The notes under the pieces were generated by a model. The model did not search any database and was not told where the DNA came from. It saw only the letters and a program-made list of their open reading frames with translations. 64,000 bases of DNA from Amycolatopsis pretoriensis (lineage in GTDB: Bacteria > Actinomycetota > Actinomycetes > Mycobacteriales > Pseudonocardiaceae): the NCBI RefSeq assembly GCF_900107925.1, contig NZ_FNUJ01000002.1, positions 310,001 through 374,000 on the forward strand, in the 5' to 3' direction. The position numbers and the translations under genes are program-made. This document shows positions 1-64,000 of this stretch, piece after piece; positions within the stretch are counted from its first letter, which is position 1; every line of letters begins with the position of its first letter.

Positions 1-323
1 AGGGGCAGTGCCACGTTCTCCAGGCACGTCAGCTCCGGAACGAGCTGGCCGAACTGGAACACGAAGCCGAAGTCGGTGCGGCGCAACGCCGATCGCGCGC
101 GGTCCGTCAGCACCGCGAGGTCCTCGCCCTGGTAGCGGACCGTGCCGTCGTCCGGCCGGACGATTCCGGCCAGGCAGTGCAGCAGCGTCGACTTGCCCGC
201 CCCCGACGGGCCCATCAGCGCCACGACCTCGCCCGCGCACACCCGCAGGCTCGCCGCCGTCAACGCGTCCGTGGGCCCGTACGCCTTCCGGACGCCGGCC
301 GCCTCCAGCAGCACGGTGCTCAC
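1..323 (-). CDS. ABC transporter ATP-binding protein (partial, 3' end outside window)
   Basis: Energises an ABC transporter or MacB/LolD-type exporter by ATP hydrolysis at the inner face of the membrane. Only about 107 N-terminal codons are present. A Walker A motif GPSGAGKST lies near residue 40 and the Q-loop region (FVFQFGQL) near residue 90; the signature and Walker B motifs are beyond the window edge. The GTG start overlaps the stop of the upstream PadR gene (GTGA), so the two are translationally coupled. PadR genes next to such ATPases commonly control export pumps; the substrate is unknown. Confidence 0.85.
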   Translation of the reverse strand, partial: MSTVLLEAAGVRKAYGPTDALTAASLRVCAGEVVALMGPSGAGKSTLLHCLAGIVRPDDGTVRYQGEDLAVLTDRARSALRRTDFGFVFQFGQLVPELTCLENVALP

Positions 324-841
324 GCGATCTCCTCCGCCAGCCGGTCGAGCCGGGCCGTGGTCAGCTCCAGCCAGCGGAGGTCGGCCTCCAGGTGGAACAG
401 CGCGTGGTCGCAGACCAGCTGGTCGACGAGGTCGCCGCCGGTCTTGCGACGGGTCAGCTCGCGCATCGCGTCGAGGTGGGCCGTGCGCTGGACGTCGAGG
501 ACGTCGGCGGCCGGCCGCCCGGACAGCAGCGCGAGCACCACCTTCGTGTAGAGCGTGTTCTGCAGGTACGCCTCGGGTTTCTCCGGGGTCGCCAGCCACG
601 TGCCGACGTCGGCGACCCCGGCCTCGGTGATCGCGTACCGCTTCCGCTCCGGCCCGCCGCCCGCCTCGGTGCCGTCGGCCTCCACGAGCCCCTGCTTCAG
701 CAGCCGGGCCAGGGTCGAATAGACCTGGCCGTAGTGGACGCGCCGGTCGTGGCCGAACCGGTCGTCGTAGGCGCGCTTCAGGTCGTAGCCGTGGCGCGGC
801 CCGTTCTCCAGCAACCCGAGCAGGGTGTGTCCGATCGACAT
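320..841 (-). CDS. PadR family transcriptional regulator
   Basis: 173-residue winged-helix repressor. Residues 1-80 carry the PadR fold (LLGLLENGPRHGYDLK, then VYSTLARLLKQGLVE) and the C-terminal half is a helical dimerisation region. It overlaps the downstream ABC ATPase start by 4 nt, so it probably represses that transporter and itself. A near-perfect palindrome lies 9 to 27 nt upstream of its ATG (850-868), fitting autoregulation. The ligand is unknown. Confidence 0.88.
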   Translation of the reverse strand: MSIGHTLLGLLENGPRHGYDLKRAYDDRFGHDRRVHYGQVYSTLARLLKQGLVEADGTEAGGGPERKRYAITEAGVADVGTWLATPEKPEAYLQNTLYTKVVLALLSGRPAADVLDVQRTAHLDAMRELTRRKTGGDLVDQLVCDHALFHLEADLRWLELTTARLDRLAEEIA

Positions 842-849
842 GTACCGAA

Positions 850-868
850 CTGTACACGAGGTGTATAG
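850..868. promoter_or_regulatory. candidate PadR operator
   Basis: TACAC-GAG-GTGTA is a perfect 5-3-5 inverted repeat at 853-865. It extends by two further pairs (CT/AG) across one mismatch, giving a 19-bp palindrome just upstream of the padR ATG. A second repeat, TGTAC-N6-GTACA at 841-856, overlaps it. PadR proteins typically bind short palindromes over their own promoter. The assignment is positional. Confidence 0.5.
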
Positions 869-884
869 CCGGAGTGCATAGTGC

Positions 885-1724
885 TCACCCGATCAGGGTG
901 CGCAGCGGCGTCACGGGCCGTCCGAGCAGGTCTTCGAGGTCCGGAGAAGTGACAGCGAACTCGCCCCGGCGGGCGGCGCGGAACATGCCGAGCAGCAGCG
1001 TGGCCCGGTCCGCCGGGACGCCGTGCGCGACCAGGCCGGCCACCCACTCCTCGTCCTCGGCGACCACCCGGCGGATCGTGCGCCCGGTGACCTCGCCCAG
1101 CAGGTCCGCGACGTCGGCGAGGTCGTGCGCGACCGGCGCGGTCAACGGCGGCGTCGGGCCGTCGAACCGGCCCTCGTCCGCCAGGATGACCGCCGCGACC
1201 TCCGCGAGATCGGCGTGCGCGGTCCACGACACGGGCCCGTCCGCGGGCGCGACCAGCTCCCCGGTTTCCCGCGCCCGGCCGATCAGCAGCGGAACGGTGC
1301 TCGCGTAGAAACCGTTGCGCAGCGCGGTGTACACCCCCGCGGCCAGGTGCCGCTCGGTCGCCGCGTGGTCGGGCATCGGCGCGAACAGCGAGTCTTCGGC
1401 CGCCGCTTGGTGACTCGTGTAGAGGACGCGCTTGGCACCCGCGTCCCGCGCGGCGTCGATCGCCGCGGCATGACGGCGAACGGCCGTCTCCCCCGTTTCG
1501 TCCGTCGAGACGACGAGGACCTGCGAAGCGCCTTCGAACGCGTGAGCCAGCGACTCCGGATCGGCGAAGTCGCCGCGCCGGACCCGCACGCCGCGTTCGG
1601 CGAGGCCGGCGGCCCGGCCGGGCTCTCGCACGCTGACGCCGACTTGGTCGGCCGGCACGCGCCGAAGCAGTTCCTCGACGACCTGCGAGCCCAGCTTGCC
1701 GGTTCCCCCGGTGATCACGATCAT
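885..1724 (-). CDS. NmrA-like NAD(P)-binding protein (atypical SDR)
   Basis: 279-residue single-domain Rossmann protein of the NmrA/SDR type. It opens with the dinucleotide motif GGTGKLG (about residues 7-13), and the YTS segment near residue 110 lacks the classical YxxxK pair, as in NmrA-like reductases and redox sensors. The ATG at 1724 is chosen over one 39 nt upstream because it opens directly on the MIVITGGTGK strand, and the longer start would overlap the operator at 1754-1770. It is divergent from a TetR gene that probably controls it. Likely an NADPH-dependent quinone or ketone reductase, or a sensor. Confidence 0.82.
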   Translation of the reverse strand: MIVITGGTGKLGSQVVEELLRRVPADQVGVSVREPGRAAGLAERGVRVRRGDFADPESLAHAFEGASQVLVVSTDETGETAVRRHAAAIDAARDAGAKRVLYTSHQAAAEDSLFAPMPDHAATERHLAAGVYTALRNGFYASTVPLLIGRARETGELVAPADGPVSWTAHADLAEVAAVILADEGRFDGPTPPLTAPVAHDLADVADLLGEVTGRTIRRVVAEDEEWVAGLVAHGVPADRATLLLGMFRAARRGEFAVTSPDLEDLLGRPVTPLRTLIG

Positions 1725-1753
1725 GGTCAGCTCCTCGAGTTGGTTACCGATGA

Positions 1754-1770
1754 TACTAACCACGTTAGTA
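1754..1770. promoter_or_regulatory. candidate TetR operator in divergent promoter
   Basis: TACTAAC-CAC-GTTAGTA is a perfect 7-3-7 inverted repeat. It lies 30 nt before the NmrA-like start and 34 nt before the TetR ATG. This placement lets one bound dimer block both divergent promoters, the usual TetR arrangement. Confidence 0.6.
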
Positions 1771-1804
1771 CCACTGATAGCAAGTGTGAGTTACCATCGA
1801 AACC

Positions 1805-2428
1805 ATGACGAAAGACCGGAGTGAGACGCGGATCCACCTCCTCGAGACCGCCGCGCGGCTCCTGCACGACAAAGGCGCGGCCGCGCTCACCATCCGCGCG
1901 GTCGCCCAGGCCGCCGGCCTGCAGGCCCCCGCGCTCTACCGGTTCTTCGAGGACAAGGACGCGCTGCTCGACGCCGTCGCCGAGCACGTCTTCGCCGCCT
2001 ACGTCAGCACGAAGACCGCCGACGAGGACGGCGACCCGGTCGACGACCTCCGGGCGGGCTGGCTCGCGCACATCGGCTTCGGCCTGGCCAATCCGGCCCT
2101 GTTCGGCCTGCTCGTGACGCCGGGCCGGACGTCCCCGGCGGCCGAGGCCGGCCTCGCGGTCCTGCGTGCCCGGGTGCACCGGGTCGCGGAGACCGGCCGG
2201 CTCCGCGTCCCCGAAGCCCTCGCGGTCGAGCTGATCCACGCCGCGGGCACCGGCGCCGTGCTCACCCTGCTCACGCGGCCTGCCGACGGCCTCGCCGACG
2301 CCCTGTACGAGGCCGTCGCGGCCCGGATCCTGACCGACGCGCCGGCCCCGTCCGCCGGCCCGCCGGAGCTGCCGATGCTCACCGGCGCCGAGCGCGCACT
2401 GCTCCGGGAGTGGCTCGACCGCGGCTGA
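1805..2428 (+). CDS. TetR/AcrR family transcriptional regulator
   Basis: 207-residue repressor. The N-terminal helix-turn-helix spans about residues 25-50 (LTIRAVAQAAGL, then ALYRFFEDKDALL). The rest is the variable all-helical ligand domain. It is transcribed away from the NmrA-like gene across an 80-nt gap with a palindromic operator, so it most likely regulates that gene and itself. The ligand is unknown. A GGGGAC/GTCCCC hairpin at 2486-2503 follows it and also lies just before the next gene's ribosome-binding site. Confidence 0.9.
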   Translation: MTKDRSETRIHLLETAARLLHDKGAAALTIRAVAQAAGLQAPALYRFFEDKDALLDAVAEHVFAAYVSTKTADEDGDPVDDLRAGWLAHIGFGLANPALFGLLVTPGRTSPAAEAGLAVLRARVHRVAETGRLRVPEALAVELIHAAGTGAVLTLLTRPADGLADALYEAVAARILTDAPAPSAGPPELPMLTGAERALLREWLDRG

Positions 2429-2520
2429 GCGGTTCGTGTGCATTTTCCGTCTCGATGTAACAACTATCGGACTTCCGGCGCCATAGGGGACGGTCCGGTC
2501 CCCGCGCACCAGGAGTCCGC

Positions 2521-4811
2521 ATGATGCCTTTCCCGTTCCCCCGAAGATCGCGCCGCACGCTGGCCGCGGCGGTCGTCGTGCCGGTCACCGCGGCGTTGGC
2601 GGTGGCCCTCGCGCCACCCGCCGCCGCCGTTCCCACCGGCTTCGCCGACACCGTCGCGATCGGCGGCCTGACCTCGCCGACCGCCGCGGCGTTCGCGCCC
2701 GACGGCCGGGTGTTCGTGGCCGAGAAGAGCGGCCTGGTCAAGGTCTTCGACTCCCTCGCCGACCCGACGGCGACGGTGTTCGCCGACCTGCGGACGCCGA
2801 CCCAGGACTTCTGGGATCGCGGCCTGCTCGGCCTCGCCGTCGACCCCGCGTTCCCCGCGCGGCCGTACGTCTACGTCTCCTACACGCTCGACGCCGCACC
2901 CGGCGGCACTGCGCCGCGGTGGGGCGACACGTGCCCGACCCCGCCGGGCGCGACCGACCAGGGCTGCGTCGTCACCGGCCGGGTCTCCCGGCTCACCATG
3001 GGCCCGGACGGCACCGCCGCCAACGAGAAACCCCTGGTCACCGGCTGGTGCCAGCAGTTCCCGAGCCACTCGGTGGGCGCGCTGGCCTTCGGGCCGGACG
3101 GCGCGCTGTACGCGGGCGGCGGCGACGGCGCCAGCTTCAACTACGCCGACTACGGCCAGACCGGCAACCCCTGCGCCGACCCGCCGTCCCCCGCCGGGAC
3201 GAACCTCGCCCCGCCCAACGCCGAGGGCGGCGCGCTGCGGTCGCAGTCCCCCGCCGCGCGGCCGGGCAGCCCGTGCTCCTCAACGGCACGCTGCTGCGCA
3301 TCGACCCCGACACCGGCGACGGCCTGCCCGGCAACCCCTTCGCGAGCAGCTCCGACGCCAACGCCCGCCGCGTGATCGCCTACGGCGCCCGCAACCAGTT
3401 CCGGTTCGGGTTCCGGCCGGGGACCGGCGAGCTGTGGGCCGGCGACGTCGGCTGGAACACCTGGGAGGAGATCAACCGCGTCCCGAACGCCGGGGACGCG
3501 GTGGCCGAGAACTTCGGCTGGCCGTGCTTCGAAGGCACCGCGCGCCAAGCCGGCTACGACGGCGCCAACCTGGACCGCTGCGAATCCCTGTACACCGCCG
3601 GCGGGCAGACCGCGCCGTTCTACGCCTACAACCACAACGCCAAGGTCGTCGCGGGCGACCCGTGCCCGACCGGCGGCTCGTCGATCAGCGGGATCGCCTT
3701 CGAGTCGGGCAGCAACTACCCCGCCGCGTACGCCGGCGCGCTGTTCTTCGCCGACTCGTCGCGCGGGTGCATCTGGGCGATGCAGACGGCGAACGGCCAG
3801 CCCAGCCCGAGCCGCCTGGTGCCGTTCGTGACCGGCGCGAGCACGCCGGTGCAGGTGCTCACCGGACCCGGCGGCGACCTCTTCTACGTCGCGCTGGGCA
3901 GCGGCGAGCTGCGGCGCGTGACCTACCCGGGCGGCACCAACCGGCCGCCGGTCGCCGCGGCCACGGCGACGCCGTCGAGCGGTCCGGCCCCGCTGACCGT
4001 GCACTTCGACGGCACCGGATCCACCGATCCGGACGCCGGGGACGTGCTGTCCTACGCCTGGGACCTCGACGCCGACGGCGCGTACGACGACTCCTCGGCC
4101 GCCCAGCCCACGTGGACCTACACCGCGGCGGCCGCGGTCGACGCCGGGCTGCGGGTGACCGACTCCCACGGCGCGACCGCGACCACGACGGTCCGCGTGA
4201 CCGTCGGGACCCCGGCCGGGCTCGACCCGGTCCCGGTCATCGACACGCCCGCCGCGGCGCTGACCTGGTCGGTGGGCCAGACCATCGCGTTCTCCGGCCG
4301 CGCGATCGACGCCCAGGACGGCGACCTGCCGCCTTCGGCGCTGTCGTGGCGGCTCGCGATCCGACACTGCGCGGCCAACGGCACCTGCCACACGCACAAC
4401 GTCCAGGACTTCCCGGGCGTCGCGGCGGGCACGTTCGTCGCCCCGGACCACGAGTACCCGTCGTACCTGCAGCTCACGGTGACGGCGACGGACTCGACGG
4501 GCCGCACCGGGTCCAAGACGATCGACCTGCAGCCGAAGACGGTCACGCTGAACTTCACGTCCAGCCCCAACCAGGCGCTGCTGACGGTGGGCGGGACGCA
4601 GCAGCGGACACCGTTCTCCCGGACGGTGATCGCCGGTTCGACGAATTCGATCAGCGCGGACAGCCCGCAGAACCTGCCGCCGCTCAACCTCAAGTACGCC
4701 TTCTCGAGCTGGGCGCACGGCGGGGCGCGGACGCAGAACATCGTCGCGCCGTCGACTTCCGCGACCTACCAGGCGAAGTACCGGCTCTGCTGGCTGCTGC
4801 AGCCCTGCTGA
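2521..4811 (+). pseudogene. secreted PQQ-type sugar dehydrogenase with PKD domain, frameshifted
   Basis: Reading begins at the ATG at 2521 after an AGGAG site. A Sec signal peptide (about residues 1-36) is followed by a glucose/sorbosone dehydrogenase beta-propeller (to about residue 475), a PKD domain (about 478-560) and a C-terminal Ig-like region (to about 763). Frame is lost between about 3241 and 3262: the start frame reads NAEGGALRSQSP, and the following sequence (AAGQPVLLNGTLLRIDPDTG) continues only in another frame. One missing C in the run near 3247-3251 would join the two halves perfectly. It is either a sequencing error or a recent inactivation. If intact, the product would oxidise sugars outside the cell and bind surfaces through PKD. 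Confidence 0.8.
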
Positions 4812-4817
4812 GCGGTC

Positions 4818-4844
4818 GACCCGGCCCCGTCGCGGGGCCGGGTC
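4818..4844. terminator. bidirectional terminator hairpin
   Basis: GACCCGGCCCC and GGGGCCGGGTC form a perfect 11-bp stem around the loop GTCGC. It lies between the converging sugar dehydrogenase and sigma-factor genes, overlapping the latter's stop. Confidence 0.7.
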
Positions 4845-6111
4845 AGCCCTCGGGCTCCTTCGTCTTCTCCGCCTTCTTCGACTCTTTCGCGGCCGACTTC
4901 GAAGCCTGCTTCGACTCCTTCGCAGCCGACTTCGAAGCCTGCTTCGCCTCTTTCGCCGCCTGCTTGTCGTCGGTGACCGAACCGTCGGATCCGGTCGTTT
5001 CGGCCGATCCGCCGGCCGCCTCCGCGGACGACTCCGCCGTGGGCGGCACCGACGTGAGCTGCGCCCCGGAGGTGGTCCCCCGGTCGCCGCCGGCCGGTAC
5101 GCCCGCCGCGGGCCGGCCCGGAACCGGTTGCGTCGTCGTGCCTTCCGCGCGGGGAGCCGACGACGACGGCGGCGCGACGTCGGACGTGCTGGCGCCGATG
5201 GTCACCGTGGTCACCAGCGCCGCGCTCGCGGCGGCCACCTTCGCCGCGGTGGCCCACGAAAGGACGGACGCGCCGGTGCCGGCGGCGGCGCCCGACGACG
5301 CACCGGTCGCGGTCGCGGTCAGCCAGTGCGTCACGACCGGGATGCCGAGGATGAGCGGGGCGACGGTCGCGGGCAGCTCGGCGTTGAGCTCTTTGAGGCC
5401 GGTGGCGAGCTTCCGGCAGTCCGCGCAGCGGTCCAGGTGGCTGGCGATCCGGTGGCCCTTGTGGTCGCCGACGCCGTCACGCACCCACCGCGCGAGCTGG
5501 CCGGAGATGACCCGGCAGTTGCGGCGCCGGGCCTCGGGGACGTGCTGGTCCAGGTAGGCCTGCCGCAAGCCTTCGCGGGCGCGGTAGGCCAGCGCGGCGA
5601 CGCTGTTGGGCGTCATGCCGAGGTCTTCGGCGATCCGGGAGGGCGACTCGCCCTCGATTTCGGTGCGCCACAGCACGGTCCGCCACCGCTCCGGCAGGCT
5701 CGCGAACGCGCCCGCGGCGACGCTGCCGTGCAGCCGGCTGTCCACGGGCTCGTCGCTGCCCTCACTCGGCAGGACGTCCGGGACCTCGGCGACCAGCGAC
5801 ACCGCGGAATCGCGCCGGCGCCAGCTGATCATCGTGTTCCGGATCGTCGTCAGCAGGTAGGGCCGGAATTCTTCGTCCGGGCCCTCGCCGGCACGCAGGA
5901 TCCGCAGTACGCGGGTGAACCCTTCGGCGATGAGGTCGTCCCGCTCCGCTTCGCCGGACGCGATCGCGGCCGCCACCCGGCGGGCCGCGACCAGGTGCCG
6001 GTCGTAGAGCCGGCCGTACGCGGCGAGATCCCCGTTGCGCACCGCCTGGATCAAGACCGCGTCGCTCGGGACGTCCGTCGTCCCGGCCACCGCCGGTGCC
6101 ACCTCGGTCAC
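4843..6111 (-). CDS. ECF-like sigma-70 factor with C-terminal zinc-finger and membrane extension
   Basis: 422 residues from a GTG start at 6111, chosen because a GAGGGGG site lies about 5 nt upstream; an in-frame ATG at 6207 would add 32 unlikely residues. Region 2 spans about 15-100, with the core-binding segment AYGRLYDRHL. Region 4 spans about 130-190 (FASLPERWRTVLWRTEIEG). An H-x3-C-x2-C zinc-finger motif (HLDRCADC, near residue 229) and a hydrophobic segment near 280-305 follow, as in anti-sigma factors. The tail is Ser/Pro-rich and then has Lys/Ala/Glu repeats (KQASKSAAKES twice). It probably carries its own anti-sigma module and may be membrane-tethered. Confidence 0.85.
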   Translation of the reverse strand: MTEVAPAVAGTTDVPSDAVLIQAVRNGDLAAYGRLYDRHLVAARRVAAAIASGEAERDDLIAEGFTRVLRILRAGEGPDEEFRPYLLTTIRNTMISWRRRDSAVSLVAEVPDVLPSEGSDEPVDSRLHGSVAAGAFASLPERWRTVLWRTEIEGESPSRIAEDLGMTPNSVAALAYRAREGLRQAYLDQHVPEARRRNCRVISGQLARWVRDGVGDHKGHRIASHLDRCADCRKLATGLKELNAELPATVAPLILGIPVVTHWLTATATGASSGAAAGTGASVLSWATAAKVAAASAALVTTVTIGASTSDVAPPSSSAPRAEGTTTQPVPGRPAAGVPAGGDRGTTSGAQLTSVPPTAESSAEAAGGSAETTGSDGSVTDDKQAAKEAKQASKSAAKESKQASKSAAKESKKAEKTKEPEG

Positions 6112-6395
6112 CCACACCCCCTCGCCCGTGCGCTTGCACGTGCAGAACGTCCCGCGATAGTCGTCCAACGAGAGGCCCGGCGCAAGGTTTTGGCGCCGAA
6201 AGCCCATTTTCTTCCGCGGTGAGTGTCCCGCACCCCCGTCTTGTCAGGTGACTGAGCACTCCGGCGCCGGTTCGTCCCGGCCCGCTCGCCCATCGTTGCC
6301 CCGGCGCCGCCGCCCCGGTAGAGACGAAGGGCGGTGGCCACCGCATCCTCGTCCACTGTGGACGGTCGTCGTCCACCACCAGGAGGGTCTCCGAA

Positions 6396-7784
6396 ATGCG
6401 CAGAGCCGTCTGCCTGCTGCTGGCCTTGCTCCTCCCCGCCGTCGTCGCTACCGGCGTGGCCGCGGCCGCTCCCGCGCCCACCGTCACGCCGGTGCCCGCG
6501 AACGCCGGCAAGGGCTGGCCGGTCAGCGGCGCCCAAGGCGTCCTCGACCTCGCCGCCCGCGGGTACGTCGAACAGGAATACCTGCTGTCCGGGCAGGCCG
6601 ACACCTACGCGCAGGACGGCCTGTGGACCGACGACGGCCGATGGGCAACGCACGTCGCCACCACCGGAAACCCGTACACCACGCGGATGGTCGTCGTGCG
6701 GCCGGACAACCCGGCGCGGTTCAACGGCACGGTGGTGATCGAGTGGCTGAACGTCAGCTTCGGCGTCGACATCCCGGTCGACTTCTCCCAGTCGTACGAG
6801 CACTTCGTCCGCGAGGGCTACACGTACATCGGTGTGACGACGCAGAAAGCCGGGGCCGACAAGCTGAAGAGCCTCGACCCGGCCCGGTACGCCGCCGTGG
6901 ACCTCAGCTCCGACGCGCTCTCCTACGACGTGTTTTCGCAGGCCGCACAGGCGGTCCGGACGCATCCGGAACTGCTCGGCGGCCGCGGCCCGGCGGTCGT
7001 CCTCGGCACCGGGCACTCGCAGTCCGCGTTGCGCCTGACCACCTATGCGAACGCTGTTCAACCAGTGCGCGGGGCCTACGACGGCCTGATGATCCACGGC
7101 CGGGCGGCCCTCGCGGCCCCGATCGGCGACGGCGTCCTCGGCCCGCTGTCCGCGCACATCCGCACCGACTTGACCGTGCCGGTGTTCGTGCTGCAGTCGG
7201 AGACCGACGTCGTCGCCTCGAACTCCGTCCGGCAGGACACCGCGCGGGTCCGCACCTGGGAGGTCGCCGGCACGGCGCACGCCGACCAGTACGGGCTCGA
7301 TCTCTACAACGCGGCCAACGCCCGGGACCGGTCGATCAACGACGGCGCGCCCACGACCTGCGACAAACCCGTGAACAGCATGACGTTCCGGTACTCGGAG
7401 AACGCGGCGTTCGCGCACCTCGACCGCTGGGCCCGCGGCGGCGCGGCCCCGCCGGTGGCACCGCCGATTTCGTTGCTGCTGGGCCTGTTCATCGTTCGTG
7501 ACGGCGACCAGAACGCGGTGGGCGGCATCCGCCTGCCCGACTTCGACGCCCCGGTCGCCGCCTACTCCCCCAACAACAGCGGCGGCAACGTGCCGGGGGC
7601 GTGCCTGTTGCTCGGGACGACGACACCGTTGGCGGCGGCCCGGATCCGGCAGCTCTACCCGGATCACGCCGCGTACGTCGCGAAGTTCACCGCCGCGGCG
7701 GATCGGGCGCTGCGGGCCGGGTACCTGCTCCCGGCCGACCGCGACGAAGCCGTGGCCCGCGCGCGGACGGCGCCGATCCCGTGA
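6396..7784 (+). CDS. secreted alpha/beta-hydrolase domain protein
   Basis: 462-residue exported protein with a Sec signal peptide (about residues 1-25, ending AAAAPA). The body resembles the alpha/beta-hydrolase family PF20091. The nucleophile motif GHSQS is near residue 206, a candidate acid residue sits in SETDVV near 269 and a catalytic His in GTAHADQ near 295. An esterase- or lactonase-type hydrolysis is expected outside the cell; the substrate is unknown. It is divergent from the sigma-factor gene across 284 nt in which no clear motif was seen. Confidence 0.78.
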   Translation: MRRAVCLLLALLLPAVVATGVAAAAPAPTVTPVPANAGKGWPVSGAQGVLDLAARGYVEQEYLLSGQADTYAQDGLWTDDGRWATHVATTGNPYTTRMVVVRPDNPARFNGTVVIEWLNVSFGVDIPVDFSQSYEHFVREGYTYIGVTTQKAGADKLKSLDPARYAAVDLSSDALSYDVFSQAAQAVRTHPELLGGRGPAVVLGTGHSQSALRLTTYANAVQPVRGAYDGLMIHGRAALAAPIGDGVLGPLSAHIRTDLTVPVFVLQSETDVVASNSVRQDTARVRTWEVAGTAHADQYGLDLYNAANARDRSINDGAPTTCDKPVNSMTFRYSENAAFAHLDRWARGGAAPPVAPPISLLLGLFIVRDGDQNAVGGIRLPDFDAPVAAYSPNNSGGNVPGACLLLGTTTPLAAARIRQLYPDHAAYVAKFTAAADRALRAGYLLPADRDEAVARARTAPIP

Positions 7785-7813
7785 CCCGCCCTTGCGTCAA
7801 GGCGGCCCAGGGC

Positions 7814-7835
7814 CTAGAACTATAACGTGTTCTAG
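7814..7835. promoter_or_regulatory. KstR-like box upstream of acyl-CoA ligase
   Basis: Positions 7821-7834 read TATAACGTGTTCTA, an exact match to the KstR consensus TnnAACnnGTTnnA of cholesterol-degradation regulons. The same stretch contains a 7-8-7 inverted repeat CTAGAAC/GTTCTAG. It lies 25 nt before the ligase ATG, a position suited to repression. Binding by KstR or another TetR protein is inferred. Confidence 0.55.
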
Positions 7836-7859
7836 TTCGACGGCGGGGAAGGGACTCCG

Positions 7860-9455
7860 ATGGACGAGCAGGCGATGCGGTATCCGAACCACCTCGGGCA
7901 TCTGGTCGTCTCCGCCCTGAAGCGCCACCGGGACGCGCCGGTGATGGTGCTGGGCGAGACCACGATGACCGGGGCCGGGACCGCCGCCCAGGTCAGCCAG
8001 TACGCCCAGGCCTTCGAGGAGCTCGGGGCCGGCACGGGCGCGGCGGTGGCACTGCTGTCGCTGAACCGCCCCGAGGTCCTGCTGATCATCGCGGCCGGCC
8101 AGCTGCAGGGCTCGCGGCGGACGGCGCTGCACCCGCTGGGCTCGCTCGACGACCACGCCTACATCCTCGGTGACGCGGGCATCACCACGCTGATCATCGA
8201 CCCGGTGCCGATGTTCGTCGAGCGGGCGCTCGGGCTGCTCGAGAAGGTCCCCGGCCTGATGCGGGTGCTCACCATCGGGCCGGTGCCCGAGCCGCTGGCC
8301 CACGTCGGGCACGACCTCACCGCGGCCGCCGCGAAGTTCGAGCCCGGCCCGCTCGAACCCGCCGCCCTGCCGCCGGACCAGGTCGTCTCCATCACCTACA
8401 CCGGCGGGACGACCGGCAAGCCCAAGGGTGTCATGGGCACCGCGCAGGCGATGGCCACGATGACGCAGATCCAGCTCGCCGAGTGGGAGTGGCCGGAGGC
8501 GCCGAAGTTCCTCATCTGCACACCGCTTTCCCACGCCGGCGCGGCGTTCTTCGCGCCGACGCTGCTGAAGGGCGGCTCACTCGTCGTCGTGCCGAAGTTC
8601 GATCCCGCCGACGTCCTGCGGATCATCGAGGAGGAGCGGATCACGGCCACCATGCTGGTGCCGACGATGCTCTACGCCCTGATGGACCACCCCGACTCGC
8701 GCACGCGCGACCTGTCGTCGCTGCAGACGGTGTACTACGGCGCCGCGTCGATCAACCCGGTGCGGCTGCGCGAGGCGATCGACCGGTTCGGGCCGATCTT
8801 CGCGCAGTACTACGGCCAGTCCGAGGCGCCGATGGCGATCAGCTACCTCGCCAAGGGCGACCACGACGACGCGCGGCTGTCCTCGTGCGGGCGCCCGTCG
8901 GCGTTCCTGCGCACGGCGTTGCTCGACGCCGACGGCAACCCGGTCGCCCCCGGCGAGCCCGGCGAGATCTGCGTGGCCGGCCCGCTGCTGGCGGGCGGCT
9001 ACTGGAACCTGCCCGAGGTGACGGCCGAGACGTTCCGCGACGGCTGGCTGCACACCGGCGACGTCGCCCGCGAGGACGAGGACGGCTTCTGGTTCATCGT
9101 CGACCGCGTCAAGGACATGATCGTCACGGGCGGGTTCAACGTGTTCCCCCGCGAGGTCGAGGACGTGGTGGCCGAGCACCCGGCGATCGCGCAGGTCGGC
9201 GTGATCGGCACCCCGGACGAGAAGTGGGGCGAAGCGGTGACCGCGGTGGTGGTCCTGCGCCCGGACGCGGCCGCCGACGACGCGGCGATCGAGAAGCTGA
9301 CGGGTGAGATCCAGGCGTCGGTGCGGGAGCGGAAGGGCCCGGTGCACGTGCCGAAGCAGGTGATCATCGCCGGGTCGCTGCCGATGACCGGGCTCGGGAA
9401 GCCGGACAAGAAGGCGCTGCGGGCGACGTACGAGCCCCGGCGAGCGAGCGTGTAG
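7860..9455 (+). CDS. fadD8: fatty-acid/steroid acyl-CoA ligase, FadD8-like
   Basis: 531-residue AMP-forming acyl-CoA synthetase that activates a carboxylic acid to its CoA thioester through an acyl-adenylate in the cytoplasm. The P-loop YTGGTTGKPKG lies near residues 180-190, the A5 motif YYGQSEAP near 320, the A7 motif GDVAREDEDGFW near 400 and the C-terminal Lys in GLGKPDKKA near 520. The N-terminus (NHLGHLVVSALKRH) and overall length match mycobacterial FadD8 as remembered; the symbol is by similarity. A KstR-like operator immediately upstream suggests a sterol side-chain or related lipid substrate. Confidence 0.85.
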   Translation: MDEQAMRYPNHLGHLVVSALKRHRDAPVMVLGETTMTGAGTAAQVSQYAQAFEELGAGTGAAVALLSLNRPEVLLIIAAGQLQGSRRTALHPLGSLDDHAYILGDAGITTLIIDPVPMFVERALGLLEKVPGLMRVLTIGPVPEPLAHVGHDLTAAAAKFEPGPLEPAALPPDQVVSITYTGGTTGKPKGVMGTAQAMATMTQIQLAEWEWPEAPKFLICTPLSHAGAAFFAPTLLKGGSLVVVPKFDPADVLRIIEEERITATMLVPTMLYALMDHPDSRTRDLSSLQTVYYGAASINPVRLREAIDRFGPIFAQYYGQSEAPMAISYLAKGDHDDARLSSCGRPSAFLRTALLDADGNPVAPGEPGEICVAGPLLAGGYWNLPEVTAETFRDGWLHTGDVAREDEDGFWFIVDRVKDMIVTGGFNVFPREVEDVVAEHPAIAQVGVIGTPDEKWGEAVTAVVVLRPDAAADDAAIEKLTGEIQASVRERKGPVHVPKQVIIAGSLPMTGLGKPDKKALRATYEPRRASV

Positions 9456-9459
9456 GGCG

Positions 9460-9575
9460 TTATACGGCGGTGGCCGCCGTGAGCTTGCCGGGGTTCATCA
9501 TCCAGAGCGCCTGGTCGATGCCTTCGGCCGAGGCGGTCACCATCAGCGCCGCGAACAGCTCCGCCAATGTCGACA
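9460..9575 (-). pseudogene. relic of ECF41-type sigma factor C-terminus
   Basis: About 38 codons remain, ending in ALWMMNPGKLTAATAV and a TAA stop. The NPxKL segment after a short beta strand matches the NPDKL-type motif at the end of the SnoaL-like extension of ECF41/SigJ sigma factors. No sigma domain lies upstream; the frame dissolves into unrelated sequence. Short length makes the call tentative. The adjacent SDR relic strengthens it, because ECF41 factors are typically encoded beside carboxymuconolactone decarboxylase, oxidoreductase or epimerase genes. Confidence 0.45.
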
Positions 9576-9621
9576 AGTCACCTTTAGACGGCCGCGTCAC
9601 CGAGACCGGTGTCCGCCATCT

Positions 9622-9774
9622 GTGTTTTTCCCTTCCGACGTCGGCTACCTCCGTGCGAAGGTCGCGCACGAGCAGCTGATCACCGAATCGGGGCTGCCGT
9701 TCTCGATCGTGCACGCGACGCAGCTCTTCGAGTTCGTGGAGACCAAGCTGGCCGACTGGCCGGCGCGGTCGTGA
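9622..9774 (+). pseudogene. relic of NmrA-type SDR/epimerase C-terminal part
   Basis: In frame from 9622 the sequence reads GYLRAKVAHEQLITESGLPF and continues SIVHATQLFEFVETKL to a TGA at 9772-9774. This is the core of NAD(P)-binding NmrA-like reductases (RAK...E...I..SGLP.SIV.ATQ.FEF). Both the N-terminal Rossmann glycine motif and the true C-terminus are missing, so only about 50 codons of a 250-280 residue enzyme survive. It faces the sigma-factor relic. Confidence 0.6.
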
Positions 9775-9777
9775 CAC

Positions 9778-9813
9778 GGCCGCACGGGTGGCCGTCGCGC
9801 CACCCGTGCGGCC
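9778..9813. terminator. strong hairpin terminator
   Basis: GGCCGCACGGGTGG and CCACCCGTGCGGCC form a perfect 14-bp stem around the 8-nt loop CCGTCGCG. It lies 7 nt beyond the stop of the dioxygenase gene on the minus strand and 4 nt beyond the SDR relic on the plus strand. Confidence 0.7.
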
Positions 9814-9819
9814 CGCGCG

Positions 9820-10659
9820 CTAGACGCCGTCGTGGTCCGGGTCGGCGTTGAGCACGATGCAGCCGACGTACCCGTCGCGTGCCTTCGTGACCTTCAGCAG
9901 CATGCTCGGCTGGTAGATGGAGTCGTTGTCGTTGAACGTGTCCCGCCCGGTGCGCTGCGCGTACGGCTGGGTCGCCAGCACCTCGGTGTTCAGCGCTTCA
10001 TCGAACATCAGCTGCGTGGTGAGCGTCTTTTCGTTGCCCACGTGGACCATCACGTGGACGTGGACCGTGCGGCCGCGGTACCAGCCCGGCCAGATCGTGG
10101 TGAACTCGACGGTCCCGCGCTGGTTGGTGACCTGGGCGCCGCGCAGGTAGCGCTTGTCGTCGGTCGGCTCCAGGTCCTGGTCGCCGCCGGGCGGCGGGCC
10201 GCCGGTGGGCGGGGTCCCGGTCGGCGGCGGTCCGGTCGGCGGGGTGCCACCGCCACCGGACGCCGCCTCCGCGCCGGAGTACAGGCCGCCCGCGTCGCAG
10301 TGCCAGATCTCGACGACGGCGTGCGGGATCGGCTTGCACGTCTCGCTGTCCTGCACCTGCAGGGCGAGCCTCAGCTTCGCGCCCTGCTTGTCCTCGCGGA
10401 CGTCGCTGCGGATCTTGTCCGCGTCGAAGTAGTACGGGCCCTGGGTGGTGGTGGCGGTGAGGGTGCACGTCCGCGCGCCGGTGAACAACGCGGTGAGGTC
10501 CGCGTCGGTGACCGCCTGCAGGGCGACCGTTTCGCCGGTGGAGGTGGTGACGGGACTCTTGCCCGCGCACGCCGTGACCAGCGCGCCCAGGCCGACCGAG
10601 CTCACCCCGGCGAGCAGCCGGCGCCGGCTCACCCGTTGTCCTTCGTGGTCGTGTTCCAT
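9820..10659 (-). CDS. exported intradiol ring-cleavage dioxygenase-like protein
   Basis: 279 residues from the ATG at 10659, preceded 5 nt away by GGAAGGA. The N-terminus has a twin-arginine signal (RRRLLAG) and a lipobox-like LVTACAG, suggesting a Tat-exported lipoprotein. The catalytic domain keeps likely Fe(III) ligands: Tyr in GGLYSG, Tyr in PGWYRGR and the two His of VHVHV. A Gly/Pro/Thr-rich insertion (about residues 125-160) interrupts the domain. It would cleave a catechol-like aromatic outside the membrane, but activity is unproven. It is divergent from the SnoaL/PadR pair. Confidence 0.82.
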   Translation of the reverse strand: MEHDHEGQRVSRRRLLAGVSSVGLGALVTACAGKSPVTTSTGETVALQAVTDADLTALFTGARTCTLTATTTQGPYYFDADKIRSDVREDKQGAKLRLALQVQDSETCKPIPHAVVEIWHCDAGGLYSGAEAASGGGGTPPTGPPPTGTPPTGGPPPGGDQDLEPTDDKRYLRGAQVTNQRGTVEFTTIWPGWYRGRTVHVHVMVHVGNEKTLTTQLMFDEALNTEVLATQPYAQRTGRDTFNDNDSIYQPSMLLKVTKARDGYVGCIVLNADPDHDGV

Positions 10660-10833
10660 GCGTGTCCTTCCACGGTCGGTTCGGGGGTAAAGGCCGGTTG
10701 ACGGGGACCTGAGCCGGCCTTGACCCAAGGTGGCGGCCGGGCCTGTGCTCCGGCTGTGGTGAGGCTGTGGGTCGCCGAACGGTCACGGACGGGGTACGCT
10801 CATACTGAACTTTTTGACTAGGTGAGGTGTGGC

Positions 10834-11223
10834 ATGACCAGCTTCCGGAAGGCCGTCGAGGCCCGTGACCCCGACGCCATGGCCGCGACCCTCGCGGAGA
10901 ACGTCGTGTTCCGGAGCCCGGTGGCGTTCAAGCCCTACCCGGGCAAGGCGATCACCGCCGCGATCCTGCGCGGCGTGCTCCGGGTGTTCGAGGATTTCCG
11001 GTACGTGCGCGAGCTCAGCGGCGACGAAGGCCGGGACCACGCCCTCGTCTTCGAGGCCCGGATCGGCGACGCGCGCGTCGAGGGCTGCGACTTCCTGCAC
11101 TTCGACGACGACGGGCTGATCGACGAGTTCACCGTGATGGTCCGGCCCCTGTCGGCGGCGCAGGCGCTGGCGGAGGCGATGGCCGCGCAGTTCGAGCAGA
11201 TCCAGCGCGAAGCACTCGCATAA
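10834..11223 (+). CDS. SnoaL-like (NTF2-fold) protein
   Basis: 129-residue cone-fold protein of the SnoaL/NTF2 superfamily. The N-terminal helix AVEARDPDAMAATLAENVVF is typical, and the end reads DFLHFDDDGLIDEFTVMVRP. The ATG at 10834 is preferred to one 12 nt upstream because it starts directly on the conserved helix. Its TAA directly abuts the GTG of the following PadR gene, so the two are co-translated. Such proteins are small hydrolases, isomerases or ligand-binding partners; no specific function can be given. Confidence 0.8.
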   Translation: MTSFRKAVEARDPDAMAATLAENVVFRSPVAFKPYPGKAITAAILRGVLRVFEDFRYVRELSGDEGRDHALVFEARIGDARVEGCDFLHFDDDGLIDEFTVMVRPLSAAQALAEAMAAQFEQIQREALA

Positions 11224-11808
11224 GTGAGTAGGTCGCTGCGCCACGCGCTGATGGCGGCGCTGCTGGAGGGCGAGGCCTCGGGGTACGACCTGGCGAAGGT
11301 GTTCGACGCGTCGGTGGCGAACTTCTGGCCGGCGACACCCCAGCAGCTCTACCGCGAACTGGACGCGATGGCGGCGGCCGGCCTGGTCCGCGCCCGCGTG
11401 GTCCACCAGGAGAAGCGCCCGGACAAGCGGCTGTTCTCCTTGACGGACGCGGGGTTCGCCGCCCTGCGCGAGTTCACGGCACGTGCCCCGCGCCCGGGCG
11501 TGATCCGCGACGAGCTGCTCGTCCAGGTCCAGGCGGTCGACGCCGGCGACGCGGCGGCGGTCCGCCGGGCGCTGGCGGAACGGATGACCCGCGCGGAGGC
11601 GAAGATCGCCCGCTACGAACGGCTGCGGGCGGGGTTGCTCGACGGCCGCTTCGAGGACGAGTACCTGGCCGGGGCCGAGCGGGTGGGACCGTACCTGACG
11701 CTGATGCGCGGGCTGGCGTTCGAGCGGGAGAACCTCCGCTGGTGCGAGCAGTCGCTGAAGGTCCTCGAACGGCGTCACGGTTTCGCATCGGACAGGCCGG
11801 ACGGGTAG
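11224..11808 (+). CDS. PadR family transcriptional regulator
   Basis: 194-residue PadR protein with the longer C-terminal helical domain (PadR subfamily 2). The N-terminal winged helix (ALMAALLEGEASGYDLAKVF) spans residues 1-90. The C-terminal helices (about 95-190) mediate dimerisation. The GTG start immediately follows the SnoaL stop codon, so it is probably made from the same transcript. Its target may be the SnoaL-PadR promoter or the divergent dioxygenase; no clear palindrome was found in the 174-nt divergent region. Confidence 0.86.
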   Translation: MSRSLRHALMAALLEGEASGYDLAKVFDASVANFWPATPQQLYRELDAMAAAGLVRARVVHQEKRPDKRLFSLTDAGFAALREFTARAPRPGVIRDELLVQVQAVDAGDAAAVRRALAERMTRAEAKIARYERLRAGLLDGRFEDEYLAGAERVGPYLTLMRGLAFERENLRWCEQSLKVLERRHGFASDRPDG

Positions 11809-11986
11809 CGGCCGCGCTGGTCGCGGCCGTCCTCGCGTTGTGGCGGCGGGCGGTCACCGCGTGCTCGGGCGGCTCCGGTGGACCGCGTTCGCCGACGGCT
11901 TCCGGTCGGTCTTCGGGGTCGCGTTCGCGCCGGAACGGCCTTCCTCACCGTCGCGCGGCGGCGGCACGCGGGCAAGTAGCGGCGCG

Positions 11987-12631
11987 CTAGCTCAGGCCGG
12001 CGTCGTGGACCACGAGCGCCACCTGGGTGCGGTTCGCCGCGTCCAGCTTGGCCATGATGTGTCCGATGTGGACCTTCACGGTCGACTCGCTCACGACCAG
12101 CGCGCGAGCGATCTCCGCGTTGCTCAGCCCCTGTCCGATGTGGACGGCCACGTCGTGCTCCCGGGGCGTCAGCTCCGCCAGCCGCGCCTTCGCCCGCGCA
12201 CTCCCTCCCCCGGACGCGAAATCCGTCAGCAACCGCTTCGTGATCTTCGGCGACAGCATCGCCTCGCCTCGGGCCGCGATGCGCACCGCGTTGACCAGCT
12301 CACGCGGCGGTGTGTCCTTCAGCAGGAAACCCGCCGCGCCGTGGCGCAAAGCCGCGTAGACGTACTCGTCCACGTCGAACGTCGTCAGGACCACCACCGC
12401 CGGCGCCGCCGGGTGCGTGGCGAGCCGGCGGACCACCTCGATGCCGTCCACCTTCGGCATCTGGACGTCGGTCAGCACGACGTCTGGGCGGAACCGGTCG
12501 GTCAGCTCGACCGCCCGCGCGCCGTTCGTGTCCTCGGCGACCACCTCGACGTCGCCGGCCGACTCGAGGATCATCCGGATGCCGCTCCGGACCAGCTCCT
12601 CGTCCTCCAGCAGCACGACCTTGACCGTCAC
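11987..12631 (-). CDS. NarL/LuxR-type response regulator
   Basis: 214-residue two-component response regulator. The receiver domain (1-120) has acidic pocket residues near D10-E12, phosphoacceptor D55 in LTDVQMPK and a conserved Lys in FLLKD. The C-terminal LuxR helix-turn-helix (about 148-210) contains LTPREHDV and LSNAEIARALVVSESTVKVH. Its start overlaps the kinase stop by 4 nt (ATGA). As last gene of a five-gene operon with an ABC transporter, it probably controls that operon in response to cell-envelope or antibiotic stress. Confidence 0.93.
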   Translation of the reverse strand: MTVKVVLLEDEELVRSGIRMILESAGDVEVVAEDTNGARAVELTDRFRPDVVLTDVQMPKVDGIEVVRRLATHPAAPAVVVLTTFDVDEYVYAALRHGAAGFLLKDTPPRELVNAVRIAARGEAMLSPKITKRLLTDFASGGGSARAKARLAELTPREHDVAVHIGQGLSNAEIARALVVSESTVKVHIGHIMAKLDAANRTQVALVVHDAGLS

Positions 12632-13743
12632 TCGCCCTCCCCGACCGCGAACCTCGCCGACACCTGAAAGCGCCCGTCACCCGTCGGGCCGGCGCGCAGG
12701 TCGCCCCCGGCCAGCTCGACGCGTTCGCGCATGCCCACCAGCCCGTAGCCGGACCCCGGGACGGCGCTGCCGTGCGGGGTCAGCCGGTTGGTCACCTCGA
12801 CCGCCAGCCGCTCCCCGGTGACGGCGAGCCGGACGTCGACGGCCGCGTGCGGCGCGTGCTTCCCCGCGTTGGTCAGCGACTCCTGCACCACCCGGTAGAC
12901 GGCCCGGCCGACCGGGCCGGGCACCGCGGGCAGCGGGTCCGGCAGGGTCAGCTCGACCCGCGCCCCGGTCGCCGCAACCTCCGCGACCAGGTCTTCCAGC
13001 GACGCGAGCACACCGGGACCCGGGTCCGGGGCGTCGTCACGCAGCACGCGCAGGATGCCGCGCAGTTCGTCGAGCGCGGTCGCGCTGGTGGCCCGGATCG
13101 TCTCGGCGGCCTGCTCGGTCCGCTCGTCCGGCGCCCGCAGCGACAGCGCGCCCGCCTGCAACGCGACCGCGGTCACGCGGTGGGCGACGACGTCGTGCAT
13201 CTCGCGGGCGATCCGCCGCCGTTCGGCGAAGACGGCCTGGTCGGCCAGCAGCGTCCGGGTCCGCTCGGCTTCCTCGGCGCGGTCGCGCAGCACGGCCAGC
13301 AGCGCCGCGCGCTGGTGCATCCACAGCCCGGCCAGCACCGGGCCGAGCACGAAGAACCCCAGCACGAGCACGACCTGGGTGAAGCTTTCCGGCGCGCTCA
13401 GCGCCGGCACCACCTTCCCGGCGACCACGGCGACGACGACCCCGAGCCCGGTCCGCCAGCTGACGCCGTGCCGCGCCGCGACGGAGTACTGCGCCACCAT
13501 CAGCGGCAGCAGCGTCACGCCGGCCGGCAGGCACGCCACCGCGACCACCAGCACCAGGAACGGCCACCGGCGCCGCGCCAGCAGCGCGAGCCCGGACACG
13601 ACCACCGCGGGCACGTAGAGCGCCGGGTGCGGGTCCCGCGGGTCGCCGCCGGTCAGCGTCACCGCGATCACCGCCGCGGCCACCGCGACGTCGAGCGTGA
13701 GCAGGACGACGCGCCCGTCCCACCAGCTCAGCCATCGCTTCAT
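12628..13743 (-). CDS. DesK-type sensor histidine kinase
   Basis: 371 residues from the ATG at 13743; a GTG at 13779 overlapping the permease stop is an alternative start. Several N-terminal membrane segments (about residues 15-170) precede a short coiled linker. The HisKA_3 dimerisation domain carries the phospho-His in AREMHDVVAHRV near residue 190. The ATPase domain ends with the G box GSGYGLVGMRERV. Its partner is the overlapping NarL-type regulator. The polytopic N-terminus without an extracellular loop suggests sensing within the membrane. Confidence 0.9.
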   Translation of the reverse strand: MKRWLSWWDGRVVLLTLDVAVAAAVIAVTLTGGDPRDPHPALYVPAVVVSGLALLARRRWPFLVLVVAVACLPAGVTLLPLMVAQYSVAARHGVSWRTGLGVVVAVVAGKVVPALSAPESFTQVVLVLGFFVLGPVLAGLWMHQRAALLAVLRDRAEEAERTRTLLADQAVFAERRRIAREMHDVVAHRVTAVALQAGALSLRAPDERTEQAAETIRATSATALDELRGILRVLRDDAPDPGPGVLASLEDLVAEVAATGARVELTLPDPLPAVPGPVGRAVYRVVQESLTNAGKHAPHAAVDVRLAVTGERLAVEVTNRLTPHGSAVPGSGYGLVGMRERVELAGGDLRAGPTGDGRFQVSARFAVGEGE

Positions 13744-13768
13744 CGCGTCCAGGTTAGGGCGCGCCGGG

Positions 13769-14452
13769 TCAGCCGTCACGGCGAGCCAGGGTGAACACGG
13801 CCGCGCCCAGGGCGAGGACGACCAGGACGGCGAACACCGCCATCCCCGGCAGCGCGAAGAGCGCCGTGCCGCTGAAGGGCAGCGCGGTCACCGGCACCCG
13901 GCCGAGCGCCGCCAGGGCCGTCTCGGCCACGAACGTCCACGCCGCGAACACGCCGACGGCGAGCCCGGTGTGCCGCAGCAGCCCGCCGAGCGCGACGCCG
14001 GCGAGTCCGGAAAGGACGGTCAGCGGCAGCACCGCCGCCCCCGCCCTGCCTGCCGCCCCCGCGCCGGCAGGCAGGGCGCCTCCGCCGGTCAGCACCCCGG
14101 CGGCGGTCAGCACCACCATCAGCACCCCGCCCAGCAGCGCGAGCCCGGCGGTGACCAGGGCCCGCGCGGCGACGATCCGGGCCGGCGAGCGCAGCACCAG
14201 CCGGGTGGTCGCGAGGGTGCCGTGCTGGTGGTCGAGCCCGAACGCGGCGATCCCGATCGCCGCGATCAGCAGCGCGCCGAGCCGGTCGACCAGGCCGAAC
14301 GCCGAGGTGAGCGCGTCGAGCGTGCCGAGGTCGCGGTTGAGGCCCCAGTACAGGCCGGACGCGAACTGCAGCACCCCCGCGCCGGCCAGCAGCAGCCACG
14401 TCGACCGCAGCGAGCGGGCGCGGACCCATTCGTAGGCCAGCGCGTGCTTCAC
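13769..14452 (-). CDS. ABC transporter permease (ABC-2 type)
   Basis: 227-residue integral membrane protein with about six hydrophobic helices and the N-terminus KHALAYEWVRARSLRSTWLL, typical of ABC-2 exporter permeases linked to DesK/NarL systems. It overlaps the ATPase gene by 4 nt (ATGA at 14449-14452). Together with that ATPase it would form a homodimeric export complex for a lipid or peptide antibiotic. A Gly/Ala-rich loop occurs near residues 120-140. Confidence 0.85.
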   Translation of the reverse strand: MKHALAYEWVRARSLRSTWLLLAGAGVLQFASGLYWGLNRDLGTLDALTSAFGLVDRLGALLIAAIGIAAFGLDHQHGTLATTRLVLRSPARIVAARALVTAGLALLGGVLMVVLTAAGVLTGGGALPAGAGAAGRAGAAVLPLTVLSGLAGVALGGLLRHTGLAVGVFAAWTFVAETALAALGRVPVTALPFSGTALFALPGMAVFAVLVVLALGAAVFTLARRDG

Positions 14453-15351
14453 GGCAGCTCAGCCCGGTGCCGGACGGCGGCCGCGGTCGCGGCGAGGAAG
14501 GCGTCCTCCAGCCCGCTTCGCCGCACGAACAGCTCTCGCACCACGACGTCCGCGCGGCCGGCGACCGCCGCCACCCGCTCGGTGTCGGCGGTCTCGACGA
14601 CCAGTTCCGCGGCCTCCTGCCGCACGCGCAGCCCGTCGCGGGCCAGCGCGACCAGCAGCGCGCTGGGCCGGTCGGCGCGCACCACGACGTCGGCGTGCGC
14701 GTGCTGCCGGACGAACTCCTCCAGGGGCCCGGCCGAGACGAGCCGGCCGGCGCCGATCACGATGAGGTCGTCGGCGAGCAGCGCCATCTCGGCCAGCAGG
14801 TGCGACGACGCGAGGATCGTGCGCCCCTCCCCCGCCAGCCGCCGCAGGAGGTCCCGGATCCACCGCACGCCTTCGGGGTCGAGCCCGGTGGCCGGCTCGT
14901 CGAGGATCAGGTACTCCGGGTCGCCCAGCAGCGCGGTGGCCAGGCCGAGCCGCTGCTTCATGCCGAGGCTGAACCGGCCCGCGGGTTTCCGCGCGACGGA
15001 CTCGAGGCCGACGGTCGCGAGGACCTCGCGCACCCGCTTCGCCGGCAGGCCGCCGCCCGCGGCGACCATCCGCAGGTGCGCGGCGGCCGGCCGGGCCGGG
15101 TGCACGGCGGCGGCGTCGGTGAGCACGCCGACCGTCCGCAGTGGACCCGGGACGCCCGCGTACTCCCGGCCGCCGAAGGTGGTGCGGCCGCGGCCGCGGG
15201 TCAGGCCGAGCATCAGCCGGATGGTCGTCGACTTGCCGGCGCCGTTGGGCCCGAGGAATCCGGTCACCACGCCGGGGCGGACGGTGAAGGACAGGTCCTC
15301 GACGCCGGCGCCGCCGCGGTAGGTCTTCGCGAGCCCGTCCGCGACGATCAC
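14449..15351 (-). CDS. ABC transporter ATP-binding protein (CcmA/DrrA type)
   Basis: 300 residues from the GTG at 15351, which overlaps the upstream stop (GTGA) and opens on VIVADGLAKTYRGG. Walker A GPNGAGKST lies near residue 40, the signature FSLGMKQR near 130 and Walker B YLILDEPATGLDP near 155. A C-terminal DrrA-like extension of about 80 residues follows. It powers the adjacent ABC-2 permease. The gene order with kinase and regulator downstream matches antibiotic or envelope-stress export modules. Confidence 0.92.
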   Translation of the reverse strand: MIVADGLAKTYRGGAGVEDLSFTVRPGVVTGFLGPNGAGKSTTIRLMLGLTRGRGRTTFGGREYAGVPGPLRTVGVLTDAAAVHPARPAAAHLRMVAAGGGLPAKRVREVLATVGLESVARKPAGRFSLGMKQRLGLATALLGDPEYLILDEPATGLDPEGVRWIRDLLRRLAGEGRTILASSHLLAEMALLADDLIVIGAGRLVSAGPLEEFVRQHAHADVVVRADRPSALLVALARDGLRVRQEAAELVVETADTERVAAVAGRADVVVRELFVRRSGLEDAFLAATAAAVRHRAELP

Positions 15352-15596
15352 CGGCGCGCCGGGAGGTAGGCGTCGCGACGGCCGATCGCGAACCACAGCA
15401 GACTGCCCAGGAACGGCGCGCAGAAGGCGAAGATCACCCAGACGAGCTTCATTCCGCCGGTCAGGCGCGAGCCGAGGATGCTGACCAGCGCGGCGAGGAA
15501 CAGCACGGCGAAGGCCAGCAGGACGGCGCCGGTCAGGCCGAGCACGAGCCACGACCAGGTCTGTTCGTGGCCTTCGATCAGGGCGGCCGGATGCAT
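15348..15596 (-). CDS. PLDc_N domain small membrane protein
   Basis: 82 residues from the ATG at 15596, preceded by GAGGAGA; an upstream ATG would add 10 residues without a good site. It has two transmembrane helices (about residues 13-40 and 45-65) and the PLDc_N ending GSLLWFAIGRRD. Such proteins often accompany ABC/two-component operons of this layout. It is first in the five-gene operon and overlaps the ATPase start by 4 nt. Confidence 0.8.
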   Translation of the reverse strand: MHPAALIEGHEQTWSWLVLGLTGAVLLAFAVLFLAALVSILGSRLTGGMKLVWVIFAFCAPFLGSLLWFAIGRRDAYLPARR

Positions 15597-15709
15597 GGGT
15601 TGTCTCCTCACGTCGGTCTCTCGCATCCAAGATCGCCGATCGCGCGCGCCCGCACATCCGATCTTCGGGGAGTCCGGGATAGGCGGAAAGTACTAGGCCG
15701 CCCGGCGGG

Positions 15710-15731
15710 CTTGTACGGCTCTTGTACGGCG
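15710..15731. repeat. tandem 11-nt direct repeat in promoter region
   Basis: CTTGTACGGC occurs twice in immediate succession with an 11-nt period (15710 and 15721), 40-60 nt before the GTG of the secreted SH3-like/hydrolase gene. Direct repeats of 11 nt period fit one helical turn and are typical of OmpR/PhoB-type response-regulator sites. The binding protein is unknown. Confidence 0.4.
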
Positions 15732-15770
15732 GCCGCCGACGATCGCACCGGACATTCCGATGGAGGAACA

Positions 15771-16721
15771 GTGAAAACCACACTCAAGGCGGCGGTGGCC
15801 ACGATCGGCCTGGGCGTCGCGCTGACCGGGTTGGCCGCGCCCGCGGCGCAGGCCGCGTCGACCTATCCCGTCACGACCACAGTGGACGGTCGGACCGTCA
15901 AGGATCCCGCCGTCGCGGTGGGCAAGCAGCGCATCGCGAACATGTACCCGGCCGGCACTTCGGTGACGCTGGCGTGCCAGGACACCGGCCCGGAGTACGG
16001 CGGCAGCAGCATCTGGGACCTGACCACCGACGGCCTGTGGGTGCCGGACGCCTACGTCAAGACCGGCTCGACGTCGATGGTCGCCCCGCAGTGCACCACC
16101 CCGCACTCCTATCCCGCCAAGGCCGATCTCAACGGCCGCGCGAAGAAGGGCGACGCCGCGGACGCGGCGGGCAGCGTGGCGGACAAGTACCTGACCGGTG
16201 CCTCGGTGCCGGTGGTCTGCCAGGCCACGGCGTCGGACGAGATCTGGGACTTCACCGGCGACAACCTGTGGGTGCCGGACGCCATGGTGAAGACCGGGAC
16301 CGACGGGTTCGTCAGCGGCGTCCCGCACTGCGACACCGACGGCCTCAAGGCGGGCGGCACGGCGTACCCCGCGGACTCGCGCGCCGACAGCGCGATCGCG
16401 TTCGCCAAGGCGCGCCTGGGCCACACCGACTGGAACAACCAGTGCGAGCTGTTCGTCGAACGCTCCTTCGGCACCAGCGGCCGGTTCGCTTCGGCCACCA
16501 CGCACTACCAGTGGCAGAAGGCCAACGGCCGCATCCACACCGGTTCGGTCGCCCCGGCCGGCACGGCCGTGTTCTTCACCAGCACGACCAGCAACGGGCA
16601 CATCATGCTCGCGCTCGGCGGCGGCGTCGCGATCAGCACCGGCCCGTCGGTGTACCAGACGAGCACGTACGCGCAGCGCTCCGACTACCTCGGCTGGGCT
16701 TACGTGCCGTCGAGCTGGTAG
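15771..16721 (+). CDS. secreted SH3-like protein with NlpC/P60-like C-terminal domain
   Basis: 316 residues from the GTG at 15771, after TGGAGGA. A Sec signal peptide ends near residue 29 (AQAA). Two SH3b-like repeats follow; both contain a W-D-x-T/F-x(2)-D segment (IWDLTTDGLWVPDAYVKTG and IWDFTGDNLWVPDAMVKTG). The C-terminal domain (about 200-316) has WNNQCELFVERSFG with a candidate catalytic Cys and NGHIMLALGGG with a candidate His, as in NlpC/P60 or CHAP hydrolases. Probable cell-wall or bacteriolytic enzyme; catalytic competence is inferred. Confidence 0.75.
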   Translation: MKTTLKAAVATIGLGVALTGLAAPAAQAASTYPVTTTVDGRTVKDPAVAVGKQRIANMYPAGTSVTLACQDTGPEYGGSSIWDLTTDGLWVPDAYVKTGSTSMVAPQCTTPHSYPAKADLNGRAKKGDAADAAGSVADKYLTGASVPVVCQATASDEIWDFTGDNLWVPDAMVKTGTDGFVSGVPHCDTDGLKAGGTAYPADSRADSAIAFAKARLGHTDWNNQCELFVERSFGTSGRFASATTHYQWQKANGRIHTGSVAPAGTAVFFTSTTSNGHIMLALGGGVAISTGPSVYQTSTYAQRSDYLGWAYVPSSW

Positions 16722-16971
16722 CGCCGGCGTCCTCGAAGTCGATCTGCCACCCGGCGGGCACCAGGGCGCGCTCGAAGCACACGCGGTGCTCGCCGGGTCC
16801 GGGTTCGGGTTCGGGCTCCATGGCTGTGATCACAGCACGGCGCCCGGACCCCGCAGGTCTCAATGTGAGACGTCGCGAAAAGATCTTCCCTTTTTCACCG
16901 AGAAGCTGTTGCCCATTCACCCCGCCCGGTTCTACCGTGTTCCGGGCATTGATCGGACTACTGGGGGTCTC
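16722..16971. promoter_or_regulatory. intergenic region with two palindromes
   Basis: This 250-nt gap upstream of the beta-propeller gene holds GCTGTGATCACAGC, a perfect 14-bp palindrome at 16823-16836, and GTCTCA-ATG-TGAGAC, a 6-3-6 inverted repeat at 16857-16871. They lie 100-150 nt before the next start. A 62-codon minus-strand frame starting at 16821 looks coding for its first third but then runs antisense into the upstream gene; it is not called. Confidence 0.4.
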
Positions 16972-18168
16972 ATGTCATTGCGCCACCGACTAGTGAACGC
17001 CGCCGTCGGGGCGGGCGTCCTCGCGAGCCTGGTCGCCGCGCCGCCGGCGGCCGTCGCCGCGGCCGGGCCGGCCACGCTGCCCGCGTCGCAGTACACCCTG
17101 ACCGCGAACTACAACCAGTTCGACGCCGTCAATTCGGCGCTCGTCTCGACGCTCGGCACCGCGGCCGTGCACACGGTCATGGACAACGCGAACCACGACC
17201 GCACCGCGCTGCCGTCGTCGTTCTCCGTCGCCGGCCTGTCGACCGGGTTCCGGTTCGACAGCGGCGACAACTCCGACTGCACCAACTACCCGCAGGGCAT
17301 CACGACCAGCCGGGACGCGGTCGGCACGGCCAACAGCGGCAACTACGACGGGCACCAGCTCGTCCTGGTCAGCTGGTACACCAAGGACGGCTGCGACGGC
17401 GGCCAGACCCGCAGCCGGATCACCCTCGCGGACTGGGACGCCACCTACCCGAACAAGTACCGCAAGGTGCTGCTGGTCGAGCCGACCGGCACGGCGGCGG
17501 CCCCGGACTTCAAGGACATCCCGATCCACGCCGGCGGCGTCTCCTGGTACGGCGACTACCTGTACGTCGCCGACAGGGGCAAGGGCATGCGGGTCTTCGA
17601 CATGCGCAAGATCCTGAAGACGAACACCGGCGGCACGGCCGACCAGATCGGGCACCAGAGCGGCAGCACCTACTACGCCCACAACTACGCGTACGTCCTG
17701 CCGCAGGTGGGCACGATCACGTCGAAGACGACGTCCGGCACGAACCTCGCGTGGTCGTCGATCTCCCTCGACCGGGTGAGCAAGTCGATCGTGATGACGG
17801 AGTACACGTGCTCGTCCGGCTGCACGGACTACCCGAACCGCGCACCGCGGGCGATCCGCTACCCGTTCGCGTCTTCCGGCACGTTCGCCGCCACGACGAC
17901 GGCGAGCCAGGCGCTGCAGCTGCCGTGGTACAAGCTGAACGGCGTCGCGTCCCACAACGGGCGCTGGTGGTTCAACTCGTCCGGCTCGAAGCAGCTGTAC
18001 TACTGGACGCCGACGGCCGGCTCGTCGACGTTCGCGTGGGTGGGCAGCGGCGAGAGCCTGTCCTACTGGGAGGACGACACGGCCGCCGACCTGCTGTGGT
18101 CGCTGCAGGAGGGCGCGGGCAACCGCAACGTCTTCGCGGTCACCCAGGCCACCTACGGCGGTGGCTGA
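16972..18168 (+). CDS. secreted beta-propeller-like protein of unknown function
   Basis: 398 residues from the ATG at 16972 with a GGGGG site 5 nt upstream. A Sec signal peptide ends near residue 31 (AAVAAAG). The mature part is rich in Trp, Tyr, Ser and Thr and has propeller-blade-like segments (GVSWYGDYLYVADRGKGMRV, WSSISLDRVSKSIVMTEY, WFNSSGSKQLYYWTP). Four Cys near C-TNYP and CSSGC may form disulfides. No catalytic motif is recognisable. Probably an extracellular binding or lectin-like protein. Confidence 0.75.
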   Translation: MSLRHRLVNAAVGAGVLASLVAAPPAAVAAAGPATLPASQYTLTANYNQFDAVNSALVSTLGTAAVHTVMDNANHDRTALPSSFSVAGLSTGFRFDSGDNSDCTNYPQGITTSRDAVGTANSGNYDGHQLVLVSWYTKDGCDGGQTRSRITLADWDATYPNKYRKVLLVEPTGTAAAPDFKDIPIHAGGVSWYGDYLYVADRGKGMRVFDMRKILKTNTGGTADQIGHQSGSTYYAHNYAYVLPQVGTITSKTTSGTNLAWSSISLDRVSKSIVMTEYTCSSGCTDYPNRAPRAIRYPFASSGTFAATTTASQALQLPWYKLNGVASHNGRWWFNSSGSKQLYYWTPTAGSSTFAWVGSGESLSYWEDDTAADLLWSLQEGAGNRNVFAVTQATYGGG

Positions 18169-18233
18169 GGTAGCCTGACCACATCGGACGATTCGGACAA
18201 CCCGGCAACCCGGGGCGGTGGCGCCGCCTCGGG

Positions 18234-18527
18234 TTGCTGCTTGCCGTTCTGCTGTTCCTCGGCGGGACACCGGCGGTCCAGGAGTGGTCGCCGTCACCCG
18301 ACGGCCCCGCGGTCGCCGCCGCCCAGCCGCACGACGTCGTTTCGGTCCGGCCCGCGGTCCCGCGCGGCCCCGCGACCACCCCGGTCCCGTGGGCGCTCAC
18401 CCCGGCCTCGTCGACGGCCGCCTCCGCACCGAGGTGGTGGCGCGCCGAACGCCCCGACGTGGCACTCCGGACCGTCGCACTCCCGACCTCGCGGTCAACC
18501 CGCGCTCCGCCTGCCTTCGCGAGCTGA
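18234..18527 (+). CDS. small exported protein of unknown function
   Basis: About 97 residues. A hydrophobic N-terminus (LLLAVLLFLGG) resembles a signal peptide, followed by a Pro/Ala/Ser-rich, low-complexity tail ending PAFAS. The start is uncertain: TTG at 18234 lies inside the hydrophobic run and the frame is open upstream (RWRRLG) without an ATG, GTG or TTG before it. Composition and third-base GC fit a coding frame, but no family is recognised. Confidence 0.4.
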   Translation: MLLAVLLFLGGTPAVQEWSPSPDGPAVAAAQPHDVVSVRPAVPRGPATTPVPWALTPASSTAASAPRWWRAERPDVALRTVALPTSRSTRAPPAFAS

Positions 18528-18586
18528 CTCCGTTCCACGACGCCTTGTCCGGCGCCGTGTTCACTGCTGTGCGAAGGAAACCCCCC

Positions 18587-18754
18587 TTGTCCGTTGTCAT
18601 GTTGATCCTGCTTCTCGCCGCTGTCGCCGTGGCCGTCGGATTGATGGTGAAGATGTACCGGGACGACGAGCCGTTGCTCGGCGGACTGGGCATCTGCCTG
18701 CTCGTCGGTCCGGGCTCGGTGCTGGCGTTCCTGTACGTGGGTTTCGCCGGCTAG
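18587..18754 (+). CDS. 55-residue two-helix membrane protein
   Basis: The TTG at 18587 follows an AAGGAAA site by 6 nt; an ATG 12 nt downstream is an alternative. The peptide has a first helix of about 18 hydrophobic residues, a charged turn KMYRDDEP and a second helix ending FLYVGFAG. No homologous family is recognised. It converges with the beta-galactosidase gene, overlapping its stop by 4 nt. Confidence 0.55.
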   Translation: MSVVMLILLLAAVAVAVGLMVKMYRDDEPLLGGLGICLLVGPGSVLAFLYVGFAG

Positions 18755-20577
18755 CCCAGGTCGGCCTCCGGGCGGAGCTCGATCGTCGTCCCGGGCTGGT
18801 GCAGCTCGAGGACGACGATCGAGTTCGTTCCCCGGCGCCACAACGGCTTCGGCGCGTACAACGTCCGCTGTGGTCCGACCTCCCAGTAGCGACCGAGGTT
18901 GAACCCGTTGAGCCAGACAACCCCCTTCTCCCACCCCGGCAACGCGATGAACCCATCCGCGGGCTCCCCCACCACCGCCGTGGCCCGGTGGAACGTCGGC
19001 CCCTCGGCCCGCACGCCCGTGAACCGCAGCCCCGACAGATCGTCCAGCGGCAGCGGGCGGATCTCCCAGCCGAACAGCTTCTGCTGCGTGCTCATCGCCA
19101 CCCAGCCGTCGATACCCTTGCGGTCTGCCAGGTACGGGCCGTAGTTCACCCGGCCCATCGCGTCGACCAGGATGTCCAGCTGCGTTGTCGGCTCGGACAG
19201 GCTGAGGTCCACCGTCCCCGAGGGCTGGTTGCGGTCCAGGACCCCCAGGAACTTCCCGTCCACGAACACCGACGCCCGGTCGGCCAGGCCGTGAATGCTC
19301 AACGGTCCTGAATGCGGGCCGCGGACCGTCGTGCGGTAGTGGATCAGCCCCGTCGACTGCCCGACCCGCTCCATCGGGAGCGGCTGGGCCGAGCGGACCG
19401 GTGACGACAGCGCCGGCAGCGAGTCCAGCAACGACACCGCTTCCGGCACCGTCACGGTCTGCGGGGACAGCCGCGGGGACCGGGGCGGCGCCGGGGCTCG
19501 CACCTTCGTGTACTTCCGCAGGACCGGCTGCAACGCCGTGAACTTCGCGCCCAGATCGCCGGCCTCGCCGACCGGGGAGTCGTAGTCGTAGCTCGTCACC
19601 GTCGGCTGGTACGTCGTTCCCGACGTGTTCGCGCCCGCGGTGAAGCCGAAGTTCGTTCCGCCGCAAGCCATGTACAGGTTCACCGACGCTCCCGTGGCCA
19701 ACAATGTGTCCACATAGGACGCCATCTGCGCCGGGTCGCGGGTGTTGTGCCGCTCGCCCCAGTGGTCGAACCAGCCGTCCCAGTACTCCGCCATCATGAC
19801 CGGCTTGCCCGGCTGGAACTTCTTCATCGCCGCCACGCTGGGCGCGGGGTCGCCGTCGCCCGTTCCTACCTCCAAAGTCCCCGGCAGGGAGCCGAAGCGC
19901 ATGAAGAACTCGGACGCGCCGTCCGCCGCGAACAGCAGGCTCGTCATGCCCCGGCCGCGCAGGCCGTCGCGCAGGTGGGCGAGGTAGCTCGTGTCGTCGC
20001 CGTAGCTGCCGTACTCGTTCTCGATCTGCGCCGCCACGATCGGGCCGCCGTGCTGGGCCTCCAAGGGCACCAGACGCGGGATCAGCTGGTCGTACCACGC
20101 GTCGACGGCCTTCAGGTACGCCGGGTCCGCGCAGCGCAGCTCCAGGTTCCGGTCCGCCAGCAGCCACGCGGGCAGGCCGCCGAACTCCCACTCCGCGCAG
20201 ATGTACGGGCTGGGCCGGACGATCACCGGGAACCCGAGCTCACCCGCGAGCCGGATGAACGCGGGCAGGTCGCGCCACCCGGTGAAGTCCGCGCGGCCGG
20301 GCCGGGGCTGGTGGAAGTTCCACGGCACGTACGTCTCGATCGTGTTCAGCCCCAGCGCCTTCAGCCGCGACAGGCGGTCACGCCACTGGTCCGGGTGGAT
20401 GCGGAAGTAGTGGATCGCGCCCGACACGATCTGGAACGGATTGCCGTCGAGCAAGAACTGCTCGCCGGACACGCTCAGGCCGCGCCGGCCGGCCGCGCCC
20501 GCCGGGCCGGCGAGGACCGCGCCCGCCGTGATCGCCGCCGCGCCGCCGAGGAAGGTCCGCCTGCTCACCGAGGTCAT
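18751..20577 (-). CDS. exported beta-galactosidase, GH35
   Basis: 608 residues. A Tat signal (SVSRRTFLGGAA) directs folded export. The GH35 TIM barrel begins near residue 38 (GAIHYFRIHPDQWRDRL). The acid/base Glu lies in QIENEYG near residue 182 and the nucleophile Glu in MMAEYWDGW near 262; beta-sandwich domains follow, with WLNGFNLGRYW near the end. It removes terminal beta-linked galactose from oligosaccharides. It is last in a GH29-GH84-GH35 operon and overlaps the GH84 stop by 4 nt. Confidence 0.93.
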   Translation of the reverse strand: MTSVSRRTFLGGAAAITAGAVLAGPAGAAGRRGLSVSGEQFLLDGNPFQIVSGAIHYFRIHPDQWRDRLSRLKALGLNTIETYVPWNFHQPRPGRADFTGWRDLPAFIRLAGELGFPVIVRPSPYICAEWEFGGLPAWLLADRNLELRCADPAYLKAVDAWYDQLIPRLVPLEAQHGGPIVAAQIENEYGSYGDDTSYLAHLRDGLRGRGMTSLLFAADGASEFFMRFGSLPGTLEVGTGDGDPAPSVAAMKKFQPGKPVMMAEYWDGWFDHWGERHNTRDPAQMASYVDTLLATGASVNLYMACGGTNFGFTAGANTSGTTYQPTVTSYDYDSPVGEAGDLGAKFTALQPVLRKYTKVRAPAPPRSPRLSPQTVTVPEAVSLLDSLPALSSPVRSAQPLPMERVGQSTGLIHYRTTVRGPHSGPLSIHGLADRASVFVDGKFLGVLDRNQPSGTVDLSLSEPTTQLDILVDAMGRVNYGPYLADRKGIDGWVAMSTQQKLFGWEIRPLPLDDLSGLRFTGVRAEGPTFHRATAVVGEPADGFIALPGWEKGVVWLNGFNLGRYWEVGPQRTLYAPKPLWRRGTNSIVVLELHQPGTTIELRPEADLG

Positions 20578-22421
20578 GACCGCTCCCGAAGCTGGACCAG
20601 CAGGGTGTCGAGGACGCCGTCGCCCACCAGCGCCTGGTGGATGCCCCAGCGGTTGGTGTTGCCGGTCTTGACCGCCGTCGCCCGCGTGACCAGGGTGTCG
20701 GCGGCCTCGGTGAGCCGCGAAGCGCGAGCGTGCTCACCCCGGGCAGCGGCTGCGAGGGCGTCGAGACGGGTCACCATCGCGTCGCCCCACAGCGCGGTCG
20801 CGTCCAGCCACGGGCCCGCGTCGGTGACGAACGCGCTCTGCACGCGGCCGGCGCGGATGACGCCGGCGGCGTCGCGGATCCGGACCGCGTAGGCGCGCAG
20901 GTCGTACAGCGCGCGGTGGTCCCCCGCGTTCCAGCGCTGCCAGAAGGACGCGGCCTTCGCGGCCAGGACCGGGGCCTGCGGCTGCCACGGCGTGGGCCCG
21001 AACGTCGGCGCCAGGTGCTCCAGATCGGCGAACACCGTCAACGCCGCCGTCGCGCGGGCGTCACCGCCGGCCAGCCGCGCCAGTGCCTTCGGCCACGACC
21101 GCGCAGGCGAGTAGCCGGCGTCGTTCCACGCGAAGTCCGCCGCGCCGAACTCGGCCACCTCGCTGGCCGCCTCCTGGTTCATCGGGTTCGAGACGATTCC
21201 GTTCAGGTACTTCGACAGCCCGGCTTCACGCTGGGCGTAGGGCGCGAGCAGCAGGCGTCCGGCGGACTGGCCGTAGTCGTTGACCGGGTAGTTGTCCCAG
21301 AGGAACACCTTCCGGCCGTACACAGTGGACACCTGCGCGGCTTCGCCGGTGGTGACGCTCGGCGGGACGACGTCGGTCCCGGTCCACTGCACGACCACCG
21401 ACGGGTCGAGGTGCTCGCGCAGCTCGGTCTTGTACGGCGAGTCCTTCAAGTCGCTGTACTCGGTGGGCACGGTCTGCAGTGGACGGACGCCCTCGTGGGT
21501 CTTCGCGAACCGCTCGGTGATCGTGTTGAGCAGCGACACCTGGGCCTTGCCCGCCGCGGCTTGGCCGGGGGCGCCGAACGCCGTCCGGTCAGCCTCGCAG
21601 TTCCACTTCGTGTACGAGATGTCGTCGAACGGCAGCGAGAACGATCGCACGCCGAGGTCGTACACCGACTGGAACTTCGCCTCGACCGCGGCGACGTCGG
21701 CCGGCGACGAGAAGCAGATCGAGACGCCGGGCGACAGCGCGTAGGTGAACTCGACGTGGTGCGCCGCGGCCGACCGGACGAGCTGCCCGAGCGTGCCCAG
21801 CTCGTCGGCGGGATACGGGTCACGCCACCGGGCGCGCAAGTAGGTGTCGTCCTTGGCGCTGTAGATGTAGGTGTTGGCCTTGACCTCGCCGAGGAACGCG
21901 ATCTGCCGCAGCCGGTCCGCGGTCGTCCACGGTGGACCGTAGAAGCCCTCGATCGCCCCACGCAGGGCCATGTTCGGCCAGTCGCGCACGGACGCGCCGC
22001 GCACCGCCCAGCCGTGCCCCTGGCGGACGAACAGCTGCCGCAGCGTCTGCACGCCGTAGTACTGACCGGCGCCGTCGCGGCCGGCGATCGTGATGCCCGA
22101 ACGGGACACGCTCAGCGCGTACCCCTCGGCCTGCTCCGGGACGTCGCGACCGGCACCGCCGAGGCGGATGACCAGCCCGTGGCGGCCGGTGGTGACGCCG
22201 TGGTCGTGCAGCGAAGCTGTCAGCAGATCCGCAGCCGCCGGATCGGTGGTGGCGTCCGTGGCGAGCACGACCGACGACGGCAGCGGCACGTCCGCGGACG
22301 TCCGGCTGATCTGCTGCGGGGTGGGTGAGACGACGGGGAGCGCGCCGGTTGCGGCAGCGGATCCGGTGACGGTGAGGGTGGCGGACACCGTGACGACGGC
22401 GGCGAACAGGGCTCGGATCAT
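20574..22421 (-). CDS. secreted beta-N-acetylglucosaminidase, GH84
   Basis: 615 residues with a Sec signal peptide (to about residue 25). The N-terminal GH20b-like domain (about 30-145) precedes the GH84 barrel starting at GAIEGFYGPPWT near residue 155. The catalytic Asp pair is in LPFDDI near 265, and YALSPGVS is also typical. A helical C-terminal region follows. It hydrolyses terminal beta-GlcNAc by substrate-assisted catalysis. It lies 9 nt after the fucosidase gene and overlaps the beta-galactosidase start (ATGA), so all three are one transcript. Confidence 0.92.
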   Translation of the reverse strand: MIRALFAAVVTVSATLTVTGSAAATGALPVVSPTPQQISRTSADVPLPSSVVLATDATTDPAAADLLTASLHDHGVTTGRHGLVIRLGGAGRDVPEQAEGYALSVSRSGITIAGRDGAGQYYGVQTLRQLFVRQGHGWAVRGASVRDWPNMALRGAIEGFYGPPWTTADRLRQIAFLGEVKANTYIYSAKDDTYLRARWRDPYPADELGTLGQLVRSAAAHHVEFTYALSPGVSICFSSPADVAAVEAKFQSVYDLGVRSFSLPFDDISYTKWNCEADRTAFGAPGQAAAGKAQVSLLNTITERFAKTHEGVRPLQTVPTEYSDLKDSPYKTELREHLDPSVVVQWTGTDVVPPSVTTGEAAQVSTVYGRKVFLWDNYPVNDYGQSAGRLLLAPYAQREAGLSKYLNGIVSNPMNQEAASEVAEFGAADFAWNDAGYSPARSWPKALARLAGGDARATAALTVFADLEHLAPTFGPTPWQPQAPVLAAKAASFWQRWNAGDHRALYDLRAYAVRIRDAAGVIRAGRVQSAFVTDAGPWLDATALWGDAMVTRLDALAAAARGEHARASRLTEAADTLVTRATAVKTGNTNRWGIHQALVGDGVLDTLLVQLRERS

Positions 22422-22430
22422 GGCTCCCTT

Positions 22431-24224
22431 TCAGACGGCGGTGCGGTACAGCGCGAAGGTGGCCAGGTACGGCGTGGCGCGGGACTGGGTGACGACGACG
22501 CGGAAGTGCGAAGCGGTCACCGGCGCGGGCAGCGTGACCAGGCGGGTGTAGCCGATCGTGGTCACCGTGGCGAGGGTCTGCCAGGTGCCGCCGATCTCGG
22601 CCTGGACGTACGCGCCTTCGACGTGCTGGCCGCGTGTGATGTCCTCGCCGAGGCGGATCTGGTCGAACGTCACCGGCCGGGGCAGCCGCACGTCGAGCGG
22701 GCGGTCCAGGCGTTCCGCCGTGGTCAGCGAGGAGTCCGTGACCGCGCGGGGAGCGCCGACGGCGAGGTTGCGGGCCTCGGTGCGGGCGATCGCGCCGCCG
22801 AAGCCGGCCAGCGCGGCGGTGTCGGCGGGCGCGATCCGGCCGTCCGGGCCGGGTGGGACGTTGAGCAGCAGCGACGAGTTCCGCCCGACCGTGCGCCGGT
22901 AGAGGTCGACGAGCTGCGCCGCGGACTTCGGCTGTTCGGAAGGGTGGAAGAACCAGCCGGGCCGGATCGAGACGTCGGACTCGGCGGGCGCCCACTGCAG
23001 GTACCGCACCGACGGGTCCGCGAGCTTCTCGCGGGAGCCCAGATCGGCCGCGGTCGCGCCACCGAGGAACAGCTCTTCGTTGTGCGCGGTGTTCGGGTCG
23101 CCGGTCGTCGGCAGCGGGCTCCACTCGGTCTCGCGCGCCTGCCCGGCCTCGTTGCCGACCCAGCGCACGCCCGCGGGCCCGGCGAAGGTGACGGTGTCCG
23201 GCGACAGCGCGTGGATCAGCTCGAACCACGTGGTGAAGTCGTAGGTTTCGCTGATCCCGTGGTCGCGCCACGGGTTCGCCCCGTCGAGCCACAGCTCGTC
23301 GATCGGGCCGTACTGGGTGAAGAGTTCGTAGAGCTGGTTGAGGTAGTAGGCGTTGTAGTCGTCTTCGTCGACCGTGAACTCCGGCAGCTTCCCGGCGGCG
23401 AGCGCGGCCGCGCGGTCGTCGTGCGGCACCAGCGTCGGGATGGTCCGGCGGGTCACGGCACTGCCGGTGCCGTAGCGGCCTTGGCCCTGCGGCGCGCTCG
23501 CGCGGTCTTCGTAGGTGGCCTGTTCTTCGATGCTGAGCGGCTGCCCGGCCGCGACCTTGGCCTCGATCCGCCGCACCTCGTCGGCGAAGAACTGTTTCGG
23601 CAGCTCGGCGCCGTCGGCGGGCGACAGGTAGACGCCGACCTTGAGCCCGGCCGCGCGCGCCGACTCGACGTAGTCACGCAGGACGTCGGTACGCGGGTTG
23701 ACGCACTCGGCCCGCGTCTGCCAGTACGCGGAGGGGTCCTGCGCGCGGTCGGCCTCGGCCGTGTCCCGGGCCGGCGCCGCGCACCACGGGCTCGCGACGA
23801 CGGAGTGGTTGGTGTAGCGGGTCGGGTAGAGCACGAAACCGTCGTGGTGCTTGGCGGTGAGCATCACCTGCGTGACGCCGGCGGCCTTCAGCGAGCGCAT
23901 CCACTGGGCGGTGTCGACGACCGGCGGGTCGAACACCGCCTCCTTCTCCGCACCGGAACCCCATTCGCGGTCGGTGAAGGTGTTCATCCCGAAGTGCGTG
24001 AACGCCGTGACCGGCCGCTGCTGCCAGGCGAGCTGACCTTTCCGCGGAACGACGGCGGCGGCCTTGGCGACGATCCGGCTCGGGCTGTCGCACGTCCGGA
24101 CGGTCATGATGGTCGCGGGCCGGATCGGCCCGCTGCACGCGTCGGCCGCGGCGGCCGGAGAACTTGCAGGTAGCGCCACCGAAAGGGCGGCGACGGCGAC
24201 GAAGACGAGAGCGCGGATCGGCAT
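22431..24224 (-). CDS. secreted alpha-L-fucosidase, GH29
   Basis: 597 residues with a Sec signal peptide ending near residue 27. The GH29 barrel includes FTHFGMNTFTDREWG near residue 75 and MLTAKHHDGFVLYPT near 120. The candidate nucleophile Asp is in DELWLDGANPW near 311, and SLLLNVPPGPDGRI near 455. A C-terminal F5/8 (discoidin)-like carbohydrate-binding module occupies about 480-597. It releases alpha-linked fucose. It is first in the exoglycosidase operon and divergent from the IclR gene, with a dre-like site about 90 nt upstream. Confidence 0.93.
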   Translation of the reverse strand: MPIRALVFVAVAALSVALPASSPAAAADACSGPIRPATIMTVRTCDSPSRIVAKAAAVVPRKGQLAWQQRPVTAFTHFGMNTFTDREWGSGAEKEAVFDPPVVDTAQWMRSLKAAGVTQVMLTAKHHDGFVLYPTRYTNHSVVASPWCAAPARDTAEADRAQDPSAYWQTRAECVNPRTDVLRDYVESARAAGLKVGVYLSPADGAELPKQFFADEVRRIEAKVAAGQPLSIEEQATYEDRASAPQGQGRYGTGSAVTRRTIPTLVPHDDRAAALAAGKLPEFTVDEDDYNAYYLNQLYELFTQYGPIDELWLDGANPWRDHGISETYDFTTWFELIHALSPDTVTFAGPAGVRWVGNEAGQARETEWSPLPTTGDPNTAHNEELFLGGATAADLGSREKLADPSVRYLQWAPAESDVSIRPGWFFHPSEQPKSAAQLVDLYRRTVGRNSSLLLNVPPGPDGRIAPADTAALAGFGGAIARTEARNLAVGAPRAVTDSSLTTAERLDRPLDVRLPRPVTFDQIRLGEDITRGQHVEGAYVQAEIGGTWQTLATVTTIGYTRLVTLPAPVTASHFRVVVTQSRATPYLATFALYRTAV

Positions 24225-24310
24225 GGTGCTCCCTCGTGGCGGACCGCGGCCACGAACCCGGCGGCGGCGAGACGGGGTGGACGCTCGCCAGACTAAGTCG
24301 GTCAGCCATC

Positions 24311-24326
24311 GGATGTCTAGACCTGA
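24311..24326. promoter_or_regulatory. dre-like (DasR) candidate site before glycosidase operon
   Basis: The 16-mer GGATGTCTAGACCTGA matches the DasR consensus AsTGGTCTAGACCAsT at 11 of 16 positions, including the whole GTCTAGAC core. It lies about 90 nt upstream of the fucosidase start. In streptomycetes DasR, a GntR repressor released by glucosamine-6-phosphate, controls GlcNAc and chitin genes. The GlcNAc-releasing GH84 in this operon makes such control reasonable. Match quality is moderate. Confidence 0.4.
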
Positions 24327-24380
24327 CGAAGTGACAACGAATGTCGTGGAGCGGTAACCCGATCGACGTCCGGTAGCCTG

Positions 24381-24397
24381 TGTTCACCATTCGAACA
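24381..24397. promoter_or_regulatory. candidate IclR operator, copy 1
   Basis: TGTTCACCATTCGAACA contains TGTTC-N7-GAACA as an exact inverted repeat and lies 30 nt before the iclR GTG. The same pattern, TGTTCAC-N4-CGAAC, recurs at 27589-27604 in the divergent promoter of the neighbouring catabolic genes. Shared sequence and placement suggest autoregulation plus target control by the IclR protein. Confidence 0.6.
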
Positions 24398-24426
24398 GCG
24401 GTACCAGACTTTCGGCGGAGGCCCTC

Positions 24427-25218
24427 GTGACCAAACCGACGCGGTCCCCGGACACCCGCGCCGACCAGGCGGACATCCAGGCGGTGAGCCGGGTCAGCCA
24501 GATCCTGTCGCTGTTCGAGCCGGCCACGCCCGAAGTCACCGCCGGCGAGGTCGCCGAACGGCTCGGCCTCAACCGCACGACGGCCTACCGGTACTGCACG
24601 TCCCTCGTCGCGGCCGGCCTGCTCGAGCGCAGCAACGAGGGCGGGTACGTGCCGGGCGGGCTGCTGCTGCAGCTCGGCGCGTTCGCCATCGGGCACCGCC
24701 GGGTGGTCAACCTCGCGCCGCGGCACATGCAGGCGCTCTCCCGCGCCACGCAGACCAGCGTCGTGCTCAGCCTGTGGGGCCTCACCGGCCCGGTGGTCTC
24801 GCGGGTCGAGGAGAACGCCTCGACGATCGTCATCGTGTCCGTGCGGGTGGGCAGCCACCTGCCGCTGGACACCGCGCAGAGCAAGGTCTTCCTCGCCTAC
24901 CACGCCGACCAGCTGTCGATGGAACGCCTGATCGGCAACCTGTCCGGCACCGCGCGCGACGAGCTGCGCGCCGACGTCGACCGGGTCCGCGAGGCCGGGC
25001 ACTGCTCGGCGATGAGCACGCCGGGGATCGTGGCCGTGGCGGCGCCGGTCTTCGACGAGTACGGCATCTGCGCGACGATCGCGATCGTGGGCCCGGACAA
25101 CACGCTGTCGATGGGCGACGACACGCCCGAGCTGCGGGTCGTGGTCGACACCGCGCGCGAACTCACCCACGAGCTGGGCGGGCACTACCGGCCCGACGAC
25201 CTCCAGCGCGCGGTGTAG
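24427..25218 (+). CDS. IclR family transcriptional regulator
   Basis: 263 residues from a GTG start. The N-terminal winged helix-turn-helix (about 18-80) reads VSQILSLFEPATPEVTAGEV, then LGLNRTTAYRYCTSL. The C-terminal GAF-like effector domain (about 100-250) includes LPLDTAQSKVFLAY and a CSAMSTPGIVAVAAPVF strand. It converges with the FMN-enzyme gene, overlapping it by 34 nt. Position and shared operators indicate that it controls the adjacent catabolic cluster; the effector is probably a pathway substrate or intermediate. Confidence 0.9.
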   Translation: MTKPTRSPDTRADQADIQAVSRVSQILSLFEPATPEVTAGEVAERLGLNRTTAYRYCTSLVAAGLLERSNEGGYVPGGLLLQLGAFAIGHRRVVNLAPRHMQALSRATQTSVVLSLWGLTGPVVSRVEENASTIVIVSVRVGSHLPLDTAQSKVFLAYHADQLSMERLIGNLSGTARDELRADVDRVREAGHCSAMSTPGIVAVAAPVFDEYGICATIAIVGPDNTLSMGDDTPELRVVVDTARELTHELGGHYRPDDLQRAV

Positions 25219-26201
25219 GGCAGCCACGCCAGCGCCGGCAGCGGCGCGACGTCCGCGTACTCGCGCGTCCCGGCCAGCGCGCGGCCGATGAAGTCCTCGG
25301 TGACACCGGAGACGCCGTCGACCAGCTCCCGGAGGACGGCGGGACCGCCGGTCCACAACGCCGTCACGACTTCGACCGCGCGGGCGCCGGCGGCGAGGAA
25401 CCGCAGGACGTCGGCGGGCGTGCGGGCGCCGTTCGTCCCGATCAAGGGCACGTCGAGCCGCTGGAAAGCCTTGCCCACCCAGTAAAGGCTCATCGGCAGG
25501 CACCCCGGTGAGCTCCACGCGCCCCACGACCCGAGCACCGCACCGCCGTCGAGGTCGGGCAGGAAGCCCGGATAGCGGCCGACCAGGCCGACGGCGTCGG
25601 CACCGGCCGAGCGGGCCGCGCGGGCCAGCGCGACGACGTCCGATGCCTGGCCCGGCAGCTTCACGAACAACGGGACGCCGACGGCGGCCCGCACGGTGCG
25701 CACCGCGTCGGCCACGCCGTCCGCTTCGGTCAGTTGCCGCACCGCGCGGGCCTCACGGCCGTGCGGGGCACCGATGTTCAGCTCGACCGCCGGGACCACC
25801 GACGCCAGCGCCCGGCCGATCCGCGCGGCCGCGGCCGGGTCGCCCAGGGTGATGCTGCCGACCACCGGGCACCCCCGGGACGTGCCGTACGCGACCGCCG
25901 CGGCCAGCATCGCCAGCCAGTCGTCGAGCTCGACGGCCGCGAGCCCGGACCGGTTGAGCAGTCCGTCCCCGGCCCGGGCCACCCCCGGCGGCCGCACCTC
26001 GCCGGCCGCCGAAACGAAGGCGTAGTCGGCGATGGCCAGCTGCTCGCGGGCCGCCGCGCTTTCGTTCACGGACTTGGCCACCACCGCCCCGGCGCCCGCG
26101 TCGACGCACGCGGTGATCCCTTCCAGGGTCATGGTCAGCTCGGACGAGCCGACCCACACCGGGTTGGCGGTGACCAGTCCCCCGACTTCCACACCGTCCA
26201 C
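25185..26201 (-). CDS. dihydroorotate-dehydrogenase-like FMN TIM-barrel enzyme
   Basis: 338 residues from the GTG at 26201, which directly follows the transporter's TGA. The sequence follows the DHOD/PreA barrel: ANPVWVGSSEL at the first strand, AVVAKSVNES, VELNIGAPHG (where DHODs have ELNxSCP), VPLFVKLPG, and the FMN-phosphate loop GTNGARTPADVLRFLAAGA near residue 255. The ordinary DHOD catalytic Cys/Ser is not obvious. Class context suggests redox conversion of a pathway intermediate rather than pyrimidine synthesis. Confidence 0.75.
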   Translation of the reverse strand: MDGVEVGGLVTANPVWVGSSELTMTLEGITACVDAGAGAVVAKSVNESAAAREQLAIADYAFVSAAGEVRPPGVARAGDGLLNRSGLAAVELDDWLAMLAAAVAYGTSRGCPVVGSITLGDPAAAARIGRALASVVPAVELNIGAPHGREARAVRQLTEADGVADAVRTVRAAVGVPLFVKLPGQASDVVALARAARSAGADAVGLVGRYPGFLPDLDGGAVLGSWGAWSSPGCLPMSLYWVGKAFQRLDVPLIGTNGARTPADVLRFLAAGARAVEVVTALWTGGPAVLRELVDGVSGVTEDFIGRALAGTREYADVAPLPALAWLPYTARWRSSGR

Positions 26202-27563
26202 TCAGGACAGTTTCGGGATCGTGCTGTCGTCGGACATGTCGACGTCCTTGGTCTCCGGGCCGAGGAAGCCGCCGAGGCTGATCAGCAGGCCGGCGAGGAC
26301 GATCAGGACACCCGGGGCCAGGTGCGCCGGCATGAACCCGTCGAACCGCTGCAGGTAGAACTGGTAGAACGCCGGGGCGATGAGCGCGAGGCTGTAGCCG
26401 ACGCCGTAGCCGGTCGACCGGATGCTCGCCGGGAACCGCTCGGTCAGGTAGGCCGCGATCGGGCCGAACGTGCCGACGGTGAACACGCCGATCAGCACGC
26501 CGAACCCGAGCGCCGCGCCGAAGCCGCCGTCCGAAGCCATCAGCAGCGTGTACGAACCCGCGCCGAGCACGACCATCGCCAGGCCGTAGCCGATGTAGAA
26601 CCGCCGTCGCCCGATGCGCTGGGACAGCATGCCGAACAGCGGGTACGAAAGCGCCGCGGACGCGTTGATCACCAGCATCGTCAGCGTGACCTCTTTGCTG
26701 GACAGCTCCAGGTGCGCCTTCAGCTGCGCCGGCGTCACGGCCGCTTCCATGTTGGTCGCGAGCCACGTGCCGGTCATCAGGATGAAGACCTGGCCCAGCG
26801 CCCGCGGGTACTTCTTCAGCAGCCGGAGGAACGGGAGCTTGTGCTTCTCGCCGGTCAGCTGGACCGGAGGTTCGTGGACCTGCTTGAGGTAGTAGCGGAA
26901 CAGCACCGCGGCCAGCAGCGCGCCGACGAAGAACGGGATCCGCCAGCCCCACTGGACGTACGCGCTGTGCAGGCCGGCGGCGGGCAGCAGCTGCAGCATC
27001 AGCAGCGTGATCGCGGCGATCACCGCGTACGCGGCGGGCGAGGTCGACGTGATGATCGAAGCGTAGAGACCGCGTTTGTGCTTCGGGCTCCACTCCATCG
27101 CCAGCGGGACGGCCGTCGTGTACTCACCGCCGAGGAAGATGCCGTCGACGAACCGCAGCGCGATGAGAATGCCGACGGACCACGTCCCGATCGTCTCGTG
27201 CCCGGGCAGGCACGCGGTCAGCAGCGTGATGACGCCGAAGCCGCCGACCGCGACCAGCGTCGTGCGCTTGCGCCCGACCGTGTCGGCGAAGTGGCCGAAG
27301 ATGATCGCGCCGAGCGGGCGGCCGATCAGCGTCGAGGCGAACACCAGGGACGCCAGCAGGGCCGTCGTGCTCGCACTGAGGTTCGCGGCCTGGAAGTACA
27401 CGGTCGCCGGCGCCAGCACGACGATCGGCAGGTAGATGTCGAACTGGTCGACGAAGTAGGCGAGCGTTCCGCCGCGGACCGCGGCGCGCACCTTCGCGGG
27501 GTCCGGGCCGTGCGGGGTGCCGGGGCGAACGGCCGCCTCCGCGGCGTCGGGCGGTGTGGACAT
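26202..27563 (-). CDS. MFS transporter, metabolite:H+ symporter (MHS) type
   Basis: 453 residues with 12 predicted membrane helices. The family signature GRPLGAIIFGHFADTVGRKRT lies in the loop between helices 2 and 3. A second conserved segment is RFVDGIFLGGEYTTAVPLAMEW near residue 135. MHS members import carboxylates such as benzoate, citrate or shikimate with protons. It is co-transcribed with the FMN enzyme and divergent from the DUF6282-to-SDR operon, so it probably imports the pathway's substrate. Confidence 0.9.
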   Translation of the reverse strand: MSTPPDAAEAAVRPGTPHGPDPAKVRAAVRGGTLAYFVDQFDIYLPIVVLAPATVYFQAANLSASTTALLASLVFASTLIGRPLGAIIFGHFADTVGRKRTTLVAVGGFGVITLLTACLPGHETIGTWSVGILIALRFVDGIFLGGEYTTAVPLAMEWSPKHKRGLYASIITSTSPAAYAVIAAITLLMLQLLPAAGLHSAYVQWGWRIPFFVGALLAAVLFRYYLKQVHEPPVQLTGEKHKLPFLRLLKKYPRALGQVFILMTGTWLATNMEAAVTPAQLKAHLELSSKEVTLTMLVINASAALSYPLFGMLSQRIGRRRFYIGYGLAMVVLGAGSYTLLMASDGGFGAALGFGVLIGVFTVGTFGPIAAYLTERFPASIRSTGYGVGYSLALIAPAFYQFYLQRFDGFMPAHLAPGVLIVLAGLLISLGGFLGPETKDVDMSDDSTIPKLS

Positions 27564-27711
27564 CGGCGTCCTCCGTTTTCGAACCTAGTGTTCACGAAGC
27601 GAACGTCAGACACTCTAAATACCGCCAACCGTGAACACAAGAGCGGTCACAGGGTTGACAGACGGTCTTATAGTGAACTTTGACTTCATAATGCGAACGA
27701 GAGGCACGCTG
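27564..27711. promoter_or_regulatory. divergent promoter with IclR-type sites
   Basis: This 148-nt region separates the transporter from the DUF6282 operon. It contains TGTTCAC-GAAG-CGAAC at 27589-27604, matching the iclR-upstream site. Further half-sites are TTCGAAC at 27578-27584, GTGAACA at 27631-27637 and GTGAAC at 27673-27678. A TTGACA element lies at 27655-27660, but no -10 at ideal spacing is evident. Dense, repeated half-sites suggest cooperative regulator binding. Confidence 0.55.
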
Positions 27712-28596
27712 ATGAGCCCCGCCATCGCCGCCGTCCTGGACGGCCTGGTCGACATGCACGTCCACTCCGGCCCGAGCCCGTTCCCCCGCCGCTTCGACCA
27801 CGTCGAGGCCGCGCAGGACGGCGCGCGCATCGGGATGCGCGCCATGGTCGCGAAGTCCCACCACCACAACACCCAGATGGACGTCCTCGCGATGAAGGGC
27901 CGCCTCGCCGAGGTCAAGGCGCAGGCCTTCGGCGGGATCGCGCTGAACAGCACCGTCGGCGGGCTCAACGTGCACGCGGTGCGGATGACCCTGCGGATGG
28001 GCGGCAAGGTCGTCTGGTTCCCGACCATCTCCTCCGGCCGGCACATCGACTGCCACCCCGAGGACGGCGCCTTCCCGACCACGACCGTCCCGCTGACGCT
28101 GGAGCGCATCGACATCGTCGACGGCGAAGGCGCGCTCAAGCCCGAGGCGCTCGAGATCCTCGACGAGATCAAGGAGCAGCAGGCCGTCCTCAACGGCGGC
28201 CACATGTACCCCGAGTACATCAAGACGCTGTTCCAGGAGGCGCACGAGCGCGGCATGAAGCGGATGGTCGTCAGCCACCCGGACTTCGTGATCGGCGCCG
28301 ACCCGGCGCTGTGCCGCGAGCTGATCGAGCTCGGCGCGTTCATCGAGCACGAGGTCGGTATGTACGACCCCGAGGGCACGCAGAAGTGGGACCCGAAGAA
28401 CCTGCTGACCTGGATCGAGGCGCTCGGCCCGGAGCACACGGTGCTCGCGTCGGACTTCGGCCAGAAGGCCAACCCGAAACCGGTCGACGCGTGGCTGCGC
28501 GTCGGCGAGGCACTGCTCGACCTCGGCCTGCCGGAGAAGGACCTGCGGCGGATGGTCCGCGACAACCCGACATACCTGCTGAACCTCGACGCCTGA
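27712..28596 (+). CDS. DUF6282 family amidohydrolase-like protein
   Basis: 294 residues from the ATG at 27712, behind a GAGAGG site. Metal-ligand-like motifs are DMHVHSGP (H16, H18), KSHHHNT near residue 48 and SHPDFVIG near 188, as in TIM-barrel amidohydrolase/PHP-type enzymes. DUF6282 is assigned by recall of family features. Probable metal-dependent hydrolase or decarboxylase acting on a pathway intermediate. It is the first gene of a six-gene operon. Confidence 0.75.
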   Translation: MSPAIAAVLDGLVDMHVHSGPSPFPRRFDHVEAAQDGARIGMRAMVAKSHHHNTQMDVLAMKGRLAEVKAQAFGGIALNSTVGGLNVHAVRMTLRMGGKVVWFPTISSGRHIDCHPEDGAFPTTTVPLTLERIDIVDGEGALKPEALEILDEIKEQQAVLNGGHMYPEYIKTLFQEAHERGMKRMVVSHPDFVIGADPALCRELIELGAFIEHEVGMYDPEGTQKWDPKNLLTWIEALGPEHTVLASDFGQKANPKPVDAWLRVGEALLDLGLPEKDLRRMVRDNPTYLLNLDA

Positions 28597-28608
28597 AAGG
28601 ACCCGCTC

Positions 28609-29472
28609 GTGTACGAAAAGGACGATCCCCGCTCGGCCCTGGCCACCGCGGCCCGGCCCGACAGCGGCGCCACGATCACCGCCGCGCAGTACCTCGACCT
28701 GCGGGAAACCCCGGTGGTCCGCGCGCAGAACATCATCCTTGTCCACACCGACGCCCGCGACGGCGACGATCTCGACAACGGGACCCTCGAGGGCGAGCTG
28801 GCCATCGTCGTCACCGACGCCTCCCCCGCGTTCACCGTGCTCACTTCCGAGGGCGCGACCAAAGTGGACTCCCCCGGGCTCGTCGTGGTCCCGCCCGGCG
28901 CGTCGCGGATCAGCGTCCACGGTGACGGGCCGCTGGTGCGGCTGGTCGAAGCCACCGAACCCGCGTGGCGGGACCGCGTCGCCAACGCCGGGGCCTACGC
29001 CCAGGACCACCCGCGCGTCACGCTGCTGGAGCGCTGGCCGGCGCCCGCCGAGGAGCGCGTCCGCTTCTACCCGCTGTCGGAGGTCCCGGACGACCCGAAG
29101 CGGTTCGGGCGGATCTTCCGGACGCGGTCGTTCATGGTCAACTTCCTGCCGCTGCAGGACGGCCCGCGCGACCCGCGCAAGCTCTCGCCGCACCACCACG
29201 ACGACTTCGAGCAGCTTTCCCTGGCCGTGCAAGGGGAATACGTGCACCACATCCGGACGCCGTGGCTGCCCGACAGCACGACCTGGCGCGAGGACGAGCA
29301 CGTGCGGATCGGCAGCCCGTCGGTCACGGTCATCCCGCCGCCGACCGTGCACACGTCCGCGGCGAGCGACCCGGGCGTGAACCAGCTGATCGACATCTTC
29401 AGCCCGCCGCGGGTGGACTTCTCGGAGAAACCGGGCTGGGTGTTGAACGCCGACGATTACCCGATGCCGTGA
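28609..29472 (+). CDS. bicupin protein of unknown specificity
   Basis: 287 residues from a GTG start behind AAAGGA. Two cupin-like halves are visible: an N-terminal one (about 55-120, GELAIVVTDASPAFTVL, VVPPGASRISV) and a C-terminal one (about 165-265). The second has the metal-binding pattern SPHHHDDFEQLSLAVQGEY and VTVIPPPTVHTSA. The first lacks the His-rich motif and is likely structural. Fold and context suggest an isomerase, dioxygenase or decarboxylase step. Its stop overlaps the aldolase start (GTGA). Confidence 0.75.
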   Translation: MYEKDDPRSALATAARPDSGATITAAQYLDLRETPVVRAQNIILVHTDARDGDDLDNGTLEGELAIVVTDASPAFTVLTSEGATKVDSPGLVVVPPGASRISVHGDGPLVRLVEATEPAWRDRVANAGAYAQDHPRVTLLERWPAPAEERVRFYPLSEVPDDPKRFGRIFRTRSFMVNFLPLQDGPRDPRKLSPHHHDDFEQLSLAVQGEYVHHIRTPWLPDSTTWREDEHVRIGSPSVTVIPPPTVHTSAASDPGVNQLIDIFSPPRVDFSEKPGWVLNADDYPMP

Positions 29473-30239
29473 GCGGCCGTACCGGAGGCGGGCTGTTCAC
29501 GCGCCCGCACACCCCCGTCGGCACCTGGCTGAAGATCGCCTCGACCGAGCCGGCCGAGATCATGGCGTTCGCCGGGTTCGACTTCGTCGTCGTCGACCTC
29601 GAGCACGCGCCCCTGGACCTGGTGACGGCGTACCGGCTGATCAACACCGCCGCCGCGCTGGGGATGACGCCGATCGTGCGGGTGCCGGACAAGACGCTGT
29701 CGACGATCCAGAAGATCCTGGACGCGGGTGCGATGGGCATCCTGGTGCCGCACGTCGACACCGTCGAAGAGGCGGCGGCCGTCGGGCGGGCGTGCCGGTT
29801 CCCGCCGCACGGCGTCCGCGGCGCCGGGGGCACCAGCCGGGCCGGTTCGTGGGGGCTGAAGCCGAACGCGGAATACCTGACCGCCGGCAACGACGACGTC
29901 CTGTGCATCCCGCAGCTGGAAAGCGTCGAAGCGATCAAGGCCGCGCCGGAGATGCTCGCGCTGGACACGGTGGACGCGGTGTTCGTCGGGGCGGCGGACC
30001 TGTCGATGTCGATGGGCTCGACACCCACGTCGCCGGACGTGCTCGACCTGATCGCCTCGGCGATCTCGGCCGCGCACGACGCCGGGAAGAAGTGCGGGCT
30101 CGCGTTCGGCGGCGTTCCGGACAAAGCCGCGCGGGCCGTGCGGGACGGGTGCGACTTCGTCCTGCTCAGCAACGACACGACGATGCTGGCCGAGGCCGCT
30201 CGCAGCCTGGTCACGGCCTTCCGGGAAGCGGATTCATGA
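29469..30239 (+). CDS. HpcH/HpaI-type pyruvate aldolase
   Basis: 256 residues from a GTG overlapping the cupin stop. The class II aldolase barrel shows FVVVDLEHAPLD near residue 35, VRVPDKTLSTIQKILDAGAM, VPHVDTVEEA, PQLESVEAIK (metal ligand Glu) and GAADLSMSMG (metal ligand Asp). Such enzymes cleave or form 4-hydroxy-2-keto acids to pyruvate or related keto acids plus an aldehyde. The fixed place in an operon with BKACE and SDR suggests carbon-carbon cleavage late in the pathway. Confidence 0.87.
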   Translation: MSGRTGGGLFTRPHTPVGTWLKIASTEPAEIMAFAGFDFVVVDLEHAPLDLVTAYRLINTAAALGMTPIVRVPDKTLSTIQKILDAGAMGILVPHVDTVEEAAAVGRACRFPPHGVRGAGGTSRAGSWGLKPNAEYLTAGNDDVLCIPQLESVEAIKAAPEMLALDTVDAVFVGAADLSMSMGSTPTSPDVLDLIASAISAAHDAGKKCGLAFGGVPDKAARAVRDGCDFVLLSNDTTMLAEAARSLVTAFREADS

Positions 30240-31075
30240 CGCTTTCGCTGCCACGCACGGCGTTGTCGATCTCGGAACTGGACGGCCTCGATCACGACGG
30301 TGTGATCCGGTTCGTGCGGACGCTCGAGGAGTACGGCCACCGGATGGTCTGGATCCCCGAGGTCACCGGGCGCGAGGCGTTCACGACGGCGGCGCTGGTC
30401 CTGTCCGCCACCGAGCGGGTGATCGTCGGCAACGGCGTCGCGCGGGCCCTCGAGCGCGTGCCCAAGTCGGCGGGCTCGGCGGCGCGGGACCTCGCCGCCG
30501 GGTATCCCGGGCGGTACGTGCTGGGGCTCGGGGTCAGCGGCGCGGTCCGCGAACGAGGGGTCGGACCGCTGCCGTTCCTGCGGGAGTACCTCGACGGCGT
30601 CGACAAGGTGGCGTCCGGGGTGCCGAAGGTGCTCGGCGCGTACTCGGCGGGGATCACGCGGCTGGCCGCCGAGCGGGCCGACGGGCTGATCACGTTCCTC
30701 GTCACGCCGGAACACACCCGGTGGGCGCGCGAAACGATCGGCGACCTGTTCCTGTCCGTCGTCCAGTGGGCGGTGGTGGGCCGGTCGCGCGCCGCCGCCC
30801 GCGAGGTCGCCCGGGACCGGCTCGCCTACTACCTGACGCTCCCCCACCAGCTCGCGAAGCTCAAACGCCTCGGCTTCACCGACGCCGACCTCGCGCCGCC
30901 GGGCTCCGACCGGCTGCTCGACGCGCTCGTCGCCTACGGCACCCCCGACCAGGTGCGCGAAGCGGTGCGGGCGCAGTACGACGCGGGCGCCACCCAGGTC
31001 GCGTTGACGCTGGTCGGCCCGCTCGACGACGTCAAGCTCGATGCCTACCGCGCACTCGCTTGGGAGGAGAACTGA
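30236..31075 (+). CDS. LLM-class (F420/flavin-dependent) oxidoreductase
   Basis: 279 residues; the ATG at 30236 overlaps the aldolase stop (ATGA). The fold is the bacterial luciferase-like barrel: LEEYGHRMVWIPEVTGREAF near residue 30, TERVIVGNGVARALERVP and GRYVLGLGVSG. The short form resembles the TIGR03620-type F420-dependent group. It would reduce, oxidise or monooxygenate a pathway intermediate. Cofactor F420 versus FMN cannot be settled from sequence. Confidence 0.85.
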   Translation: MTLSLPRTALSISELDGLDHDGVIRFVRTLEEYGHRMVWIPEVTGREAFTTAALVLSATERVIVGNGVARALERVPKSAGSAARDLAAGYPGRYVLGLGVSGAVRERGVGPLPFLREYLDGVDKVASGVPKVLGAYSAGITRLAAERADGLITFLVTPEHTRWARETIGDLFLSVVQWAVVGRSRAAAREVARDRLAYYLTLPHQLAKLKRLGFTDADLAPPGSDRLLDALVAYGTPDQVREAVRAQYDAGATQVALTLVGPLDDVKLDAYRALAWEEN

Positions 31076-31995
31076 TGCGCACGGCCGAAAAAGTCATCAT
31101 CACCACCGCGATCACGGGCTCGGTGAACATCCCGTCGCAGAGCCCGCACCTGCCCCTGTCCGCCGACGAGGTCGCCGACGCCGCGCTGGAGGCGATCGAG
31201 GCGGGGTCGGCGATCGTCCACCTGCACGCCCGCGAGCCGGACGGCCGGCCGACGCCCGATCCCGACGTCTTCGAGAAGATCGTCGGGCGGATCACCGCGG
31301 AATCCGATGCCGTCATCAACATCACGACGGGCGGCGCGTCCTCGATGACGATGGACGAACGGCTCGCGGCCGCCTACCGGCTGCGGCCGGAGCTCGCGTC
31401 GATGAACATGGGGTCGATGAACTTCGTCTACTCCGGCATCGCCGACAAGGTGACCGAGTGGAAGCACGACTGGGAAAAGCCGTACGTGCTCAACACGTAC
31501 TCGAAGCCGTTCGTGAACACCTTCGACAAGATCGAGCACACGCTGCGGACGCTCGGCGAGTCCGGGACGCGGTTCGAGTACGAGTGCTACGACATCGGGC
31601 ACCTGTATTCGCTGGCGTACTTCGCCGAGCTGGGCTTGGCGAAACCGCCGTTGCTGATCCAGGGCGTGTTCGGCGTCCTGGGCGGGATCGGCGCCGACCA
31701 CGCGAACCTGGAGCACATGGTGCGGATCGCGGACAAGCTGTTCGGCGACGACTACTGCTTTTCGGCGTTCGCCGCCGGGCGCGACCAGCTGGGGTTCGGC
31801 ACGCACAGCGCGTGGCTCGGCGGGCACGTGCGGGTCGGCCTGGAGGACAGCCTGTGGATCGGCAAGGGCAAGCTCGCGGAGAGCAACGCCCAGCAGGTCC
31901 GGAAGATCCGGGCGGTGGTGGAGGATCTCGGGAAGCCGATCGCCACGCCGGCCGACGCGCGCGCGATGCTGGCACTGCGAGGAGGAGCGGCATGA
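31075..31995 (+). CDS. BKACE family beta-keto acid cleavage enzyme
   Basis: 306 residues; TGATG overlap with the preceding stop and a GGGAGGAG site. Family features are TTAITGSVNIPSQSPHLPLS at the start, the zinc-binding pair in IVHLHAREPDG near residues 46-48, NITTGG, and the end signature VRVGLEDSLWIGKGKLA. BKACE enzymes convert a beta-keto acid plus acetyl-CoA into acetoacetate and a new acyl-CoA (3-keto-5-aminohexanoate, dehydrocarnitine and others). The substrate here is unknown. It supplies the most specific clue to the cluster's chemistry. Confidence 0.9.
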   Translation: MRTAEKVIITTAITGSVNIPSQSPHLPLSADEVADAALEAIEAGSAIVHLHAREPDGRPTPDPDVFEKIVGRITAESDAVINITTGGASSMTMDERLAAAYRLRPELASMNMGSMNFVYSGIADKVTEWKHDWEKPYVLNTYSKPFVNTFDKIEHTLRTLGESGTRFEYECYDIGHLYSLAYFAELGLAKPPLLIQGVFGVLGGIGADHANLEHMVRIADKLFGDDYCFSAFAAGRDQLGFGTHSAWLGGHVRVGLEDSLWIGKGKLAESNAQQVRKIRAVVEDLGKPIATPADARAMLALRGGAA

Positions 31996-32738
31996 GCTTG
32001 CTGACGGGCAAGGTGGTCCTGGTCGTCGGGGCCAGTTCGGGCATCGGCGCGGAAGCCGCGCGGGTGTTCGCCGCGGACGGCGCTTCGGTGATGCTGGTGG
32101 CGCGCAACGAAGAGCCCTTGGCCAAACTGGCCGCGGAGCTGTCCGACCACGACGTCGCCTACACGACGGGTGACATCACCTCGGCGTCCGATGTGGACGC
32201 ATTCGTTTCGGCGACGGTCTCCCGCTTCGGCCGCCTCGACGGCGCGTTCAACAACGCGGCGATGGGCGGCGGCGGGCGCCTCGACCGGGTGTCCGAAGCG
32301 GACTTCGACCGGATCATGGCGGTGAACGTCAAGGGCACGTGGCTGTGCCTGCGGTCGGAGGTCGCGGTGATGGAGGCGCAGGGGTCGGGGTCGATCGTGA
32401 ACGTGAGCAGCATCGGCGGCCTGCGCGGCAGCCCGGGCATGGGCGCGTACCAGGCGACGAAGCACGCGGTGATCGGCCTGACCCGCACGGCCGCCCACGA
32501 CTTCGGGCCACTGGGCATCCGCGTCAACGTGCTGGCCCCGGGCCCGACGGAGACCCCGATGCTGGACGAGCTGCGCCGCACGATCCCGGGCGGCGTGGAA
32601 GCCCGGATCGCGGCGACGCCGTTGCGGAAAGCGGGCACGGGGGCGGAGGTGGGCTCGACGGCGGCGTTCCTGCTGAGCGACCGGGCAAGCCACTTGAGCG
32701 GAGTGGTCATCCCGGTCGACGGCGGCTTCACGGCGTAA
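31992..32738 (+). CDS. short-chain dehydrogenase/reductase (classical SDR)
   Basis: 248 residues; the ATG overlaps the BKACE stop (ATGA). Cofactor motif GASSGIG is near residue 13, NNAAMG near 85, catalytic Ser in VNVSSIGG near 138 and YxxxK in YQATK near 152; the end has VIPVDGGFTA. It uses NAD(P)(H) to oxidise or reduce an alcohol/ketone. As the last gene of the operon it could make the beta-keto acid that the BKACE enzyme cleaves; that link is inference. Confidence 0.92.
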   Translation: MSLLTGKVVLVVGASSGIGAEAARVFAADGASVMLVARNEEPLAKLAAELSDHDVAYTTGDITSASDVDAFVSATVSRFGRLDGAFNNAAMGGGGRLDRVSEADFDRIMAVNVKGTWLCLRSEVAVMEAQGSGSIVNVSSIGGLRGSPGMGAYQATKHAVIGLTRTAAHDFGPLGIRVNVLAPGPTETPMLDELRRTIPGGVEARIAATPLRKAGTGAEVGSTAAFLLSDRASHLSGVVIPVDGGFTA

Positions 32739-32741
32739 GTC

Positions 32742-32790
32742 CGTGAATGGCACATCGAGGGACTTGGCGTCCGTCAATGTGCCATTCACG
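32742..32790. terminator. long hairpin between convergent genes (terminator or repeat element)
   Basis: CGTGAATGGCACAT at 32742-32755 and ATGTGCCATTCACG at 32777-32790 form a perfect 14-bp stem. The inner sequence extends pairing through GGGAC/GTCCG around TTGGC, giving roughly 22 paired positions. Located between the convergent SDR and LLM genes, it should terminate both. Its AT-rich composition and length, unlike local terminators, suggest a dispersed intergenic repeat. Confidence 0.65.
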
Positions 32791-32794
32791 ACTT

Positions 32795-33955
32795 TCAGGC
32801 CAGGTCGGGGATCAGCTCGCCGATCAGCCGGATGCTCTTCAGCACCTTGTCGTGCGGGATGCCGCCGATCTGCTGGAGGCACATCATCCGGTCGATGCCC
32901 AGCTCGGCGTACGCGCGCAGCTTCTTGCGGCACGTCTCCGGGCTGCCCACGATCAGCGAGTCCTGCGCGCTCAGCACCTCGAACACCTCCTCGTCCGGGA
33001 CCTGCTCGCCCTGCAGGATCCGGGCGATGAGGAGGTTCGCCTCCGACGGTGCGTTCGCCGCCTCGCCGCGCAGGAAGTCGCCCGTCAGGCCCGGGGACTT
33101 CACCAGCTCTTCGTTGCGGGCGTTGGCGCGCACGAACTCCGTGGCCGCTTCGAAGAACGTCAGTGCCGTCACCGTGTACCACGCCGCCGCGGCCGCCGCG
33201 CCGTTGCGCATGGCCTCATCGTCGGTGTCCGCGCAGTGGACGAACGTGAAGAAGCCGACCTGGTCGTTGACGAACGCCCCGACCGGGTCGGTGCACGCGG
33301 CGGCCGCCGCGCGGTACAGGCCGACCAAGCGGCCCGCGCGTTCGAGGGACTCCCACATGGTCGTCCCGAGCACGCCCACGCCGCGGCGGCCGGCCTCCTC
33401 GAACGACGCCGGGCTCGCCGCCGCCTGCCAGAGCGGCGGGTGCGGCTTCTGCAGCGGCTTCGGTCCGATCCCGACGCCGTCGACGCGGTAGGCGTCGCTC
33501 TCGTGGGTGAACCGTTCGGAGGTCCACATCTTCGGCACCATCTCGAAGGCCTGCTGCGTCTGGGCGCGCGCGTCGTCGGGCTCGATGCCGAACAGGCGCC
33601 ACTCGGGGATCGTCGACCGGGTCAGCCCCAGTTCGACGCGCCCGCCGCTGAGGTGGTCGAGCGTCGCGGCCCGCTCGGCGACGCGGATGGGGTGGTTGAA
33701 CCGCCCGGGCGCGAGCACGGCGGAGTGCCCGAGCCGGATCCGGCTGGTCCGCTGCGAGAGAGCGGCGAGCATCAGTTCGGGCGCGGAGGAGAGGCTGAAC
33801 TCCCCCGCGCCGTGGTGCTCGACCTGCCACCAGCACCCGTAACCCAGCTCGTCGGCGAGGACGGCCTGTTCGATGGCTTGCCGGAACCGCAGCTGTTCGT
33901 GCCCTTCGGGCCAGGGCCGCGGGTTCTGGATCTCGTTGAACAGGTCAATCTTCAT
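32795..33955 (-). CDS. luciferase-like (LLM) flavin-dependent monooxygenase
   Basis: 386 residues with the alkanal-monooxygenase type barrel: [20 protein letters not shown] near residue 42, [35 protein letters not shown] and [20 protein letters not shown] near the end. It would oxygenate or oxidise an organic substrate with reduced flavin. It converges with the catabolic operon across a hairpin, so it is probably a separate unit; a role in the same pathway is possible but unsupported. Confidence 0.85.
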
Positions 33956-34094
33956 CCACGGCTCCTCTTCGTCGGGTCACCGCAGAGTCAGTCTCCGAGA
34001 GCTACTGGGTCGTTACGGATGGTCACCCGGACGGAGCAGCTTGGCCACCAGCCCGCCCCGGTGGCACGCTTTCCGCGGAACGAAAGGCGTCGCC

Positions 34095-35651
34095 ATGGCC
34101 ATCCAGCCGAAGGGGCCGCGGCGGGCGGAGGTGCTCGCCGCTCTTTCGCTCGCCATCGATCTCGGGCTCGGGCAGCCCATGGAGCACATGCTGCGGTCCG
34201 CGCTCATCGCCACCCGGCTCGCCGATCGGCTCGGGCTCGACGACGAACAGCGCGGCACCACCTACTACGCCACCCTCGTCGCCTGGATCGGCTGTCACGC
34301 CGACTCGCACGAACTCGCCGCCTGGTTCGGCGACGACATCGCCTTCCGGTCCGCCACCTACCGCGTCGACTGGGCCGGGCTGCCCTTCCTGCGCCTGCTC
34401 GCCGCGCACGCCGGCCGCGATCGGACGCCCGTCGCGCGCGGGATCGTCGCGGCGGCCTTCCTCCTCCACGCCCGCGGGCGGCTCGCCGAGCTCATCCACT
34501 CGCACTGCTCCTCCGCCGGGCGGCTCGCGGACCGGCTGGGGCTCGACGAGGCCGTCGCCCGGGCGCTGGCCGGCACCTTCGAACGCTGGGACGGCAGCGG
34601 CCTGCCCGCCGGCGCCCGCGGTGACCGGCTGCCGATCGAAGTGCGGGTCGTGCACCTCGCCGAGGTCGCCGAGGTCCACCTGCGTCGCGGTGGCGTCGCC
34701 GCGGCACGAGCCATGGCGCGGGCCCGCAGCGGCCGCCAGTTCGACCCCGCCGTCGTCGCCGCCTTCACCGGCGCCGCAAGCGAAATCCTGGACGGACTGC
34801 TCGACGACGACGTCTGGACGGCCGCCCTCGACCAGGCCCCCGACCGCGACCGGACGCTCACCGACGACGAGCTCGACGACCTGCTCACCGCGATCGGCGA
34901 CTTCGCCGACCTCAAGTGCCCCTTCGCGATCGGGCACTCGCGCGGGGTCGCCGACCTCGCCGCCGAAGCCGCGCGCCACAGTGGGCTCCCGGAGCCCGAC
35001 GTCCGGCTCGTGCGGCGGGCCGGGCTGGTGCACGACCTCGGCCGGATGGGCGTGCCCAACAGCATCTGGGAGAAGCCCGGCCCGCTGACCGAAGCCGAGC
35101 GGGAACGCGTCCGGCTGCACCCCTACCTGACCGGCCGGATCCTGCGCCGGGTCACCGGGCTGGAGCAGGTCGCCGCGGTCGCCGCCGCGCACCACGAACG
35201 GCTCGACGGCTCCGGCTACCCGCTCGGCGCGGCCGGCGCGGCACTGACGCCGCACGCGCGGCTGCTCGCCGCCGCCGACGTCTACCACGCGCTGCGCGAA
35301 CCGCGGCCGCACCGCCCGGCGCGCGACGCCGTCGACGCGGCCGAGATCCTGCGGCAGCAGGCGCGGGAGTCCCGATTGGACGCTCACGCCGTCGACGCCG
35401 TGCTGCTCGCGGCCGGGCACGCGCGCCGCCGGACGTCCCACCCCGCCGGGCTGACCAGCCGTGAGGTCGAGGTGCTGCGGCTGCTCGCCGGCGGCGGGTC
35501 GAACCGGGAGATCGCGGGGACGCTGTCGATCAGCGAGAAGACGGTCCGCAACCACGTCGAGCACATCTACGCGAAGGCCGGCGTGTCCAACCGGACCGGC
35601 GCCGGGCTGTTCGCGCTCGAACACGGCATCGCCGGCCTGCCCGGAAGATGA
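34095..35651 (+). CDS. HD/HD-GYP phosphohydrolase fused to LuxR DNA-binding domain
   Basis: 518 residues from the ATG at 34095 behind GAAAGG. The N-terminal part (about 15-200) is a degenerate HD-like domain with [12 protein letters not shown]. The second (about 265-430) has [25 protein letters not shown] and [10 protein letters not shown], matching HD-GYP c-di-GMP phosphodiesterase signatures apart from small changes. The C-terminal LuxR helix-turn-helix (about 455-510) reads [15 protein letters not shown] and [19 protein letters not shown]. It may couple a hydrolase or sensing domain to transcription; targets are unknown. Confidence 0.85.
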
Positions 35652-35717
35652 GGCATCCGCCCCATGCGCGCACGGGCGGGCGGACACGAGGCTGAGGCCC
35701 GTCGAAAGGAGCCCGCC

Positions 35718-36083
35718 ATGCCCACCCGAGCCGTCGTCAGCCTCACCACCGGACTCGAAGACCCCGAGAAGGTCACCGTCGCGTTCCTCGTCGCGGTCGG
35801 CGCCGCCGAACAGCACCGCGAGACCCTGATGTTCCTCACCAAGGAGGCGGTCCGCCTCGCCCTCGACGGGTTCGCCCGGGCGACGGCCTGCGAGGGCTGC
35901 CCGCCGCTGGCCGACCTCGTCAAGCGCTACGAAGCCGCGGGCGGCCGGTTCCTGGTCTGCCCGATCTGCTTCACCGCCCGCCACCTCGCCGACGACGGCC
36001 TGGTCGCCAACGCCTCCCTCGGCGGCACCGTGCCGATGTGGGAGTGGATCGGCGACGAACCCGTCACGACGTTCAGCTACTGA
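35718..36083 (+). CDS. DsrE-family protein
   Basis: 121 residues from the ATG at 35718 after AAAGGAG. The fold follows DsrE/DsrF-like proteins: VSLTTGLEDPEKVTVAFLVA at the first strand-helix, then FLTKEAVRLAL. Cysteines occur in TACEGCPP (near 56-59) and LVCPICFTA (near 78-81) and could act in sulfur relay or disulfide chemistry. The actual partner is unknown. Only 4 nt separate it from the following SnoaL-like gene, suggesting co-transcription. Confidence 0.78.
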   Translation: MPTRAVVSLTTGLEDPEKVTVAFLVAVGAAEQHRETLMFLTKEAVRLALDGFARATACEGCPPLADLVKRYEAAGGRFLVCPICFTARHLADDGLVANASLGGTVPMWEWIGDEPVTTFSY

Positions 36084-36087
36084 CGCC

Positions 36088-36459
36088 ATGACCACCGCAG
36101 GCGAGAAGTTCGCCCACGCCCTCGCGGCCCGAGACTCCGCCGGGCTGCACGCGGTCCTGGCCGGTGAAGTCGACTTCGCCGCGCTGACCCCGGGCCGCCA
36201 CTGGAACGCCACCGATCCCGCGGAGATCGTCGACGACGTGATCTTCGGCCGCTGGTTCGGCCCCGACCGGACGATCCACGAGCTGTGCTCGGTCACCACC
36301 GGCCGGGTGGCCGACTGCGAGCGCGTCACCTACCGGCTGCGGGTCGAGCGCGACGGCGCCGACCACCTCGTCGAGCAGCAGGCGTACTACACCGTGCGAA
36401 ACGGCGAAATCGGCTGGCTGCGCGTCCTCTGCTCCGGCTACCGGCCGCTCGCCGGCTGA
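36088..36459 (+). CDS. SnoaL-like (NTF2-fold) protein
   Basis: 123-residue NTF2-like protein with FAHALAARDSAGLHAVLAGE at the start, WNATDPAEIVDDVIFGRWF in the middle and EQQAYYTVRNGEIGWLRVLC at the end. These segments outline the cone-shaped fold. No catalytic acid/base is certain. It follows the DsrE-like gene by 4 nt and probably shares its transcript. Function unknown. Confidence 0.75.
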   Translation: MTTAGEKFAHALAARDSAGLHAVLAGEVDFAALTPGRHWNATDPAEIVDDVIFGRWFGPDRTIHELCSVTTGRVADCERVTYRLRVERDGADHLVEQQAYYTVRNGEIGWLRVLCSGYRPLAG

Positions 36460-36500
36460 GAATCCGATCACGTCGGCGTGGCTCACCGCGCCGCGGGGCC

Positions 36501-36541
36501 GTCCGCCTGCCATCCTCTTGCGGTCAGGAAGACAGGCGGAC
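36501..36541. promoter_or_regulatory. 9-bp inverted repeat overlapping the leader of the GlsB-like gene
   Basis: GTCCGCCTG at 36501-36509 pairs with CAGGCGGAC at 36533-36541 around a 23-nt interval. The right arm runs into the CGGAGG ribosome-binding site of the gene starting at 36552. It may be an mRNA leader structure that limits translation, or simply a protein-binding site. Confidence 0.3.
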
Positions 36542-36551
36542 GGAGGCACCC

Positions 36552-36818
36552 GTGGGCATCATCAGCTGGATCGTGCTCGGGCTCATCGCGGGGTTGATCG
36601 CGAAGGCCCTCATGCCGGGCAAGGACCCGGGTGGCTGCATCATCACGATCCTGCTCGGCATCGGCGGCGCGTTCGTCGGCGGCTGGGTCGGCAAGACCCT
36701 CTTCCACACGGATCTCGGCACGTTCTTCGATCTCCGCACGTGGGGCCTGGCGATCCTCGGCGCGCTGATCATCCTGGTGATCTACCGGATGGCCTTCGGC
36801 CGCAGCCGCCGCGACTAG
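36552..36818 (+). CDS. GlsB/YeaQ/YmgE-type stress-associated membrane protein
   Basis: 88 residues from a GTG start after CGGAGG. Three glycine-rich hydrophobic helices are visible (IISWIVLGLIAGLIAKALMP, CIITILLGIGGAFVGGWVG and the C-terminal AILGALIILVIYRMAFG), the pattern of the transglycosylase-associated/GlsB family. These small membrane proteins are induced by general stress in many bacteria; the biochemical role is unknown. Confidence 0.88.
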   Translation: MGIISWIVLGLIAGLIAKALMPGKDPGGCIITILLGIGGAFVGGWVGKTLFHTDLGTFFDLRTWGLAILGALIILVIYRMAFGRSRRD

Positions 36819-36825
36819 CCGAGCC

Positions 36826-37917
36826 TCAGTTCAGGCTCACGCCGTAGGCGCTCATCGCCTCGCCGACCGGCTGGAAGAACGACGTCCCGGTGCCCTTGCC
36901 GGACGTGATGCCGAGGCCGACGCTGCCGGCGAACAGGCAGCCGCCCGAGTCGCCCGGGTTGACCAGCGCGTCGGTCTGGATCAGCTGGGACACCGAGCCC
37001 TCGGCGTAGTTCACGGTCACGTTCGTGCGCGTGACCGAGCCCGACGTCAGGTGCGTGGTGCTGCCGCTCTTGCTGATCCGCTGGCCGACCGTCGCGGTGC
37101 CGGCCGAGCTGATCCGCTGCGTCGAGCCGTTCCACAGGGTGACCGCGCCGGGGGCGCTGCCGGTGGTGTTGCGGATCAGGCCGTAGTCGTTGCCCGGGAA
37201 GCTCGACCCCTGCGACGGGCCGACGTTCCACTGCGACACCGCACGAGTGCAGTGCCCGGCGTCGAGGATGTAGTTCTGGCCGCCGCGGTTGGTGTTGAAG
37301 CCGACCGAGCAGCGCGTGCCGCCGCCGGTGATGGCCTCGCCGTTGTAGATCGCGGTGTGCATCTCGCCCGCGACCCGTTCGACCCGGACACGGTCGCCGA
37401 GCGACGCGGCCGCCGTCAGCAGCGAGTCGGTGCCCTTGGCCGCGTCCGCGACCGTCAGCACGACCTGGTTGGACTTCGGGTCGAGCCCGACCGAGGTGTG
37501 CGCGACCGCGGGCAGCGCCTGCAGGGCGTTCTGCGCGCCCGCGAGCGCCGCGCTCGAGTGCTTGACGACCCGGGCCTGCGCGCCCGACGCGGTGACCCGG
37601 TCGGCGGCGGCCTGGTCGAGCACGTTCACCACGGGCTTCGCGGCGGCGTCGAGGTAGCCGTCGACCGCCTGCGCGCCGAGCGCGGCGGTGACCTGGTGCA
37701 GGGTTTCGACGCTCGCGGACTGCGTTCGCAGCAGCGCGACCGCGGCGGACTCGCTGACGCCGGCCTCCGCGGCGAGGGACGCGACGGCGTCGCGCTGGAC
37801 GTCGGGTGAGTAGCCGTCGATGGTGACCGCGCCGGCCGGGCTCGTCAGGAAGCCGGCGACCGCGGCGGTGGCCACCAGCGCGGTGGCGCTGCGGGCGAGC
37901 AAGTGTCTTGTGCGCAT
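36826..37917 (-). CDS. secreted streptogrisin-like serine protease (S1E/alpha-lytic type)
   Basis: 363 residues from the ATG at 37917 with a GAAAGCGAG leader. A signal peptide (to about residue 32) is followed by an alpha-lytic-protease-type pro-region (about 35-170) needed for folding. The mature protease starts near AIYNGEAI. The catalytic triad is His in DAGHC near 223, Asp in GNDYGLI near 243 and Ser in NPGDSGGC near 323, with paired Cys around them. It degrades extracellular protein after self-processing. The gap to the next gene (37918-38162) shows nothing notable. Confidence 0.93.
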   Translation of the reverse strand: MRTRHLLARSATALVATAAVAGFLTSPAGAVTIDGYSPDVQRDAVASLAAEAGVSESAAVALLRTQSASVETLHQVTAALGAQAVDGYLDAAAKPVVNVLDQAAADRVTASGAQARVVKHSSAALAGAQNALQALPAVAHTSVGLDPKSNQVVLTVADAAKGTDSLLTAAASLGDRVRVERVAGEMHTAIYNGEAITGGGTRCSVGFNTNRGGQNYILDAGHCTRAVSQWNVGPSQGSSFPGNDYGLIRNTTGSAPGAVTLWNGSTQRISSAGTATVGQRISKSGSTTHLTSGSVTRTNVTVNYAEGSVSQLIQTDALVNPGDSGGCLFAGSVGLGITSGKGTGTSFFQPVGEAMSAYGVSLN

Positions 37918-38162
37918 GCCGGTACTCGCTTTCACGGGGAGACCGGCACGAGGGATGGCCGCGCCGGTGGGGTCGGGTGATCCGGTGCGCCCGAGCGTGA
38001 TCCCGTGGCACTGCCCGCGGTACCGACTTTCGTCGTACAGGACAAAAGATAGGTACCGGGCATTTCGGACTTCCACTCGAGCCCGCACAGTAACCCGGCA
38101 GCGAAGCGGACCAGTGCCCCACCGCGGTCCGCTCGACCGTCCACTTGCGACAGACCGGCGGC

Positions 38163-38984
38163 TCAACCCCTTGGCGGCGACGGCCAAGCGATGTCGTCGA
38201 TCGTCAAGAAGGGCTCACCGGCCACGACCGCCGGGGTGATCCCGGTGAACGCCCGGACGTCCCGGTGCAGGTGGGACTGGTCGGCGTAGCCGGCGTCGGC
38301 CGCGACGCGGGCCGGGTCCCCGCCCGCGACCAGGCGGTGGACGGCGTCGTCGAAACGGACGAGCCGCGCCGCGCGCTTCGGCGGCAGCCCGGTCTGCGCC
38401 TGGAACCGGGACCACAGGCGCTTGCGGCTCCAGCCGACCTCGGCGGCCAGCTCGTCGACGCGGACCCGGCCGCGGGTGCGGACCATCCGGTGCCAGGCCC
38501 ACGCGACCTCGCGGTCGGCTTCCGGGCCGGTCTCGCCGCGGCGGGCGAGCAGCGCGTCGGTCAACGCGAACCGCTCGTCCCACGACGAAATCTCGCTCAG
38601 CCGCTCGGCGAGCCGGGCCGCTTCCCGGCCCCACAGGTCGTCCAGGGTCACGAACCCGGCCAGCTCGCCGGGGCGGACGCCGAGGACCGCGCCCGCGGCC
38701 ACCGGCGGCAGGCGGACCTGCACGCAGGCGAAGTCCGCCGCGTGCGTGATGCGCGTCGTGCCGAAACCGAGCCCGGCGACGACGCTCCCCCGCTGCCGGC
38801 GGCCGGCGGCGTCGGCCACAGCGACGCTCCCGGTCCCGAAGATCACGGCCAGTGTCACGGCCGGGGGCGGGATCAGCCGGAGGCCGGCCGGGGTGCGGCC
38901 GCGGTCGCGGAAGCCCGCCATCGCCGCCCCGGCGACCCGGCCGGGGCGCACCGGACGGGCGATGTCCCACAGCGCCTCGGCCAT
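38163..38984 (-). CDS. AraC family transcriptional regulator
   Basis: 273 residues. The C-terminal AraC/XylS DNA-binding domain (about 165-260) has two helix-turn-helix segments: VDELAAEVGWSRKRLWSRFQ and ARVAADAGYADQSHLHRDVR. The N-terminal half (about 1-140) is a cupin-like sensor region with no clear ligand motif. It is divergent from an alpha/beta-hydrolase gene across 64 nt, which is its most likely target. Confidence 0.9.
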   Translation of the reverse strand: MAEALWDIARPVRPGRVAGAAMAGFRDRGRTPAGLRLIPPPAVTLAVIFGTGSVAVADAAGRRQRGSVVAGLGFGTTRITHAADFACVQVRLPPVAAGAVLGVRPGELAGFVTLDDLWGREAARLAERLSEISSWDERFALTDALLARRGETGPEADREVAWAWHRMVRTRGRVRVDELAAEVGWSRKRLWSRFQAQTGLPPKRAARLVRFDDAVHRLVAGGDPARVAADAGYADQSHLHRDVRAFTGITPAVVAGEPFLTIDDIAWPSPPRG

Positions 38985-39048
38985 GGCTCCAAGCTACGCG
39001 GAACATTCGTCCAAGCCGGCGGCCCGGCCGCCCGGGCAGGCTCGGCGC

Positions 39049-39852
39049 ATGACGAACCTGCACGTGACCGACGACGGTCCCCGCGACGCCCCGCCCCTCC
39101 TCCTCGTCCACGGATCCGCCTCGTCGGTCCGGTCCTGGGACGCCCTGCTGCCCCTGCTCACCGAGCACCACCGCGTGGTCCGGGTCGACCTGCTCGGGCA
39201 CGGCTCCTCGGCCAAGCCGGCCGACGCCGGCTACGGCGTCCCCGAGCAGGCCCACCGGGCCGGGGCCGAGCTGGACCGGCTCGGCATCGGGCACGCCGTC
39301 GTCGCCGGCCACTCCACCGGCGGGCTGGTCGCGACCGCGCTGGCCGAGGAGCGGCCCGGCCTGGTGACCGGGCTCGTGCTGGTGAACACGGGACCGGCCA
39401 TGGACACCTACATCGGCCCGCAGACGGCGTTCGGACCGCGGCAGTGGGCGGCGCTGACCGACGAGCAGGTCCGCGACGCTATGAGTTCCGCGTTCAGGCC
39501 CGGCTACGTCGCCCCGGCGACGCTCGTGGCGGACGTGCGCGGGATGACCTTCGAGGGGTTCACCGCGGCCCAACGCGGAGCCGTCGAATTTCTGATGCGG
39601 CAACCGGTCCCGGAGCGGCTGACGGCGCTGGGCAAGCCGGTGCTGGTGCTCTTCGGCGAGGACGACCGGCGCTGGCGGCCTTCGACGTCTCTCGCGGCCT
39701 ACCGGGCCGTGCCGGGCGCGCGGGTCGTGCCGCTGGCCGGCGTCGGCCACTCCCCGATCCTCGAAGACCCGGCGGCGACCGCCGGGGCACTGCTGGCGTT
39801 CACCGGGTCGCCGACGCTGAACAGGCAGAGTTCGGCCAGTCCGCGCACGTAA
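39049..39852 (+). CDS. alpha/beta-fold hydrolase
   Basis: 267 residues from the ATG at 39049. Fold landmarks are LLLVHGSASSVRSWD (oxyanion region), nucleophile Ser in AGHSTGG near residue 88, acid in FGEDDRR near 205 and His in GVGHSPI near 235. It could be an esterase, haloalkane dehalogenase-like enzyme or epoxide hydrolase; the sequence does not decide. It is divergent from the AraC gene, which probably controls it. Confidence 0.88.
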   Translation: MTNLHVTDDGPRDAPPLLLVHGSASSVRSWDALLPLLTEHHRVVRVDLLGHGSSAKPADAGYGVPEQAHRAGAELDRLGIGHAVVAGHSTGGLVATALAEERPGLVTGLVLVNTGPAMDTYIGPQTAFGPRQWAALTDEQVRDAMSSAFRPGYVAPATLVADVRGMTFEGFTAAQRGAVEFLMRQPVPERLTALGKPVLVLFGEDDRRWRPSTSLAAYRAVPGARVVPLAGVGHSPILEDPAATAGALLAFTGSPTLNRQSSASPRT

Positions 39853-39912
39853 CGGCCGGTGGCGGAGTCCGCGGCTCGAGGGAGATCCGCAAAAGCGGCG
39901 GTTTCGGGCCGA

Positions 39913-40332
39913 TCAGCCGGTGGCGAGCGAGATCTCCGTCGACTTGATCAGCGCGACCACCGCGGTGCCCGCTTCGAGGCCCAGCTCGGCGACGGCTTCC
40001 CGGGTGATCGACGCGGTGAGCTCACCGCCGTCGACGGCGACCTTGACGGTGGCCATCGCGCCTCCGGCCGTGACGGCGGTGACCCGGCCGGGCAGCTGGT
40101 TGCGGATGCTGATGCCGGTGACCGGTCCGGTGGCCAGCGACACCTCGGTCGACTTGACCAGCGCGCGCACCACCGTCCCTTCGGCGAGGGCGAGGTCCTC
40201 GACGGCCTCCCGCGTGACGGCGGCGGTGATCTCCTGCCCGCCGGACAGGCGCGCCTTCACGGTCGCCATCGCCTCGCCCGGGGTGACGGCCGAGACCGTC
40301 CCGTCGAGCTGGTTGCGGATGCTCAAACCCAT
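39913..40332 (-). CDS. molbindin: tandem TOBE/Mop domain protein
   Basis: 139 residues from the ATG at 40332; an upstream in-frame start adds only Arg/Pro-rich residues. Two Mop repeats of about 68 residues each begin LSIRNQLDGTV and ISIRNQLPGRV and both include the AMATVK and ITREAV segments and an end of KSTE(V/I)SLATG. Such di-Mop proteins bind molybdate or tungstate oxyanions in the cytoplasm for storage or homeostasis. No transporter genes are adjacent. Confidence 0.88.
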   Translation of the reverse strand: MGLSIRNQLDGTVSAVTPGEAMATVKARLSGGQEITAAVTREAVEDLALAEGTVVRALVKSTEVSLATGPVTGISIRNQLPGRVTAVTAGGAMATVKVAVDGGELTASITREAVAELGLEAGTAVVALIKSTEISLATG

Positions 40333-40469
40333 GCGCGGAACGGTAGCCGGGCGCCGGGGCCGCCGCAGCCCACGCGGGCGCAACCCTGCTCAGTACCCAC
40401 TTTCGAGTGCGCTCAAACAAGGGACGGCTCCGCCCACGCCGCCGGGACCCGGGTGGCAGGATGTGGCCG

Positions 40470-41270
40470 GTGAGCATGCGGACCAGGAACAACGTCGTCG
40501 AGACCGGGCGCGAAGACGGGCCGGTCGTGCTGCTCGCCCACGGGTTCGGCTGCGACCAGAACCTGTGGCGCCTCGTCGTTCCCGCCCTCGCCGAGCACTA
40601 CCGCGTCGTGCTGTTCGACCACACCGGCGCCGGGCGCTCGGACCTGTCCGCCTGGACCCCGGAGCGCTACGGCACCCTCGACGGCTACGCCGACGACGTC
40701 CTCGCCCTGTGCCGCGAACTCGACCTGACCGACGTCGTGCTCGTGGGGCACTCGGTCAGCGCGATGATCGCCGTCCTGGCCGCCAACCGCGAGCCGGCGC
40801 GGTTCGCCAAGCTGGTGCTGCTCACGCCGTCGCCGCGCTACCTCGACGACGACGGCTACCGCGGCGGGTTCAGCCGCGAGGACATCGACGAACTGCTCGA
40901 AGCGCTGGAGTCGAACTACCTCGGCTGGTCGGCGGCGATGGCGCCGGTGATCATGGGCAACCCGGACCGCCCGGAGCTGGGCGAAGAGCTGACGAACAGC
41001 TTCTGCCGCACCGATCCCGCCATCGCGCGGGTCTTCGCGCGCGCCACCTTCCTTTCCGACAACCGCGCCGACCTCGCCGAGGTCTCCGTGCCGACGCTGG
41101 TCGTCCAGTGCGCGCAGGACGCCATCGCGCCGCCCGAGGTCGGGCAGTTCACCCACGACCGGATCGCCGGCAGCCGGCTGGTGACGCTCGACGCGATCGG
41201 GCACTGCCCGCAGCTCAGCGCCCCCGGGGCCACCGCGGCCGCGATCACGGCGTTCGTGAGCGGCCCATGA
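40470..41270 (+). CDS. RsbQ-like alpha/beta hydrolase (energy-stress signalling)
   Basis: 266 residues from the GTG at 40470, 8 nt after AGGA; ATG codons at 40461 and 40476 are alternatives. The start RTRNNVVETG mirrors RsbQ. The nucleophile is S95 in VGHSVSA, with acid in CAQDAI near 214 and His in IGHCPQL near 246. In Bacillus, RsbQ is required by the PAS-phosphatase RsbP to signal energy stress. Here it overlaps exactly such a phosphatase gene (ATGA). It may hydrolyse or generate a small cofactor sensed by that PAS domain. Confidence 0.85.
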   Translation: MSMRTRNNVVETGREDGPVVLLAHGFGCDQNLWRLVVPALAEHYRVVLFDHTGAGRSDLSAWTPERYGTLDGYADDVLALCRELDLTDVVLVGHSVSAMIAVLAANREPARFAKLVLLTPSPRYLDDDGYRGGFSREDIDELLEALESNYLGWSAAMAPVIMGNPDRPELGEELTNSFCRTDPAIARVFARATFLSDNRADLAEVSVPTLVVQCAQDAIAPPEVGQFTHDRIAGSRLVTLDAIGHCPQLSAPGATAAAITAFVSGP

Positions 41271-42493
41271 TGTGCGGCGCCGGCGCGAACGGCCGGGAGG
41301 ACGCGGACCCGGCGTTTTCCGCACTGCTGGAGGACAGTGCGGAGGACCTCTACGAGAACGCCCCCTGCGGCTACCTTTCGACGATGCTCGACGGCACCAT
41401 CGCGAAGATCAACGCGACCCTGCTGGACTGGCTCGGCCACGAGCGCGAGGAGATCGTCGGGCGGCGGCGGTTCTCCGACCTGCTGACCGTCGGCGGCCGG
41501 CTCTACCACGAAACGCACTTCGCGCCGCTGCTGCGCATGCAGGGCGAGCTCGGCGGCGTCGCCTTCGAGCTGAAGACGGCGAGCGGCGCCCGGCTGCCGG
41601 TGCTGGTCACCTCCACGGTCAAGACCGGCTCCGACGGCGAGGCCCAGCTCATCCGCACCACGGTGTTCGACGCGCGCGACCGGCGCGCCTACGAACAGGA
41701 GCTGCTGCGGGCGCGCGACGAAGCCGAGCGGGAACGCGACCGCGTGCAGCGGCTGGCGCGGACGCTGCAGCAGACGCTGCTGCCGCCGGCGCCGGCCGAG
41801 GTGCCGGGCATGCAGGTGGCGGCGTACTACCACCCGGCGTCGGCCGACCAGGTCGGCGGCGACTTCTACGACCTGTTCCCGATCACCGGCGACACGTGGG
41901 GGTTCTTCCTCGGCGACGTCTCGGGCAAGGGCGCCCCGGCCGCGGTGGTGACGTCGCTGGCGCGCTACACGCTCCGGGCGGCCGCGGTCCACGACCCGGA
42001 CCCCACCGTCGCGCTCGACACCCTCAACACGGTGCTGCAGCAGCAGTTCCACAGCACCGATCCACGCTACTGCACGGTGGTCAACGGCCGCATCCGGCCG
42101 GACGGCGACCACGCGGCGGTCACCCTGGCCGGCGGGGGCCACCCACCGGCGTTGCTGATCCCGGCCGCCGGGCCCGCGCGGTTCCTGCCGCTGCGGGGCG
42201 GCCAGCTGGTCGGCGCCCTGCCCGGCGCGCGGTTCGTCTCGGCCGACGTGCACCTGGCGCCCGGCGACACGCTGCTGCTCTACACCGACGGGCTGACCGA
42301 AGCCCGCACGAACGGCCGTACCCGCTACAGCGAAGAACGGCTTCGCGAGGACCTGACCGGCCTGGCCCCGACGACCGCCCCGGCGGTGGTCGAGGCGGTC
42401 ACCACCCTGCTGGCCGGCTTCGGCGACGGCGTCGACGACGACACCGCCCTGCTGGCGTTCAGCATCCCCCTGCCCGGAGGCGATCAGCCATGA
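41267..42493 (+). CDS. RsbP-like PAS domain PP2C/SpoIIE phosphatase
   Basis: 408 residues. A PAS domain occupies about 25-145 (APCGYLSTMLDGTIAKINAT, LLDWLGHEREEIVG). A coiled linker (about 145-175) ends in LQQTLLPP. The SpoIIE/PPM phosphatase domain (about 190-405) has VGGDFYDLF, GDVSGKGAPAA and YTDGLTEAR, which supply the metal-binding Asp residues. It should dephosphorylate an anti-sigma factor antagonist, and the next overlapping gene encodes one. Regulated by the upstream RsbQ-like hydrolase by analogy to RsbQ-RsbP. Confidence 0.92.
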   Translation: MMCGAGANGREDADPAFSALLEDSAEDLYENAPCGYLSTMLDGTIAKINATLLDWLGHEREEIVGRRRFSDLLTVGGRLYHETHFAPLLRMQGELGGVAFELKTASGARLPVLVTSTVKTGSDGEAQLIRTTVFDARDRRAYEQELLRARDEAERERDRVQRLARTLQQTLLPPAPAEVPGMQVAAYYHPASADQVGGDFYDLFPITGDTWGFFLGDVSGKGAPAAVVTSLARYTLRAAAVHDPDPTVALDTLNTVLQQQFHSTDPRYCTVVNGRIRPDGDHAAVTLAGGGHPPALLIPAAGPARFLPLRGGQLVGALPGARFVSADVHLAPGDTLLLYTDGLTEARTNGRTRYSEERLREDLTGLAPTTAPAVVEAVTTLLAGFGDGVDDDTALLAFSIPLPGGDQP

Positions 42494-42846
42494 CGAGCCC
42501 GTTCTCGACCTCGACCGAACCCGCGGAGACGGGCCCGATCCTGACCGTCCGGGGCGAACTCGACGTCGCGACCGCCCCGCGGCTGCGCACCGGGATCGGG
42601 GACCTGGTGCTGGCGGCCGGGCAGCTGCTCGTGGTCGACCTGGCCGGGGTGACGTTCTGCGACTCCAGCGGGATCTCGGCGCTGATCGCGGCGCGCAACG
42701 CCGCCGAGGCGGCCGAGGCGTCGATCGCCCTGGTCGCCGTGCCGGCCCGGCTCACCAGGACGTTCGCGCTGACGGGGTTGTCGGACTTCTTCCCGACCTA
42801 CGCGACGGCCGAGGAGGCCATCCGTCAGAGGCAGGGCGGCCGGTAG
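42490..42846 (+). CDS. STAS-domain anti-sigma factor antagonist (RsbV-like)
   Basis: 118 residues; ATGA overlap with the phosphatase. The single STAS domain contains LTVRGELDVATAPRL and FCDSSGISAL, whose Ser59/Ser60 would be phosphorylated by an anti-sigma kinase and dephosphorylated by the phosphatase upstream. No anti-sigma kinase or sigma factor follows, so partners are encoded elsewhere. The 3' end overlaps the converging secreted-protein gene by 22 nt. Confidence 0.92.
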   Translation: MTSPFSTSTEPAETGPILTVRGELDVATAPRLRTGIGDLVLAAGQLLVVDLAGVTFCDSSGISALIAARNAAEAAEASIALVAVPARLTRTFALTGLSDFFPTYATAEEAIRQRQGGR

Positions 42847-43427
42847 CCGTCGACGCGCAGGCCGCGGAACTCGAGCCGGTTCGGGGTCTTGCCGACGAAG
42901 ACGAGGCCGCGGGCCTCGGTGAGCGCCGACGCGAAGGAATACGTGGGCGTCCCGAGTTCGGGCAGTGACGTCCACGCCCGGGGCCGGAAGCTGAAGAACC
43001 TCGTGACGAGTTTCCCGTGGGTGGACGGCACGAGGGTGAGCCACTTGTCGCCGCCGCTCCAGTGCGAAGCGGGACGCAGCTGGACGTAGAGGTCGTCGGA
43101 CGCGCGGTAGGTCAGCCGGAAGCCCGCCGAACGCGAGAGGTCGGCCTGCGCCTCGAACTGGTTCCCGAGCCACAGCACGGCCACGTGCCACTCGGCGTTC
43201 CGGAAGTCGATCTTCGCCGTGTACCGGTGTCCTTCGCGGACAAGAAGGTTCCCGGTGGCCGGGACGGTGGTGCCCTCACCGCTGGCGAGCCACTGCTGGT
43301 ACCGGTCGATCGACGGCGTCGAGCACTCGCAATTCGCGGGTGGTGACGCGTTCGCGACGGGGGTGACCAGCGAAAACAGGAGGAGGGATGCGATGACCGC
43401 GAGCGTCCGGGCGAAGGCGAGGCGCAT
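42825..43427 (-). CDS. secreted protein of unknown function
   Basis: 200 residues with a Sec signal peptide ending near residue 28 (ANASPP). The mature protein begins with a Cys pair (CEC near 33) and ends PPCL, so a disulfide may link the termini. Its middle is beta-rich with several aromatic strands (WHVAVLWLGNQFEAQADL, RASDDLYVQLRPASHWSGG), suggesting a jelly-roll or binding fold. A 7-5-7 inverted repeat AGCACAC/GTGTGCT lies 12 nt before its ATG. No family is recognised. Confidence 0.75.
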   Translation of the reverse strand: MRLAFARTLAVIASLLLFSLVTPVANASPPANCECSTPSIDRYQQWLASGEGTTVPATGNLLVREGHRYTAKIDFRNAEWHVAVLWLGNQFEAQADLSRSAGFRLTYRASDDLYVQLRPASHWSGGDKWLTLVPSTHGKLVTRFFSFRPRAWTSLPELGTPTYSFASALTEARGLVFVGKTPNRLEFRGLRVDGYRPPCL

Positions 43428-43438
43428 GCGGGGAAGCT

Positions 43439-43457
43439 AGCACACCGGATGTGTGCT
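43439..43457. promoter_or_regulatory. inverted repeat in divergent leader
   Basis: AGCACAC-CGGAT-GTGTGCT is a perfect 7-5-7 inverted repeat between the secreted-protein gene (minus) and the small peptide ORF (plus). It lies 12 nt before the former and about 70 nt before the latter, so it could control either. The binding protein is unknown. Confidence 0.4.
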
Positions 43458-43528
43458 GTGTCACGGAATGCGCGCCGATCTTGGGCGCTACACAGGGGTA
43501 GGAACCGATCCAACCCCAGAGGAGGGCC

Positions 43529-43690
43529 ATGTCCGCCACCACCACGCCGGCCGAAACGCCGGTGGTCCCGGTGCTCGACGACTTCGACTTCGACCTCACC
43601 GACGGTGCGGCCTGCCGGATCGACGACCCGGACTGCGAAGCCTGCCAGTCAGCTTGGCGTCCCCGGTGCGGGCGGTTCCGCACCGGGGAC
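43529..43690 (+). CDS. small acidic Cys-containing peptide ORF without stop before terminator (possible RiPP precursor)
   Basis: The ATG at 43529 follows a strong GAGGAGGG site by 4 nt. The peptide begins with a Thr/Pro-rich stretch, then DDFDFDLTDGAACRIDDPDC and EACQSA. The FDFDL motif in an acidic leader followed by Cys/Ser recalls FxLD-type lanthipeptide precursors, but the match is loose. No stop codon occurs in this frame before the 13-bp terminator stem (43659-43690), and the frame stays open antisense through the next gene. No modification enzyme is nearby. The end given is the terminator end; the real 3' boundary is unknown. Confidence 0.4.
43659..43690. terminator. strong bidirectional hairpin terminator
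   Basis: GTCCCCGGTGCGG and CCGCACCGGGGAC form a perfect 13-bp stem around the loop GCGGTT. It lies 25 nt beyond the stop of the minus-strand PPOX gene and within the open frame of the plus-strand peptide ORF. Confidence 0.75.
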
Positions 43691-43714
43691 CGGCGGTCAG
43701 TCCACAGTGGACGC

Positions 43715-44140
43715 TCAGACCGTGCCCATGTCCAGCGACAGCCAGTGCTCCGGCCGCAGGAACACCACGATGTGCTCGCCGACCTGGTTCCGCTCGAACT
43801 CCAGGTACTCGTCCACCTTCTCCGCCGGCAAGTACCGGCTTGCCATCTCCCGGGCCCGCGCGGGACTGTCCGGCTCGGTCCGCGGCACCGTTCCCTCCAC
43901 CGACACGTACCGAACCGTCGGCGTGCTGCGCTGCGCCAGCAGGCTGAACCGCCCCGCCTCCTCGATCGCCTTCATCTTCCGCGACCGCGGCGAGGTCCGG
44001 ATCCACAGCTCGCCGCCCGGGGTGTACTGGTACCACAGCGGTACCGTCAGCGGGGCCCGGTCCGGACGCTCCACCACCGACAACGCCCCGATGTGGGGCT
44101 CGGCCAAAAACTTCTCGCGCTCTTCCGCCGAAAGTGCCAT
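43715..44140 (-). CDS. pyridoxamine 5'-phosphate oxidase-fold (PPOX) protein
   Basis: 141 residues from the ATG at 44140. Split-barrel flavin-binding fold features are FLAEPHIGALSVVERPDRAP at the start, then PLWYQYTPGGELWIRTSP and KMKAIEEAGRFSLLAQ. The end HIVVFLRPEHWLSLDMG is typical of actinobacterial PPOX proteins. It probably binds FMN or F420 and performs a redox step; true pyridoxamine oxidase activity is unlikely from length. It lies 35 nt after the Pht5-like gene and may be co-transcribed. Confidence 0.82.
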   Translation of the reverse strand: MALSAEEREKFLAEPHIGALSVVERPDRAPLTVPLWYQYTPGGELWIRTSPRSRKMKAIEEAGRFSLLAQRSTPTVRYVSVEGTVPRTEPDSPARAREMASRYLPAEKVDEYLEFERNQVGEHIVVFLRPEHWLSLDMGTV

Positions 44141-44175
44141 ATCGGGGAAGCTACCCGGCACCACCGACAGCAAAC

Positions 44176-45123
44176 TCACGTCTCCGGCAGCGCGAAGACC
44201 TCTTCCACCGAATACCGACGTGGGGACAGGCCTTGTTCGTGGTGGTACCGCAAGTACGTCTCCAAAACGACACGATTGGCTGAAATCCCGTACGGCCACC
44301 ACTCCGCGCCGAACTGGGCCTCGTTGCGCTCGACCAGTGCGTTCACCCACGGCACCATCGTCGGCACCTGGTAGAGCCGGCGGTCGCGCCGGTAGCGGTC
44401 CGCGGCCGACGCCGCCGCCGCCGAGAACAGCCGGTAGACCTCGTCCGCGCGGTCCAGCAGCTCGCGGCGGATCACCACCGCGTGCATGATCGGGAAGATC
44501 CCCGTGCGCCGGTGGTAGTCCCGCTCGATCGGCTCGAAATCGGGGAAGAGGCGGACCACGTCCGGGGCGCCGTCCAGCACGCACTGCGGGACGTTCGCCG
44601 AGAACAAGGCATCGATCTCGCCCGTGGCCAGCAGGTCGCCGAGTGCCCGGCCGGACGCCGTCACCGGCACGCCGGCCGGGTGCGGGTGCGGGATGAACCC
44701 GAACGGCGCCGCCGGCCGGTCCAGCCCGCCGACCACCCACCGGTTGCGCGCGGGCTCGAAACCGTGCTCGTCCATCAGGATCCCCTTGGCCCACACGCCG
44801 GAGTCCTGCCCGTACGTGCCGAACTCGCCGATCGTCCGGTCCACGAGATCGGCCGGCCTGGTGATCCCGGAGCGCCGGTTGACGAAGACGCACGAGTGCC
44901 GGAACACGCGGTTGGGGAAGATCGGCAGCGCGACGTAAGGCAGGCCGGACTCCAGCAGCCGCAAGTAGAACGTCAGCCCGAGTTCGGCGACGTCGAACTC
45001 GTGGCCGCGGATCGTCCGTTCGAAGATCTCCGGCAGCGTGTCCGCCGTTTTCACCGTGACGTCGCTCCGGTCGAAGAGCGGCTGTGTCGTGTCGTACCGG
45101 TAGCACCCGATCGTGAGAGTCAT
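44176..45123 (-). CDS. 4,5-dihydroxyphthalate decarboxylase-like (Pht5-type) protein
   Basis: 315 residues from the ATG at 45123, no signal peptide. The fold is a periplasmic-binding-protein-like bilobal domain used by Pht5 enzymes: LTIGCYRYDTTQPLFD at the start, FDVAELGLTFYL near 65, LPIFPNRVFRHSCVFVNRRS near 85 and FPIMHAVVIRRELLDR near 220. Members decarboxylate 4,5-dihydroxyphthalate or related substrates; some may be binding proteins. A divergent LysR gene with an intervening box indicates substrate-induced control. Confidence 0.82.
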   Translation of the reverse strand: MTLTIGCYRYDTTQPLFDRSDVTVKTADTLPEIFERTIRGHEFDVAELGLTFYLRLLESGLPYVALPIFPNRVFRHSCVFVNRRSGITRPADLVDRTIGEFGTYGQDSGVWAKGILMDEHGFEPARNRWVVGGLDRPAAPFGFIPHPHPAGVPVTASGRALGDLLATGEIDALFSANVPQCVLDGAPDVVRLFPDFEPIERDYHRRTGIFPIMHAVVIRRELLDRADEVYRLFSAAAASAADRYRRDRRLYQVPTMVPWVNALVERNEAQFGAEWWPYGISANRVVLETYLRYHHEQGLSPRRYSVEEVFALPET

Positions 45124-45178
45124 ACCGGCGATCGTTCGCCGGCGGCACCCCGCGCGTCCAAGTCCGGCTCGGACCACT

Positions 45179-45197
45179 CGATACCGCACGGGTATCG
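45179..45197. promoter_or_regulatory. LysR-type operator (T-N11-A) in divergent promoter
   Basis: CGATACC-GCACG-GGTATCG is a perfect 7-5-7 inverted repeat containing the T-N11-A LysR signature (T45182 to A45194). It lies 7 nt before the LysR GTG and 55 nt before the Pht5-like ATG, a typical LysR regulatory site. Confidence 0.6.
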
Positions 45198-45204
45198 TGT
45201 CGCG

Positions 45205-46059
45205 GTGGACCTGCGTGCGCTCCGGTACTTCGTGGCGGTCGCCGACGAGCGACACGTCGGCCGGGCCGCGAACCGGCTGCACATGACGCAGCCGCCGCTC
45301 AGCCGGGCGATCCGGCAGCTGGAGGACGAGCTCGGCGCCGCCTTGTTCGAGCGCACCCCCAAGGGCGTCACCCTCACGCCCGCCGGCGCGGCGCTCTACA
45401 GCGACGCCGACGCGCTCCTGAAGCAGGCCGACCGGATCCGCGGCCGGGTCACCGCGGCGGCGGGTGCGGCGAGCCTGACCGTCGGCACCCTGGCCGACGC
45501 GGCCGAGCACGTCGGCACCCGGCTCGTCCCACTGTTCCGGGAACGCCACCCGCACGTCGACGTCCGCGTCCACGAGGCCGGCCTCGGCGATCCGACGGCG
45601 GGCCTGCGCACCGGCCTCGTCGACGTCGCGCTGACGCGAACCCCCTTCGACACCACGGGAATCGGCACGCACGTGCTGCGCTCGGTACCGGTCGGGGTGG
45701 TGGTGCGCGACGACGACCCGCTCGCCCGCCGCCCCTCGGTGCCGGCCCGCGACCTGACGGGCCGCCGGTGGGTCCGGCTGCCCGACGGGACCGATCCACT
45801 GTGGACGGCCTATTGGACCGGCGGCGCCCCCGGCGACGGGGCACCGGTGCTGCGGACCGTCCAGGAGTGCCTGCAGGCGGTGCTGTGGAACGGAACCGCG
45901 GCGCTCGCCCCGGTCGACCAGCCGCTGCCGGCGGGCCTGGTCGTCGTGCCGCTGGCGGACCGGCCGCCGAGCGACCTCGTGGTGGCGTGGCCGAAGACCG
46001 CCCGCGGCCCGCTGGTCCGCGGCTTCGTCCAGGTGGCCGCGAGCGGCTACCGGGAGTGA
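45205..46059 (+). CDS. LysR family transcriptional regulator
   Basis: 284 residues from the GTG at 45205. The N-terminal winged helix-turn-helix (1-60) is standard: LRALRYFVAVADERHVGRAA, LHMTQPPLSRAIRQLEDELG. The effector domain (about 85-280) has the periplasmic-binding fold with LTVGTLADAAEHVGTRLV. Divergent placement and the intervening LysR box point to the Pht5-like gene as its target, with an aromatic or carboxylate inducer likely. Confidence 0.92.
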   Translation: MDLRALRYFVAVADERHVGRAANRLHMTQPPLSRAIRQLEDELGAALFERTPKGVTLTPAGAALYSDADALLKQADRIRGRVTAAAGAASLTVGTLADAAEHVGTRLVPLFRERHPHVDVRVHEAGLGDPTAGLRTGLVDVALTRTPFDTTGIGTHVLRSVPVGVVVRDDDPLARRPSVPARDLTGRRWVRLPDGTDPLWTAYWTGGAPGDGAPVLRTVQECLQAVLWNGTAALAPVDQPLPAGLVVVPLADRPPSDLVVAWPKTARGPLVRGFVQVAASGYRE

Positions 46060-46099
46060 TCGCCGGGATCAAGGCTCAAGTCACGGCAGCCGGCGCCGT

Positions 46100-46522
46100 T
46101 CAGCGGTAAGGGGCCCCACCCGGCGCCTGTCGCGCCCGGGGCGCCTGCCCACGCGGTGCCTGCGCCCGGGGTACCTGCGCCCGGGGTGCCTGTCCCCGTG
46201 GCGCCTGAGCCCGCGGCGCCTGAGCCCGCGCGACCTGCGTCCGAACCGCCGGTGGTGGCCCCGCTCGCCGCACCGGGGGCCTGGCTGCCGCCGGGCGTGA
46301 GGCTCGGTCCTCCGCCGGCTGCGCCGGGGCCCGGGACGGCCGGTTCGCCCACGAGTCGAACAGCACGATCAAGCCGGCGAACACCGCGCAGCCCAACCCC
46401 AGTGCCACGTTGACCAGCGAGCCGATGATGCCGGCCACCAGCAGCACCGGCAGCACCGCCATCAGGCAGTACGGGTCGATCCTGCCGAACTTCGGGCGGG
46501 ACGGCCCCTCCCGGGGACTCAC
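46100..46522 (-). CDS. small membrane protein with pentapeptide-repeat tail
   Basis: 140 residues from the GTG at 46522, after CGGAGG. The cytoplasmic N-terminus (SPREGPSRPKFGRIDPYC) precedes two hydrophobic helices (about 22-65: VLPVLLVAGIIGSLV and ALGLGCAVFAGLIVLF). The C-terminal half is low complexity, with about seven APRxQ-type pentapeptides rich in Ala, Pro, Arg and Gln. The corresponding DNA is a 15-nt imperfect tandem repeat at about 46130-46230. Function unknown; the basic repeat could bind nucleic acid or wall polymer. Confidence 0.6.
   Translation of the reverse strand: MSPREGPSRPKFGRIDPYCLMAVLPVLLVAGIIGSLVNVALGLGCAVFAGLIVLFDSWANRPSRAPAQPAEDRASRPAAARPPVRRAGPPPAVRTQVARAQAPRAQAPRGQAPRAQVPRAQAPRGQAPRARQAPGGAPYR
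46130..46230. repeat. 15-nt imperfect tandem repeat inside membrane-protein gene
   Basis: Units resembling GCCTGCGCCCGGGGT (five codons on the minus strand) recur about seven times with substitutions. They encode the APRxQ repeats of the C-terminal tail. Such in-frame repeats can change number by slippage without shifting the frame. Confidence 0.6.
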
Positions 46523-46620
46523 CGCGCGACCTCCGCTTTCCCTCGCGCCATGGTCGCAGTATGCAACCCCGAGCCCCTCGCGGCCACCGTCCGCCCGCAA
46601 AAACCGGACAAAGCGGCCGA

Positions 46621-47649
46621 TCACGCAGGATCGCGCAGCGCGTTCTCGACCTCCGAGCCCGTCAACCGGCGGGGGCCGACGTAGTACAGCACCGCCCCGG
46701 CCGCCAGCTCCGCGTCCCACGCCGGGTTCACCACCAGGCCTTCACCCGTGCGCGCTGCCAGCACCGTCGCGCCGTACGCGCGTCCCAGCGCCACGTGGCA
46801 GCGGGACGCCGGCAGGCGGCCGAGGGACTCCGGGAGCGTCACCGAGAACGTGTCCGCTCCCCCGGCCGTCATCAGCTCCGCGTACACCTCCGCGATCCCC
46901 GGGGACGTCAGCTCCTCCGTCACCATCCGCGGCGTGTGCCACTGGACGCAGCGGATCCGCGGGTTCACGTACCGCACCAGCTCGGCCCGCTCGAGGTCAC
47001 GCAGCGTGACGACCACGTGCGCCGCCGGGCTCGCGTGGTCCACCGTCACCGCGACCGCCAGCGCGTCGTTGTCGTCGGCGACGTCGACCAGGACCGCCGC
47101 CGCGCGGACGAGTCCGGCGCGCGCCAGGACGTCCGCGGCCGTGGGGTCGCCGCGGACGAACTCCACCGGCTCCCCCGGCATCGGGTGCACCGGCACCTCC
47201 GCGCAGAGGACCAGCCCGCTCACGCCGTCGGCCACCAGCTGGGCCACGATCCGCTCGGTCCGCCCCGCCGCGTACCCGATCAGCACCGTGTGCCCGCTCC
47301 GCCGCACCGCCTCCGTCCCCTGCATCCGCCGTCCCTTCACCTGCTCCAGCAGCGCCGCGAGCCTCGTGAACACCGTCGTCAGCGTGGCGAGCCCGCCGGC
47401 GATGACGTAGGCGCCCACGACGTGCCCGGCGGCGGTCCCGGGCGAGTAGTCGCCGTACCCGACCGTGGTCGTCGTGACGACGAAGTACCACCAGTAGTTG
47501 CCGGGCCGGACCAGCTCGCTGCCGGCCGGCTCGGCCAGCGCCATCAGCGGCCAGCTCGTCGCGAACACGACCACCACGACCGCGGCCGGCAGGATCCAGC
47601 CGCGCGGGAGGACCCAGCGTGCGAACAGCCGCGAGAGGAAGAACGACAC
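46621..47649 (-). CDS. potassium channel with TrkA-N (RCK) domain
   Basis: 342 residues from a GTG start behind GAGGAGGACC. Two membrane helices flank a pore loop with the selectivity filter TVGYGD near residue 62. A cytoplasmic TrkA-N/RCK Rossmann domain follows from about 118 (TVLIGYAAGRTERI) and a TrkA-C-like region near 255-340. It conducts K+ under control of ligands bound to the RCK domain. It converges with nothing and is divergent from the large glycoside hydrolase gene. Confidence 0.9.
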   Translation of the reverse strand: MSFFLSRLFARWVLPRGWILPAAVVVVVFATSWPLMALAEPAGSELVRPGNYWWYFVVTTTTVGYGDYSPGTAAGHVVGAYVIAGGLATLTTVFTRLAALLEQVKGRRMQGTEAVRRSGHTVLIGYAAGRTERIVAQLVADGVSGLVLCAEVPVHPMPGEPVEFVRGDPTAADVLARAGLVRAAAVLVDVADDNDALAVAVTVDHASPAAHVVVTLRDLERAELVRYVNPRIRCVQWHTPRMVTEELTSPGIAEVYAELMTAGGADTFSVTLPESLGRLPASRCHVALGRAYGATVLAARTGEGLVVNPAWDAELAAGAVLYYVGPRRLTGSEVENALRDPA

Positions 47650-47834
47650 CGGTCCTCCTCACCGAAAGCGATCACGCGTTCCGACACCTGATCACACGGT
47701 GCTACCAGGCACAACGGCGGTTACCGGACCGTGACGGCCCGACAAGAACGGACAGATTCCCGCGACGGGCGGGGAAAAACCCGCATTCCGTGGTGGACTG
47801 TCAGCGGTCCCCCGGCGCCGGAAGAGGTACGCGC

Positions 47835-49847
47835 ATGAGGAAACGGGTCCGTTCGGCACTCTTCGCGACGGTGGTCGCGTGCGGCTTGATCGCCACCCCG
47901 GCGGCCGCCGCCGCGGGGCCGCCGGGCATCGAGTTCGCGAACCCCGCCAGCCAGGCCCTGTTCGGCACCGCTTACCAGGAGGCGCTGGACAACCTGCTGC
48001 GCACCAACACCATCGGCTACGACTCCAAGTACGACAAGAGCGGCCTGCTCGACCCGGCCACCGGTATCGTCCGCGCGGGCGGTGGCTACAACCAGCCGTG
48101 GACGCGCGACGCGTCGATCAACAGCTGGAACGCGACGAGCCTGCTCTCCCCCGGGCTCGCCCGGAACACGCTGTGGGCGGTCGTCGACAAGGACGCCGGC
48201 GGCGCTTTGCGGGTGCAGCAGGACGACCAGCAGTGGGACCAGGTCGTCTGGGCGACGGCCGCGTGGCACCACTACCTCGTCACCGGCGACACGGCGTTCC
48301 TCGGCGACGCCTACCGCACGACGGCGAACACGCTGAACATCCGCGAACACGCCACCACGGCCGGGTTCAACGCGAAGTACGGGCTGTTCACCGGCGCGTC
48401 GTTCTTCAACGACGGCATCGCCGGCTACCCGGCGCCGCCCGCCGACGCGACCGAGTCGGTCAGCACCGGCAGCATGCCGTGGCCGGGTGTCGCGAGCGGG
48501 ATGTTCTTGAGCACCAACGAGGTCTACTACGCCGCCTACGTCAACGCCGCGAACATGGCGGAGAAGCTGGGCCGGCCGGGCGCGGAGGTCGCCGGCTACC
48601 GGAGCAAGGCGAACGCGCTGAAAGCCGCGATCAACGACCACTTCTGGAACGCGAAGACCGGCCTGTACGACTACCAGCTCCTCGCCGACGGCACTCGCGG
48701 CGCCTACCAGGAAGGCACCGGGCTCGCGTTCGCCCTGCTCTTCGGCGTCGCGAACCCGGCGCAGGCCCGGTCGATCGTCGCCCACGCCCGGGAAATGACG
48801 TGGGGCATGCCCGATACGTTCCCGAACTGGGCCCGGTATTCGGACGCGCAGCCGGGCCGCCACAACGCGATCGTCTGGCCGCTGGTCCAGGGCTTGTGGG
48901 CGAAAGCCCTGGCGGGGCAGGGAAACCAGAGCGCGTTCGCCTCGGAGGTGGCGCGCCTGGCGAAGCTGGCGGGCGGCAACAGCGGGTACTGGGAGATCTA
49001 CAACGGCACCACCGGCGTCGTCGACGGCGGCTATCAGCGGCTCGGCGACACCGTGAAGTTCCACTGGGGCTCCGAACCCGACCAGACCTGGTCGGCCACC
49101 GCGTTCCTCGACATGATCCACACCGGCCTGTTCGGGCTGACGTTCACCGACCGCGGCCTGGTGTTCACCCCCGACCTCCCGGCGGGCTGGGGTGACGTCA
49201 CCCTCCGGAACCTCCACTACCGCGACTCCACCCTGACGATCGCGCTGCGCGGCGCGGGCACCAGGGTCGGCTCGTTCACGATCGACGGCCGGCCCGCACC
49301 CGGCAACGTCGTCCCGGCCACGCTGACCGGCGACCACACCGTCGCGGTCACCCTCACCGGCGCGGCCGCGGGCGATCGCGACGGCGACGGTGTGTCCGAC
49401 GCGGCCGACCGCTGCGCCGACACCGCGGGCACCGTCGGCGGGTGCCCGGCCCCGAGCCACCTCGAGGCCGAGGACGCGCTCAACACCGGCGGGGTGAAGA
49501 CGAACGTGAACCACTCCGGCTACTCCGGCCGGGCGTTCCTCGACGGGCTGTGGGCTCAGGGCGCGGCTTCGTCGTTCACGCTGCACCGCGCGTCGGGCGA
49601 CCCGGCGACGACCGCGCTCACCGTGCGCTACGCCAACGCCAACAGCGACACCCGCACGATGACGCTGTCCGTCGACGAGCAGCGGCTGCGGCAGGTGAGC
49701 TTCCCGAAGGTGTCCGACAGCTGGGACGCCTGGGGCACGGTGACCTTCGCCGACGTCCCGGTCAGCGGCCGGGACCCGGTGGTCACGCTGTCCTACGCGG
49801 CCGGCGACACCGGCTCGATCAACCTCGACTGGCTGGCCGCCGGCTGA
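47835..49847 (+). CDS. secreted glycoside hydrolase, (alpha/alpha)6 barrel with CBM
   Basis: 670 residues from the ATG at 47835 (GAAGAGG leader). A signal peptide ends near residue 27. The catalytic toroid (about 35-490) resembles MGH1/GH63- or trehalase-type enzymes, with YNQPWTRDASINSWNATSLL, TEVYY-like STNEVYYAAYVNAANMAEKL and YQEGTGLAFALLFG. A calcium-binding type-3 repeat DRDGDGVSDAADRC near 515 links to a CBM6/35-like module (about 541-670) ending INLDWLAAG. It likely cleaves alpha-linked oligosaccharide outside the cell; exact family and substrate are uncertain. Confidence 0.85.
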   Translation: MRKRVRSALFATVVACGLIATPAAAAAGPPGIEFANPASQALFGTAYQEALDNLLRTNTIGYDSKYDKSGLLDPATGIVRAGGGYNQPWTRDASINSWNATSLLSPGLARNTLWAVVDKDAGGALRVQQDDQQWDQVVWATAAWHHYLVTGDTAFLGDAYRTTANTLNIREHATTAGFNAKYGLFTGASFFNDGIAGYPAPPADATESVSTGSMPWPGVASGMFLSTNEVYYAAYVNAANMAEKLGRPGAEVAGYRSKANALKAAINDHFWNAKTGLYDYQLLADGTRGAYQEGTGLAFALLFGVANPAQARSIVAHAREMTWGMPDTFPNWARYSDAQPGRHNAIVWPLVQGLWAKALAGQGNQSAFASEVARLAKLAGGNSGYWEIYNGTTGVVDGGYQRLGDTVKFHWGSEPDQTWSATAFLDMIHTGLFGLTFTDRGLVFTPDLPAGWGDVTLRNLHYRDSTLTIALRGAGTRVGSFTIDGRPAPGNVVPATLTGDHTVAVTLTGAAAGDRDGDGVSDAADRCADTAGTVGGCPAPSHLEAEDALNTGGVKTNVNHSGYSGRAFLDGLWAQGAASSFTLHRASGDPATTALTVRYANANSDTRTMTLSVDEQRLRQVSFPKVSDSWDAWGTVTFADVPVSGRDPVVTLSYAAGDTGSINLDWLAAG

Positions 49848-49871
49848 GGCGTCACCCGAACCGGTGAACTC

Positions 49872-49898
49872 CCGGCCCGGCCGTCACAGCCGGGCCGG
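49872..49898. terminator. hairpin terminator after glycoside hydrolase
   Basis: CCGGCCCGGC and GCCGGGCCGG form a 10-bp stem around the loop CGTCACA, 25 nt beyond the glycoside-hydrolase stop. Confidence 0.6.
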
Positions 49899-49994
49899 AG
49901 AGCCCCTCTCGTTGTTCGTCGCGGTGGCCGGGCGGCACGCCCCCCGACCGGCCGGCCACCGCGCACACCTCCCCCGGCGCCGCATACTGGAGCG

Positions 49995-50306
49995 GTGAGC
50001 GAACCGATCCCGCTGTTCCCCGTCGCGCGCGTCGATCCCGCGCGGTTCGCGGCCGCGCAGCACCGCCTCTTCACCGGGATGCGGCTGCGGATCGGCCGGT
50101 CCGGCATCGCGCACCGCGTCGCGTGGGTGCCGTGGCTCGACGACCTGACCCTGCCCTCGCCCGCCTGCCACCAGGGGTGGTCCGGGCTCGGCGCGGCGGG
50201 TGAGATCACGCCGACCGACCAGCCGGTGACCTGCCGCAAGTGCCTGCGCCTCGGCGGCGAACCGGACGACCCCGCCCAGCACCCGCTGTTCGCGCTGCCT
50301 GGTTAG
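49995..50306 (+). CDS. small conserved-looking protein with paired Cys, unknown function
   Basis: 103 residues from a GTG start after GGAGCG. Features are an Arg/Ile-rich strand (LFTGMRLRIGRSG), Cys near residue 55 and a CRKC pair near 80, which could form a small zinc-binding site or a disulfide. No family is recognised. Two other small genes follow in the same direction. Confidence 0.6.
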   Translation: MSEPIPLFPVARVDPARFAAAQHRLFTGMRLRIGRSGIAHRVAWVPWLDDLTLPSPACHQGWSGLGAAGEITPTDQPVTCRKCLRLGGEPDDPAQHPLFALPG

Positions 50307-50334
50307 TCCGGGGCCGGCCGGGTACCTGGCCGGG

Positions 50335-50808
50335 ATGACGGAGAACCGAGACGCCGGCGCGTCGGTCCGGCAGTTCACCGCCGAGCTCGTCGGCGCGGCG
50401 ATGGACGGGGACTACGAGGACGTGGCCGACGCGTTGGGCCTGCTCGCCCGCGCCGGCTCGAACCGGATCTCGGGCGAGATCGTCGCGGAGCTGGCCGGCC
50501 GCTGCGCGTCGGTGGTCCGCGCCCGCCAGCCGGCCGACCCCGGGGCGGTCTTCACCGTGGCCGTGACCGACGAGCGGGCGAGGCCGGTCGAGGTGGACCG
50601 GCTGCCGCCGGGGCCGCTGGCCGCCCTGCGCGCGCTGCTGGCGGACCTCGGCGGGGATGCCGAGAGCCGCGACATCCAGCTGGAGCTGGCCGCCCGGGGC
50701 GAGCCGGACGACGTCATCGGGGTCGTGATCCACCAGCTCGTGTGGCTGGTGGAACTGTCCGGCAGCTCGGCGCCCACGTTGCCGCCGCTGAGTTGTTTCG
50801 CCCAGTGA
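50335..50808 (+). CDS. hypothetical helical protein preceding STAS-like gene
   Basis: 157 residues, largely helical and acidic, with no signal peptide or membrane segment. The N-terminal part (TAELVGAAMDGDYEDVADAL) and the middle (PPGPLAALRALLADLGG) are amphipathic. No family is recognised. Its TGA overlaps the GTG of the STAS-like gene, so the two proteins are made in a fixed ratio and may interact. Confidence 0.65.
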   Translation: MTENRDAGASVRQFTAELVGAAMDGDYEDVADALGLLARAGSNRISGEIVAELAGRCASVVRARQPADPGAVFTVAVTDERARPVEVDRLPPGPLAALRALLADLGGDAESRDIQLELAARGEPDDVIGVVIHQLVWLVELSGSSAPTLPPLSCFAQ

Positions 50809-51122
50809 GCACGATCGAGGTCACCGGCCCGGCCGACGGGACGGCGACGGTCCGCGCCCAGGGTGCCCCGGAGGCGGCGGACCTCGCGGCAGCCCTGGCC
50901 GGCGCGACCACGGGGGCGTCGACGGTGCTGCTGGATTTGACGGGGGTGGACCACTTCACGACGGAAGCGGTCGCGGTGCTCATCCCGCAACTGAAGGGGG
51001 CGGGCTGCCGGGTGATCGTCGCGGCGTCGGCAGCCGTGGAAGGGAAGTTCACGCGCCTCGGCTTGGGCGGCCTCGTCGCGCCGTCGACGGAGTTCCGCAC
51101 GAGGGCCGACCGCTCGGATTGA
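50805..51122 (+). CDS. STAS-like domain protein lacking the phospho-serine
   Basis: 105 residues from a GTG overlapping the preceding stop. The fold follows STAS antagonists: a short beta strand, VLLDLTGVDHFTTEAVAVLI and LKGAGCRVIVAASAAVEGKF. Where typical antagonists have DSSG, this has FTTEA; the serine is replaced by threonine and the following Gly is absent. It may be a non-phosphorylatable or structural variant that binds a regulatory partner. Confidence 0.7.
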   Translation: MSTIEVTGPADGTATVRAQGAPEAADLAAALAGATTGASTVLLDLTGVDHFTTEAVAVLIPQLKGAGCRVIVAASAAVEGKFTRLGLGGLVAPSTEFRTRADRSD

Positions 51123-51150
51123 GCCGCCGCGCAGCGGGTAATCGTGGCCC

Positions 51151-51960
51151 ATGGGACCGGATGCCCTTCTCCAGAGCCTGACGCGCGTGGTGACCGCCCT
51201 GGACGGGACCGGGATCCGCTTCGCCGTCGCCGGTGGGCTGGCCGTTTACGCCCGTGGTGGACCGCCGTCGGACCACGATGTCGATCTCTTCCTCAAGCCC
51301 GGCGACACCGAACGCGCGGCCGAGGTGCTCACCGCCGCCGGGCTGCGGCGGGCGCACCCGCCCGAGGACTGGCTCACCAAGGTCTACGACGGCGATGTCC
51401 TCGTCGACCTCATCCACCGGCCCAACCACCGGCCGGTGACCGACGAACTGCTCGACCGGGCCGCGCTCATGCGGGTCGGCCCGACCGCCGCGCCCGTGCT
51501 GTCCGGTACCGATCTGCTCGTGGACAAGCTGCTCGTGCTCGATCCGCACCGCTGCGACTTCGAGCCGCTGCTGCGGATCGCGCGCGATCTGCGCGAGCAG
51601 GTGAACTGGGCCGACGTCGCCGTCCAGGTGTCGGCTTCGCCGTACGCGCGGGCCTTCCTGGGCCTGCTCGGCGACCTGTCCGTGATCGATCCGAAGGAGG
51701 CTCTCGTGCCCGAACCGCCGCAGTACCTCGTCGCCCGCCTGAGCCGGGCGCTCGCCGAAGACGCCCGCACCGCCGAACTCGGCGTGCACGTGACCGTGCG
51801 CGGCGAGCACGTGCACCTGACCGGGGAGGTCACCTGCCCGGCCCGGAAGGCGGAGGTGGACGCCGTCGTCGCCGAGTACCTGACCGGGGAACTGGTGCAC
51901 AACGACGTCCGGGTCGCCGACGTCCGGGAACCGTCGAGCGCGGAGGAGATCAGCCGATGA
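51151..51960 (+). CDS. nucleotidyltransferase-like protein with C-terminal BON domain
   Basis: 269 residues. The N-terminal domain (about 10-110) has the nucleotidyltransferase-fold core GIRFAVAGGLAVYARGGPPS then DHDVDLFLKPG, i.e. a hG..AVY..G pattern followed by a DxD-type pair. The C-terminal BON domain (about 190-258: LGVHVTVRGEHVHLTGEV, VAEYLTGELVHNDVRVADV) usually binds phospholipid or envelope ligands. This pairing is unusual. It overlaps a metallophosphoesterase gene (ATGA), which suggests a functional pair. Confidence 0.78.
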   Translation: MGPDALLQSLTRVVTALDGTGIRFAVAGGLAVYARGGPPSDHDVDLFLKPGDTERAAEVLTAAGLRRAHPPEDWLTKVYDGDVLVDLIHRPNHRPVTDELLDRAALMRVGPTAAPVLSGTDLLVDKLLVLDPHRCDFEPLLRIARDLREQVNWADVAVQVSASPYARAFLGLLGDLSVIDPKEALVPEPPQYLVARLSRALAEDARTAELGVHVTVRGEHVHLTGEVTCPARKAEVDAVVAEYLTGELVHNDVRVADVREPSSAEEISR

Positions 51961-52688
51961 GGATCGCCGCCGTCGGGGACGTGCACCTCGGAGAGGATTC
52001 GCGGGGCCTGCTGCGCCCCGCGCTGGACCACCTGGCCGGCACCGCGGACGTCCTGCTGCTGGCCGGCGACCTGACCCGGCACGGCACCTGCGCCGAAGCC
52101 CGCGTGGTGGCCGACGAGCTCACCGGGCTGGGCGTGCCGGTCGCCGCGGTGCTCGGCAACCACGACCACCACAGCGACGAGGCCGACGGGATCACGGACC
52201 TGCTGGGCGAGGCCGGCGTGACGATGCTGGAGGGCACCGCCGCACGGTTCGACCTGCCGGACGGCTCCCTGGGCGTCGCCGGCGTGAAGGGCTTCGGCGG
52301 CGGGTTCGCGGGCAAGTGCGCCAGCCGCTTCGGCGAGCGTGAGATGAAGGCGTTCGTCGAGACGACGATCGCGTCGGCGGATTCGCTGCGGACGGCGCTG
52401 GCGTCGCTGGAGACGGACGTGGTCGTGGCGTTGACGCACTACGCGCCGATTCCCGGGACGCTGCACGGGGAACCGCCGGAGATCCACCCGTTCCTGGGGT
52501 CGTACCTGCTGTGCGAGCCGATCGACGAGGCCGGCGCCGACCTGGCCCTGCACGGGCACGCCCACTTCGGGTGCGAGCAAGGGGTGACGCCGGGTGGCGT
52601 GCGGGTGCGGAACGTGGCCCAGCCGGTGATCCGGAAGGCTTACGCGTTGTATGAGCTGAAGCCCGCGAAGCAGCCGGCTCGCCGCTGA
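51957..52688 (+). CDS. calcineurin-like metallophosphoesterase
   Basis: 243 residues overlapping the nucleotidyltransferase stop. Metal motifs are GDVHLGE near residue 8, LLAGDLTRHG near 36, VLGNHDHHS near 64, LTHYAP near 160 and LHGHAHFG near 200, all as in the family. It hydrolyses a phosphodiester or phosphomonoester in the cytoplasm. Coupling to a nucleotidyltransferase-BON protein could mean addition and removal of a nucleotide or phosphate on a common target. Confidence 0.9.
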   Translation: MRIAAVGDVHLGEDSRGLLRPALDHLAGTADVLLLAGDLTRHGTCAEARVVADELTGLGVPVAAVLGNHDHHSDEADGITDLLGEAGVTMLEGTAARFDLPDGSLGVAGVKGFGGGFAGKCASRFGEREMKAFVETTIASADSLRTALASLETDVVVALTHYAPIPGTLHGEPPEIHPFLGSYLLCEPIDEAGADLALHGHAHFGCEQGVTPGGVRVRNVAQPVIRKAYALYELKPAKQPARR

Positions 52689-52716
52689 GCGGCCGCCGGG
52701 TGCCCGCGGCCCGGCT

Positions 52717-53121
52717 TCACTTTCCCCGGCGGGCCCGGTCCGTGCGTCGCCGGTTCTCCTTCTCCAGCGCCGCGACCAAGTCCTCTTTGGACATCCGCGA
52801 GCGCCCGGGGATGCCGAGCTGCTTGGCCCGTTCGTACAGGTGCTGCCGGCTCGCCGTCGCGTTGACGCCGCCGCGCGTCGGCTTGGCCGGTTGCCCCGCG
52901 CCGCGGGCCGCCTGCTCGTCCGACGGACCTCGTTCGGGCTTCGGCTCCCAATGGTCGCCGACCTTCTCGAACGAATGCTTCAGCGCCGAGTACGCCGTCT
53001 GCTGGGCGCGGCGGCCGGGGCCGTAGGTGCGCAGCGCCGAATCGTGCGCCGCCACCCACGTGTCCTGCGCCTTGCGCGGCGATCGCAGCAACGTGCTGGG
53101 CAGGTCTTCGCGTCCGGGCAT
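52717..53121 (-). CDS. ChaB-family/Rho_N-like protein
   Basis: 134 residues. The N-terminal part (1-65) matches ChaB: LRSPRKAQDTWVAAHDSALR, then AYSALKHSFEKVGDHWEPK. A linker rich in Gly, Pro and Ala follows. The C-terminal 35 residues (LYERAKQLGIPGRSRMSKED) form a Rho_N/SAP-like helix-extension-helix that may bind nucleic acid. Cytoplasmic, function unknown. It lies 10 nt downstream of the TetR stop on the same strand. Confidence 0.82.
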   Translation of the reverse strand: MPGREDLPSTLLRSPRKAQDTWVAAHDSALRTYGPGRRAQQTAYSALKHSFEKVGDHWEPKPERGPSDEQAARGAGQPAKPTRGGVNATASRQHLYERAKQLGIPGRSRMSKEDLVAALEKENRRRTDRARRGK

Positions 53122-53131
53122 GCCGGCTCGG

Positions 53132-53785
53132 CTACCCCCGCCCGTCCGGCGTCAAACCGGCGATCTCCTCGTCGATCAGCGGATCGGGGTCGAACAGCAT
53201 CCCCGCGAAGTGCCCGGCCAGCTCCAGCGAAAGCACACCGTGCAGGCGCGTCCAGAACGACAGCGCCCGGTGCAGCACCGCCGGCGGCGCGGGATGGCCG
53301 CCCGCCCACGCCCGGTGGTCGTCGAGGTGGGCGTCGAACGGCGTCGCCGATCCGCCTTCGCCCAACGCACCGCACGCTTCGATGAGCACCGACATCACCT
53401 CGAACGAGATCGCGGTCGTGTCGTCGGGGGCGTGGTAGCCGGGGACGGGCGTGCCGTAGATGAGGAAGTAGCGCTGGGGGTCGCCGCGGGCCCAGTCCCG
53501 GATGACGTGCGCCAGCCCGGCGAGGTCCGCGCCGTCGTCGTAGGCCGCCCGGACCGTGTCGGCGATGCTCCGGTAGGCGTCCCGGATGAGCGCGGTGATC
53601 AGCTCGTCCCGGCTCGCGAAGTACCGGTAGAGCGCCGGGCCGCTCATGCCCAGCTGCTTGGCGATCGCGTTCAGCGACAACGCCGGCACGCCCGCCGCCG
53701 CGATCTGCTCCCACGCGTGCTGCTTGATCTCGGCGCGCACCTGCGCCCGGTACCGCTCGCGCGAAGTCGGTCCTGCATCCGTCAT
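53132..53785 (-). CDS. TetR/AcrR family transcriptional regulator
   Basis: 217 residues. The helix-turn-helix spans about 25-60 (LSLNAIAKQLGMSGPALYRY, FASRDELI) and a TetR_C-type ligand domain (about 90-205) includes FWTRLHGVLSLELAGHFAG. It is divergent from an SRPBCC gene. Related half-sites lie next to its ATG (53805-53816) and within a 10-7-10 palindrome before the divergent gene (53842-53868), indicating autoregulation and divergent control. Confidence 0.92.
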   Translation of the reverse strand: MTDAGPTSRERYRAQVRAEIKQHAWEQIAAAGVPALSLNAIAKQLGMSGPALYRYFASRDELITALIRDAYRSIADTVRAAYDDGADLAGLAHVIRDWARGDPQRYFLIYGTPVPGYHAPDDTTAISFEVMSVLIEACGALGEGGSATPFDAHLDDHRAWAGGHPAPPAVLHRALSFWTRLHGVLSLELAGHFAGMLFDPDPLIDEEIAGLTPDGRG

Positions 53786-53804
53786 GGCGGCTCCTTCCTG
53801 GCGC

Positions 53805-53868
53805 GTTAGAGGCTATCACTTTTCTTATTGACACTAAGCACGCTGTAGTTATAGCATCTAACTACAGC
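53805..53868. promoter_or_regulatory. TetR operators in divergent promoter
   Basis: GCTGTAGTTA-TAGCATC-TAACTACAGC at 53842-53868 is a perfect 10-7-10 inverted repeat, 31 nt before the SRPBCC ATG. GTTAGAGGCTAT at 53805-53816 matches the inverse of ATAGCATCTAAC (53851-53862) with one mismatch and lies 20 nt before the tetR ATG. The shared 12-mer suggests one protein binds at both promoters. Confidence 0.65.
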
Positions 53869-53899
53869 AAGAGCCACTAACAATCCGAGGAGAAACGCC

Positions 53900-54487
53900 A
53901 TGCTCAACGCCTTGTTCGCCGTCCCGCTGGCCGCCGCGGCCCTTTTCGTCGCCGCGCCGGCGGAAGCGGTCACCGCGAGTCCGCTGACCTGCCGCGGTCA
54001 GGGCATCGACCCCGCCGCGCAGCTGCACTACGGCGCCGAAACGTTCGTCAAGGCGCCGCTGGACACCGTCTGGAAGGTGCAGACGCGGATCGAGGGGTGG
54101 CCGGCCTGGCAGTCCGCGGTCACCAGCGCGAAGCGGCTGGATCCGGGCCCCCTGCACCCCGCCGCGCGGTTCCGCTGGACGACGCCCGTGCCGGCGACGC
54201 CGTCCTCCCCCGCCACCACGCTCGTCATCACGTCGACGGTCCACCAGGTCCAGCGCGACCACTGCGTCCGCTGGAGCGGCCCCGCGATCGGCGAGGGCCT
54301 GCGCATCGACCGGGGCGTCCACGTCTGGACGTTCACGCCGGCCCGGGGCGGCGTCGTCGTCCGCACCGAAGAGAGCTGGACGGGCGCGCAGATCGAAGCC
54401 GACCCCGCGACGGCCGTCAAGTACCTCGCGCCGGGCCTCGACCGCTGGCTGGCCGACCTCAAGACCGCCGCCGAAGCCGCTTGCTGA
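53900..54487 (+). CDS. secreted SRPBCC (START-like) protein
   Basis: 195 residues with a Sec signal peptide (to about residue 24). The SRPBCC helix-grip fold (about 40-190) shows TFVKAPLDTVWKVQTRIEGW, PAARFRWTTP, SSTVHQV-like TSTVHQVQRDHCVRWSG and VVVRTEESWTGAQIEA. Cys near 31 and at the C-terminus may pair. It should bind a hydrophobic ligand outside the membrane. It is controlled by the divergent TetR and is followed by a small membrane protein 21 nt downstream. Confidence 0.8.
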   Translation: MLNALFAVPLAAAALFVAAPAEAVTASPLTCRGQGIDPAAQLHYGAETFVKAPLDTVWKVQTRIEGWPAWQSAVTSAKRLDPGPLHPAARFRWTTPVPATPSSPATTLVITSTVHQVQRDHCVRWSGPAIGEGLRIDRGVHVWTFTPARGGVVVRTEESWTGAQIEADPATAVKYLAPGLDRWLADLKTAAEAAC

Positions 54488-54508
54488 AGCGCTGAAAAGG
54501 AGAAGACG

Positions 54509-54838
54509 ATGACCGCACCCACTCGCGGCGTTCTCGTGGCCGCCTGGGCGTTCCCCGTCATGGTGCTCGGCCAGTTCGCGTTGCTCGCCGGCATCCCGGC
54601 CGCGATCGTGCTCGCGCGCACCCTGCGTTCGCCGGCGGCGCGCTGGTGGAGCGCGCTGATGACGACGGCCTACGTCGTCCCGCTGTCGGTCTGGCTGCTC
54701 GGGCCGGCCACGGCGCCGAGCCTGTCGAAATCCCTGAGCCCGGTGGCGACCGGCATCGTCGCCGCGGCCGGGGCCGCGGCGGCCGCCGGGCTGCACTTCG
54801 CCCGGCGGCGCGCCACGGCGGCGCCCGCTACTTCGTGA
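54509..54838 (+). CDS. small membrane protein of unknown function
   Basis: 109 residues with three or four hydrophobic helices (VAAWAFPVMVLGQFALLAG, SALMTTAYVVPLSVWLLG, GIVAAAGAAAAAGLHF) and a basic Arg-rich end. The AAAAGGAGAAG site precedes the ATG. It is co-transcribed with the secreted SRPBCC gene, so the two may handle the same lipophilic ligand. No family is recognised. Confidence 0.75.
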   Translation: MTAPTRGVLVAAWAFPVMVLGQFALLAGIPAAIVLARTLRSPAARWWSALMTTAYVVPLSVWLLGPATAPSLSKSLSPVATGIVAAAGAAAAAGLHFARRRATAAPATS

Positions 54839-55124
54839 AGGTCAGGCAGTTGGCGGAGTGACCGCCCTCGCCCGGGCCGACGCGCACGCTCGACGCCGTG
54901 CACTCCAGCGAGGAGTTGTGCCGGCAGTCGGCCCGGGAGCAGGCGCCGACCTGGGCCACGACGCGGTCGAGGCCGCCCTTGGTGTTCAGCGGGACGAACG
55001 TGCCGCAGTCGGCGGACCCGTTGTCCCCGCCGACGGTGATCGCGAAGGCGTGACAGCCGTCGTGGTTGTAGGAACAGCCGCTGACGGTGCACTCGTGCAC
55101 GGCGGGCATTTCGGTGGTGGTCAT
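54828..55124 (-). CDS. DUF1540 Cys-rich protein
   Basis: 98 residues from the ATG at 55124, selected over an upstream ATG because MTTTEMPAVHECTV is the usual start. Two DUF1540-type metal-binding repeats are visible: CTVSGCSYNHDGCHAFAITV (near 12-31) and CSRADCRHNSSLECTASSV (near 62-80), with further Cys in DCGTF and NCLTF. It probably binds zinc or another metal in the cytoplasm; the biological role is unknown. It overlaps the preceding gene's end by 11 nt. Confidence 0.87.
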   Translation of the reverse strand: MTTTEMPAVHECTVSGCSYNHDGCHAFAITVGGDNGSADCGTFVPLNTKGGLDRVVAQVGACSRADCRHNSSLECTASSVRVGPGEGGHSANCLTFTK

Positions 55125-55257
55125 GCGCGACTCCCGGATTCCGTGGTGGGAAACAGTTCGGATTCCCGACGCTCCCACCGGGTCCGGGGTCGCGCAATTC
55201 GCGGTAACCGGCCGGGTGACCGGCTCCGCACGCCCGGGTGAAGCCGCCCCGGCCGCG

Positions 55258-56097
55258 TCAGCGCAACGGCTCGAGCGCCTTCGCCAGCGGCTCCAGCACG
55301 GCCGGGGTGTGCGGCGGCGGCAGGTACACGATCGCGAGGTCGAGACCGGCTTCGCCGAGCGCCTCGGCTTCGGCGGCGACCTTGGCGTAGTCGCCGTCCG
55401 GGCCCAGCCGGACGTGCGAGGACAGCATGATCTCGGCCGGGTCGCGGCCGATGTCCGCGCAGTGGCGGTGCAGGACGTCGCGCTTGTGGGCGAACTCCTC
55501 GGGCGTGCCGCCGACGAAGTTCCAGTGCTGGGCGTACTTCGCGGCGGTGCGCAGGGTGCGCTTCTCGCCGCTGCCGCCGATGCAGATCGGCGGGTGCGGT
55601 GTCTGCACCGCCTTCGGCTCGCAGCGGGCGTCGGTGAGCTGGTAGTGCTCGCCCTGGAAGGTCGTCGTCTCCTGGGTCAGCAGGCCGATGAGCACTTCGC
55701 ACGCTTCCTCGAAGCGGTCGCTGCGCTCCTTGACCGGGCCGAGCCGCATGCCGTACGCGCCGGATTCCTCTTCGTTCCAGCCCGCGCCGATGCCGATCTC
55801 CAGCCGGCCGCCGGAGACGATGTCGAGGGTCGCGGCCATGTTCGCGAGCAGCGCCGGGTGGCGGTAGTGGATCCCGCTGACCAGCGTGCCGACCCGGAGC
55901 CGCTTCGTGGCCTGCGCGAGCGCGGTGAGCGTGACCCAGCCTTCGAGGCACGGGCCGGTCGAGTCGGAGAAGATCGGGTAGAAGTGGTCGAACGTCCAGC
56001 CGGACTCGAACAGCTCGATCTCGTCGGCGGCCTGCCACACCGCGAGCATGTCCGCCCAGGCCGTGTCCTGGGGCGAGGTCTTGATGGCGAATCGCAT
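55258..56097 (-). CDS. LLM-class F420-dependent oxidoreductase
   Basis: 279 residues from the ATG at 56097, the first position that opens on MRFAIKTSPQDTAW; upstream frame residues lack family character. The barrel shows WTFDHFYPI near residue 40, KRLRVGTLVSGIHYRHPALL, GRLEIGIGAGWNEEESGAYG and ICIGGSGEKRTLRTAAKYAQ. This group usually uses F420H2. Substrate unknown. Confidence 0.88.
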   Translation of the reverse strand: MRFAIKTSPQDTAWADMLAVWQAADEIELFESGWTFDHFYPIFSDSTGPCLEGWVTLTALAQATKRLRVGTLVSGIHYRHPALLANMAATLDIVSGGRLEIGIGAGWNEEESGAYGMRLGPVKERSDRFEEACEVLIGLLTQETTTFQGEHYQLTDARCEPKAVQTPHPPICIGGSGEKRTLRTAAKYAQHWNFVGGTPEEFAHKRDVLHRHCADIGRDPAEIMLSSHVRLGPDGDYAKVAAEAEALGEAGLDLAIVYLPPPHTPAVLEPLAKALEPLR

Positions 56098-56218
56098 GAT
56101 CGTGATCGTAAACCCGGAGTTCCTCCAGGTGGGGCCCCGCACGCAGGTCGCTCGATCCGGTGAACCACCTCGTCGCGCCGTCGTCCCCGGGTACCCCGCC
56201 GGAAAGGAGGAGGAGACG

Positions 56219-56740
56219 ATGCCCGACAACGAACTCCCGGGGTTCCTGATCATCGGCCTGATCTTCGTGGTGGCCGACGGCCAGGTCCTCTACCGCGGCG
56301 GCCGCCGCTACCTCAGCGGCCCGGACGGCGGCGAAGGCACCGGCTCGATGGCCTGGATGGTGGTGACGGTGTTCCACCTGGTCGCGTTCGGCGTGCTGGC
56401 GCTGCTGTCGGTGGTGGGCCCCGGCTGGTCGGGCACGACGGCGGCGCTGGTCGGCCGGCTGGGTGTGTTCCTCCTGCTGCTCGCGGTCGCCCACGCGCTG
56501 ACGCTGGCGGTGCTGGGCCGCCGCCGGCAGGACGCCGTGGTCGAGACGCACTACCAGGAAAGCGATCGGCAGCCCGAGGTGTACATCCAACCGGCGACCG
56601 AGCGGCCTTCCGAGGCGTACGTCCAGCCGGTACCGGAGCCGGCGCTCGAGCAGACGACCGTCACCCCGGTCCCGGGGCAGAGCGGGCGGTCCCCGCGGGT
56701 GAGTCCGGACCTCGGCAACCACGGGCCCTACCGGGTTTAG
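56219..56740 (+). CDS. two-to-three-helix membrane protein, unknown function
   Basis: 173 residues from the ATG at 56219 after the strong GGAGGAGGAG site. Helices occur at about 8-24 (GFLIIGLIFVVADGQV), 43-65 and 73-97. A polar tail of about 70 residues is rich in Gln, Pro, Glu and Val (VYIQPATERPSEAYVQPVPE) and ends YRV. No family is recognised. Its stop overlaps the converging small helical gene by 4 nt. Confidence 0.65.
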   Translation: MPDNELPGFLIIGLIFVVADGQVLYRGGRRYLSGPDGGEGTGSMAWMVVTVFHLVAFGVLALLSVVGPGWSGTTAALVGRLGVFLLLLAVAHALTLAVLGRRRQDAVVETHYQESDRQPEVYIQPATERPSEAYVQPVPEPALEQTTVTPVPGQSGRSPRVSPDLGNHGPYRV

Positions 56741-57009
56741 GACTCCCCGGCGAGCAAGCGCGCCAGCTCGTCGCCGGCCGGCTCGTACCCCGCGTCGGAC
56801 ACCCGCTGCAGCTCCCGCAGGTCACGTGCTTCGACCGCGCGCCGGGTCAGCAGCCGGCCGGCGTGCGTGCTGCCCTCGTCGAGCAGTTCGCTCAGCTCGT
56901 CGACGTCGCCGCGGGCGTCGGCGAGGTCCGCCAGCCGGTCCAGGGCCTGTTCATTGCCTTCGTCGGCCAGGTCGCGCAGGGTCGCCGGGTCGAGCGTGAA
57001 GTCCGCCAT
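56737..57009 (-). CDS. small acidic helical (repeat-like) protein
   Basis: 90 residues with strongly alternating Leu/Ala and Asp/Glu/Arg: LRDLADEGNEQALDRLADLA, then ARGDVDELSELLDEGSTHAG. The pattern suggests two or three short alpha-alpha hairpins of a Sel1/TPR-like type. No signal peptide. It is divergent from the MerR gene by 44 nt. Function unknown. Confidence 0.7.
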   Translation of the reverse strand: MADFTLDPATLRDLADEGNEQALDRLADLADARGDVDELSELLDEGSTHAGRLLTRRAVEARDLRELQRVSDAGYEPAGDELARLLAGES

Positions 57010-57053
57010 GGCCGCATTCTGCGACGTTGCCCCTGGGGCGGGGTCAAGTGAAG

Positions 57054-57785
57054 ATGGCTGCCGTGCTCACCATCGGCCAGCTCGCGCGGCACGTCGGCGT
57101 GTCCACCAAGACCGTCCGCGTCTACCACGGCAAGGGCCTGCTGCCCGAACCCGAGCGCGACGCTTCGGGCTACCGGCGCTACACCGCGTGGCACGCCGTC
57201 GAGCTGATCAAGATCCGGACCCTCGCCGAAGCCGGCGTCCCGCTCGCCCGGATCAAGACCCTCGCCGAGGCCTCGCCCGAAGAGTTCCGGCGGACGCTCG
57301 AGCAGGTCGAGCTCGACCTGACCACCCGGATCCGCCGGCTGCGGGAGACGCGGGACCGCCTGCGCCGCCTCGAAAGCCGGCACGACCTCCCGGCCGAGGT
57401 GACCGCGCACCTCGAAGCCCTGCCCCGCCTCGGCTTCACCGGGCGCTGGACCGCCATGGAGACCGATCTGTGGATCCTGGTGTTCGCCACCCGGCCGGAC
57501 ATCGCGCCCGCCCTCTTCCACGACCAGGCGGAGTCGCTCACCCGGCCCGAGCTGCTGAGCCTGTACCTGGAGTACGACCGCGCCCACGACCTGGACCCCG
57601 CCGATCCCGCGCTCGACGACCTGGCGGAGCGGATCGTGACCGCCACGCGGAACCGGTACGGGGACGGCGAGCTGCCCGGTCCGGACGCCGGCTCCGAGAT
57701 CCCCGGGCTCATCCAGGGTGCGATCAACGCCGAGTCGCCGGCCTGGCGCCGGCTCGACCAGCTGATCCGGCGGCGGCTGGGCTGA
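57054..57785 (+). CDS. MerR family transcriptional regulator
   Basis: 243 residues from the ATG at 57054; a GTG at 57063 is an alternative start. The winged helix (about 4-75) reads TIGQLARHVGVSTKTVRVYH, KGLLPEPERDASGYRRYT. A coiled dimerisation helix (about 78-115: LEQVELDLTTRIRRLRETRD) precedes a 130-residue effector domain with no recognised ligand motif. MerR factors usually activate promoters with wide spacers. Its target is unknown; the divergent small helical gene is a candidate. Confidence 0.9.
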   Translation: MAAVLTIGQLARHVGVSTKTVRVYHGKGLLPEPERDASGYRRYTAWHAVELIKIRTLAEAGVPLARIKTLAEASPEEFRRTLEQVELDLTTRIRRLRETRDRLRRLESRHDLPAEVTAHLEALPRLGFTGRWTAMETDLWILVFATRPDIAPALFHDQAESLTRPELLSLYLEYDRAHDLDPADPALDDLAERIVTATRNRYGDGELPGPDAGSEIPGLIQGAINAESPAWRRLDQLIRRRLG

Positions 57786-58119
57786 AACGGCCGTGGTGGT
57801 CACATGACGCTGCGTGTTCAAGGCCGCCCGTCCAGGTAATCACTCTTCCGTGTGCGATCGGGTACTGAACCGCCTCGAATGCCGCAACGCGCACTACTCC
57901 CCGTCGGCCGATCGCGGAATTCGCCGCCGCCGCGTGACCGCTTCGAGTTGCTCGCGCGGCCGGAGATCACTTTTCGCGTTCCGCCGGGATCGACGGCGCC
58001 GCAACGGATCCTTGCCCCGCGTAGCGATTTTGATAGCGTGGCCGGGCTTCCCTCGCCGCCGGGGCACGACCCCGCCGCGGCTTCTCCCCGTTTTCCGTTC
58101 CGGCGAAAGGACTTTCCCC
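57786..58119. other. 334-nt intergenic region before choice-of-anchor P gene
   Basis: No gene is supported here. The frame of the next gene is open upstream but has non-protein-like composition. A possible promoter is TTGCCC at 58012-58017 and TAGCGT at 58034-58039, spaced by 16 nt and about 80 nt before the ATG. Otherwise nothing notable was seen. Confidence 0.4.
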
Positions 58120-58881
58120 ATGCGCACGACCCTGCTCCGAGCCGGGAGCCTGGCCGGGGTGACCGTCGCCGTGCTCGCCGGCTCCACCGGTGTCGCCACC
58201 GCGGACGACACCGTCACCGGGTCCGCCTACGGCGCTTCGGCGACCGTCTCGCTGCTGCCCGGGGTGCTCACCGACAGCAAGGGCGGCACCGTCGAAACCG
58301 GTCAGCTGGCCCGGTCGGGCAGCGACGGGCCGGCCGAGGCGAGCGTCGCCGACGTGCCGCTCAAGGGGCTCGTCACCGCCAAGGCCATCAGCAGTTCCGT
58401 CGTCGACGGTGCCGGTTCCGTGGCCGCCAAGGCGAGCGTCGCGGAAGTGACGCTGCCGCTGCTCGCCGCGGCTGCCGGGCGGGTGCCGTCGATCCGGCTG
58501 ATCAGCGCCCGCTGCGGGTCCGCCGACGGGCACGTCACCGGCAGCAGCGACCTCGCCGGCGTCAACCTCGGCCGGCTCGGCACGCTCCCGGCCGCGACGT
58601 CGCCGAACCAGAAGCTCGGCATCCCCGGCGTCGCCGAAGTGACCGTCAACGAGCAGCTCCAGCGCTACGACGGCGCCCTCGAAGTGACGGCGCTGCACAT
58701 CAAGCTGCTCGGCGGCAAGACCACCGGCGCCCTCGGCAGCGGCGACGTCAAGCTCGCGTCCGTCACCTGCGGCCCGTCGAAGGAACGCGCGCCCGAGGCG
58801 CCGCCGCGCGGGCCGGGCCAGGTCGTCGTCATCCCCGCCGGTGCGCCGCAGACCGGCGACGGCAGCCTGGCCGAGGGCTGA
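58120..58881 (+). CDS. choice-of-anchor P family secreted protein
   Basis: 253 residues from the ATG at 58120 (GAAAGGAC site). A Sec signal peptide ends near residue 28 (ATADD). The mature part is a beta-rich repeat protein with GSAYGASATVSLLPGVL and Cys pairs near 135 and 225. It matches choice-of-anchor P proteins, whose C-terminal anchor varies among sorting signals. No LPXTG-helix-charge tail is present; the end is Pro/Gly-rich (PAGAPQTGDGSLAEG). A sortase gene follows 4 nt after the stop. Confidence 0.75.
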   Translation: MRTTLLRAGSLAGVTVAVLAGSTGVATADDTVTGSAYGASATVSLLPGVLTDSKGGTVETGQLARSGSDGPAEASVADVPLKGLVTAKAISSSVVDGAGSVAAKASVAEVTLPLLAAAAGRVPSIRLISARCGSADGHVTGSSDLAGVNLGRLGTLPAATSPNQKLGIPGVAEVTVNEQLQRYDGALEVTALHIKLLGGKTTGALGSGDVKLASVTCGPSKERAPEAPPRGPGQVVVIPAGAPQTGDGSLAEG

Positions 58882-58885
58882 GCCG

Positions 58886-59449
58886 ATGCTGCGTCGCGCA
58901 CTCCTGATCGCCGTCTCCGCGGTGCTGCTCGCCGGCTGCGGCGCGACGGCGACCCCGGCCGCCGCCCCACCTCCCGCGCCGGCCGCCGCGAACCTGACCC
59001 GGTCCCTGCCCACCGCGCTCGACGTCCCCGCGATCGACGCGAAGTCGACGCTGGTGTCACTCGGGCTGAACGCCGACCGCACGGTCGAGGTCCCGCCGGT
59101 CGACCAGCCGCTGCAGGCCGGCTGGTACGAGTACGGCCCGACGCCCGGCGAGGTCGGGCCGGCGGTGATCCTCGGCCACATCGACGGCGACCACCGCAAG
59201 GGGATCTTCTGGCGGCTGCACGAGCTGAAGCCCGGCGACCCGGTGCACGTCGACCGCGCCGACGGCGGACAGCTGACCTTCGAGGTCACGAAGGTCGACC
59301 AGATCGCGAAGAAGGAGTTCCCGACCGAAGCCGTGTACGGCAACACGACCGACCCCGAGCTGCGGCTGATCACCTGCGGCGGCAAGTACGACGCGGCGAA
59401 CCGGAACTACCTCGACAACGTCATCGTGTACGCCAAGCTGAAGCGCTAG
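58886..59449 (+). CDS. class F sortase
   Basis: 187 residues. A lipobox-like N-terminus ([19 protein letters not shown]) suggests membrane anchoring. The sortase barrel holds catalytic His in VILGHIDG near 97, Cys in [10 protein letters not shown] near 163 and Arg in AANRNY near 171. Class F enzymes are typical of actinobacteria and attach proteins to the wall or to other proteins. It is co-transcribed with the choice-of-anchor P gene, a plausible substrate although no canonical sorting motif is seen there. Confidence 0.9.
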
Positions 59450-60188
59450 CGGCGGCCCGAGCGGCTCGCCTTGCGGAACTCCCGGTTCAGCCCGGCGATG
59501 CTCGCGAAGGGAATCCCCTTCGGGCAGGCTGCGACGCACTCACCGGTGTTGGTGCAGCCGCCGAAGCCCTCGGCGTCCATCGTGTCGACCATGTCGAGCA
59601 CCCGCTGCGCCCGCTCGGGTTGTCCCTGCGGGAGCAGCGAAAGGTGCGTCACCTTCGCGGCGGTGAACAGCGTCGCCGAGCCGTTCGGGCACGCCGCCAC
59701 GCAGGCGCCGCAGCCGATGCACGTCGCGTTGTCGAACGCCAGGTCCGCGTCCGGCTTCGGGACGGGGGTCGCGTGGGCGTCCGGGGCGCTGCCGGTCGGG
59801 GCGCTGACGTAACCGCCGGCCTGGACGATCCGGTCCAGCGCCGAGCGGTCGACGACCAGGTCCTTGATCACCGGGAAACCCTTGGCGCGCCACGGTTCCA
59901 CGTCGATGACCTCGCCGTCGCGGAACGAACGCAGGTGCAGCTGGCACGACGTCGTGCGCTCCGGCCCGTGCGCCCGGCCGTTGATCACGACGCCGCAGGA
60001 GCCGCAGATGCCTTCGCGGCAGTCGTGGTCGAAGGCGACCGGTTCCTCGCCGTTCTCGATGAGCTCCTGGTTGAGGACGTCCAGCAGTTCGAGGAAGGAC
60101 ATGTCGGGGCTGACGTCCTCGACCGGGTAGGACACCAGCCTGCCCTCGGTCGCCGGGCCGGCCTGCCGCCAGATGCGGACGGTGAGGT

Positions 60189-60192
<4 letters not shown>
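59446..60192 (-). CDS. sdhB: succinate dehydrogenase/fumarate reductase iron-sulfur subunit
   Basis: 248 residues from the GTG at 60192, overlapping the flavoprotein stop (GTGA). The [2Fe-2S] site is [10 protein letters not shown] near residue 58 plus the Cys in TTSC. The [4Fe-4S] and [3Fe-4S] sites lie in [13 protein letters not shown] near 152 and [16 protein letters not shown] near 205. It passes electrons from FAD to the membrane subunit. The length equals that recalled for mycobacterial Sdh1 Rv0247c. The gene overlaps the sortase end by 4 nt. Confidence 0.95.
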
Positions 60193-62119
<1,927 letters not shown>

Positions 62120-62120
<1 letters not shown>

Positions 62121-62860
62121 CAGTCCACCAGTCCCGTCATGATCGCGACCGGGACGAGCGCGTAGCCGCCCGCGATCACGACCGCCGTCGCGTTGCCGAG
62201 GAGCTTGATCGCCCGTTCCCGCCGCGCGCTGGTGACCCCCAGCGTGCGCGCGGCGCTGGCGAAGCCGTGCTGGATGTGCAGGCCGAGCATGGCCAGCGCG
62301 GCCAGGTAGATCAGGTTGACCCACCAGACCCGGAAGTCCGCCACGAGGTTGTGGTACGGGTCGCCCGGCACGAAGTCGCGGTTCACCGTGCCGACGGTGA
62401 AGTCGAGGATGTGCCAGACGACGAACAGCGCCAGCGTCGCCCCGCCCCAGCGCATCGTGCGCACGGCGAAGGTCGCGCGCACCGGCCGCCGGTGGACGTA
62501 CGGGACCGGGCGGGCTTTCCGGTCGCGCCGCACCAGCTGGACCGCGGCGGTGACGTGCAGGACGAGCGCGACGAGCAGGACCACGCGCTGGATCCAGAGG
62601 AACCACGCGTAGGGCAGGACCGGCTCGCCGATCGTCCGCAGCCAGTGGGCGTAGTGGTTGAGGTCGTCGGCCCCGAGGAACGTCTTCAGGTTGCCGATCA
62701 TGTGCGCGAAGACGAACGCGAGCAGCAGCGCGCCGGTCACCGCCATGACGATCTTCTTGCCGATCGTCGAGGCCCAGAACTGCCGGACGGGGCGCCGGGT
62801 CGCGAGGTCGTTCACCACCCGATCGACGGTAAGAGCGCGTCGACCAGAGGTCAAAGACAT
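62120..62860 (-). CDS. sdhC: succinate dehydrogenase cytochrome b membrane subunit
   Basis: 246 residues from the ATG at 62860; an ATG 24 nt upstream lies in the divergent regulatory gap and is less likely. Five hydrophobic helices are visible. Likely haem ligand His residues occur in [13 protein letters not shown] near 53, [14 protein letters not shown] near 100, [10 protein letters not shown] near 148 and GLHIQHGF near 194. It anchors the dehydrogenase and passes electrons to menaquinone. First gene of the operon, divergent from a LysR gene. Confidence 0.92.
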
Positions 62861-62876
62861 GATAACTCTACTCTCG

Positions 62877-62891
62877 ATAGGCAACAGCTAT
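62877..62891. promoter_or_regulatory. LysR-type box between sdhC and lysR
   Basis: ATAG-GCAACAG-CTAT is an exact inverted repeat with T-N11-A spacing, extended to CGATAG/CTATGG with one mismatch. It lies 10 nt before the lysR ATG and 17 nt before the sdhC ATG, where a LysR protein could control both. Confidence 0.5.
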
Positions 62892-62900
62892 GGTCGACGT

Positions 62901-63839
62901 ATGCAGCTGCACCAGCTCGCCTACTTCGTCGCCGTCGCCGAGCACCGCCACTTCACCCGCGCGGCCGATCAGGTGCGGGTCGCGCAGCCCTCGTTGTCCC
63001 AGCAGATCCGCACGCTCGAACACGACCTCGGCGCGCCGCTGTTCCACCGGATCCGCGGCAACGTCTCCCTCACCGAAGCCGGCGAAGTGCTGCTGCCGAT
63101 CGCGCGGCGGATCCTGGCCGACGCCGAAACCGCGCGGCTCGCGATCCGGGAGCTGGACGAGCTCGACCGCGGCCGCGTCCGGCTCGGCGCCCCGCCGAGC
63201 CTGTGCACGGGCCTGCTGCCCGCGATGCTGTCGGCGTTCCGCCGCCGCTACCCCGGCATCCAGCTGGAACTGCAGGAAAGCGGCTCACGCGACCTGCGTC
63301 AGCGGTTGTCCGAAGGCGCGCTGGACCTGGCCCTGCTGGCGGCCGCGCCGACCGACCCGCACCTGGCGGCGACCCCGTTGCTGCTGGAGGAACTGGTCGT
63401 CATCTCCCCCGCCGACGCGCCGCTGCGGAAGACCCGGCTCGACGTCCGCGAGCTGGCCGACGTCCCGCTGGTCATGTTCCGCCGCGGCTACGACGTCCGG
63501 GAGGCGACGGTCAACGCCTGCCGCGCGGCCGGGTTCGAGCCGTCGTTCGCGATCGAAGGCGGCGAGATGGACGCCGTGCTGGAGCTGGTGCGTGCCGGCG
63601 TGGGGTCCGCGGTCGTGCCGAGCACCGTGGCCGGCGACCGGTTCCGGATGACGCGGTTCGCGCCGGAAGCGGGCATGACCCGGATCGTGCAGCTGGCCCA
63701 CCGCAAGGAAGTGGGGCCGACCCGGGCCGTCCGCGCGCTGCGCACCGCGCTCGTCGGGTTCGTGGCCGACCGGGCGAACCTCCCGCCCGGCATCGAGTCC
63801 CTTGTGGACGGACGCGGCGCCCGACCATCGGGGGGTTGA
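62901..63839 (+). CDS. LysR family transcriptional regulator
   Basis: 312 residues. The winged helix-turn-helix (1-60) reads MQLHQLAYFVAVAEHRHFTR, VAQPSLSQQIRTLEHDLG. The effector domain (about 90-300) begins GRVRLGAPPSLCTGLLPAML and contains the PBP2-fold strands VVPSTVAGDRF. It is divergent from sdhCAB by 40 nt and probably tunes succinate dehydrogenase expression through the box between the two genes. Confidence 0.93.
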   Translation: MQLHQLAYFVAVAEHRHFTRAADQVRVAQPSLSQQIRTLEHDLGAPLFHRIRGNVSLTEAGEVLLPIARRILADAETARLAIRELDELDRGRVRLGAPPSLCTGLLPAMLSAFRRRYPGIQLELQESGSRDLRQRLSEGALDLALLAAAPTDPHLAATPLLLEELVVISPADAPLRKTRLDVRELADVPLVMFRRGYDVREATVNACRAAGFEPSFAIEGGEMDAVLELVRAGVGSAVVPSTVAGDRFRMTRFAPEAGMTRIVQLAHRKEVGPTRAVRALRTALVGFVADRANLPPGIESLVDGRGARPSGG

Positions 63840-63862
63840 CCGGCGGCCGGTTCCGGAGTGGC

Positions 63863-64000
63863 ATGGACGCCGTGAATCGTCTGCGCTCGGCCGCCGTGCT
63901 CGCCGCCCTCGCCGGTTCCCTCCTGGTGCCGGCCACCGCCACCGCCGCCCCCGCGCTGGGGTTCGACCTCGACGCGGCCACCATCCCCGAACTCCAGCAG
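63863..64000 (+). CDS. secreted amidase, partial (5' end only)
   Basis: Only 46 codons are in the window. A signal peptide (AVLAALAGSLLVPATATAAP) precedes LGFDLDAATIPELQQ, which resembles the N-terminus of secreted amidase-signature enzymes whose first mature helix reads LDxATIxxLQ. The catalytic Ser-cis-Ser-Lys region lies beyond the edge. A GTG at 63872 is an alternative start. The function rests on about 15 residues. Confidence 0.5.
   Translation, partial: MDAVNRLRSAAVLAALAGSLLVPATATAAPALGFDLDAATIPELQQ

Follow-up and report, generated by a model that had tools for sequence, protein, structure and literature searches.

In class I ribonucleotide reductases (RNRs), the flexible C-terminal tail bears two cysteines that re-reduce the active site and are in turn reduced by thioredoxin or glutaredoxin (PMC4520616, PMC5704485, PMC9669993). 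RNR tails pass electrons between subunits, and in one split class II enzyme the tail domain sits on a second chain (PMC5704485, PMC4520616). In a class II enzyme the tails cross between subunits (PMC5704485), RNR tails can serve the neighboring subunit (PMC5704485, PMC3618301), and NrdJb of Pseudomonas aeruginosa performs thiol-disulfide exchange as a separate chain (PMC4520616). Here, we report a locus of Amycolatopsis pretoriensis that is very probably a free-standing gene for the tail of a class I large subunit (NrdA), its stop codon lost in this one genome.

The window (the whole stretch of DNA analyzed) was 64,000 nucleotides long (assembly GCF_900107925.1, contig NZ_FNUJ01000002.1, positions 310,001 to 374,000, forward strand), and positions below are counted from its first letter. 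The features at the locus were as follows.

42825..43427, minus strand: divergent neighbor, predicted secreted protein, no Pfam match
43451..43464, plus strand: GTG(N6)GTCAC element, inverted-repeat-like, that overlaps the promoter at its upstream edge
43465..43470, plus strand: -35-like element GGAATG (core pattern in 71/71 orthologs; column conservation)
43487..43492, plus strand: -10-like element GCTACA (core pattern in 71/71 orthologs)
43519..43526, plus strand: ribosome-binding site GAGGAGGG, 2 nt 5' of the ATG (sequence read)
43529..43648, plus strand: free-standing NrdA-tail peptide, 40 codons, MSATTTPAETPVVPVLDDFDFDLTDGAACRIDDPDCEACQ (orthologs in 71/80 genus genomes; last 15 residues those of the genome's own NrdA)
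43649..43651, plus strand: TCA replacing the stop codon present in 70/71 orthologs (ortholog comparison; alignment with DNA of seven relatives)
43659..43690, plus strand: 13-bp hairpin, probable transcription terminator (sequence read), reached by the open frame in the window genome
43718..44140, minus strand: convergent neighbor, pyridoxamine 5'-phosphate oxidase-like (PF01243, 33.7 bits; cut-off, 28.1)

The frame starts at the ATG at 43529 on the plus strand (sequence read and list of open reading frames [ORFs]), and its translation contains both the FDFDL stretch and the C-RIDDPD-C-EA-C arrangement pointed out in the original prediction. That prediction was right to see a genuine peptide gene here behind a strong ribosome-binding site, as sequence, conservation, and selection bear out; the site GAGGAGGG stands, and its spacing to the ORF is 2 nt, not the 4 nt given. 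Translated in the window genome, it gives MSATTTPAETPVVPVLDDFDFDLTDGAACRIDDPDCEACQ and then continues as SAWRPRCGRF... up to 44374. As had also been claimed, no frame has a stop before the hairpin; all three frames from 43529 are stop-free across it and end at 44374, 44489, and 43947 (ORF list). The hairpin itself proved as perfect as described, with arms at 43659-43671 and 43678-43690 forming a 13-bp stem around a 6-nt loop, and a T run 3' of it was absent (sequence read). Three open frames over 130 nt are unremarkable alone at 72% G+C; the peptide ORF rises above chance because it is conserved in 71 of 80 genus genomes, has a promoter core, and is under purifying selection. The 75 nt 3' of the stop in the 71 orthologs folded with a mean of -43.0 kcal/mol, versus -27.9 kcal/mol for 400 random segments of the fetched loci, a control drawn without matching for coding status.

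A stop directly follows CEACQ in 70 of 71 orthologs (TGA in 36, TAA in 25, TAG in 9), and the window genome alone has TCA there, at a position where its nearest syntenic relative (G245) reads TGA. The window DNA aligns with that of seven relatives across this position. Because 70 of 71 orthologs have the stop and the flanking DNA aligns, the missing stop is, by this comparison, a one-codon lesion or a sequencing error in one genome and not the design of the gene. A non-stop design conserved across the genus was thereby ruled out, as was a deletion of the 3' end of a precursor gene, which the original prediction had offered as its alternative, since only one codon differs. The same alignment, which had been proposed there as the way to find an intact stop, thus supplied one, and the peptide, whose lack of conservation in relatives would have spoken against the gene, recurs in 71 of 80 genomes. 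If TCA is not a sequencing error, the window genome probably carries an impaired gene, in which a message ending at the hairpin would have no stop and its product would, we infer, be tagged by tmRNA or extended. Rescue by tmRNA is possible, since the genome has a tmRNA (128.4 bits). Elsewhere, one ortholog (L077, G370:C54:12306-12434) has an in-frame TAG near the peptide start, downstream of which a TTG or GTG could restart translation.

The first clue to the identity of the peptide was a weak NCBIfam match to NF005544, an RNR alpha model (E = 0.019), at its extreme C terminus (model positions 948-965 of 965). All 16 relatives scanned (E up to 1) weakly matched the C terminus of the same model (best E = 0.0024), which, apart from one stray, was their only NCBIfam match. 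When 60 whole genomes were searched, most relatives had two sites, one short and free-standing and one ending a frame of ~1,000 aa. In the window genome the long copy is NrdA (1,656.7 bits on NF005544; cut-off, 965), with NrdB-like sequence 3' of nrdA (judged by eye); of the solved proteins, P. aeruginosa NrdA (5im3), carrying ACSIDNPDCEACQ, is the closest to it. The C terminus of this NrdA is CRIDDPDCEACQ, and its last 15 residues, GAACRIDDPDCEACQ, are identical to those of the peptide. Identity over the last 15 residues holds in 25 of the 30 genomes compared, the remaining five differing at 1-2 residues. Peptide residues 16-40 match the NrdA C terminus; the likeness extends upstream of the last 15 residues (DFDFDLTDGAAC versus DVDFVATEGAAC) and, in Amycolatopsis NrdA, reaches beyond the cysteines into a DxDF segment.

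The peptide is encoded by a separate ORF of ~40 codons with its own promoter core (71/71) and without an attached NrdA catalytic barrel. It lies outside the nrd operon (peptide on contig C23, nrdA on C27, and nrdJ on C11 in the window genome), and in the loci read the mini-gene was never found inside an nrd operon. Peptide gene and own nrdA differ by a mean of 2.6 of 45 nt, with 0 of 30 pairs identical; there was therefore no recent copying from nrdA, and gene conversion was rejected. A tail serving a tail-less RNR was ruled out for the window genome, in which both RNRs have cysteine ends of their own: NrdA, and the class II NrdJ, whose cysteine-rich end is of another kind.

Two side observations concern these genes. 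The codons TGC GAA GCC TGC CAG (43650 region) did not vary synonymously among 34 distinct peptide genes or in the nrdA ends listed, and GAA was invariant although GAG is usual in such DNA, perhaps avoiding an internal ribosome-binding-site-like sequence. In the following frames, each long and open (1,394-1,736 aa), the match to the NrdJ barrel falls into two parts, split at model position 390/391 in a way that looks like an intein.

G013:C1:5429051-5431948: split NrdJ frame
G345:C1:1965012-1967909: split NrdJ frame
G020:C1:964748-968713: split NrdJ frame

An acidic leader-like N terminus, the FDFDL stretch, and clustered cysteines had suggested a precursor of a ribosomally synthesized peptide (RiPP) loosely like the FxLD lanthipeptides, intact or decayed, or else something new. 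The peptide has no match to the FxLD model (NCBIfam E up to 10), nor do the 16 relatives (E up to 1); the NrdA tail accounts for it, and a genuine FxLD precursor of the window genome lies elsewhere (L247, G000:C28:69624-69734; 52.4 bits; cut-off, 30). Among three neighboring proteins scanned, there were no LanB/LanC/methyltransferase-type or other modification enzymes. With no model match and the genuine precursor at another locus, we rejected the RiPP/FxLD reading as very improbable, and of the three options raised only "something new" survived.

The peptide retains what such a role requires, since it has all three cysteines, ends exactly at Q, and includes the DxDF segment; we therefore tentatively prefer, by analogy with the systems above, a soluble redox tail that would act in trans on the RNR/thioredoxin relay as a helper. 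The peptide would be a diffusible dithiol tail, kept under selection beside an intact NrdA; thioredoxin or a comparable donor would reduce its CxxC, which would pass electrons in trans to the oxidized NrdA active site (or to the donor's other clients), so supporting dNTP synthesis when the mini-gene's own promoter is active. We infer redox activity, partner, and direction of effect alike. Against a helper stands the fact that NrdA ends in a tail of its own both in the 30 genomes compared and in the peptide-less genomes read, so that a second tail is needless for catalysis.

A genus-wide search found the mini-gene in 71 of 80 Amycolatopsis genomes. The nine without it all have NrdA, which also weighs against a helper; seven show the NrdA match alone, and two (G013 and G345) gave no match at the threshold used, their NrdA carrying PAACRIDDPDCEACQ without the DxDF segment. 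All 71 mini-gene genomes have a second NrdA-tail match, ending a frame of at least 976 aa in 70 and lying at a contig end in one (G351). Among the best 80 of 410 loci were 34 free-standing copies, all in records titled Amycolatopsis, and the promoter check failed in none of the 34. All 37 matches outside the genus in a partial family sample (297 genomes) lay in frames of at least 689 aa, the 3 read being NrdA ends, and a partial sample of the phylum (396 genomes) gave six matches beyond the window genome, all in frames of 826-1,009 aa. When mapped on an NrdA tree with 41 rows (9 without the peptide, 30 with it, and 2 outside), absence corresponded to 5 changes, at least 4 of them forced by well-supported branches. 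Because absence is scattered over this tree, the simplest reading is an old gene with several losses; gains are conceivable too.

In 62 distinct ends, the Cys and Pro residues and the CEACQ end were invariant, with the three Cys at fixed spacing, and pN/pS (uncorrected proportions) was 0.16 for 26 codons together, 0.33 for the leading 11, and 0.029 for the final 15. By these ratios, the last 15 codons are under strong purifying selection. Three invariant cysteines at fixed spacing would also suit a regulatory or metal ligand, in which C-x6-C-x2-C binds zinc or an iron-sulfur cluster and the peptide is the partner of a regulator or a protein-recruitment tag, and the tail does serve as a C-terminal tag on different phage proteins (below). 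We consider this improbable: the equivalent NrdA cysteines belong to the known redox pair region (PMC9669993), and the closest solved relative, 5im3, has ACSIDNPDCEACQ.

The promoter core, G[GA]AATN-N16/17-GCT(ACA or GAA), was found in 71/71 orthologs, with a spacer of 16 in 69 and 17 in 2. In shape, it resembles an ECF-sigma promoter; the SigR consensus does not fit the -10 element. GTG(N6)GNCAC stands at the upstream edge of the core in 70/71 orthologs, and the window's GTG(N6)GTCAC presumably resembles the Streptomyces Crp-site consensus. In 9 of 71 genomes the ATG is at most 10 nt from the -10 element, as in leaderless messages and as expected if transcription started at the ATG there. Across 30 genomes, 13/13 exact matches to the promoter pattern, and one with a mismatch, adjoined the mini-gene; elsewhere in these genomes the pattern gave 28 matches versus 41 for a reversed control, and therefore no wider regulon was seen. 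The mini-gene promoter was absent at nrdA in the four genomes checked, with no sign of co-regulation there, and this, together with the absence of linkage to nrdA, argues against a helper or any simple RNR partner.

The divergent secreted-protein gene was recognizable beside the mini-gene in four other genomes (G009, G030, G035, and G245) among 50 loci compared (some genomes represented twice); the other window neighbors were hardly recognizable there, and flanks vary. No RNA family was found in the window at gathering thresholds. Upstream of nrdA, four genomes (L021, L022, L023, and L024) share a conserved leader with CTACATGTAG, and the two of these loci scanned (L021 and L022) had no Rfam family upstream of nrdA. 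For these two loci, control of nrdA by a cobalamin riboswitch was rejected, the sole such match lying elsewhere in L022 (3614-3807, minus strand).

IMG/VR contigs scanned for the tail followed by a stop yielded 70 distinct stretches, which by upstream frame were 29 NrdA, 34 MazG-like proteins of ~154 aa, 2 cut off (their ends resembling the MazG-like ones), and 5 contigs with small proteins.

L279, L289, L293, L298, L299, L303, L285, and 27 among L309-L340: MazG-like tail loci
L307 (37 aa), L339 (55 aa), L286 = L292 (77 aa), and L316 (94-96 aa): phage small proteins, four kinds
L307, 3478-3516, minus strand: 37-aa phage ORF, preceded by a portal-like gene and followed by a tRNA cluster

One MazG-like representative matched PF03819 (42.4 bits; cut-off, 22), the others being judged by eye and many near-identical; the MazG-like tails follow the pattern C-x-I-[DE]-D-P-[DE]-C-E-S-C-Q. 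Several of the phage proteins have in common an acidic-hydrophobic segment before the cysteines, and the 37-aa peptide shares 72% identity with an Amycolatopsis peptide over 25 residues. A further short ORF (L271) ends in CSIDDPDCEACGS. An RNR large subunit was found in 0 of 15 records (possibly fragments) with the tail on non-NrdA proteins, and both NrdA-bearing controls were positive. Against isolate phages, a MazG query matched 431 records, none reaching the tail among the 40 matches listed, and the 77-aa protein had no match. Short tail queries found solely the annotated nrdA of an Acinetobacter phage in the phage set and, in 12 plasmid records, RNR alpha where annotated (3/12 had no annotation under the match). 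Matches to phrog_9555 (53 aa, unknown function) by a consensus-like peptide (E = 0.038) and a phage small protein (E = 0.017), both at the profile C terminus, were too weak to make it a named home for the tail, and the profile had no match in the window genome at E up to 1.

From the phage MazG-like and small proteins, the NrdA tail looks like a portable module. Its composite is an acidic-hydrophobic segment plus C-x-[IL]-[DE]-[DN]-P-[DE]-C-E-[AS]-C-[Q], borne in cells by the Amycolatopsis mini-protein and in phages by MazG-like and free-standing small proteins. That cells and phages use it apart from RNR as a redox or docking module, plugging in trans into the RNR/thioredoxin relay and tuning dNTP supply, is conceivable but doubtful. 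The 0/15 phage tail records (fragments) with an RNR large subunit point to a target other than a co-encoded RNR and so count against a helper. They fit a small redox carrier or thioredoxin-system client in which a borrowed NrdA tail would serve for docking and as the dithiol, without any action on RNR, for example as a stress-induced dithiol buffer or sensor, as do the tail on unrelated phage proteins (MazG-like and small), the separate promoter, and the lack of linkage to nrd genes. Such a client is nevertheless unlikely: the likeness to Amycolatopsis NrdA does not stop at the cysteines but takes in the DxDF segment, and the peptide was found solely in genomes with this NrdA (71/71), though all genus genomes read have NrdA.

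The helper that we prefer has two further points against it, namely the in-frame TAG near the peptide start in G370 and the fact that an inhibitor would show equal conservation. A free tail that acted as a brake, displacing the tail of NrdA itself from the active-site cleft or from thioredoxin by competition and so lowering dNTP synthesis under stress, would fit conservation, selection, and NrdA identity equally well, and phages with the tail on other proteins and no RNR detected could be interfering with factors of the host. There are small, disordered inhibitors of RNR, and yeast Sml1 competes with the RNR tail. Sml1 binds and inhibits Rnr1 (PMC6275026), and free RNR C-terminal domains can poison RNR, the PA domain of UN-24 forming complexes with yeast Rnr1p and being toxic (PMC3618301). 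A pure competitor, however, would not need all redox cysteines, yet all three are invariant in the 62 distinct ends, and we regard competition as rather unlikely. We thus rank the helper first, the competitor second, the redox client third, and the metal-binding or recruiting tag fourth.

If the helper reading is true, the electron supply to DNA-precursor synthesis would be adjustable by a soluble peptide. That MazG-like and small proteins of phages bear the tail as well suggests viral use of it. In annotation, it is easy to overlook such peptides or to take them for RiPP precursors. A full-text literature search of partial coverage returned no description of a free-standing NrdA-tail gene, and as far as searched, a genus-wide gene for a 40-residue class I NrdA tail beside an intact NrdA is undescribed.

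Among known systems, FxLD precursors (TIGR04363) share with the peptide a short ORF, an acidic N-terminal part, an F-x-L-D-like stretch, and clustered Cys near the end; the peptide differs in having no match to their model, and the true member of this genome is at another locus. Sml1 of yeast and the UN-24 domain of Neurospora are small or C-terminal polypeptides acting in trans on the RNR large subunit, which they inhibit or poison (PMC6275026, PMC3618301), whereas the peptide is a candidate for a helper or brake role. Both are eukaryotic, compared here for their action rather than their sequence, and have 104 residues (Sml1) and 135 residues (UN-24 PA domain). The phage MazG-like and small proteins have C-x-[IL]-[DE]-[DN]-P-[DE]-C-E-[AS]-C at or near the C terminus, often after an acidic-hydrophobic segment; they differ in coming from environmental contigs and in being mostly fused to a MazG-like domain, and what links them to the Amycolatopsis peptide is the tail. 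Class I NrdA tails (NF005544/PRK07207; 5im3) have the C-x-I-D-[DN]-P-D-C-E-A-C-Q C terminus of the peptide, and Amycolatopsis NrdA also has the preceding DxDF and T-[DE]-G-A-A segment; unlike them, the peptide is the product of a separate ~40-codon gene with its own promoter and a terminator-like hairpin, and NrdA still has its tail as well. Like the peptide, P. aeruginosa NrdJb, which belongs to a split class II RNR, is a separate chain with RNR C-terminal cysteines (PMC4520616). NrdJb folds as a cysteine-rich domain; its gene is part of the nrdJab operon, and NrdJa, which is without such a domain, requires it (PMC4520616, PMC9669993). A split RNR has a catalytic chain that is without a cysteine tail and depends on a second chain, whereas here NrdA ends in CRIDDPDCEACQ and NrdJ has a cysteine-rich end; unlike NrdJb, the peptide consists of a short linear tail without linkage to nrd genes and is encoded beside a complete NrdA.
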